Positions 1 to 32,175 of a stretch of 32,175 nt of DNA are shown here, piece by piece. The position numbers and the translations under genes were made by a program. Numbering within the stretch: the stretch's first letter is position 1; the number at the start of each line of letters is the position of its first letter. The stretch is from contig JAFAJV010000012.1 in the NCBI GenBank assembly GCA_019235995.1, positions 1 to 32,175 on the forward strand. Direction: 5' to 3'. Source of the stretch: Vulcanimicrobiota bacterium (lineage in GTDB: Bacteria > Vulcanimicrobiota > Vulcanimicrobiia > Vulcanimicrobiales > Vulcanimicrobiaceae). The notes under the pieces were generated by a model. That model was not told where the DNA came from, ran no database searches, and worked only from the letters and a program-made list of their open reading frames with translations.

Positions 1-685
1 CGATGTGAGGCTGCACCGGGACGTCGCCGACGTGCGTGCCGTCCGTCGTGTAGGCGGAGAGCACGCCGTTGACGCCGCCGACGATGACCTGATCGGCGGA
101 GGGCGAGAACGTCAGTGGGTGGTTGTCTTGCAGCTGCGGCGTCTTGACCACCTTGACCACCTTGAGCGTCGCCGGATCGATGACGGCGAATCCACCACCG
201 TTGGCCAGATTCTGGTAGAGCACGCCCGTCTTCGGATCGACCGCCGGCGACTCGAGATCGTCGGCCGGCATCGCGATCGTGGCGACCTGCTTCATCGTCG
301 CGGCGTCGATCACGTAGACGGAGCCGCCGCCGTCCTGGTCGGCGTAGATGCGGCGGTGCGACGGGTCGTAAGCAATTGCATCGACGTTACCGGGGACGTT
401 GACGCTGCCCAGGACCTTCGCCGCCGAAGGGTCGACCTTGGACACCGTCTGATCCGTGCCGTTGCCGGTGAACACGACCCCGCTGCTCGGATCGACGGCG
501 ACGCCGTGCATCGGCCCGACGTCGATCTGCGCGAGCACCTTGCCCGTGCGCGCGTCGACGACCAAGAGCCGGTCGCTGCGCGTGTGCGCCGCGTAGGCGC
601 GCCGGCGCGCCTCGTCGACCGTGACGTAGTCAAATCCGCTGAAGACCTGCACGCGCTGCGGCGGCGCGGCAACGGTGATAGGCAT
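1..685 (-). CDS. YVTN-type beta-propeller repeat protein, 3' end beyond window
   Basis: The frame is open from an ATG at 685 to the left edge (228 codons, no stop), so the C-terminus lies outside the window. The translation is a series of roughly 40-residue blades with the YVTN pattern, for example VLAQIDVGPMHGVAVDPSSG, then VDPSAAKVLGSVNVPGNV, then IDAATMKQVATIAMP. The family forms beta-propellers, often extracellular, with binding or scaffolding roles; no catalytic residues can be assigned. The start is fixed by a strong Shine-Dalgarno, TAAGGAG at 692-698, whose first three bases are the stop codon of the upstream phosphoesterase, so the pair is translationally coupled. Oddly, no signal peptide is visible although the partner is exported. 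Fusions or pairs of YVTN propellers with PF04185 phosphatases are known, which suggests they act together. The substrate is unknown. Confidence 0.85.
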   Translation of the reverse strand, partial: MPITVAAPPQRVQVFSGFDYVTVDEARRRAYAAHTRSDRLLVVDARTGKVLAQIDVGPMHGVAVDPSSGVVFTGNGTDQTVSKVDPSAAKVLGSVNVPGNVDAIAYDPSHRRIYADQDGGGSVYVIDAATMKQVATIAMPADDLESPAVDPKTGVLYQNLANGGGFAVIDPATLKVVKVVKTPQLQDNHPLTFSPSADQVIVGGVNGVLSAYTTDGTHVGDVPVQPHI

Positions 686-691
686 GGGCTA

Positions 692-698
692 CTCCTTA
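692..698 (-). promoter_or_regulatory. Shine-Dalgarno overlapping the upstream stop codon
   Basis: On the minus strand the bases read TAAGGAG. TAA (698-696) ends the phosphoesterase gene, and AAGGAG lies 6 nt before the ATG of the propeller gene at 685. The arrangement fixes the propeller start and implies termination-reinitiation coupling. Confidence 0.8.
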
Positions 699-2360
699 CG
701 ATGAGCGAGGTGCCCGCTTCGGACGCGGGTTGAATCCCGGCGGCGGCGCGGACGGCGCGTTCGGCAGCGCGACGGGCGCGATTCCGAGCGTCGCGCAGCT
801 CATCGCCGGCGGGAAGGCGTTGACGAGCGAATCGGCGATCTCGGCGTTCGCGGCGGGTATCGGCGGGGTCGTGCCTGCGAGGCGCCCCGGATCGAATCCG
901 CCGAGAAGATCGGTGATCGCCGGATCGGCGTCACGGGGGCCGCGCGGCAGATAGGGCTTCTCCTCCGGCAACGACGCGAGCGGCGGCAGGTCGAAGAGCG
1001 CCTCGGCGAATTTCAGCACCGAGGTTTGGTCGCCGGCGTCGGGGATGACGGCGCCGTCGCGAGCGAAGGGCGAGATCAGCATCAGGGGAAGACGCGGGCC
1101 ATCGCCGCAGGGCCGCTGGTCCGCGCACTGCCCGACCGGCGGGGGCGCCACGTGATCGTAGTATCCGCCGGGGTCGTCCCACGTGATGACGATCGCCGAG
1201 TCGTTCCAGTAGGGGCTGCGCGCGATCGCGTTGACGAAGGTCGCGACGAACGCCTCGCCGACCTGCGCGTCGCTGTCGCCCGGGCCCGGATGGTCGTCGT
1301 CGCCGCGATAGTTCGACTGCACGTACGGATCAGGATTCGCCGGCTTCCAGCCGAACCGGTTCTGCGAGCCGCCCTTGATGTAGAAGATACCGCTCGCGGG
1401 CAGCGTGCCGTCTTGCAGCGCCTGCAGCATCACATGGACCTCGTGCTCGTTCTTCCAGAACACCTCGTTTTGCCGCAGGTACCCGAAGTATTGGGGAGCG
1501 TTGTGGTGGGTCTCGTAGCCGGGCAACGCCACCGTCGGCGAGACGTAGCCCTCCTGGTACCAGCCCCACGGAATCGGGGCGCGTCCGCTCACGACGGCCG
1601 CGCCGAGGTCTTTCCCGACGCCCTGGGTCTCGTTTGTCGCCTGCGTGGCATCGACGCCGGCCAGCGCCAGCATCAGCGTCGCGTAACGCTGCGATATCTG
1701 CAGCTGCTTGTCGCTCTCCGAGTACGGGCCGTACGCCGGATCGAGATCGTTGGTGACCGGCACACCCGGCCCAGCGTCGCTCGCCGCCGTGGCGCTTTGC
1801 GGGTCTCGCGCCCACTGCGTCTCGCCCGCCTGGCCGGCGATCAGCTCGATCGCCGAGGGCGTGGAAGGGCCGGTGATCGCGCTGAAGATCCGGTCGTAGA
1901 GCGCGAATGAGTGCGCGTACTTCCAGAGGAATGGGATCGTGTCGCAATCGTAGTGCGCCATCGTGAGCAGGCCCACGTCGCGTGCCGCCGCCGCGTCGAA
2001 CTTGCGCTGTGAAACGCGTTCCTGGGCCGCTACGAACGCGTCCATCTTGCCTCCGTTCATCTTGTCGTATACGAGCGGGCGGGATTGCGATGGGGACTCG
2101 GTGTCGGGATCGGTGAGCCGGAACGGCGTCACCCAGCCCTTTCCGATCGGATCGTACTGGCGGAACCCGTGCGACTGCGCCTCCGGCGAGGCCAGGTTGT
2201 CGGCCCCCGGATAGGTCCCGAAGTAGTTATCGAATGAGTGGTTCTCCTGATAGATGACGAAGACGTGTTTCACGCGGGCGCGCAGCGCGGCAAGCACGTC
2301 TTGCCGGCCGGCCGCAACGTTCGAAGGCGCAAGCGTTAGCGCCGCGAGGAGGAACAGCAT
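696..2360 (-). CDS. Exported phosphoesterase, PF04185 family (phospholipase C / acid phosphatase AcpA-like)
   Basis: 554 residues. The N-terminus is a hydrophobic signal peptide (about residues 1-17), so export is expected. Family motifs are clear: ENHSFDNYFGTYPG at 39-52, which holds the metal or nucleophile region of the PF04185 fold; DDHPGPG at 355-361; TWDDPGGYYDHV at 393-404; and GPRLPLMLISPFAR at 421-434. PF04185 enzymes hydrolyse phosphomonoesters or phospholipid head groups, and the exact substrate cannot be read from sequence. The gene is the first of a two-gene unit with the propeller gene (stop and Shine-Dalgarno overlap). It is divergent from a TonB-dependent receptor across about 107 bp containing a Pho-box-like repeat. 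Together these suggest phosphate scavenging from organic phosphate (inference). The start was chosen because it directly precedes the signal peptide; no strong ribosome-binding site is seen. Confidence 0.93.
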   Translation of the reverse strand: MLFLLAALTLAPSNVAAGRQDVLAALRARVKHVFVIYQENHSFDNYFGTYPGADNLASPEAQSHGFRQYDPIGKGWVTPFRLTDPDTESPSQSRPLVYDKMNGGKMDAFVAAQERVSQRKFDAAAARDVGLLTMAHYDCDTIPFLWKYAHSFALYDRIFSAITGPSTPSAIELIAGQAGETQWARDPQSATAASDAGPGVPVTNDLDPAYGPYSESDKQLQISQRYATLMLALAGVDATQATNETQGVGKDLGAAVVSGRAPIPWGWYQEGYVSPTVALPGYETHHNAPQYFGYLRQNEVFWKNEHEVHVMLQALQDGTLPASGIFYIKGGSQNRFGWKPANPDPYVQSNYRGDDDHPGPGDSDAQVGEAFVATFVNAIARSPYWNDSAIVITWDDPGGYYDHVAPPPVGQCADQRPCGDGPRLPLMLISPFARDGAVIPDAGDQTSVLKFAEALFDLPPLASLPEEKPYLPRGPRDADPAITDLLGGFDPGRLAGTTPPIPAANAEIADSLVNAFPPAMSCATLGIAPVALPNAPSAPPPGFNPRPKRAPRSS

Positions 2361-2385
2361 CCGTTCATCGTAGGCCGCTCAGATG

Positions 2386-2415
2386 AACCCAAGATGAAGC
2401 GCGTTCTTATGGGTT
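2386..2415. other. Imperfect inverted repeat in the divergent promoter region
   Basis: AACCCA-AGA (2386-2394) pairs with TCT-(TA bulge)-TGGGTT (2405-2415) around a 10-nt loop. It lies between the divergent starts of the phosphoesterase and receptor genes. It could be a protein-binding site or a transcript hairpin; nothing decides between these. Confidence 0.3.
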
Positions 2416-2425
2416 TCTTTAACGG

Positions 2426-2446
2426 CGGCATAACACAGTCATAACA
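2426..2446 (+). promoter_or_regulatory. Pho-box-like direct repeat
   Basis: GGCATAA (2427-2433) and GTCATAA (2438-2444) repeat with exactly 11 bp period. Read slightly shifted, the repeat is CATAACA twice with 4 bp between copies. This resembles the E. coli PhoB box (CTGTCAT repeated every 11 bp) and the Bacillus PhoP TTAACA repeats. It sits 22 bp before the receptor ATG and about 65 bp from the divergent phosphoesterase start. Function is inferred from repeat geometry and gene context only. Confidence 0.4.
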
Positions 2447-2467
2447 TTGGTGCCGCATTGTCGAAAC

Positions 2468-5230
2468 ATGCGTCCTGCACGGTTTCTGCTTGTGCTTCTG
2501 TTCCTGTATATGGCGGCGCCGGCCCTTGCGGCTGACGGGGTGATGGTGTCGGGCCGGATCCTCGACACCCAAGGCGGGTTACCCGTCCCGAACGCGGAGG
2601 TCGAGCTCGACCGGGGCGGCCAGAAAGTCGCCGTCGCGACGACCGACGCCACCGGGAGCTTCACCATCCGCGGCATATCCACGGGCACCTACGTCGTCTT
2701 GGTCCGGGCCAACGGCTACGAGGCGACGCGCCTCACTCCGGACCTGCTCGTGAACAGCGAGGCCACGAGAGTCTCCTTTCAGATGGCCATCAGCCGGCAG
2801 CGGCAGGGCCTCAAGCAGATCGGGTATGTGCTCGCCGGCGGCCGCACCGCGCTGCAGACGACGACGACGATCAACACCCACATCGACGCATCCATCCTGC
2901 AGAGCGAGAGCTTTCAGCGCCTCGGCGACGTGCTGACGACGGTTCCGGGCGTCATCACTTCGACGAGCTCGTCGGTCGGCGACGACATGTCGCTGTCGAT
3001 CCGCGGTTACGACTCCACCGAGACCGCGACGCTGCTCGACGGCCATCCGATCGGTCCGGTCGGCGCCTTCGGCAACGGCTACAACTATAACGTCTCGCCG
3101 TTCTGGGGCCTGAGCGCCGCGGACGTCGTGTTCGGCTCGGGCGCGACCGGCCTCTTTGGCGCGACGACGATCGCGGGCGCCGTGAACTTCCTCACGATCA
3201 ACCCGACCCAAGGCAATCACCTCTCGGTCACGCAGGGCGTGGGCAGCGACAACAAGGCGATGACGGGACTCCTCGGCACCGGGACGATCGGTCACCTTGG
3301 GTACGCCGTCGCGTGGGGCACGCAGGGCACGACCGGCAACTTTCCCGGCGGCTACATCCAGCAGACGGCGCTCCTGCAGACGAGCGTCGTCAATCCGGGC
3401 TACAAGGGCAGCGCGCCGCCGCCGGACCTGACGCACCCCAACGCCTACAACTTGGTCAACACCTATCCGGTCAGCGGCGGGTACGTGCAGCGCAACTTCG
3501 TAGGCAAGCTCATCTACAGCTTCTCGCCTAAGACGACGCTGCAGTTCACCGCCTACTCCGCGAATGACTGGTCGAACTCGACAGGCGAGGGCGACAACGA
3601 CTACGAGACCTATCCCTACGTCCTCTACGGCGCGCAGCAAACGCTCGCGGGGATCAAGGCGAGCGGCGGACGTGACACGATCCTCGTCAACGGAACACCG
3701 CGCACGTGCCACGACAGCATCGCCGTGCTCATAGACAACCCGGCCGGCTACACCTGCATGACGCCGGCGCAGTACGCGGTGAACTTCTACGGACCGTTCG
3801 GCGGCAGCATTGACCGCTGGCGCACGCTGGGCAACCAAGACTACGACGCGCGCGCCACGCAACAACTTGGCGCCGGAACGATCACCCTCGAGGGCTTCGT
3901 CGACGCATACAACTACAACGAGCAGAAGGGGCCGGGGGCGCCGATCGGCCCGTATGGGCCGGGCCCGAACTACCTCAACCTGTACAGTAACCGCGGCTAC
4001 CTGCTCAGCGACGACTTCGCGATGTCGAAGAACGACTTCGGCTTCGGCTACACGTGGCTGCACCAGTCAAACACCAACGGACAGTTTCCGTATTCGCTGC
4101 CCAGCGGCGTGACGTACAACACGTTCGGCACGAACCCGCCGCTCTATCTCGCGACGGCGAGTTACTTCCTCAAAGACGCCTGGACGCCCAACGACAAATT
4201 TTCCGCGTTCGGAAGTTTCTGGATCCAGCGCTCGCTGGACACGAGCTCGACGCACTTCGATCCACGGCTGTCCTTCATCTTCCGGCCCGATCCGAGCGAT
4301 GTGATCCGCCTGACCGGCGGGCGCTCGTACAGCGAGCCGGATCCGTCGCTGATCGCCTTCGCCCCGCCGGTCTACGGCGCGCCGTCGAGCATCAACTGCC
4401 CGCCGACGACCACCGGCACCGGTGCGCTCGTGTCGATCGCCTCCGTGGCCAACCCGTTGCTGCAGCCCGAGACGGCGGAGGACCTCGAGCTCGCGTACGG
4501 CCACCGCTTCAACGCAACGACGAACATCCAGGCCGACGTCTATCAGTCGTGGGAGAGCCAGGCCCTTCTAAACGGCAACGTCTCGATCGTCGGCTTTCCG
4601 GGGATCACGGTGCCCCAAGACTACATCGACAAGGCGCTCCAGCGGCTCAGCTCGTGCCCCGGCTTAAATCCGACGGAGAAGAACCTCGCGTTCTCGACGA
4701 CGTACAACGCGGCGGGGGCTCGCTACCGCGGCATCGTGCTCTCGACCAACGTCGGCATCACGCGCAACGTCGGCTTCAACGCGGCCTTCGACGTGCAGTC
4801 CGCCTCCTATGTCGGGATTCCGCAGGACATCCTGATCGCCAATACCGACCTGCTCGACGGCGGCCAGATTGCAAAGGTACCCCTGCGCCAAGGCACCGCC
4901 GGCATCTACTATCAGGATAATCTGGGCATCGGCGCGCGCCTCGACGCGACGTACATCGGCAATAACAACACGTGGAACCGCAATGCGTTCTGGTTTGCGA
5001 ACGCCAGCGTATCGAAAGCGAGCGGCCCGGTCACGATCAACTTGGGCGTCTACAACCTGTTCAACAGCGTCGCCCAGCAGTACGGCTATATCGGCTACGG
5101 CCTCTACCAGCCCCAGAACTACTATGGCCTCGCGGCACAGGGCGGCGCAACGAGCGGCATCCAGCAGAGCAGCGAACAGTACGGTCTCCCGTTTCGCACG
5201 TACTGGTTTACCGTAAAGGTTGGAATTTAA
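2468..5230 (+). CDS. TonB-dependent outer-membrane receptor with N-terminal carboxypeptidase-regulatory-like domain
   Basis: 920 residues. The ATG at 2468 was chosen because it places a classical signal peptide first (MRPARFLLVLLF..., cleavage near APALAADG, residue 22). Residues about 26-105 form a carboxypeptidase-regulatory-like beta-sandwich (SGRILDTQGGLPVPNAEVEL, then TDATGSFTIRGISTGTYVV). A plug domain follows (about 125-240, with LTTVPGV and LSIRGYDS), then a barrel rich in Tyr, Asn and Gly ending in an aromatic strand. Such receptors import scarce nutrients across the outer membrane using TonB-ExbBD, which are not in this window. There is no ribosome-binding site before the ATG, so a leaderless or weakly translated message is possible. 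The divergent phosphoesterase and the Pho-box-like repeat suggest a phosphate-linked substrate, but the ligand is unknown. Confidence 0.93.
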   Translation: MRPARFLLVLLFLYMAAPALAADGVMVSGRILDTQGGLPVPNAEVELDRGGQKVAVATTDATGSFTIRGISTGTYVVLVRANGYEATRLTPDLLVNSEATRVSFQMAISRQRQGLKQIGYVLAGGRTALQTTTTINTHIDASILQSESFQRLGDVLTTVPGVITSTSSSVGDDMSLSIRGYDSTETATLLDGHPIGPVGAFGNGYNYNVSPFWGLSAADVVFGSGATGLFGATTIAGAVNFLTINPTQGNHLSVTQGVGSDNKAMTGLLGTGTIGHLGYAVAWGTQGTTGNFPGGYIQQTALLQTSVVNPGYKGSAPPPDLTHPNAYNLVNTYPVSGGYVQRNFVGKLIYSFSPKTTLQFTAYSANDWSNSTGEGDNDYETYPYVLYGAQQTLAGIKASGGRDTILVNGTPRTCHDSIAVLIDNPAGYTCMTPAQYAVNFYGPFGGSIDRWRTLGNQDYDARATQQLGAGTITLEGFVDAYNYNEQKGPGAPIGPYGPGPNYLNLYSNRGYLLSDDFAMSKNDFGFGYTWLHQSNTNGQFPYSLPSGVTYNTFGTNPPLYLATASYFLKDAWTPNDKFSAFGSFWIQRSLDTSSTHFDPRLSFIFRPDPSDVIRLTGGRSYSEPDPSLIAFAPPVYGAPSSINCPPTTTGTGALVSIASVANPLLQPETAEDLELAYGHRFNATTNIQADVYQSWESQALLNGNVSIVGFPGITVPQDYIDKALQRLSSCPGLNPTEKNLAFSTTYNAAGARYRGIVLSTNVGITRNVGFNAAFDVQSASYVGIPQDILIANTDLLDGGQIAKVPLRQGTAGIYYQDNLGIGARLDATYIGNNNTWNRNAFWFANASVSKASGPVTINLGVYNLFNSVAQQYGYIGYGLYQPQNYYGLAAQGGATSGIQQSSEQYGLPFRTYWFTVKVGI

Positions 5231-5232
5231 CG

Positions 5233-5460
5233 ATGGACAATGACGTGATAGCGATGAACCTGACGATCGCCGCCGTCGATCGTTGGCTGGAGAACTCGTC
5301 GGCAAGCAGCGGCCAAGAGGTCGGCCGAGAGATCGGCGCGATGTACCGTGAGATCTACGCCGTGCTCGAACAGATCTCGCCCACGGACGACGATGAAGAG
5401 GAAGACGACGACGACGACGAACCGGCCATACGGCCCCCTCTTGCGGTCGCAGCGGTTTGA
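5233..5460 (+). CDS. Small acidic hypothetical protein with an Asp/Glu tract
   Basis: 75 residues, starting 2 nt after the receptor stop codon, so translation is probably coupled. The first 50 residues predict helices (LTIAAVDRWLENSS, GREIGAMYREIYAVLEQIS). They are followed by an uninterrupted run of twelve Asp/Glu residues (DDDEEEDDDDDE, about 53-64) and a hydrophobic tail. No family is recognised and there is no signal peptide. A cytosolic calcium- or protein-binding role is conceivable but unsupported. It is followed by a terminator-like hairpin, consistent with being the last gene of the receptor unit. Confidence 0.6.
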   Translation: MDNDVIAMNLTIAAVDRWLENSSASSGQEVGREIGAMYREIYAVLEQISPTDDDEEEDDDDDEPAIRPPLAVAAV

Positions 5461-5539
5461 CGGGCCGCGGTTCCGGGAAAGACGAGCGTGTAAGACAACT
5501 GAGGGAAGCCAATGCAGTAGCTTACATACGCAAGGAACG

Positions 5540-5565
5540 TCGAGGCCTGCAAACGCAGGCCTCGA
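5540..5565 (+). terminator. Strong stem-loop after the receptor unit
   Basis: A perfect 11-bp stem, TCGAGGCCTGC (5540-5550) with GCAGGCCTCGA (5555-5565), encloses an AAAC loop. Only a short T-rich stretch (CCGTTTG) follows, so it is an imperfect intrinsic terminator. It lies upstream of the likely start of the next gene and argues against the longer reading frame that would run through it. Confidence 0.6.
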
Positions 5566-5594
5566 TCCGTTTGAAAAGAAGTTTGGGTGCCATT

Positions 5595-6236
5595 GTGCAA
5601 GACATCACCGAAGTCTTGCGGCTGCCGTCGCCGGCGCCGCGCCCCCAATCAATGGCCTTCGACGGCGAGAAGCTCTGGATGGGATCAGTCGAGACGAACC
5701 GCCTCTACGCGATCGATCCGAGACAGTGGACGCTCGTCGAGGAGGACAAGGCGCCCGGCAAGCCGTGGGGCATGACCGTCGTCGGCGACGAGCTGCGCGT
5801 GATATGCGGCGAGGGAGACGACGACGATCGCTTCGTACGGCGGTTCGTTCCCGGTCACGGCTTCAAGACCGCGGACTCGTTTCGCTGTCCGGACGGCACC
5901 GGCTCGCAGCTGAGCTATGACGGCACGTGGCTCTACGTCAGCCAGTGGTACAACCGCCGCATTCTCGGGCTCGATGACCGCGGCAACGTCGTCCGCGAGA
6001 TCGGCCTCGAACACCAGGTGTGCGGACAATGCTACGTCGACGGCGCCTTTTACCTCGTGACTACGGAAGACGAGGAGAGCGGCGAATACTTCCTCACGAA
6101 GGTGTCCGCCGACGGCGACAATCGCGGCGAAGACTTGGCGCGAATTCCGTTTGCCGCCCGCGCGCTCGCCTACGACGGCGCGCGATTCTGGACCAACCAC
6201 CGCGAGGCGAATCAGATCGTCGCATTTGAGCGCTGA
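5595..6236 (+). CDS. Beta-propeller protein (SMP-30/NHL-like repeats), function unknown
   Basis: About 213 residues from a GTG at 5595. The frame stays open upstream to 5457, but that part crosses a terminator-like hairpin and is Arg/Lys-rich low-complexity sequence; a TTG at 5583 is another possible start. Blade-like repeats are visible: SMAFDGEKLWMGSVETNRLYA, SYDGTWLYVSQWYNRRILGL, and ALAYDGARFWTNHREANQIV. These resemble WD/NHL or glutamine-cyclotransferase-like propellers that bind a ligand in the central channel. There is no signal peptide and no assignable catalytic set. A CGQC motif occurs in the middle blade. The stop overlaps by 11 nt the likely start of the downstream methyltransferase gene, suggesting co-expression. 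Confidence 0.75.
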   Translation: MQDITEVLRLPSPAPRPQSMAFDGEKLWMGSVETNRLYAIDPRQWTLVEEDKAPGKPWGMTVVGDELRVICGEGDDDDRFVRRFVPGHGFKTADSFRCPDGTGSQLSYDGTWLYVSQWYNRRILGLDDRGNVVREIGLEHQVCGQCYVDGAFYLVTTEDEESGEYFLTKVSADGDNRGEDLARIPFAARALAYDGARFWTNHREANQIVAFER

Positions 6237-7548
6237 GCGCTTCGCATCGCCCGATCCGCACGCGCGAATTGCGGCAGCCGTGCTGCACTCCATCTTCGGC
6301 GATGGATACGCGCGCGACTTTGCGGTGGAGCTGTGGGATGGGACGCGCGTGCCGGCGGCGGAATCCGAGCGCTTCGTACTCCGCGTCAACGCCGCAGGGG
6401 CGCTGCGCGCCGCTTTTACGCCCCCGGTCGACCTCTCGGCCGGGCGAGCATTCGGCGGCGGCTTGCTCGACGTCGAAGGCGATCTCGAGGCCGCCGTAGA
6501 TGCATTCTACCGAGCCGGCGTGCCTCGCGGTCGCCGGCTCTTGACGCTGCTGCGGCTGCTGGCGCGCCTGCCGAAGACGACCCTCTCCGGCATGCGCGAA
6601 GCGCGCTTACGCGGCCGCGCGCATTCGCGCGCGCGCGACCGTGCGGCGATCGGTTTCCACTACGATCAACCGATCGACTTCTACCGCAGCTTTCTCGATC
6701 GCGACATGGTGTATTCGTGCGCGTACTGGGAAGATGCAACGCAAACGTTGGACGACGCGCAATCGGCGAAGCTGGACTACACGCTTCGAAAGCTCCGGCT
6801 GCAACCCGGCGAGAGGCTCCTCGACATCGGCTGCGGATGGGGCGCGCTCGTCGTGCGCGCGGCGGAGCGGTTCGGGGCGCGCGCGCTCGGCATAACGCTC
6901 AGCACGAAGCAGTGCGAGGAGGCGCGCCGGCGCATCGCCGCGGCCGGCCTCTCCAATCGAGCGCGCGTGGAGCTTCGCGACTACCGCGAGATCGCCGGAG
7001 AGCGCTTCGACAAGATCGTGAGCGTCGGGATGTTCGAGCACGTCGGCCACGCGCGGTTCCTGGAGTATTTTCGCGCCGCCTATGAGAGTCTTCGCGCGGG
7101 AGGGCTGTTTCTCAACCACGCGATAGCGGATCAGAGCGACGGACGGCGCACCGGGCGAGCGGGCGCATTTCTCGGACGCCTCATCTTTCCGGACGGGGAG
7201 CTCGTCATCGTGTCGGACTCGCTCAAACACGCGGAGCAGGCCGGCTTCGAGGTACGCGACGTCGAGAATCTGCGCGAGCATTACGCGAAGACGCTCCGAG
7301 CGTGGGTCGCCAACCTCGAGCGCAACCGCGACGCGGCCATCGCCGCCGCCGGGGAGAAGAGCTATCGGCTCTGGCGGCTGTACATGGCGGGCAGCGCGCA
7401 GGGCTTTCGCACCGGCCGAATCGGCGTATATCAGTCGTTGCTGGCCAAGCGGCGCGAAGACGGCTGCGTCGATCTGCCGCCGACCCGCGCCGGCCTCTAT
7501 ACGCCGGCGTCGCCCTCCTTGGCGCCGAAGCCTTCGATGCGCTTGTAG
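6226..7548 (+). CDS. cfa: Cyclopropane-fatty-acyl-phospholipid synthase family methyltransferase
   Basis: About 440 residues from a TTG at 6226; the start is uncertain, since the open frame begins at 6151 and a GTG lies at 6280. An N-terminal lipid-binding-like domain ends near FGGGLLDVEGDLEAAVDAFY. It is followed by the family signature YDQPIDFYRSFLD, YSCAYWED, and the SAM-binding motif LDIGCGWG (about 199-206). Further signatures are GITLSTKQ, GMFEHVGHARFLEYF and FPDGELVIVSDSLKHAEQAGF. The family transfers a methylene or methyl group from S-adenosylmethionine to double bonds of membrane phospholipid acyl chains, usually in stationary phase or stress. It overlaps the upstream propeller gene by 11 nt. 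Its last 52 bp overlap the convergent SdpI-like gene, so both C-termini are encoded by the same DNA. Confidence 0.93.
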   Translation: MSAERFASPDPHARIAAAVLHSIFGDGYARDFAVELWDGTRVPAAESERFVLRVNAAGALRAAFTPPVDLSAGRAFGGGLLDVEGDLEAAVDAFYRAGVPRGRRLLTLLRLLARLPKTTLSGMREARLRGRAHSRARDRAAIGFHYDQPIDFYRSFLDRDMVYSCAYWEDATQTLDDAQSAKLDYTLRKLRLQPGERLLDIGCGWGALVVRAAERFGARALGITLSTKQCEEARRRIAAAGLSNRARVELRDYREIAGERFDKIVSVGMFEHVGHARFLEYFRAAYESLRAGGLFLNHAIADQSDGRRTGRAGAFLGRLIFPDGELVIVSDSLKHAEQAGFEVRDVENLREHYAKTLRAWVANLERNRDAAIAAAGEKSYRLWRLYMAGSAQGFRTGRIGVYQSLLAKRREDGCVDLPPTRAGLYTPASPSLAPKPSMRL

Positions 7549-8168
7549 AGAACGTACGAGTACGTCGCTGGAATCATGACGATGGCGACGATCACGACGA
7601 TCAGCGCCGCAACGGCAGCTTTGGACGCGAAGCTCGACACGATCAAGAGAAGGCCGCCGGCGACCATGAGTCTTCCCGCGAGGCGGTTGGTCCGAAGCCA
7701 GACTTCGTCGCTCGCCAGCGTCCACGGCGTGCGGATGCCGATGAAGAAGTTCTTGTGAAACTTGCCCATCAGGTTGCCGAGAATAGCGAGGAGCGCGCCG
7801 ACGGGAACGAACACGAAGGCCGGCGGTAATCCCGAGACGCCCAAGGACGCGCGCAGCGCGATGAAGTGAATCACGACCAATGCCGCCATGACGGCCAGGA
7901 GGCTCTCATAGAAGGCGCGCGCCGATTGGCCGAGCCGGAATCCCCGCGGCGATATTCCGGGAAGGACGACCATCAGAAGCCACGTGAAGGCGACGATCGC
8001 CGGCGTGAGGGTGACGGCGACGAGACGAGTGGAGTATCCGTTGACGTTCCCGGCGAGGTCCCAGTGGGTCGGGACGCGCGGGGGCATTTGCGGATAGGCC
8101 CAGAGCGACAACCCGATGGCCAGCAGCAGCAGGATCAGGCCCGCGATGAGCCCCTGCTTCCGGTTCAT
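7497..8168 (-). CDS. SdpI/DUF1648 family membrane protein
   Basis: 223 residues with several hydrophobic segments. The first (about 7-25) leads into the DUF1648 signature PPRVPTHWDLAGNVNGYS. The SdpI signature follows: GNLMGKFHKNFFIGIRTPWTL, then SDEVWLRTNRLAGRL. In Bacillus subtilis SdpI is the immunity protein against the SdpC toxin and also signals to the repressor SdpR. Most homologues elsewhere have no known toxin partner, and no sdpC-like gene is visible here. The ATG overlaps the stop of the ArsR-type regulator by 4 nt (8165-8168), giving the standard sdpR-sdpI arrangement. The 3' end overlaps the convergent methyltransferase gene. Confidence 0.92.
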   Translation of the reverse strand: MNRKQGLIAGLILLLLAIGLSLWAYPQMPPRVPTHWDLAGNVNGYSTRLVAVTLTPAIVAFTWLLMVVLPGISPRGFRLGQSARAFYESLLAVMAALVVIHFIALRASLGVSGLPPAFVFVPVGALLAILGNLMGKFHKNFFIGIRTPWTLASDEVWLRTNRLAGRLMVAGGLLLIVSSFASKAAVAALIVVIVAIVMIPATYSYVLYKRIEGFGAKEGDAGV

Positions 8169-8446
8169 TTCTTACCTCTTTCACGGAGCTCGAGAAGGTC
8201 CATAACGAAGCGCGACACGTCTTCGAGCACCGTCGTATTGAGCGAGTAGACGATGTTTTGGCCGCGGCGCTCGGCGCGCACGAGCTCCGCCTCCTTGAGC
8301 GATGCCAAGTGATGCGAAACCGTGGGCGCCGAAAAATCGAAGCGCCCAGCAAGTTCGCCGGCGGTCATCGATCCCTTCTGCAATAGCTTGAGAATGCGCC
8401 GGCGGCTGGCATCCGCTAGGGCCTTGAAAACGTGCTCCTGCTTCAC
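8165..8446 (-). CDS. ArsR-family (SdpR-like) transcriptional repressor
   Basis: 93 residues, a typical small winged helix: FKALADASRRRILKLLQKG, then the recognition helix region FDFSAPTVSHHLASLKEAELV, then RRGQNIVYSLNTTV. There are no ArsR-type Cys metal sites, which fits SdpR-like autorepressors rather than metal sensors. The start is a GTG at 8446 without a Shine-Dalgarno. A TATAGT hexamer 11 nt upstream on the minus strand would place transcription at or near the GTG, so the message may be leaderless. A perfect 14-bp palindrome overlaps this hexamer and is the likely operator. Co-translated with the SdpI-like gene. Confidence 0.92.
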   Translation of the reverse strand: MKQEHVFKALADASRRRILKLLQKGSMTAGELAGRFDFSAPTVSHHLASLKEAELVRAERRGQNIVYSLNTTVLEDVSRFVMDLLELRERGKK

Positions 8447-8454
8447 CTAATGCA

Positions 8455-8468
8455 TGTACTATAGTACA
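8455..8468 (-). promoter_or_regulatory. Palindromic operator candidate for the ArsR/SdpR-like repressor
   Basis: TGTACTATAGTACA is a perfect 14-bp palindrome located 9 bp upstream of the repressor GTG. It contains the possible -10 hexamer TATAGT (8463-8458 on the minus strand). Binding here would block transcription directly, as expected for autorepression. No good -35 element is seen. Confidence 0.6.
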
Positions 8469-8549
8469 ATTGTCTAAATATTGCTAGCGCTGGTCCCGTT
8501 TTTTTTTCGGAGTCAGGACGTTTTGCTTCCTTCGGCGAATCACGAGGCA

Positions 8550-8780
8550 ATGAGCTCGTTTGAGGCGCGCGCGGCGCGGCGTCGTTCTACGTGGAAGGCG
8601 CAGATCGCGCATTCACATGCGGAGGCCGAAGCGATCGCCCAGGCAGCGGAAAGAGAACTGAGGGCCACCGAACGCGTGGAAGCAATGTGGGAGCTTTCGC
8701 TACGGATGTCTTGGGAGAGCGATGCAGCAGAACGTCGACTTGATCGATCTGTTGAACGCGTTGAACGCCGAGCGCGCTGA
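8550..8780 (+). CDS. Small helical protein partnered with the downstream nucleotidyltransferase
   Basis: 76 residues, Ala/Glu/Arg-rich and predicted to be almost wholly helical. It opens with SSFEARAARRRSTWKAQIAHS and carries a central TERVEAMWELSLRM motif. From memory, small proteins with an FEARA...AHS start and an ERVEAMWE motif recur directly upstream of nucleotidyltransferase genes in many bacteria; this was not checked. The ATG at 8550 was preferred to the longer frame from 8481, which would begin inside the regulator's promoter region; a weak ACGAGG precedes it. The 3' end overlaps the nucleotidyltransferase gene by 59 bp, so the two are certainly co-expressed. Function unknown. Confidence 0.75.
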   Translation: MSSFEARAARRRSTWKAQIAHSHAEAEAIAQAAERELRATERVEAMWELSLRMSWESDAAERRLDRSVERVERRAR

Positions 8781-9177
8781 ATACTTGATCGTCGGGGCCT
8801 ACGCGTTTGCGTTCCACGGGCGACCGCGAGCGACGAGCGACGTGGACATTTTCGTTGGCTCCGATGCCAAGAACGGAGAAAAGGTGTGGCGAGCACTTGT
8901 CGCATTCGGGGCTCCTCTCGTCGATCTTCGGCCGTCGGACCTCGCATCGCCTGGCATCGTTTACATCATGGGCCGTCCACCCAATCAGATCGACGTCATC
9001 ACCGCGATCGATGGCGTAACGTTCGAACAAGCTTGGGCCACGCGGGTCGAGTCGACGTACGGCGGCGTTCCGGTCTGGTACATCGGACGAGATGAGCTCA
9101 TCGCGAACAAGAAGGCTGCTGCGAGACCGCAAGACCTTGCCGACGTGGCATACCTAGAGTCGGATTCAGCGGGATAA
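8722..9177 (+). CDS. Nucleotidyltransferase-fold protein (MNT / DUF6036-like)
   Basis: 151 residues. The minimal nucleotidyltransferase signature is present: IVGAYAFAFHG at 23-33, then RATSDVDIFV with the Asp pair D40/D42, and a third acidic position at D91 in NQIDVI. The C-terminal part has IGRDELIANKKAAARPQDLADVAYL, typical of this group. Such proteins transfer nucleotides or act as antitoxin-like or toxin-like partners. Here the partner is not a HEPN protein but the overlapping small helical protein. Whether the pair is a toxin-antitoxin module cannot be told from sequence. It converges on tsaD with one base between the stop codons. Confidence 0.85.
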   Translation: MQQNVDLIDLLNALNAERAEYLIVGAYAFAFHGRPRATSDVDIFVGSDAKNGEKVWRALVAFGAPLVDLRPSDLASPGIVYIMGRPPNQIDVITAIDGVTFEQAWATRVESTYGGVPVWYIGRDELIANKKAAARPQDLADVAYLESDSAG

Positions 9178-9178
9178 A

Positions 9179-10177
9179 CTAAAGCTCGAAGGGCAGATTT
9201 GGGTCTGCCGTGAGCGTTAGGGGGTCGGCGAGCACGGCGTCGCCCTGGTGACCGGCGGCCGCGGCGATCATCGCCGCGTTGTCGGTGCAGTATTTCGGGG
9301 GCGGGACGAAGACTTGGACGCCGCTGTGCTCGCCCCACGCGCGAAACGCCGCTTGGAGCGCGGAATTCGCCGCGACGCCTCCGGAGAGCACCGCCGCGTT
9401 GTAGCGATCGCGTTCGAAGGCCGCCTCCACGCGCGCCATCAAGACGTCGATGACGGCGGCCTGAAACGACGCCGCGACGTCGGGCGCGCTTGCATCGCGT
9501 CCGGCCTCCGATTCTAGGAAGTAACGCACCGACGTCTTGAGCCCCGAGAACGATAGGTCGAGCGACTCGCCGGCGGGGCGGTGCCGCGGAAACTCATGCG
9601 CCCGCGGGTCTCCGCGTTGCGCGAGACGGTCGAGCTCGGGGCCTCCGGGATAGGGTAGACCGAGCAAACGCGCAGTCTTGTCGTAGGCCTCGCCGGCAGC
9701 ATCGTCGTGCGTGCGGCCCAGGATCCGCATCGTCGTCGCCGACTCGACCGCGACCAATTGCGAGTGACCGCCCGACACCAAGAGCACGAGAAACGGAAAC
9801 GGCGGCGGCTCGGCACGATCGAGGAACGCCGCGAAAACGTGCCCGTGCAGATGATTGACGGCATACAAGGGCTTGCGCAACGCGAACGCCATGGCCTTGG
9901 CGGCCGCGACGCCGACGACGAGGCTGCCGATGAGTCCCGGGCCGCGCGTCACCGCAATTCCATCGATCACAGCGTACGCGGCGCCGGCGCGCTCGAGGGC
10001 GTCTTCGACGACCGCCGACAGCAGCGCGACGTGGCGCCGGCTCGCGATCTCCGGAACGATTCCACCGTACTTGGCGTGGAACGCATCCTGATTGGTTGCG
10101 ACGCTGGAGAGAACGCTTCGCCCATCGCGCACGATCGCGGCGGCGGTGTCGTCGCATGAGGTTTCTATTCCGAGCAT
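9179..10177 (-). CDS. tsaD: tRNA N6-adenosine threonylcarbamoyltransferase
   Basis: 332 residues from the ATG at 10177; GTG at 10183 and TTG at 10180 are in-frame alternatives. TsaD transfers the threonylcarbamoyl group to A37 of ANN-decoding tRNAs as part of the TsaBDE complex. Universal family motifs are all present: LGIETSCDDTAAAIV at the N-terminus, the metal-binding NHLHGHVFA (HxxxH), LVSGGHSQLV, GEAYDKTARLLGLPYPGGP, DLSFSGLKTSV, SGGVAANSALQ, and CTDNAAMIAAAAG near the end. Length is normal for the family. It is divergent from the glycosidase gene with only about 20 bp between starts, so its promoter must lie inside neighbouring coding sequence. tsaB and tsaE are not in the window. Confidence 0.97.
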   Translation of the reverse strand: MLGIETSCDDTAAAIVRDGRSVLSSVATNQDAFHAKYGGIVPEIASRRHVALLSAVVEDALERAGAAYAVIDGIAVTRGPGLIGSLVVGVAAAKAMAFALRKPLYAVNHLHGHVFAAFLDRAEPPPFPFLVLLVSGGHSQLVAVESATTMRILGRTHDDAAGEAYDKTARLLGLPYPGGPELDRLAQRGDPRAHEFPRHRPAGESLDLSFSGLKTSVRYFLESEAGRDASAPDVAASFQAAVIDVLMARVEAAFERDRYNAAVLSGGVAANSALQAAFRAWGEHSGVQVFVPPPKYCTDNAAMIAAAAGHQGDAVLADPLTLTADPNLPFEL

Positions 10178-10198
10178 CAACACGGTAACGCGTCATAG

Positions 10199-12676
10199 TT
10201 GGCGTTGCGGAAGGAGCGCGCCTTCACAGAACCCAAACGACGGGGCGTGAGCGCGCGCATTTACGGTTCCGGCGAGCGAATTGCGGTCTATGAGGTCGAC
10301 GACACGCAGCTCGCGGTCGGCAGCACGCTGGGCGGGCCCAAAGGAGCGATGCTCATCAAGGCGTCCGGCGCCATCGAGAAGTTCTACGCGAGCGACGTCG
10401 GAGAGACGGTGATGGCCGGCGTCTCGGTACAGTTCTGGGACGGTCCCACGGGCGCCGAGCGCGTGAAAATCGACGGAAAGTTTTCCATCTATCCGGAGTG
10501 CCAACAGTACGACTACCGCATCGAAGACGGTGTAAGAGTCGTCGAGACGCTCTTCGTGCTGAATCGCTACGGCTGCGGGAATCGAGTCGATCCGCTCACC
10601 GGCTATCTCATCGTAGAGATTCGCAACGACTCGGGCGAAACGCATGAGTTCGACAGCATGGTCGGCGCGTTTTTGCGGGGCACCACCCTGCGGGACGTAC
10701 GCGCAGTTTACGATGCGAAACGCCGGGCGGTAGTCGCGTGGAACGCTTCCGCGCCGAAAGTGGCGCGCGCCATCGGGTGCTCGAAGGCGCCGACGAGCTT
10801 CGAGGTAACCGACGATCACGGCGCCATGAACCGCGCGCACTTCGTCGGACGGCTCTCCGGCCGTGTCTCCACCGAGCTCAGCGAGCCAATCGCGTTGTTT
10901 CATCACCATCTCCGCCTTGCGCCGCACACGCGGCGGCGCCTTGCGTTTACACTGGTGGCCTCCGCGGACGGAGCGCGCGCAGCGCGACGAGCATACGATA
11001 CGGCTCCCGACGCCGCGATCGCACACGAGCAAACGAAGCGTCACTACAGGGCCGTGCTGGAGGAGGCCGTCGTCGTGACCCCGGACAGCAATGTCAACCG
11101 CGGGGTGCTGTGGGCGAAGGCGAACATGCTGCGGACGCAGCTCTGCGCCCCGACCGGCTGGTGCTTCGTCAACGATCCGACGCGCTCGAACAACAGCGTC
11201 GGCCGCGACACGGCGTCGTTTGCGGTGGGCTGCGATTACGTTATGCCTGCTTTTTCGCGCGAATCGTTGCGCTGGTACCTCCGCAACGCGCAGTCCAGCG
11301 GCAAGATCGTCGAATACTACGATGTGCGCAACGGCGAAGCCGAGGATTACGGCCTGAACGTCAACGACGACACGCCGCTCGTCATCTTGGCGGTGGCCCA
11401 CCACTTTCTCGTCACGGGCGACGTCGGCTTCGTTCGGGAGTCCTACGCCGCGGTGAAGCGTTCGGCGGACTATCTCCTGTCACAGCGCGACGAGCGCGGC
11501 TTGGTCTGGTGCACGTCCACGGGGACGGGGATGCAGGGAATCGTAGGCTGGCGCAACATCATCGACGACTATCGCATCTCAGGCGCGTCGACGGAGGTCA
11601 ACGCGGAGTGCTATGCGGCCTTCGTCGCGATGGCGAGCATGGCGAACACCCTCGGGAAGAAGAGCGACGCGCGGCGCTACGAACTCGAGGCGGCGGCGCT
11701 GCGCCAGGCGATCAACCGGCACCTGCTCGATCCCGACACGGGGCTCTACTATCTCAACATCGACGTCGACGGGCGTCCGCGCTCGAACGTCACGTCGGAC
11801 ATGCTGTTTCCGGTTTTCCTCGGCGTCGCGGACCACGACACCGCCGCGCGGATCATCAGCCGGCTGAGCGTCCCGCCGTTCTGGACCGAGGCCGGCATTC
11901 GGACCGTGCCGCGCGACGACCTGGAGTACAGCCCGACGCGCAGCTGGGGGCTGCTCGGCGGCGTGTGGGTAGGCATGAACTTCATTTTCGCGCTCGCCGC
12001 AGCCCGCTTCAACTCCGGGTTCATGGCGTACGCGTTGGGCGCGAGCTTTCAGCATTACTCGCGCGACCCGGGCCGCAACAACACGGTGCCGGGCCAGTTC
12101 TCGGAATGGCTGCACGGCGAGACGCTGACCAATCAGGGGATGATGCTGTCGCCCTGGTACCCGCCGCGTTACGTCTGGTCGGCGATCGAAGGCGCGGCGG
12201 GATTGGATCCGCGCGGCCGCACGCCGGCCTGCAACCCGCGCCTCGCGCCCAACTGGAAGTGGCTCGGCGTACGCAACCTGCACTTTCGCGGAAGGTCCCT
12301 CAGCTGGTTCATCGCGCGGCTGCCCGAGCCGACGCTCTATGCCAATTTCGAGTTTGCGACCGAATACGCACTCCAGACCTACACGCACGACGTTACGCCG
12401 CTGCTGCGGCTCAGCGAGGACGTCACCGAGATCGCCCTGCGACGCGGACGCGACCTCGTCATCTTCGTCGGCAACACGGCGGAGCGTACGGTCACGGCGC
12501 CGCTGCGGTTCAACCGCGCGCTGCCGGGAAGATACCACGTCCGGTATTTCACGAGCATGCTGGGCGAGTGGATCCATCGGAAGAATCTCGACGGTCGCGA
12601 GGTCGGCCGCGGCTTCGCGATCGATATCGACGCGCTGGGCTTCAGCATCATCGAGCTTCAGAGGCTGAAGACGTAG
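10199..12676 (+). CDS. Six-hairpin glycosidase-like protein (amylo-alpha-1,6-glucosidase / GH63-like)
   Basis: Up to 825 residues. The start is uncertain: TTG at 10199 or 10205, or GTG at 10247. The N-terminal third is beta-rich with a substrate-domain look. The C-terminal part has the alternating helices of an (alpha/alpha)6 barrel with family-like motifs: LNVNDDTPLVILAVAHHFL (D390/D391, candidate acid), NVTSDMLFPVFLGV, TEAGIRTVPRDDLEY, SWGLLGGVWVGMNFIFALA, and GQFSEWLHGET (E636/E641, candidate base). These resemble glycogen-debranching and GH63-type enzymes that cleave alpha-glucosidic bonds. There is no signal peptide, so the enzyme is probably cytosolic, acting on storage glycan or compatible solutes. 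The exact GH family and substrate cannot be assigned by eye. Its 3' end overlaps the convergent PQQ dehydrogenase gene by 19 bp. Confidence 0.85.
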   Translation: MALRKERAFTEPKRRGVSARIYGSGERIAVYEVDDTQLAVGSTLGGPKGAMLIKASGAIEKFYASDVGETVMAGVSVQFWDGPTGAERVKIDGKFSIYPECQQYDYRIEDGVRVVETLFVLNRYGCGNRVDPLTGYLIVEIRNDSGETHEFDSMVGAFLRGTTLRDVRAVYDAKRRAVVAWNASAPKVARAIGCSKAPTSFEVTDDHGAMNRAHFVGRLSGRVSTELSEPIALFHHHLRLAPHTRRRLAFTLVASADGARAARRAYDTAPDAAIAHEQTKRHYRAVLEEAVVVTPDSNVNRGVLWAKANMLRTQLCAPTGWCFVNDPTRSNNSVGRDTASFAVGCDYVMPAFSRESLRWYLRNAQSSGKIVEYYDVRNGEAEDYGLNVNDDTPLVILAVAHHFLVTGDVGFVRESYAAVKRSADYLLSQRDERGLVWCTSTGTGMQGIVGWRNIIDDYRISGASTEVNAECYAAFVAMASMANTLGKKSDARRYELEAAALRQAINRHLLDPDTGLYYLNIDVDGRPRSNVTSDMLFPVFLGVADHDTAARIISRLSVPPFWTEAGIRTVPRDDLEYSPTRSWGLLGGVWVGMNFIFALAAARFNSGFMAYALGASFQHYSRDPGRNNTVPGQFSEWLHGETLTNQGMMLSPWYPPRYVWSAIEGAAGLDPRGRTPACNPRLAPNWKWLGVRNLHFRGRSLSWFIARLPEPTLYANFEFATEYALQTYTHDVTPLLRLSEDVTEIALRRGRDLVIFVGNTAERTVTAPLRFNRALPGRYHVRYFTSMLGEWIHRKNLDGREVGRGFAIDIDALGFSIIELQRLKT

Positions 12677-14343
12677 AGCGTCCCGCCGAGCGGGATGCGG
12701 CGGAACATCGGCGCGACTTTCTTTCCGCCCCAGAAGGGCGTGACGCCGCCGTATCCGTTCTGTACGGCGACGTACTGCTTGCCGTCTACGCGATACGTTA
12801 CGGGTTGGCCGACGAAGCCGGAGTGCGCGACGAACGTCCACAGCGGTCTACCCGTTCGCGAATCGAGCGCGTAGAATTTGCGGTCGGGCGTGCCGCTGAA
12901 CACGAGGCCGCCGCCCGTCGAGAGCGTGCCGTCGGTCCAAGGGTACTTCGTCTCCTTCGTCCAGACGCGCGCGCCGGTGCGGAGGTCGAAGGCTTGGAGC
13001 GCGCCCCAGCCGTAGGCGCCCGGCATCGGCATCACCGCGAAGCCTTCATCCAGCGCGCCGGCGCCGGGGTGGAAGAGCTTCGGCGGTTTCTGCCCGCTGA
13101 GCTTCATGCAGGTGTGCATCGTGGGAACGAAAACGTCGTGTGCCGCGGGATCGAGCGCGAACGCCCACCAGTTATCGGCGCCGAAGAAGGCCGGGCACGT
13201 GAAGATCGCCTGTCCGATCTGCGGCTTGAGCGCCGCGTCGACCGTTCCGATCCGCCGGCTGCGATCGTAGCCGGTTACCGACGTCGCCATCGTATAGCGC
13301 TTCATGTAGATGAGCGAGCCGTCGCGTCGATCGATGAGGTAGAGCCAGCCGTTGCGTGCCGCCTGAAAGAGCACCGGACGGGGCTTTCCACCGATCGTGA
13401 GGTTTGCGAGCAGCGGCGTCGCCGTCGCGTCGTAGTCCCACGGATCGTTGGGAGTCTGTTGAAAGTACCACTTGAGGCGCCCCGTGTCGGCGTCGAGCGC
13501 TAGGATCGAGTCCGTATAAAGGTTTTGTCCCGGATGCTCGAGCCAGAGCCACGGCGACGGGTTGCTCGTCCCGACGTAGATCGTGTTGGTCGCCGCGTCG
13601 TAGCTCGGGGTCATCCACGGACAGGCGCCGCCGTGGCGATAGGTCGCGCCCGGCCACGTCTTGCCGCCCGGCTCGCTCGGCGATGGTACCGTGTAGAAGC
13701 GCCAGCGCTGCGCGCCGGTGGCGGCGTCCAGCGCCTCGAGGAAGCCGCGCGCCCCGTACTCGCCACACGAGACGCCGGCGATGATGCTGCCGTGCACGGC
13801 CAGTGGTGCGGCCGTCATGGCGTAGCCGATTCCGGGCGCCGCGAGGGCCCGATCCCAGTCGACCTTTCCGCTGCGCGCGTCGATCGCCACGACGTGTGCG
13901 TCCAGCGTCGCGAGATAGGCATCGTTGCCGTAGAGGGCCACGCCGCGGTTGACCATGTCGCAGCAGACCGTGCGCAGGGCGACCTTCGGAATGTTCCTCG
14001 AGTACTCCCAGAGCGGTTTTCCCGTGACCGCATCCATCGCGTAGACCCTGTCCAGAGGCGTCGTGGCGATCATCGTGCGGCCGTTGACGATCGGCGGCGC
14101 CTCGTAGCCCTCCGGTATCGAGAACGAGCGAGTGAAAACGACGTGCAGCCGCGCGACGTTGCGGGCGTTGATCTGATCGAACGGCGCGTGCGCGTGCGCG
14201 TCGTAGGTGCGCAGGTACATCAGCCAGCCATCATCGGACGCGGCGTCCTTCAGGCGCGCATCGGTGACGGGTTGCCACGCCGCGCCGCCGCCGCTGCACG
14301 ACGTGGTAACGAGAAGACCCAAGAGGCAGAGCGCGGGTCTCAT
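12658..14343 (-). CDS. PQQ-dependent alcohol dehydrogenase with lanthanide-type DYD motif
   Basis: 561 residues. The N-terminus is a lipoprotein-like signal with TTSC at 13-16, so it is probably anchored on the periplasmic side. Quinoprotein hallmarks are in order: vicinal cysteines C127-C128 (RTVCCDMVNRG), GVSCGEYGARGFLEAL with metal ligand candidate E195, HGGACPWMTPSYD, GTSNPSPW with N261, and TPNDPWDYDA with catalytic D303 and the extra D305. Propeller repeats with W motifs follow to the C-terminus. The Asp two residues after the catalytic Asp marks the lanthanide-dependent XoxF/PedH clade, whereas calcium enzymes usually have Ala there. No CxxCH is present, so electrons must go to a separate cytochrome. 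The neighbouring CtaG-cytochrome c fusion gene, which this ATG overlaps by 4 nt, is an obvious candidate. The alcohol substrate is unknown. Confidence 0.9.
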   Translation of the reverse strand: MRPALCLLGLLVTTSCSGGGAAWQPVTDARLKDAASDDGWLMYLRTYDAHAHAPFDQINARNVARLHVVFTRSFSIPEGYEAPPIVNGRTMIATTPLDRVYAMDAVTGKPLWEYSRNIPKVALRTVCCDMVNRGVALYGNDAYLATLDAHVVAIDARSGKVDWDRALAAPGIGYAMTAAPLAVHGSIIAGVSCGEYGARGFLEALDAATGAQRWRFYTVPSPSEPGGKTWPGATYRHGGACPWMTPSYDAATNTIYVGTSNPSPWLWLEHPGQNLYTDSILALDADTGRLKWYFQQTPNDPWDYDATATPLLANLTIGGKPRPVLFQAARNGWLYLIDRRDGSLIYMKRYTMATSVTGYDRSRRIGTVDAALKPQIGQAIFTCPAFFGADNWWAFALDPAAHDVFVPTMHTCMKLSGQKPPKLFHPGAGALDEGFAVMPMPGAYGWGALQAFDLRTGARVWTKETKYPWTDGTLSTGGGLVFSGTPDRKFYALDSRTGRPLWTFVAHSGFVGQPVTYRVDGKQYVAVQNGYGGVTPFWGGKKVAPMFRRIPLGGTLYVFSL

Positions 14344-15404
14344 GGGCCCATGAACGCCTTGGACGCGGCGGCCGCCGCCGAGGAGAGCGGCGCCGCCCCG
14401 GGTGGGTGGCCATGCACCTTCAATAGGAACGCCATGATCCCGAGGTATTCATCAGGACGCAAACCGCCGGCGTTGCCGGCGGGCATGTGCGCCGTCATAT
14501 ATGTCCACACGTAGCTTACCGTCTCCCATTGTACGTTGCCGCCGCCGCCCGCCAGCGCCGGGCCGAAGTTGCCTGCGAGGTCGGCGCCATGGCATTCGGC
14601 GCAGTTTTCATAGAAAAGGATCTGGCCTTTCACCGCTTGATCGCCGGTATACGAAGGCGCGACCGGCGCGGTCGGCGCCGCGCCGGCGCCGTGTAGCGCG
14701 AGGACGAGGAGGAGAAGGACCAGAGGCGGCACGGCGGCGGCGATGGTTTCGCGACGAGCCCAGACTCCCAGTGTGAGGAGCAGCGCGGCCAACACGATCA
14801 TTCCGCCCGCGATCCACATCAGCGCGGCGGCGTCGTGCTGATCCCGCAAGGCGGCAGAGACGGAGCCTTGGAGCGCGACGTAGTGCGGGTAGAGCGGTGC
14901 CCGCGCGCTCCCGAGCGCCATCCCGAGCAGCGCCCCCTGGGGCAGCGCGAGCGTAAGGAAGAGCAGACGCGCCGGGAAGCTGCACGGCCGCAGCGGGGGC
15001 GGCGCGAGGACCGGCAGCCAAAAAAACGCGCCCGCGGTGAAGTAGACCAGGTGCTCCGCGAAGTGGATCGGCGCGCTCTCCAGCGAGCGTTCGTACAGGC
15101 CGGAGAAATGCGTCAGCCACAGCGTCGCAACGAAGACGGCGAGCGCAACGTGGGGTGAGGTGACGACGTGCAGCGGACGCGTCGCATGCACGAACCGCGC
15201 CGTCTTCGCCTTCCCCGCAACGGCCGCGAACGTCTCGAAGGGCCGCGCGAGCAGCACCAACGCCGGGACGCCGTACAATATGACGAGGTGCTGCAGCATA
15301 TGCCACGTGAACGAGCGGTCCGCGAGCGCGTCGACCGGCGGTGCGAGCGCGGCCACACCCAGCACGAGCGCCACCGTGAGCCACACGATGTTCGCGCGCT
15401 TCAC
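14340..15404 (-). CDS. ctaG: CtaG-type cytochrome oxidase assembly protein fused to a C-terminal cytochrome c domain
   Basis: 354 residues from a GTG at 15404 that overlaps the qcrB stop (GTGA, 4 nt). Residues about 1-235 are polytopic and match Caa3_CtaG: FTWHMLQHLVILYGVPALVL, then LWLTHFSGLYERSLE, and HFAEHLVYFTAGAFFWLPVL. His-rich membrane segments fit copper delivery to oxidase. After a Pro/Ala linker, residues about 252-332 form a class I cytochrome c with heme motif CAECH (268-272) and a likely Met ligand M307 (AHMPAG). The frame is open much further upstream (to 16343) but only as a shadow of qcrB. The fusion places an electron carrier beside the oxidase-assembly domain, between the bc complex and the PQQ dehydrogenase whose ATG overlaps its stop. 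The cytochrome may relay electrons from that enzyme (inference). Confidence 0.9.
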   Translation of the reverse strand: MKRANIVWLTVALVLGVAALAPPVDALADRSFTWHMLQHLVILYGVPALVLLARPFETFAAVAGKAKTARFVHATRPLHVVTSPHVALAVFVATLWLTHFSGLYERSLESAPIHFAEHLVYFTAGAFFWLPVLAPPPLRPCSFPARLLFLTLALPQGALLGMALGSARAPLYPHYVALQGSVSAALRDQHDAAALMWIAGGMIVLAALLLTLGVWARRETIAAAVPPLVLLLLVLALHGAGAAPTAPVAPSYTGDQAVKGQILFYENCAECHGADLAGNFGPALAGGGGNVQWETVSYVWTYMTAHMPAGNAGGLRPDEYLGIMAFLLKVHGHPPGAAPLSSAAAAASKAFMGP

Positions 15405-16771
15405 GGCAGCGGCTCCTCGTCGAAGCCGCCCTGAAGGTTGCGGCGCAGGCGGACGCGGGGCGCCTTCTCGACGCCGCCGCGGGATCGAAGCTCGGCGGCG
15501 AGCGCGTAGGCGATGGCGAAACCGAGGATTGGTCCGATAATGCAGAAGTAGCGGTAGAATACCGTGATCGTGGTGATCGGGGCGTGCACGTAACGCGCCT
15601 GCACGTCGTCGCCGCCGGCGAGCGTGAGCCCCAGGGCGAAGACGAATGCCGCCACGCCGAGCGCCGTGCGCCAGGGTACGTCGCGCGGATTGTCGAGCAG
15701 CTGGTGCGATGTTCGATCGCGGCGCAACGCGGCATGGATCCACGGCCAGATCAGAAGGCCCACGAAGAGGACGGCCGGCAACAGCACGGCCGGCCAAAAC
15801 GGCGATGGGATCGTGTGCCCCCAGAGGTGCGCCGCGAACGCGGGACCCATGCGCAGCGCGCCCTCGAGCCAGCCGATGTACCAGTCGGGTTGCGCGGGGC
15901 TCGACGCGCGCCACGGCTCGTACGGCCCCCACAGCCAGATCGGATTGATCTGCACGAGCGCTCCCAGCGCGCCAAGCACCGCCACGACGGCAAACAGCAG
16001 CGCGATCGACTTGGCCGCGTAACGAGGGAACATCGGCGAGCCCACGACGTTGTGCTCGGTGCGGCCCGGGCCGGGGAATTGCGCGTGCTTTTGGCGCCAC
16101 ACGATCGCGAGATGCAGCGCGATCAGCGTCGCGATGATCGCCGGCATGAGGTAGATGTGCACGACGTACAGGCGCTCGACCAACTGTTGGGTCGGATAGA
16201 CGCCGCCGATCAGCAAGAACGTCAGCCACGTTCCGAGCACGGGAACCGACTCCAGGACCGCCACGGCGATGCGCAGCCCGATCCCGCTGAGCAGGTCGTC
16301 CGGGAGCGAGTACCCCGTGAAGCCCTCGAACAACGCGGCCCAAAAGAGGAGCACGCCGAGGATCCAGTTGATCTCGCGCGGCCTGCGGAAGGCCGCGGTA
16401 AAGAAGATTCGTCCCATGTGCGTCACGATTCCGGCGACGAAGATCAGCGCGGCCCAGTGATGGATCTGGCGCACGAGCAGACCGCAGTTGACGATGAAGC
16501 TGAGGTCCAAGGTCGACGCATACGCATGCGAGACGTGCGCGCCGTCGAGCAGTCGGTATGGCCCGTGGTAGACCGTCTGCGTCGCGCTAGGCCTGAAAAA
16601 GAAGGCGAGGAACGTTCCGGTCGCGAGCAGCACCGCGAACACGTACAAGTTGATTTCGCCGAGCATGAACGACCAATGATCGGGAAACGCCTTGCGCAGA
16701 GCGTGGCGCACGAAGTGCGCGCTCCCCAAGCGGTCGTCGACCCAATCCAAAAACCGCTCAACGTTCGTCAT
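15401..16771 (-). CDS. qcrB: Cytochrome bc complex cytochrome b subunit
   Basis: 456 residues, integral membrane. It holds both b hemes through two His pairs: QIHHWAALIFVAGIVTHMGR, and VVHIYLMPAIIATLIALHLAIV. The quinol-oxidation loop carries PDWY (QPDWYIGWLEG) instead of the mitochondrial PEWY, as in Actinobacteria. GFTGYSLPDDLLSGIGLRI is also typical of QcrB. It takes electrons from menaquinol or ubiquinol and passes one to the Rieske protein and one across the membrane. The ATG at 16771 follows the Rieske stop by 24 nt. The stop overlaps the ctaG fusion start by 4 nt. At 456 residues it lacks the long C-terminal extension of mycobacterial QcrB. Confidence 0.96.
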   Translation of the reverse strand: MTNVERFLDWVDDRLGSAHFVRHALRKAFPDHWSFMLGEINLYVFAVLLATGTFLAFFFRPSATQTVYHGPYRLLDGAHVSHAYASTLDLSFIVNCGLLVRQIHHWAALIFVAGIVTHMGRIFFTAAFRRPREINWILGVLLFWAALFEGFTGYSLPDDLLSGIGLRIAVAVLESVPVLGTWLTFLLIGGVYPTQQLVERLYVVHIYLMPAIIATLIALHLAIVWRQKHAQFPGPGRTEHNVVGSPMFPRYAAKSIALLFAVVAVLGALGALVQINPIWLWGPYEPWRASSPAQPDWYIGWLEGALRMGPAFAAHLWGHTIPSPFWPAVLLPAVLFVGLLIWPWIHAALRRDRTSHQLLDNPRDVPWRTALGVAAFVFALGLTLAGGDDVQARYVHAPITTITVFYRYFCIIGPILGFAIAYALAAELRSRGGVEKAPRVRLRRNLQGGFDEEPLP

Positions 16772-16795
16772 TTCATGCCCGCGGGCCGCGCACGA

Positions 16796-17608
16796 TCAGC
16801 TCCTTTCCCAGAAGCCGGGGCCCACGGGTTCGGGAAAGTCGCCGAGCGCGACCAGCGTGCCGTCGCCGGTGACGGCGATCGGCAGTCGCGGCAGCGCGTG
16901 ATCGGCGGGCCCTGAGACGACCGCTCCGCCCGCGACGACGTCGAACACCGATTGGTGACAGGGACAGAGGAGCTGCCGCGCCGCCGCGCGATACAGCGCG
17001 ACCGGGCAGCCCGCGTGCGTGCAGAGACGCGAGTATGCGACATAGCCGCGCACGCTGTCGGCGACGCCGTCGGGCAGGCGGATCAGCATGGCTTGCGATT
17101 GAGCGTCGCCGACCGCGCCGCTCGGGAACACGGCGATCGCGGAGTCGACGTTCAGGCTGCCGACGTCGACGATGCTACCGTCCTCGCGTACCAGTGCGGA
17201 CCCTTTGCGCCAGCGCGTGTGAAAGAGCGCGCCGGCGGGCGCGGGACCGAGCGAGCGAATCGGGACGATGAGCGCCGCGGCGAACGCGCCGAGCGCCGCG
17301 GAGAGCAGTCCGAGGAGCATGCGCGGGCGCGAGACGGCGCGCAGATCGCTGCGCACCTCGCCGCGCTCCGCCGCGCGCTCGCCCCTCGACGAGGGATACG
17401 TCTCGATCTCGTCGGCGACGCGCTCGGGCGGGACGATCCAAAAGGCCCAGCCGAGCGCGGCGGCACACAAGCCCGCCGCGGCGACCGCCATGGCGAGGCC
17501 TTCGTAGAGGCGATCGCCGCCGCCGAAGTATGCGGCGATGAAACAGCCGCTGCCGAGCACGGCGACGATGAGTGCGGCAGCGATGGCGTTCTGCTCGCGC
17601 GGGCTCAT
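16796..17608 (-). CDS. qcrA: Rieske iron-sulfur subunit with three N-terminal membrane helices
   Basis: 270 residues. The start at 17608 overlaps the ctaE stop (ATGA). Three hydrophobic segments lie at about 8-28, 36-60 and 97-117, the actinobacterial QcrA topology rather than the single helix of proteobacterial Rieske proteins. The cluster domain has CTHAGC (196-201; C196 and H198 as ligands) and CPCHQS (215-220; C215 and H218 as ligands), with C201 and C217 placed for the stabilising disulfide. It accepts an electron from quinol at QcrB and passes it to the c heme of QcrC. A longer open frame continues upstream to 18289 but runs through ctaE in another frame and is not real. Confidence 0.96.
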   Translation of the reverse strand: MSPREQNAIAAALIVAVLGSGCFIAAYFGGGDRLYEGLAMAVAAAGLCAAALGWAFWIVPPERVADEIETYPSSRGERAAERGEVRSDLRAVSRPRMLLGLLSAALGAFAAALIVPIRSLGPAPAGALFHTRWRKGSALVREDGSIVDVGSLNVDSAIAVFPSGAVGDAQSQAMLIRLPDGVADSVRGYVAYSRLCTHAGCPVALYRAAARQLLCPCHQSVFDVVAGGAVVSGPADHALPRLPIAVTGDGTLVALGDFPEPVGPGFWERS

Positions 17609-18195
17609 CGCACGAAGTAGATGGTTGCGAAGATGCCGAGCCACACGATGAAGACGAAGTGCCAGTAGTAGGTCATCGCCTCCGCGCCTGCCCGCCGGTT
17701 GACCAGCAGCGCGCGGCTGCGCATGCCGATCAGGAGCGCTATTAGGATGCCGATGCCGGCGACGACGTGCAGCAAGTGGAAGCCGGTCATCGTGTAATAG
17801 ATCGAGCCATAGGCGTTGGTTGCGATCGTGAAGGCGTCTTTCGAGTAGCCGTGGATCGCCACCGACACGAAGCCGATCGCCGCGACGATCGCGCTGGCCG
17901 TCCAACAGCGCGCGGCGCGCATGCGCCCGCGATCCATGGCGCGCGTGGCGAGCATCATGACCGCCGAGGCCGCGAAGAGCAGAAACGTTCCAAAAGCGGC
18001 TTCGGCGACGTCGAGATGGACCTCGGGAGGCGGCCATTGCCCGCGATTGGCACGAAGGTCGTAGTATGCGGCGAACAGCGCGGCAAAAAACATCAGTTCC
18101 GACGCGAGAAACAGAACGACGCCGAGGACGAGTGGATGCGCGCGAACGGGCAACGGCGCAAGCGGCCGAGCGCTGCCGTTCGCCGAAGTAGGCAT
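17605..18195 (-). CDS. ctaE: Cytochrome c oxidase subunit III
   Basis: 196 residues with five hydrophobic segments. Signatures are HPLVLGVVLFLASELMFFAALFAAYY near the N-terminus, GTFLLFAASAVMMLATRAMDRG, YYTMTGFHLLHVVAGIGILI, and YYWHFVFIVWLGIFATIYF at the end. The conserved Glu in ASELMFF and the HLLHV histidines are present. It is a structural subunit of the aa3 oxidase that may help proton uptake. It heads the minus-strand operon ctaE-qcrA-qcrB-ctaG-PQQ dehydrogenase and is divergent from ctaC across 45 bp, so oxidase and bc genes can be controlled from one short region. Confidence 0.96.
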   Translation of the reverse strand: MPTSANGSARPLAPLPVRAHPLVLGVVLFLASELMFFAALFAAYYDLRANRGQWPPPEVHLDVAEAAFGTFLLFAASAVMMLATRAMDRGRMRAARCWTASAIVAAIGFVSVAIHGYSKDAFTIATNAYGSIYYTMTGFHLLHVVAGIGILIALLIGMRSRALLVNRRAGAEAMTYYWHFVFIVWLGIFATIYFVR

Positions 18196-18240
18196 GGCCT
18201 CGTCCTACCCCGGCGGCGCGCTTTCTACACGACGCCCAAT

Positions 18241-18906
18241 GTGGGTAGAAACGCGGCAGTGGAGTGGTTGTTGAATCCGGCGTCCGCACAGGGCGCCGCG
18301 ATGCGCACCGACTGGTACGTCTTCATCGGCGCCGGTGTCTTCGTCGGAATCTACGTCTACGCGTGCATCGTATGGTGTCTCGTGGCGTATCGCCGGCGCG
18401 CCGGGCGAGAGGCGTCGCAGTTCAGCGGGAACACGCCGCTGGAGATCCTCTATGTCGCCGTTCCGCTGGCATTGGTTCTGGCGCTCTTCGGCGTGACGTT
18501 CGCGATCGAGATGCCGATCGACCGCGTCGCGGATCCGCCGAACCGGGTCGCCGTCACCGCATTTCGCTGGTCGTGGCGCTTCGAATATCCGGGAGGCCTG
18601 ACGACGCTCGGCACCCCGATGGCGCCCCCGACGCTCTATCTGCCCGCGGGACAACCCACCGAAATCGATCTTCGCTCCGCCGATGTGACGCATTCGTTTT
18701 GGGTGCCGGCCTTTCTGTTCAAGCGCGACGCTATTCCCGGGATGAACAACGTGTTCGAAGTCACGCCGAACCGGACCGGACGCTTCCTCTCGCGGTGCGC
18801 GCAGTTCTGTGGACTGGACCACGCACTCATGACGTTCGTGGTGCGCGTCGTGCCGAGCGCGAGTTATGCGCGCTATCTCGCCACGAACGGGGCAGTCGTG
18901 CCGTGA
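18241..18906 (+). CDS. ctaC: Cytochrome c oxidase subunit II
   Basis: About 221 residues from a GTG at 18241; a GTG at 18259 is an alternative, and neither has a clear ribosome-binding site. Two transmembrane helices lie at about 25-50 and 67-90. The periplasmic CuA domain follows: THSFWVPAF with H151, KRDAIPGMNN, and CAQFCGLDHALM giving C186, C190, H194 and M197. The usual Glu in the CxE loop is Gln188 here; the copper contact at that position is through the backbone, but the Glu side chain normally helps bind Mg. It receives electrons from cytochrome c (probably QcrC or the fused cytochrome) and passes them to heme a. First gene of ctaC-ctaD-ctaF. Confidence 0.95.
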   Translation: MGRNAAVEWLLNPASAQGAAMRTDWYVFIGAGVFVGIYVYACIVWCLVAYRRRAGREASQFSGNTPLEILYVAVPLALVLALFGVTFAIEMPIDRVADPPNRVAVTAFRWSWRFEYPGGLTTLGTPMAPPTLYLPAGQPTEIDLRSADVTHSFWVPAFLFKRDAIPGMNNVFEVTPNRTGRFLSRCAQFCGLDHALMTFVVRVVPSASYARYLATNGAVVP

Positions 18907-20453
18907 TCGAGTGGATGACGACGACCGACCACAAGAAGATCGGGATCATGTACGTCGTATCGACTCTGACCTTTTTCGTCGCCGCCGCGGTGCTGGCGAC
19001 GCTGATCCGCGCGCAGCTGGCGGTGCCGGAGAATTCGTTCCTGAGCGCGCACGCATACAACCAGATCTTCACGCTGCACGGCACGGCGATGATATTTCTC
19101 GTCATCGCTCCCTTCGGAATCGGGCTGGCCAACTATCTCGTTCCGCTCCAGATCGGCGCGCCCGACGTCGCATTTCCTCGCCTCAACGCGACGGGATTAT
19201 GGCTATTCGTGCTGGGCGGCATCACCGTGTTCGCCGGCCTCGCCGCCTACGGAGGCGGAGCGGCTACGGGCTGGACGGCCTACGCTCCGCTCGACGAGTT
19301 CTTCGAGGGAACCGGGGCGGGGCAGGATCTGTTCTTCATCGGCCTGCTGTTGACGAGCGTCTCCACGATCCTAACGTCGCTCAACTTGCTCGTGACGGTC
19401 TTCCTTTTCCGCGCCCCCGGCATGACGATGTGGCGCATTCCGATATTCACGTGGGAGATCGTCGCGACGGCCGTCCTGGTGCTGATGGCGTTCCCATCCT
19501 TGGCGGCGGCGTTTGCGATGGCACTGATCGAGCGGCACATGGGAGGGCACTTTTTCGATCCGGCCTTCGGCGGCAACCCGGTGCTCTATCAGCACCTGTT
19601 CTGGTTCTTCGGGCATCCCGAAGTGTACGTCATGATACTGCCGTATTTCGGCATCGTCACGGAGATCGTCGCGACGTTCTCGCGTAAGCCGGTTTTCGGT
19701 TACGTGGGGATGGTGATCGCCGCTTTTGCCATCGCCGGTCTGTCGCTCGGCGTCTGGGCGCACCATATGTTTACTACCGGGGCGGTCAGTAATCCGTTCT
19801 TTTCGGCCGTCTCCTTTCTCATCGCCGTACCCACCGGAGTGAAATTCGTCAATTGGATCGGCACGATGTGGAAGGGCTCGATCGTCTTAACGGTCCCGAT
19901 GCTTTTCGCCGTCGGGTTCTTGCTCAATTTTTTGATCGGCGGCATCACCGGGGTGATGATCGCCTCGCCGCCCATAGACTATCACGCCCACGACAGCTAC
20001 TTCATCGTGCAGCACTTCCACTACACGATCGGGGGCGGCAGCATGTTCGCGCTCTTCGGGGCGCTCTATTTCTGGTTTCCGAAGATGTTTGGTGTCCGGC
20101 TCGGCGAGCGCATCGGGCGCTGGGTGTTCGCGCTGCTCTTCGTCGGATTCAACGCGACGTTCATCCCGATGGGCTTCATGGGAATGGAGGGCATGGCGCG
20201 CCGCGTCTACACGTACCCGGCGATCGGGCACTTGCCGCTGCTCAACGCGATCGCGACGTTTGGTGCGGGTCTCATGACGATCGGCACAATAGCGTTCTTC
20301 GTCGACGTGCTCGTCTCCATACGGCGCAGAGCGCCCGTCGAAGACAACCCGTGGGGCGGCTATAGCCTCGAGTGGATGACCTCTTCGCCGCCTCCGGAAT
20401 TCAACTTCCACGCGCTTCCGCCGATTCGCGGCCGCCGACCTGCGTTAGAGTGA
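18903..20453 (+). CDS. ctaD: Cytochrome c oxidase subunit I (A1-type heme-copper oxidase)
   Basis: 516 residues from a GTG at 18903 overlapping the ctaC stop (GTGA). Heme and copper ligands are all present: H59 (TLHGTAM) for heme a; H238 with the cross-linked Y242 in FGHPEVYVM; H287/H288 in WAHHMF for CuB; and H371/H373 in HFHYTI. Glu240 in GHPEVY identifies the A1 type with a D-channel Glu. Lys314 in PTGVKFVNW is the K-channel residue. The C-terminal SPPPEFNFHALPP is typical of actinobacterial-like enzymes. It reduces oxygen to water and pumps protons. It overlaps ctaF by 4 nt. Confidence 0.98.
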   Translation: MIEWMTTTDHKKIGIMYVVSTLTFFVAAAVLATLIRAQLAVPENSFLSAHAYNQIFTLHGTAMIFLVIAPFGIGLANYLVPLQIGAPDVAFPRLNATGLWLFVLGGITVFAGLAAYGGGAATGWTAYAPLDEFFEGTGAGQDLFFIGLLLTSVSTILTSLNLLVTVFLFRAPGMTMWRIPIFTWEIVATAVLVLMAFPSLAAAFAMALIERHMGGHFFDPAFGGNPVLYQHLFWFFGHPEVYVMILPYFGIVTEIVATFSRKPVFGYVGMVIAAFAIAGLSLGVWAHHMFTTGAVSNPFFSAVSFLIAVPTGVKFVNWIGTMWKGSIVLTVPMLFAVGFLLNFLIGGITGVMIASPPIDYHAHDSYFIVQHFHYTIGGGSMFALFGALYFWFPKMFGVRLGERIGRWVFALLFVGFNATFIPMGFMGMEGMARRVYTYPAIGHLPLLNAIATFGAGLMTIGTIAFFVDVLVSIRRRAPVEDNPWGGYSLEWMTSSPPPEFNFHALPPIRGRRPALE

Positions 20454-20842
20454 AAACGTTCGTCGGGCTATTCGCCATCGACGCGGCCTTCGGGTTTGCG
20501 ATCGCGGTGACGTATTGGTTCGTCGCCCACGAGGAGGCAGCGGGAACGGCGCTGCTGGCGATCATGGGTGCGGCCCTTGCGCTTGCCACGGCGTACGCGG
20601 TGCTCGCGGAGCGCGACGCCCACCTCGAAGGCGACGATCCGAACGAAACCAACGAGCAGGCTGCCGGCGAGGTCCTCGGCGTCTTCACGTCGGCGAGTCC
20701 GTGGCCGATCCTCATCGCCCTGTGCACGCTCGCGCTGCTCACGGGGATGCTCTGGTCGCCGCTGCTGGGCGCGGCCGGGTTGATCGGAATGATTTTGTGC
20801 TTCTGGCGCCTCGGCGCGGAGAGCGCGCGAACGGGGACCTGA
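20450..20842 (+). CDS. ctaF: Cytochrome c oxidase subunit IV, actinobacterial type
   Basis: 130 residues from a GTG at 20450 overlapping the ctaD stop (GTGA). It has the four hydrophobic segments of the PF12270 family: FVGLFAIDAAFGFAIAVTYWF, ALLAIMGAALALATAYAVL, then a polar loop (DAHLEGDDPNETNEQAAGE), then PWPILIALCTLALLTGML, and LIGMILCFWRL. In Actinobacteria CtaF belongs to the bc-aa3 supercomplex. Its presence next to ctaD supports that kind of oxidase. It converges on qcrC with one base between the stop codons. Confidence 0.88.
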   Translation: MKTFVGLFAIDAAFGFAIAVTYWFVAHEEAAGTALLAIMGAALALATAYAVLAERDAHLEGDDPNETNEQAAGEVLGVFTSASPWPILIALCTLALLTGMLWSPLLGAAGLIGMILCFWRLGAESARTGT

Positions 20843-20843
20843 C

Positions 20844-21566
20844 TCAGCCGTCTTTGCCCGCGGTGCCGATCGCGCGCACGAACAGCACGAGCGCGCCGAG
20901 CCCAAAGAGCCATGCCGCGAAGCCTTCGGCGACCGGCCCCACGTGCCCCAGAGAGAACCCCCCGGCGTCTTCGCCTTCCGGCGCCGCCGCTTGGGTCTGC
21001 GAATAATTCACGTAGCGCGCGATGTCGCTGACGTCCTGATCGCTCAGCACGTCGGGGCCGAAGCGCGGCATCACTGATGGCCCCGCCCGAATCGCCTCGG
21101 CGACCTGGAACACCGTCGCCTCGCCGAGCGAAGGCGCGACGTCGGCCGCGCCGATTGACGCGCCGCTTCCGGCCGCCCCGTGGCACTGGGCGCAATTTTC
21201 GGCGAAAAGTGCGCGCCCGCGCGCGACGTCGCCCGGCATGACGAGCGGAAGCGACGCGCTCGGCCGAACCGGGGAGAAGGAGAGGATGTAGCGCACGAGC
21301 TCCGCCATCTGTGGCTGCGTGAAGCGCGGCTCGCGATGGATCTCGTTGACGTCCGGTACGGAGGCCGGCATCCGCCCGGTATCCAGCATGAAATGGATGT
21401 CCGGCGCGCTCTTGCCGATCAGGGAGGGCGCGACGTTGGAACCCTCGCCGTGGGCGCCGTGGCACGATGCGCACTGCGTCCCGTACAGATAGGCGGCGTC
21501 CTGGGCGCACGCGGCCTTCGACGGTAGCACGGCGCACAGCGCGAGGGCCGCAAACGCGATCCTCAC
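20844..21566 (-). CDS. qcrC: Diheme cytochrome c subunit of the bc complex
   Basis: 240 residues from a GTG at 21566, seven nt after the upstream stop with AGGGG between; a GTG at 21590 would overlap the upstream gene. The signal peptide (about 1-21) ends at AACAQ. Two class I cytochrome c domains follow, with heme motifs CASCH (32-36) and CAQCH (125-129) and Met ligand candidates M66 (TGRMPAS) and M166 (PSVMPRFG). A C-terminal membrane helix lies at about 211-232. The diheme plus anchor design is that of actinobacterial QcrC, which hands electrons straight to CuA of the oxidase without a soluble cytochrome. Unusually it is not next to qcrA and qcrB but follows the AI-2E-type permease gene, convergent with ctaF. 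Confidence 0.92.
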   Translation of the reverse strand: MRIAFAALALCAVLPSKAACAQDAAYLYGTQCASCHGAHGEGSNVAPSLIGKSAPDIHFMLDTGRMPASVPDVNEIHREPRFTQPQMAELVRYILSFSPVRPSASLPLVMPGDVARGRALFAENCAQCHGAAGSGASIGAADVAPSLGEATVFQVAEAIRAGPSVMPRFGPDVLSDQDVSDIARYVNYSQTQAAAPEGEDAGGFSLGHVGPVAEGFAAWLFGLGALVLFVRAIGTAGKDG

Positions 21567-21573
21567 GGGGCCC

Positions 21574-22749
21574 CTACGATTCCGTCGCACGCGGGTCGAC
21601 CTGCGTGCGCGGTGCTTGGGTAAGCCCGGGTTTGAGCTGCGCGTTCGTGACGGCCTCCTCCGCGAGCACGTGCGTCAGGATCACGCGCACGATCCCTGCG
21701 AGCGGGACGGCGACGAGGAGGCCGATGAAGCCGAAGATCTTGCCGCAGATGAGCAGAGCGAAGATGACGCCCAGCGGCGTGATCTTGACCGTGGTGCTGA
21801 TAATGCGCGGCGCAAGCACGTGCGCCTCGAGTTGGTTGATGACGGTAAACACGACGATCGCTCCAAGCGCCGCGCCGGCGCCGTTGAAGATCAGCGCCAC
21901 GATGACCGCAGGTATCGCGCCCGCGATCGGCCCGATGTAGGGGATGATGTCCATGATGCCCGCCCACGCGCCAATGATCACGGCGTAGCGAACGTGCAGG
22001 ATCATGAGGCCGACGATGGCGAGGATGCCGACGAAGACGGCTACGATGATCTGCCCCCGTATGAATCCGCCGATTACCTGGTCGACGTCGTATAGGATCG
22101 CCACCACGCGGCCCCGCGATCGCGGTCTGAAGCTCTGAACGAAGAAACGTTTGATCGTGGACGACTCGGCCAGCATGTAGATCGAGACGACTGGAATGGC
22201 GATTGCCACCGCGCCGATCCCGACGGCGATCTCGAGCGCGTTGACCACCTTGGTCGTATAGGCGGCCGCGTTGCGCTCGACGTCGGCGCTTACCTGGCTG
22301 GGCATTTTCATGAGCCACTGCTGCGCCGTAGCCGGAAGGTGCGTGAAAAACGGGTTGTTGGGCCCCTCGGCGTAGACGCGCACCGTGCGCTCGATCGTCG
22401 GCCAGTCGTGGACGAGCCCCTCGAGCTGCATCACGGCGGGCGGCACCACCAAATAGAAGATCGCGGCCACCACGACGGCTGCGCTGAGGTAGACGATCGA
22501 CAGCGCGGCCCACAGCGGCAGCCGGCGGTTGAGCCATGCGATCGCGGGATAGAAAAAGTAGGCCAGCAGTATTCCGCCGATCAAGATAACCGCGATGCCG
22601 GCGAAGTCGCGCAACACCGCGATCGCCTGCGCGAGGATGAAGTAACCGATGGCGATCGCGGCAAGCAGCTTGAACCATGCGTCCGCCGCGTTACGCCAGC
22701 TAGGCCCACGCTCGGCCGTGCGGCCGATGGGCCTTCCAGCTTGGGGCAT
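21574..22749 (-). CDS. AI-2E family permease
   Basis: 391 residues with about eight membrane segments in the PF01594 pattern. An N-terminal helix pair (FAGIAVILIGGILLAYFFYPA, and LWAALSIVYLSAAVVVAAIFY) is followed by a soluble helical stretch and the conserved region QVIGGFIRGQIIVAVFVGIL, IMDIIPYIGPIAGAIPAV, INQLEAHVLAPRIISTTVKI, and PLGVIFALLICGKIFGFIG. Family members export autoinducer-2, act as Na+/H+ antiporters, or have unknown cargo, so no substrate is assigned. The start at 22749 is divergent from the frameshifted secreted protein gene. The stop is 7 nt before qcrC, suggesting one transcript. Confidence 0.93.
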   Translation of the reverse strand: MPQAGRPIGRTAERGPSWRNAADAWFKLLAAIAIGYFILAQAIAVLRDFAGIAVILIGGILLAYFFYPAIAWLNRRLPLWAALSIVYLSAAVVVAAIFYLVVPPAVMQLEGLVHDWPTIERTVRVYAEGPNNPFFTHLPATAQQWLMKMPSQVSADVERNAAAYTTKVVNALEIAVGIGAVAIAIPVVSIYMLAESSTIKRFFVQSFRPRSRGRVVAILYDVDQVIGGFIRGQIIVAVFVGILAIVGLMILHVRYAVIIGAWAGIMDIIPYIGPIAGAIPAVIVALIFNGAGAALGAIVVFTVINQLEAHVLAPRIISTTVKITPLGVIFALLICGKIFGFIGLLVAVPLAGIVRVILTHVLAEEAVTNAQLKPGLTQAPRTQVDPRATES

Positions 22750-22810
22750 CAGCAGTAGTCTACCCGGCGCTGGGTATATTCACTTTGTGGGTCCTCATAA
22801 TGGGCAACGC

Positions 22811-23439
22811 ATGACCGTCCGGATTATCGCCGCAGCGGCCCTGGCATCACTCGTTTGCGCGGCGGCGCCGACGGCGGCATGCGAAGGCGAAGCGGGGCCC
22901 GGAGGCTTCGTAAGGAATCCGCCGCTGCCGCCTTTCACGTTCAACGTCGATGTCGCAATGGCGATGCGCCACTTTCCATGGCTTCACTTTCACGTTCTGG
23001 GCGTCGGCAGCTACCAACCGGGCAAAGCGTATCTCGTGCACTTTACGAAACTGCCGTGGTTTGCGCCGCACGAGGCGCACGACACCGACCTCGCGATGCT
23101 CGAGCCCGCTATGTGGCCGTCGCGCTTCCTCTAGAGGAGGCCGGTCAGGAAGGCGGCAATACGCTCTTCGATCTTCGTGCTCTCGACGATCCCTCGCTAA
23201 AGAGCGCGACGGTCGGGCTCGGCCCCAAGTGGTGTGCCCGCCAAATCCAGGCGCTTTACAACGACGGTACCGAGATCAAGATGAACGTGACATTCCGCGC
23301 CATCGATGGCTTCATGCTCCCGGCGGACCTTACCGCCGACATCACCGAGCCCCACCTGGCGCTTTCCGCCGACGCGCAGTTCAAGGATTATACGTTCGAC
23401 GTTCAATCCGCGCGCGCGCCGGCGGCCGTCAACGAGTGA
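22811..23439 (+). pseudogene. Secreted hypothetical protein, interrupted by a frameshift
   Basis: The first frame (22811-23134) gives a signal peptide (MTVRIIAAAALASLVCAAAP, cleavage near TAACEG) and a domain containing FPWLHFHVLGVGSYQPGKAY. It stops at TAG 23132-23134. The sequence continues smoothly in the -1 frame from about 23134 (EEAGQEGGNTLFDLRALDD, then VGLGPKWCARQIQALYNDGT) to TGA at 23439, a total of about 209 residues. Loss of one C in the stretch TTCCTCTAG would explain it. No classical slippery heptamer is present, so programmed frameshifting is unlikely; assembly error or recent mutation are the alternatives. The family is not recognised. The cytochrome c gene begins directly after the stop, so the two form a unit. 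Confidence 0.75.
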
Positions 23440-23751
23440 ATGCGTCGCAGGATCGTTGCGCTGCTCGCGCTGCCGATCGCTGTGGCGTGCAGCTCCGCCG
23501 GCACGCAGAGTAATGGCGATCGGTCCGCGGGCGCCGAGATCTATCGCACGAATTGCGCGACGTGCCACGGCCCGACCGGCGTCGAGGGCGGCGTCGTGGG
23601 GCCGTCGCTGCGGCACGAGTCAAGGCGCATGGATTACGGCGCGACCATCTCGTGGATCGAAGATCCACAGCCGCCGATGCCGCGTCTGTATCCTGAGTTC
23701 TTGACGGAGAAACAGGTGCGCGACCTCGCCGCGTACGTGAACGCATTGTAG
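23440..23751 (+). CDS. Small lipoprotein-like cytochrome c
   Basis: 103 residues. The ATG follows directly on the stop of the preceding frame. The signal sequence ends in AVACSS with Cys17 as the probable lipidation site, although Ala rather than Leu is at the -3 position. A single class I cytochrome c domain follows, with CATCH at 39-43 and the likely Met ligand M80 (QPPMPRLYPEFLT). The C-terminal helix KQVRDLAAYVNAL is typical. It would be a membrane-tethered periplasmic electron carrier, able to serve the aa3 oxidase or the quinoprotein dehydrogenase encoded nearby; the partner is not shown by sequence. Confidence 0.9.
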   Translation: MRRRIVALLALPIAVACSSAGTQSNGDRSAGAEIYRTNCATCHGPTGVEGGVVGPSLRHESRRMDYGATISWIEDPQPPMPRLYPEFLTEKQVRDLAAYVNAL

Positions 23752-23803
23752 CCCGGCGCCTGGTCGGAGATTGCTCATCCTGCGGGATGGGTAGGGAATC
23801 GCA

Positions 23804-24343
23804 ATGCAAGGAAAAGCTACGGTCGCAGGCCACCCGCTCCATCCGATGCTCGTGACGTTTCCGATCGGCTGCTTCGTCGCCGCCGTCGTGTGCGACATCA
23901 TATCCATTTGGGCCGGTCCGGTCTTCTGGGCGGAGATGAGCACGTGGCTGCTGCTCTTCGGGGTTCTCGGCGCGTTGCTCGCGGCGTTCTTCGGTCTGGT
24001 CGACTATCTGAGCGCTCCTATGACCGCCACGGCCAAAAGCATCGCCGCGTGGCACATGACCCTGAACATCGCGATGATCGTCTTATTCGGGCTGGCATGC
24101 GCGATCCGGTTCCTCGATCACACGTCGGTCGCGGGGTACGCGCTGACGGGGCTCGGCATCTGCGTCCTCGCCGTCGCCGGCGTTCTTGGGGGGAGCGTCG
24201 CGCACACGCACTTGGTTGGATCGTCGGAGGCCGACGTCGGCACCGCGCGCGAGGCCGCCGACCGTACGGCGGCGACGCCTCGGGAACGGCTTGCGCGTGA
24301 CGCTGAGATCGAGCTCAGTATGCCTTCGGCGCGTAGACGTTGA
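23804..24343 (+). CDS. DUF2231 membrane protein
   Basis: 179 residues. The N-terminal HPLHPMLVTFPIGCFVAAVVCD is the DUF2231 signature, in which the His residues precede the first of four membrane helices (about 17-37, 45-66, 80-102 and 108-128). A hydrophilic tail of about 45 residues follows. The family often neighbours cytochrome genes but has no proven function. The start is supported by AGGGA at 23793-23797. The last 29 bp overlap the convergent cupin gene. Confidence 0.9.
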   Translation: MQGKATVAGHPLHPMLVTFPIGCFVAAVVCDIISIWAGPVFWAEMSTWLLLFGVLGALLAAFFGLVDYLSAPMTATAKSIAAWHMTLNIAMIVLFGLACAIRFLDHTSVAGYALTGLGICVLAVAGVLGGSVAHTHLVGSSEADVGTAREAADRTAATPRERLARDAEIELSMPSARRR

Positions 24344-24617
24344 ACGTCAGGGTCCGCTTCTCCGACGTGTTGACGAAGCGGTGCGGAGCGTTCTTCGGCA
24401 CCACGACGCTGTCGCCGGGGCCCATCGCGAAGCGCTCGCCGTCGACCTCGGCCTCGAGCGAACCGTCGACGACCAGCAGCACTTGTTCGCTCGCGGGATG
24501 CTCGTTCGCATACGGACCGCTCTCTTCGCCGGGGTCGAGGATCATCACGGCGGTCTGAACGGCGCTGCCTTCCTCGAGCACGGCAAAGCCTTGCCGGGCC
24601 GACGCTACGTTGCGCAT
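24315..24617 (-). CDS. Cupin-domain protein
   Basis: 100 residues forming a single cupin_2 barrel. Motif 1 is degenerate: PYANEHPASEQVLLVVDGSLEAEVDG, with H and E but not the full HxH. Motif 2, PGDSVVVPKNAPHRFVN, retains the His. It is probably a small metal or ligand sensor or isomerase-like protein; the substrate is unknown. It lies 7 nt downstream of udgX on the same strand and probably belongs to that transcript. It overlaps the convergent DUF2231 gene by 29 bp. Confidence 0.88.
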   Translation of the reverse strand: MRNVASARQGFAVLEEGSAVQTAVMILDPGEESGPYANEHPASEQVLLVVDGSLEAEVDGERFAMGPGDSVVVPKNAPHRFVNTSEKRTLTFNVYAPKAY

Positions 24618-24624
24618 GACGGCC

Positions 24625-25260
24625 TTATACCCCGGACGCTTCGGCCGCGACTTCCAGGTCGCGAATGAACCTGCGCATTTCGCTTCGGCGCGTGTCTCGA
24701 TCGGGTGCGCGCAGGATGGCCGACGGATGAATCGTCGGAAGGACGGGTCTCGCCACGTCGTTGGAGACGATCAACCGGGCGCGGTTTGCTAGCAGCTTAA
24801 AATTCGCTCCCAAAAGCGAGTGAGCCGCGGTCGCTCCGAGCGCGACGATCAGCGAAGGCTTCACGGCTGCGATCTCCGCATCCAGCCATGGCTTGCAAGC
24901 ACGAATTTCGATCGTCCGCGGCTTGTTGTGGATGCGGCGCTTTCCACGCTGCACGAATTTGAAGTGCTTCACGGCGTTGGTAACGTAGACGCTGCCGGGG
25001 TCGATGCCGGCGCGCTCCATCGCGTCGTGCAGCACTCCACCGGCGGGGCCGACGAAGGGGTGCCCGGCGCGGTCCTCGCTATCGCCGGGCTGCTCGCCGA
25101 CAAACATCATCCGGGCGCGGGCCCTTCCTTCGCCGAAAACGGTCTGCGTGGCGTATTTGTAGAGGTCACACCCGCGGCAACACGCCGCCGCGGCTCGAAG
25201 ACGCGTCAGCGTGCGGCGCGACGGCATGAAGTCCGCGGCGGACGAAGCTGCGACCGGCAC
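24625..25260 (-). CDS. udgX: UdgX-type uracil-DNA glycosylase (uracil-crosslinking)
   Basis: 211 residues from a GTG at 25260, one base after the upstream stop; this length matches known UdgX proteins. A longer frame to 25329 overlaps the upstream gene. Motif A is GEQPGDSED (55-63). The defining R-loop is GKRRIHNKP, with KRRIH at 107-111. His111 corresponds to the His that bonds covalently to C1' after uracil excision in Mycobacterium smegmatis UdgX. Motif B is TIHPSAILR (177-185). Fe-S ligand candidates are C28 and C31 (CRGC) and C122, with His99 (VKHF) where family 4 enzymes have Cys. UdgX removes uracil and stays bound to the site. It sits in a run with the PP2C-type regulator, a small unknown protein and a cupin. 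Confidence 0.94.
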   Translation of the reverse strand: MPVAASSAADFMPSRRTLTRLRAAAACCRGCDLYKYATQTVFGEGRARARMMFVGEQPGDSEDRAGHPFVGPAGGVLHDAMERAGIDPGSVYVTNAVKHFKFVQRGKRRIHNKPRTIEIRACKPWLDAEIAAVKPSLIVALGATAAHSLLGANFKLLANRARLIVSNDVARPVLPTIHPSAILRAPDRDTRRSEMRRFIRDLEVAAEASGV

Positions 25261-25261
25261 G

Positions 25262-25519
25262 TCAGGGCGAAAGGATGACGACGCCGTAATGGCGTTGGAC
25301 GGTTCGCAGAAACGGCTCCTCCGCGGCATCTTCGCTCACCAAGAGGGCATGGGGTTCAAACGGCGGAGCTTTGCCTTCGAAGAAATCGCGCGTGCGCTCT
25401 TCGAACGTGTTTGCGCCGCGGACGACGACCTGCGATTCGAATCCGAGCTCGCGCAATACGGTGGCGGCGGCCGACGCCTGCGGTTCGCTTTCGAAGGCGG
25501 CGATGGGCATGTGGCTCAT
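25262..25519 (-). CDS. Small hypothetical protein upstream of udgX
   Basis: 85 residues. It has a small alpha/beta look: MPIAAFESEPQASAAATVLRELGF resembles the opening of general-stress (YflT-like) or ferredoxin-fold domains, and the end is FLRTVQRHYGVVILSP. No firm family assignment can be made. The stop lies one base before the udgX GTG, so translation is coupled. The gene starts 38 bp after the PP2C-type regulator stop. A role together with UdgX, or in stress signalling, is inference from position. Confidence 0.75.
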   Translation of the reverse strand: MSHMPIAAFESEPQASAAATVLRELGFESQVVVRGANTFEERTRDFFEGKAPPFEPHALLVSEDAAEEPFLRTVQRHYGVVILSP

Positions 25520-25557
25520 ATCCCCCTAAGTCACCGGACGAAAACGTGCGGGGCAGA

Positions 25558-27954
25558 CTAGCGCGATACGACCGGCAAGACGGCCTGAACGTGCGCGCCG
25601 AATCCGGGCAAGATCTCGACGTCCAACTGGGCGCCGAGCCGCTGAACCAGCCAAAAACCGCGTCCGTGCTCGGTCAGGAGATCGGCTTCGCGACCGTCCG
25701 GCGCCGCGCAACCGTCACCATGATCGATCATGTGCAGGACGGCCCGCGGCGTGCGCCAGTCGACTGCGATCTCAACTGGGCCCGAGGCGTGCTGGGCGAC
25801 GTTGGCCGCGAGCTCGCCGAAGATGAGCTCGGCCGCCTTCACATCGCTGCCTGGCGCGGCGGTGGCTTCGATATAGTCCACGAACTCCCGCCGAGCCGCG
25901 CGTGCTGCCTGCCGGTCGCGCGAATCGAATGCCCAGCGCTTGCATTGGACGAAGTTCAGCGCCAGCACGGCGAGGTCGTCGGGCGACTGAGTTCGTATAC
26001 AATAGCTCTCGATGAAGCGGGCGGGGCTTCCGACGAAGAAGACGACGTCGCTGCCGAGCGCCTCATGCAGCAACTTTTCTCCGGCCAGCGTATCGCGCGT
26101 GGCCTCGGTGAGGCCGTCCGTATAGAACACGAGCATCTGGGTCTCGCCGAGACGCTCCGTCACGGGGCTGCTCTCTTCGCCGACAGAGCGCAGACCGACC
26201 GGCAATCCCTCGGCATGCAGTTCCCGAAGCGTCCCGTCGGCGAGGCGCGCGATTGGGTAGGGGTGTCCGGCGTTCGCGTACGTGATCGTGCCCCGTGCCG
26301 AGTCGACGATGGCGAGGAACGCCGTTGCCACAGAGCCGGGGTAGCGCCGCAGCAGAATGCGCTCGGCGGCGTTGAGGATTCGCACCGGATTTCGCTCGTA
26401 CATGGCGATAACGTTAATCGCATGGCGCAGCTTGCCCATGACGATGGAAGCTTGGAGTCCGTGACCGGTGACATCGCCCACCGTGAGTAAGACGCGACGA
26501 TCGTCCAAATCGAACGAATCGTACCAATCGCCGCCGACGCGCAAATCGGATTCGGCGGGCCGGTACACGGCGCTCAGGCTGGCCCCCTCGACGGTGGCGA
26601 GCCGGGTCGGCAGCGTCGCCTGCTGCAGCGTGTGCGTTATGCGCCTTTCCCGAGCGAAGCTTTCGGCATGCTCGAGCGCGAGCGATGCGCGACGACCGAT
26701 TTCTTCGAGAAGCTCGAGGTCGCCGGGGTCATAAGGACGGGCGTTCGAGCAGCATACGATCGCACCGTAGACCGTGTCGCCGGAGAACAGCGGCACCATC
26801 ATCCACGAAAGCGGACGGACCATTTCCGATAGGGGACCCGGTTGCAACGTCCGGCGCACGTCGGCTTCCGGACCCATCAGGATCGATCGGCGCTTCCGCA
26901 GGCACGCCATCATCTCGCGTTCGGTTTCGGCGCGAAACACCGGCATCCGAACCCCCCACTCGGCGACGATTCGAAGGCGGCCGTCCACCAACGACGCGGC
27001 CACGGCGTAATCGGCGAAGCCGTCGGTAATTGACTCGAGGAGAAGTTGGAGCGTCCGCGCCGAGTCCAGCGTCGTGAAGAGGCGCTCGGTGACCCGCGCG
27101 AGATACCTGAAACGCTCGGTCACCTTCTGCTCGCGTTCGAACGTCTTGATGTTTTCGAGCGCCATCGCCAGCTGGCGCGCTACGACGGTGGCGACCTCCA
27201 CGTCACGCGCGACGAAGCTGGACGGCCTTTCGAATTCGAGAAAGGCGAGGGTACCGATGCAACTCGCACCGACGAGGATGGGCACGACGATCATGGATCG
27301 CGTGTTGGGCACCTGGCCCGATAGGTGGAGCGCGGGCTGGCGGGTGCGCAGGACCTCGCCGAGGATGCCGTCCAATCCCGCCGGCGGCGCCGCCTCGCCT
27401 CGCCGTCCGGCGATTCCCTCTAGCCGCAGCACGCCGTCGTCATTCAGCACGTGAATCGTGCAGAGATCGCAGAACCGGTCGACGGCCGCCTGGACGAGCC
27501 GGTTCACGATCGTGCTGCGGCTGAGCGAGGAAGACAGAACCATCGACGCCTCGGACAAGAATCGCGTGGCGGCATCGGCGAATCCGGGCACTTCCATCGC
27601 GGTCCCGGACCAGTAGCGTACGTCGTCACGGTTGTCGAGCACCGGTACGGCCTGCACCGCGAACGTGCGGGCCGATGGTCCGGACCGGCTGCGAACGTGA
27701 TAAACAGCGTCGAACCGCTCCGCGCAGAGGACGCATTTGCGCCAAAGTTGTTCGATCTGCGCGATCTCGGCCTCGTCGAGCGTCCCGTTCCAGGCGGGAA
27801 GCGCGGGTTTGCACGGCGTGACGGAGGTTACGCGCCCGGATGCGTCGGCTTGCCAGATCGCATCGGTCATCCTTGCGACTACCGGCGACAGCGACGGCGC
27901 GGGGCGCTCGGGCGTCCCCAGCCCGTTGAGCTCGCGATCCTCGGGTCGCTTCAT
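25558..27954 (-). CDS. PAS-GAF-GAF-PP2C (SpoIIE/RsbU) phosphatase with C-terminal RsbW-like HATPase
   Basis: 798 residues, cytosolic. A PAS-like domain (about 25-125) is followed by two GAF domains (about 130-270 and 295-430). The PP2C/SpoIIE phosphatase (about 455-668) has GGDWYD (474-479), GDVTGHG (493-499), NAGHPYP (561-567), YTDGLTEA (611-618) and SPDDLAVL (657-664). A HATPase_c_2 domain (about 675-795) has ELAANVAQHA, DHGDG and GRGFWL, as in RsbW-type anti-sigma kinases. In partner-switching systems the phosphatase activates an anti-sigma antagonist and the kinase inactivates it. Here both are in one chain with sensory domains. No sigma factor or STAS antagonist is in the window. It heads the minus-strand run leading to udgX. 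Confidence 0.95.
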   Translation of the reverse strand: MKRPEDRELNGLGTPERPAPSLSPVVARMTDAIWQADASGRVTSVTPCKPALPAWNGTLDEAEIAQIEQLWRKCVLCAERFDAVYHVRSRSGPSARTFAVQAVPVLDNRDDVRYWSGTAMEVPGFADAATRFLSEASMVLSSSLSRSTIVNRLVQAAVDRFCDLCTIHVLNDDGVLRLEGIAGRRGEAAPPAGLDGILGEVLRTRQPALHLSGQVPNTRSMIVVPILVGASCIGTLAFLEFERPSSFVARDVEVATVVARQLAMALENIKTFEREQKVTERFRYLARVTERLFTTLDSARTLQLLLESITDGFADYAVAASLVDGRLRIVAEWGVRMPVFRAETEREMMACLRKRRSILMGPEADVRRTLQPGPLSEMVRPLSWMMVPLFSGDTVYGAIVCCSNARPYDPGDLELLEEIGRRASLALEHAESFARERRITHTLQQATLPTRLATVEGASLSAVYRPAESDLRVGGDWYDSFDLDDRRVLLTVGDVTGHGLQASIVMGKLRHAINVIAMYERNPVRILNAAERILLRRYPGSVATAFLAIVDSARGTITYANAGHPYPIARLADGTLRELHAEGLPVGLRSVGEESSPVTERLGETQMLVFYTDGLTEATRDTLAGEKLLHEALGSDVVFFVGSPARFIESYCIRTQSPDDLAVLALNFVQCKRWAFDSRDRQAARAARREFVDYIEATAAPGSDVKAAELIFGELAANVAQHASGPVEIAVDWRTPRAVLHMIDHGDGCAAPDGREADLLTEHGRGFWLVQRLGAQLDVEILPGFGAHVQAVLPVVSR

Positions 27955-28127
27955 TAGTCCGGTAACTACGCTATCGCGGGCGCGATTCCATCGGAAGGCG
28001 CCGGTTCGGTTCGGCGCATTCGGGGAACGAACGTCCTAACGCAGCAAGAGGAGGCACTCCCTTTACCGCGGTCGGCGAGATAAGATCAAGGAATGGGATG
28101 CTTCCTACCTTTGACCAAGGAGAAAAC

Positions 28128-28286
28128 ATGGCAGGACTGCTTTGGACCATAATCGTGATTCTGTTCGTCCTCTGGCTGATCGGATTTTTGGTTCACGTCG
28201 GCGGAGGGCTGATCCACATCATTCTGGTGGTCGTGATCGTCCTGATCATCATCAATCTGCTCACCGGACGAGGTGCTCGCGTGTGA
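28128..28286 (+). CDS. lmo0937-family small membrane protein
   Basis: 52 residues, too short for many gene finders. The start is fixed by AAGGAG at 28117-28122, 5 nt before the ATG at 28128. The sequence is almost all hydrophobic: LLWTIIVILFVLWLIGFLVH, then a Gly-rich turn (VGGGLIH), then IILVVVIVLIIINLL, giving two membrane helices. This is the lmo0937 family pattern, whose members are often stress induced but have no known biochemical role. The DUF6496 gene follows 29 bp downstream on the same strand. Confidence 0.88.
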   Translation: MAGLLWTIIVILFVLWLIGFLVHVGGGLIHIILVVVIVLIIINLLTGRGARV

Positions 28287-28315
28287 CCGGTTCGGACCGA
28301 AAGGAGTAGCTTCTC

Positions 28316-28585
28316 ATGCCAAGTCGCAAGAGAAAGACCAGCACGCGCAAGAAGAGCACCTCGCACAAGAAAGCCGGCTCGCGCAAGACAGGCCGCAAGT
28401 ATGGGCGGAAGGCTGGCAAGAAAGTCGAGCGCGCGATGCACGAGATGAAGCGCGGAAAGCTCAAGTCGGGACGCTCCGGCAAGAAGGTGACGAGCCGCAA
28501 GCAAGCGATCGCAATAGGCTTGAGCGAGGCGCGCCGCTCGGGCGGCAAAGTCCCCGCGCGCAAGCGCTCTTCGAGGAAAAAGTAA
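28316..28585 (+). CDS. DUF6496 small basic protein
   Basis: 89 residues, extremely rich in Lys, Arg, Ser and Gly. The core KKVERAMHEMKRGKLKSGRSG, then KKVTSRKQAIAIGLSEARRSG, is the DUF6496 signature. It is flanked by histone-H1-like basic tails at both ends, so nucleic-acid binding is likely but unproven. AAGGAG at 28301-28306 supports the ATG. It pairs with the lmo0937-family gene upstream and is followed by an 11-bp hairpin. Confidence 0.88.
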   Translation: MPSRKRKTSTRKKSTSHKKAGSRKTGRKYGRKAGKKVERAMHEMKRGKLKSGRSGKKVTSRKQAIAIGLSEARRSGGKVPARKRSSRKK

Positions 28586-28591
28586 GAACCC

Positions 28592-28622
28592 GTTGGAGGC
28601 CCTCTAAGCGGGGGCCTCCAAC
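28592..28622. terminator. Hairpin shared by convergent genes
   Basis: GTTGGAGGCCC (28592-28602) pairs perfectly with GGGCCTCCAAC (28612-28622) around a 9-nt loop. It follows the DUF6496 stop by 6 bp and contains the TAG stop of the convergent Rossmann protein gene in its loop. On the minus strand a T-rich stretch (TTCTTACTTTTTCC) follows, so it could act as a bidirectional intrinsic terminator. Confidence 0.7.
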
Positions 28623-29107
28623 TCGGTTGCGCTCGACAGCGGTCCGCGATCGGTGGTGACGCAGCCGCACGTTTGCAGCGCTTTGTCCAAGAGAATCTTC
28701 GATTGCGGGTCGTCCCCGCAGATCTGGATGTTCGAGCCGGGCTGCGGCATGTTGATGAGGGCGCGCACGACACGATGGCTGTCGAGCTTGCGCGCGAGCA
28801 TCTCTGCACCGCTTTGCGTACGGGATCCGCGCTCGCCCTCGACGGCGTCGACGACGACGGCCTGCGCGCCGGATCCCACTGCCGTGACGGCACGGTCGAC
28901 CTGGTCCCGCGGAAGTGCGAGCACGAGGAGGTCCGAGTGCAGGGCCTGCTGGTACGGCAGTTCCTTCTGCGCCCCGACTTCGGCGGCGGCCCGGTCCGCA
29001 CGATGCTTGGCGGTCGGATCCCCGAACGTTACTCTGTGCCCACCCATCTTCAACAGGCGACCGATCGCCTGTGCGCGGTCATCTGAGCCAACGATTCCTA
29101 TAATCAT
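28604..29107 (-). CDS. Rossmann-fold NAD(P)-binding protein (F420 oxidoreductase-like)
   Basis: 167 residues. The N-terminal IIGIVGSDDRAQAIGRLLKMGGHRVTFGD is a dinucleotide-binding beta-alpha-beta unit, followed by SDLLVLALPRDQVDRAV and a late strand region (VVRALINMPQPGSNIQICGDD). This matches the F420-dependent NADP oxidoreductase/coenzyme-binding fold (PF03807). It is shorter than full F420-NADP reductases (usually above 200 residues), so activity with F420 is not claimed. Its stop lies in the loop of the shared terminator hairpin. It is divergent from the small gene at 29225. Confidence 0.82.
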   Translation of the reverse strand: MIIGIVGSDDRAQAIGRLLKMGGHRVTFGDPTAKHRADRAAAEVGAQKELPYQQALHSDLLVLALPRDQVDRAVTAVGSGAQAVVVDAVEGERGSRTQSGAEMLARKLDSHRVVRALINMPQPGSNIQICGDDPQSKILLDKALQTCGCVTTDRGPLSSATELEAPA

Positions 29108-29163
29108 GGAGTCTGCATACCCAGCAACCTGAGGCGGGCCTGGGTTTGGGCATTAACGCGCGC

Positions 29164-29192
29164 TTGACGGCCATGTCGAACGATCGTATGCT
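29164..29192 (+). promoter_or_regulatory. Sigma-70 promoter for the small gene at 29225
   Basis: TTGACG (29164-29169) and TATGCT (29187-29192) are separated by exactly 17 bp. Transcription would begin near 29199, about 26 nt before the ATG. Confidence 0.7.
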
Positions 29193-29224
29193 TAAGTTTC
29201 TTATTCATAACAAGGCGGCAGGCA

Positions 29225-29476
29225 ATGACGGAGATGGAGAAGGTCTGGAGGCGAATCAAGGACCGGGCGGCCGGCTATGGCGACGCCAGCCTTGTGATCA
29301 GCATGGCCGATGCGCGCGGGATCGTTCGCGAAATGTGTCGCGATGAGCTGACGGCGAGGACCGAGCCTACGCCCGATACGGTCGAGTACTTAGCGACCGA
29401 GCTGGTTCGGCTGACGTTGGAAGCCGGCGAGATTCGCAGCCCGCGGCTGCGCCGATTCCATCGAGGTTTCGCCTAG
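29225..29476 (+). CDS. Small hypothetical protein
   Basis: 83 residues, charged and mostly helical (MEKVWRRIKDRAAGYGD, ADARGIVREMCRDEL, TVEYLATELVRLTLEAGEI), with a basic end (RSPRLRRFHRGFA). No family is recognised. It has a near-consensus promoter and an AGG-containing leader, so it is very likely expressed. It occupies the place directly upstream of rpoC where rpoB would usually be. No functional link to transcription is shown. Confidence 0.7.
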   Translation: MTEMEKVWRRIKDRAAGYGDASLVISMADARGIVREMCRDELTARTEPTPDTVEYLATELVRLTLEAGEIRSPRLRRFHRGFA

Positions 29477-29480
29477 GTCG

Positions 29481-29512
29481 TAGGCCCCGCCGGCTTGAGC
29501 GCGCCGGGCCTA
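29481..29512 (+). terminator. Hairpin overlapping the rpoC promoter
   Basis: TAGGCCC (29481-29487) pairs with GGGCCTA (29506-29512) four bases after the stop of the small gene. The loop contains the -35 hexamer of the rpoC promoter. TAGGC can alternatively pair with GCCTA at 29471-29475. No T-tract follows, so termination is uncertain. Confidence 0.35.
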
Positions 29513-29523
29513 GGTGATATACT
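29495..29523 (+). promoter_or_regulatory. Sigma-70 promoter of rpoC
   Basis: TTGAGC (29495-29500), a 17-bp spacer and TATACT (29518-29523). Transcription would begin near 29530, giving a leader of about 108 nt. The leader includes palindromes CCACCGGTGG (29607-29616) and GGAGCTCC (29625-29632); the latter contains the Shine-Dalgarno GGAG, which could be partly masked. Confidence 0.7.
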
Positions 29524-29637
29524 TACTGGCCGTGCCCCGGGCCAGCGGCGGCGGTGGGAACCCTTACGTGACGACGTGAGACGAGACTTCCCTGCGTAGG
29601 CTGCAGCCACCGGTGGGCTCGAGCGGAGCTCCTCCCT

Positions 29638-32175
<2,538 letters not shown>

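Follow-up and report, generated by a model that had tools for sequence, protein, structure and literature searches.

A PQQ alcohol dehydrogenase with a lanthanide-type site and its likely cytochrome c partner in a bc-aa3 respiratory operon of Eremiobacterota

Gene content of the locus

The window (the whole stretch of DNA that was analysed, 32,175 nt) belongs to a 2.6-Mb draft genome (G000, 95.7% complete). The following genes and features of the window were considered:

12658–14343, minus strand: PQQ alcohol dehydrogenase (P0001) with a DYD lanthanide-type site (TIGR03075, active-site residues, tree, AlphaFold2 model)
14340–15404, minus strand: CtaG-cytochrome c fusion (PF09678 and PF13442)
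15401–16771, minus strand: cytochrome b, QcrB, actinobacterial type (NF050120, 571 bits, above the cut-off of 500)
16796–17608, minus strand: Rieske iron-sulfur subunit, QcrA-like (PF00355; NF050121, 193 bits, below the cut-off)
17605–18195, minus strand: cytochrome c oxidase subunit III, CoxC (PF00510)
18262–18906, plus strand: cytochrome c oxidase subunit II (CoxB) with CuA motif, divergent, start approximate (PF00116)
18915–20453, plus strand: cytochrome c oxidase subunit I, CoxA (PF00115; NF050116, 676 bits, below the cut-off)
20844–21590, minus strand: diheme cytochrome c, QcrC-like (two CXXCH; NF050122, 177 bits, cut-off 200)
23440–23751, plus strand: small monoheme lipoprotein cytochrome c (PF13442/PF00034)

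The minus-strand run starts with CoxC (18195–17605), continues with the Rieske protein, cytochrome b and the CtaG-cytochrome c fusion, and ends with the dehydrogenase gene (read from 14343 to 12658), while CoxB and CoxA (18262–20453) are encoded divergently from it. Consecutive frames overlap by 4 nt at three of the four joints of the run (CoxC/Rieske, cytochrome b/CtaG and CtaG/dehydrogenase), and the two overlaps described in the first-pass annotation were found as given there, i.e., the dehydrogenase start with the stop of the CtaG-cytochrome c gene (ATGA, 4 nt), and the start of the latter with the qcrB stop (GTGA, 4 nt). The fusion protein consists of a Caa3_CtaG domain (aa ~1–222), a hydrophobic helix (221–239) and a monoheme cytochrome c with the motif CAECH (aa ~245–354).

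With QcrA, QcrB, QcrC and the oxidase genes together, the operon is predicted to encode an actinobacterial-type bc-aa3 complex. QcrB alone exceeded the cut-off of its actinobacterial NCBIfam model, while the Rieske protein, QcrC, CoxC and CoxA matched the corresponding actinobacterial models below theirs. The likeness to the actinobacterial bcc-aa3 supercomplex therefore covers QcrB and the matches of the QcrA, QcrC, CtaE and CtaD-like proteins to the same families; the differences are that these four matches fall below cut-off, that the host belongs to Eremiobacterota, and that an extra, alcohol-derived electron entry is proposed for the complex. The CoxA and QcrB of this locus do not make up the sole respiratory chain: since a second cytochrome b (G000:C13:151888-152871, 29% identity, with kin across most of the family) and a second CoxA (G000:C152:5404-6903, 47% identity) were found, the genome has more than one.

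The dehydrogenase and its cofactor

P0001 (561 aa, GC3 0.86) scored 511.3 bits in the NCBIfam profile search against TIGR03075, the methanol/ethanol family of PQQ dehydrogenases (cut-off 480.05). As this score exceeds the cut-off (511 vs. 480 bits) and the neighbourhood of P0001-type genes recurs in six further genomes, the gene and its context are not a matter of chance. In an alignment with nine solved enzymes retrieved from a PDB search, the active-site Glu, Asn and catalytic Asp of the family were all recovered together with its vicinal Cys pair, and C127, C128, E195, N261, D303 and the additional D305 stand at exactly the numbers that had been proposed for them. There is no CXXCH motif in the protein, so it lacks a heme of its own, as had also been claimed. 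Its supposed lipoprotein character fared less evenly, as the lipobox-like LVTTSC of P0001 is a weak signal and that of close orthologues is clear (LLSAC, LAGC, LAAC); the protein is exported and, in its sub-clade, probably a lipoprotein.

The first-pass annotation had made its reading depend on PQQ synthesis, and PqqB, PqqC, PqqD and PqqE were found together on a 232-kb contig of the genome, each above its curated cut-off. Across the phylum, nine of the ten genomes that encode a P0001-clade dehydrogenase also have pqqC, compared with 29 of the 139 others; no match was obtained in G088, which has the dehydrogenase in the operon. This association is supportive rather than specific, because pqqC is widespread in the genus even where a P0001-type dehydrogenase is absent.

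The metal site

The lanthanide assignment had been based on D305. In the nine reference sequences, whose metals we take to be those given by the deposited titles and established knowledge, the corresponding position is occupied by Asp in each of the four solved lanthanide enzymes (PedH, two XoxF5 and XoxF2) and by another residue in each of the five solved calcium enzymes (Ser in ExaA, Thr in two quinohemoprotein alcohol dehydrogenases, Ala in two MxaF). P0001 and PedH align around D305 with no gap, and this Asp is present in all members of the P0001 clade, whose hosts include Eremiobacterota, Gammaproteobacteria and Deinococcus; a point against the assignment is that the P0001 sub-clade has A or S in place of the N of the 'GVN/ATN' motif. 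The residue assignment rests on this ungapped alignment rather than on model geometry, since the active-site loops of the predicted structure are of moderate confidence (pLDDT about 54–68 as 10-residue block means, about 68 for the loop with D305).

The second Asp has been treated as diagnostic, yet Asp-x-Asp is also reported for membrane glucose dehydrogenase, an enzyme that takes Ca, Mg, Zn or Sr (PMC11996626). D305 alone is for this reason no proof, and lanthanide dependence of P0001 is likely only. The separation on which the assignment was built did hold among solved methanol/ethanol-family enzymes, but not for the Asp-x-Asp pair in general. P0001 could then be a Ca (or Mg) enzyme, wired to the oxidase in the same way, that tolerates its second Asp as membrane glucose dehydrogenase does. 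A LutA/PedA1-type importer was found in none of 148 relatives, and no convincing lanthanide importer was recognised in the lineage, which fits such an enzyme; the exceptionless split at position 305 between solved lanthanide and calcium enzymes and the retention of D305 throughout the clade speak against it, and overall we consider a Ca or Mg enzyme rather unlikely.

One contig of the assembly (C57, L161:1-3740) encodes a NiFe hydrogenase large subunit, a PedA1/LutA-type protein (TIGR03863, 473 bits, the sole match among 149 genomes of the phylum) and a PedA2-like YVTN propeller. Pseudomonas requires its counterpart, PedA1A2BC, to grow when lanthanide is scarce (PMC6839425). With a length of only 3.7 kb, an importer protein seen in no other genome of the phylum and genes of proteobacterial appearance (73% to Burkholderia for the hydrogenase, 57% to Rhizobium for the binding protein), the contig was dropped as support for lanthanide use; its composition does not settle the origin, and it is probably foreign, a binning contamination.

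Pairing of dehydrogenase and cytochrome across loci

The bc-aa3 loci of the family (n = 34) were compared, 32 of which were included in a QcrB tree. A P0001-type dehydrogenase lies at the operon in seven genomes (G000, G051, G072, G088, G117, G060, G094), and four further members of the clade are encoded outside such an operon (in G106, G089 and G027, and as a second copy in G117). The operons with P0001-type genes fall into two well-separated QcrB lineages, with the gene order CtaG-cytochrome c-dehydrogenase in the first and CtaG-QcrC-dehydrogenase-cytochrome c in the second. In three other genomes (G122, G120, G091), the same operon carries a different DYD dehydrogenase with Lys for Arg and an N-terminally fused cytochrome c (L129:10217-12265, L132:8827-10875, L133:4825-6855); pqqC was found in none of these three genomes. 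The remaining 24 of the 34 loci have no adjacent PQQ alcohol dehydrogenase.

When searched for with its own sequence, the specific monoheme cytochrome c was recovered at all ten loci with an adjacent PQQ alcohol dehydrogenase and at none of the 24 loci that lack one, where only partial matches to the diheme QcrC were obtained and where the CtaG of the relatives stops near residue 222, the cytochrome domain being absent. The Fisher value of this co-occurrence (8e-9) overstates the independence of the data because the loci share ancestry. On the QcrB tree, presence of the dehydrogenase requires at least seven changes, and presence of the P0001 type four, and the cytochrome comes and goes with the dehydrogenase at each. 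Four forms of the cytochrome itself were distinguished: joined to CtaG (G000, G072), free (G051, G088, G117, G060, G094), placed as an N-terminal extension on the dehydrogenase (G122, G120, G091), and, in Rhodanobacter and Solimonas, fused to a different N-terminal domain beside the dehydrogenase. The likeness of this last domain to a periplasmic binding protein is only visual, and it gave no Pfam match. In the CtaG fusion, the hydrophobic helix 221–239 precedes the cytochrome as the export helix does in the free form. Heme attachment requires the periplasm, and the dehydrogenase is located in this same compartment.

The occurrence at 10 of 10 loci with the dehydrogenase and 0 of 24 without it suggests that the specific cytochrome is likely the dedicated electron acceptor of the dehydrogenase, and its four forms, by fusion or shared neighbourhood, are strong, if indirect, indications of a working partnership. 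The pairing is limited to this one cytochrome family, because the unrelated small lipoprotein cytochrome c (23440–23751 in the window; conserved, with a WIEDPxPPMPxLYP motif) has relatives beside bc-aa3 loci with or without the dehydrogenase; owing to this distribution, it is better seen as a possible general electron carrier than as specific to the dehydrogenase.

Two side observations were made at these loci. A single open frame of G060 apparently encodes both CtaG and the diheme QcrC (L071:8838-10298), another fusion at the operon. The Rhodanobacter cassette (L012:7596-15658) consists of genes for an aldehyde dehydrogenase, a P0001-type dehydrogenase, the domain-cytochrome fusion, a TonB receptor and DUF779, and makes Rhodanobacter a cultured relative with a P0001-type cassette; its dehydrogenase is 50% identical to that of the window.

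Proposed electron route

The residues, the family, the clade, the operon, the joint occurrence of dehydrogenase and cytochrome and the PQQ genes were observed directly; in the following scheme, the lanthanide in the site, the identity of the substrate and all steps of electron transfer are inferred. P0001 would be a periplasmic, probably membrane-anchored enzyme that oxidises a short-chain alcohol, with a light lanthanide and PQQ held by E195, N261, D303 and D305. In this family, PQQ is the oxidant of the alcohol; the metal serves as the Lewis acid and D303 is the base. The resulting PQQH2 would pass its electrons one at a time to the monoheme cytochrome c fused to CtaG, the latter being the assembly factor for the aa3 oxidase encoded alongside, and this cytochrome would deliver them to the oxidase (CuA), either directly or with the diheme QcrC or the 23440–23751 lipoprotein cytochrome c as an intermediate, an entry that would lie below the quinol pool. 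As the genes for bc and aa3 are similar to those of locked supercomplexes, a private entry cytochrome may be plausible. An aldehyde dehydrogenase gene and a DUF779 gene lie near the Rhodanobacter relative of P0001, and the presence of both is a hint that the substrate is a short alcohol.

Direct wiring of the dehydrogenase to the respiratory complex, as claimed in the first-pass annotation, appears well supported by the gene arrangement in that a dehydrogenase and a specific cytochrome recur together in bc-aa3 operons; the claim is weakened in that only a minority of such operons carry the dehydrogenase, that four members of the P0001 clade lie outside such an operon, and that the genome has a second cytochrome b and a second CoxA. 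The operon could instead be shared for regulation only, with the electrons going to a general cytochrome c pool (for example the 23440–23751 protein) or to the second respiratory chain. The small lipoprotein cytochrome beside loci of both kinds and the second cytochrome b and CoxA speak for such an arrangement; the restriction of the specific cytochrome module at these loci to those with the dehydrogenase, and its physical fusion to a dehydrogenase in three genomes, speak against it; we judge shared regulation alone to be unlikely. The account as a whole, in which a lanthanide-PQQ alcohol dehydrogenase feeds the aa3 oxidase through a CtaG-fused cytochrome, is in our view fairly probable.

Structure and phylogeny

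An AlphaFold2 model of P0001 was built from 18 sequences (mean pLDDT 80). Its best PDB match was PedH (6ZCW), both by Foldseek (E 2e-52) and in VIA-align (Z 47.9, rmsd 2.3, 527 residues aligned, 37% identity), with other PQQ dehydrogenases close behind and BamB about 18 Z units lower in VIA-align; of the lanthanide enzymes, PedH is also the nearest to P0001 in sequence. In a maximum-likelihood tree of 58 sequences, P0001 fell into a clade of its own (100/100) composed of Eremiobacterota, Gammaproteobacteria and one Caballeronia sequence. Together with Deinococcus, this clade formed a group (99/98) that was sister to PedH and ExaA at 83/81, so its placement next to these enzymes is weak; PedH and ExaA grouped with each other (100/100) with the P0001 clade outside, and XoxF and MxaF formed another clade (100/100) that did not include P0001.

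The relation to XoxF-type methanol dehydrogenases was considered with the XoxF3-like proteins of acidobacterial cox/ctaG clusters in mind, which have similar neighbours and the DYD motif in common with P0001 (PMC10875860). The exclusion of P0001 from the 100/100 XoxF/MxaF clade, in a tree without XoxF3 references, led us to reject a XoxF identity, and other proteins of the phylum do fall into that clade; a XoxF3-like enzyme is very improbable. That P0001 is a propeller with no enzymatic function, of the BamB or 'empty' quinoprotein kind, is barely credible, as the TIGR04528 (acido-empty-quinoprotein) score of 349 bits, the one point in its favour, is far below the cut-off of 650, TIGR03300 (BamB) gave 85 bits against 285, TIGR03075 was passed, BamB is a distant structural match, the catalytic and PQQ residues are intact and PQQ synthesis genes are present. 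P0001 is a methanol/ethanol-family PQQ alcohol dehydrogenase, and the earlier view of it as a real PQQ enzyme was borne out; of the outcomes that the first-pass annotation had named as refuting its reading, neither a grouping with BamB-like propellers nor a lack of PQQ synthesis was seen.

Relation to known systems

P0001 shares with PedH/ExaF (PQQ-ADH type 2b, 6ZCW) the same residue set with the extra Asp, the lack of heme and the catalytic Arg; it differs by its separate clade, the respiratory operon, its own cytochrome c and the absence of a ped-type regulator or importer near the gene. Type II quinohemoprotein alcohol dehydrogenases (1KV9, 1KB0) and a membrane alcohol dehydrogenase (8GY2) have the same propeller and a cytochrome c joined to the dehydrogenase, but 1KV9 and 1KB0 have Thr at position 305, Lys for Arg and a C-terminal heme domain, whereas at the P0001 locus the cytochrome is not part of the dehydrogenase and is joined to the factor for oxidase assembly.

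A similar arrangement is reported for XoxF3 in Acidobacteria, which lies beside CoxI-III, CtaG, CytC, XoxG and XoxJ (PMC10875860). These clusters of Acidobacteria and Gemmatimonadetes likewise combine a DYD quinoprotein with CoxI-III, CtaG and cytochrome c (PMC10875860); in the P0001 locus, the dehydrogenase is not XoxF, the operon also contains a Rieske/cytochrome b pair, CtaG and the cytochrome c form one protein, and neither XoxJ nor NRAMP was recognised within the window. As XoxF3 beside cox/ctaG was already published, a link between a quinoprotein and respiration is not new as such, and the suggestion that this wiring had gone undescribed was too strong. In the literature searched, no report was found of the P0001 clade, its link to a cytochrome b/Rieske operon or the CtaG-cytochrome fusion, which is weak evidence of novelty, and for Eremiobacterota and lanthanides the phylum was mentioned for its abundance only.

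The broadest reading, to which we give about even chances, is that lanthanide alcohol dehydrogenases of a lineage apart from both XoxF and PedH, present in Eremiobacterota, Gammaproteobacteria and a few others, were repeatedly inserted together with a portable cytochrome c into the bc-aa3 operon as a second, alcohol-fed entry, the extreme case being the cytochrome fused to the oxidase assembly factor. Biochemically confirmed lanthanide enzymes comprise only XoxF-type methanol dehydrogenases and PQQ-ADH type 2b (PMC11996626). If true, our reading would widen this list by another clade, the third, which is separate from both and has all residues of a lanthanide-type site, from an uncultured soil phylum. 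The portable cytochrome (free or in three fusions) would offer a direct way to test how quinoproteins that lack heme are linked to an oxidase, with the sister operons lacking the dehydrogenase as natural controls.

No report naming XoxF in Eremiobacterota was found in the literature searched. DYD proteins of the XoxF clade that look like true XoxF were observed in this phylum at nine loci (L049, L050, L051, L052, L053, L143, L144, L146, L150), and they form a sub-clade (100/100) apart from XoxF5 and XoxF2.
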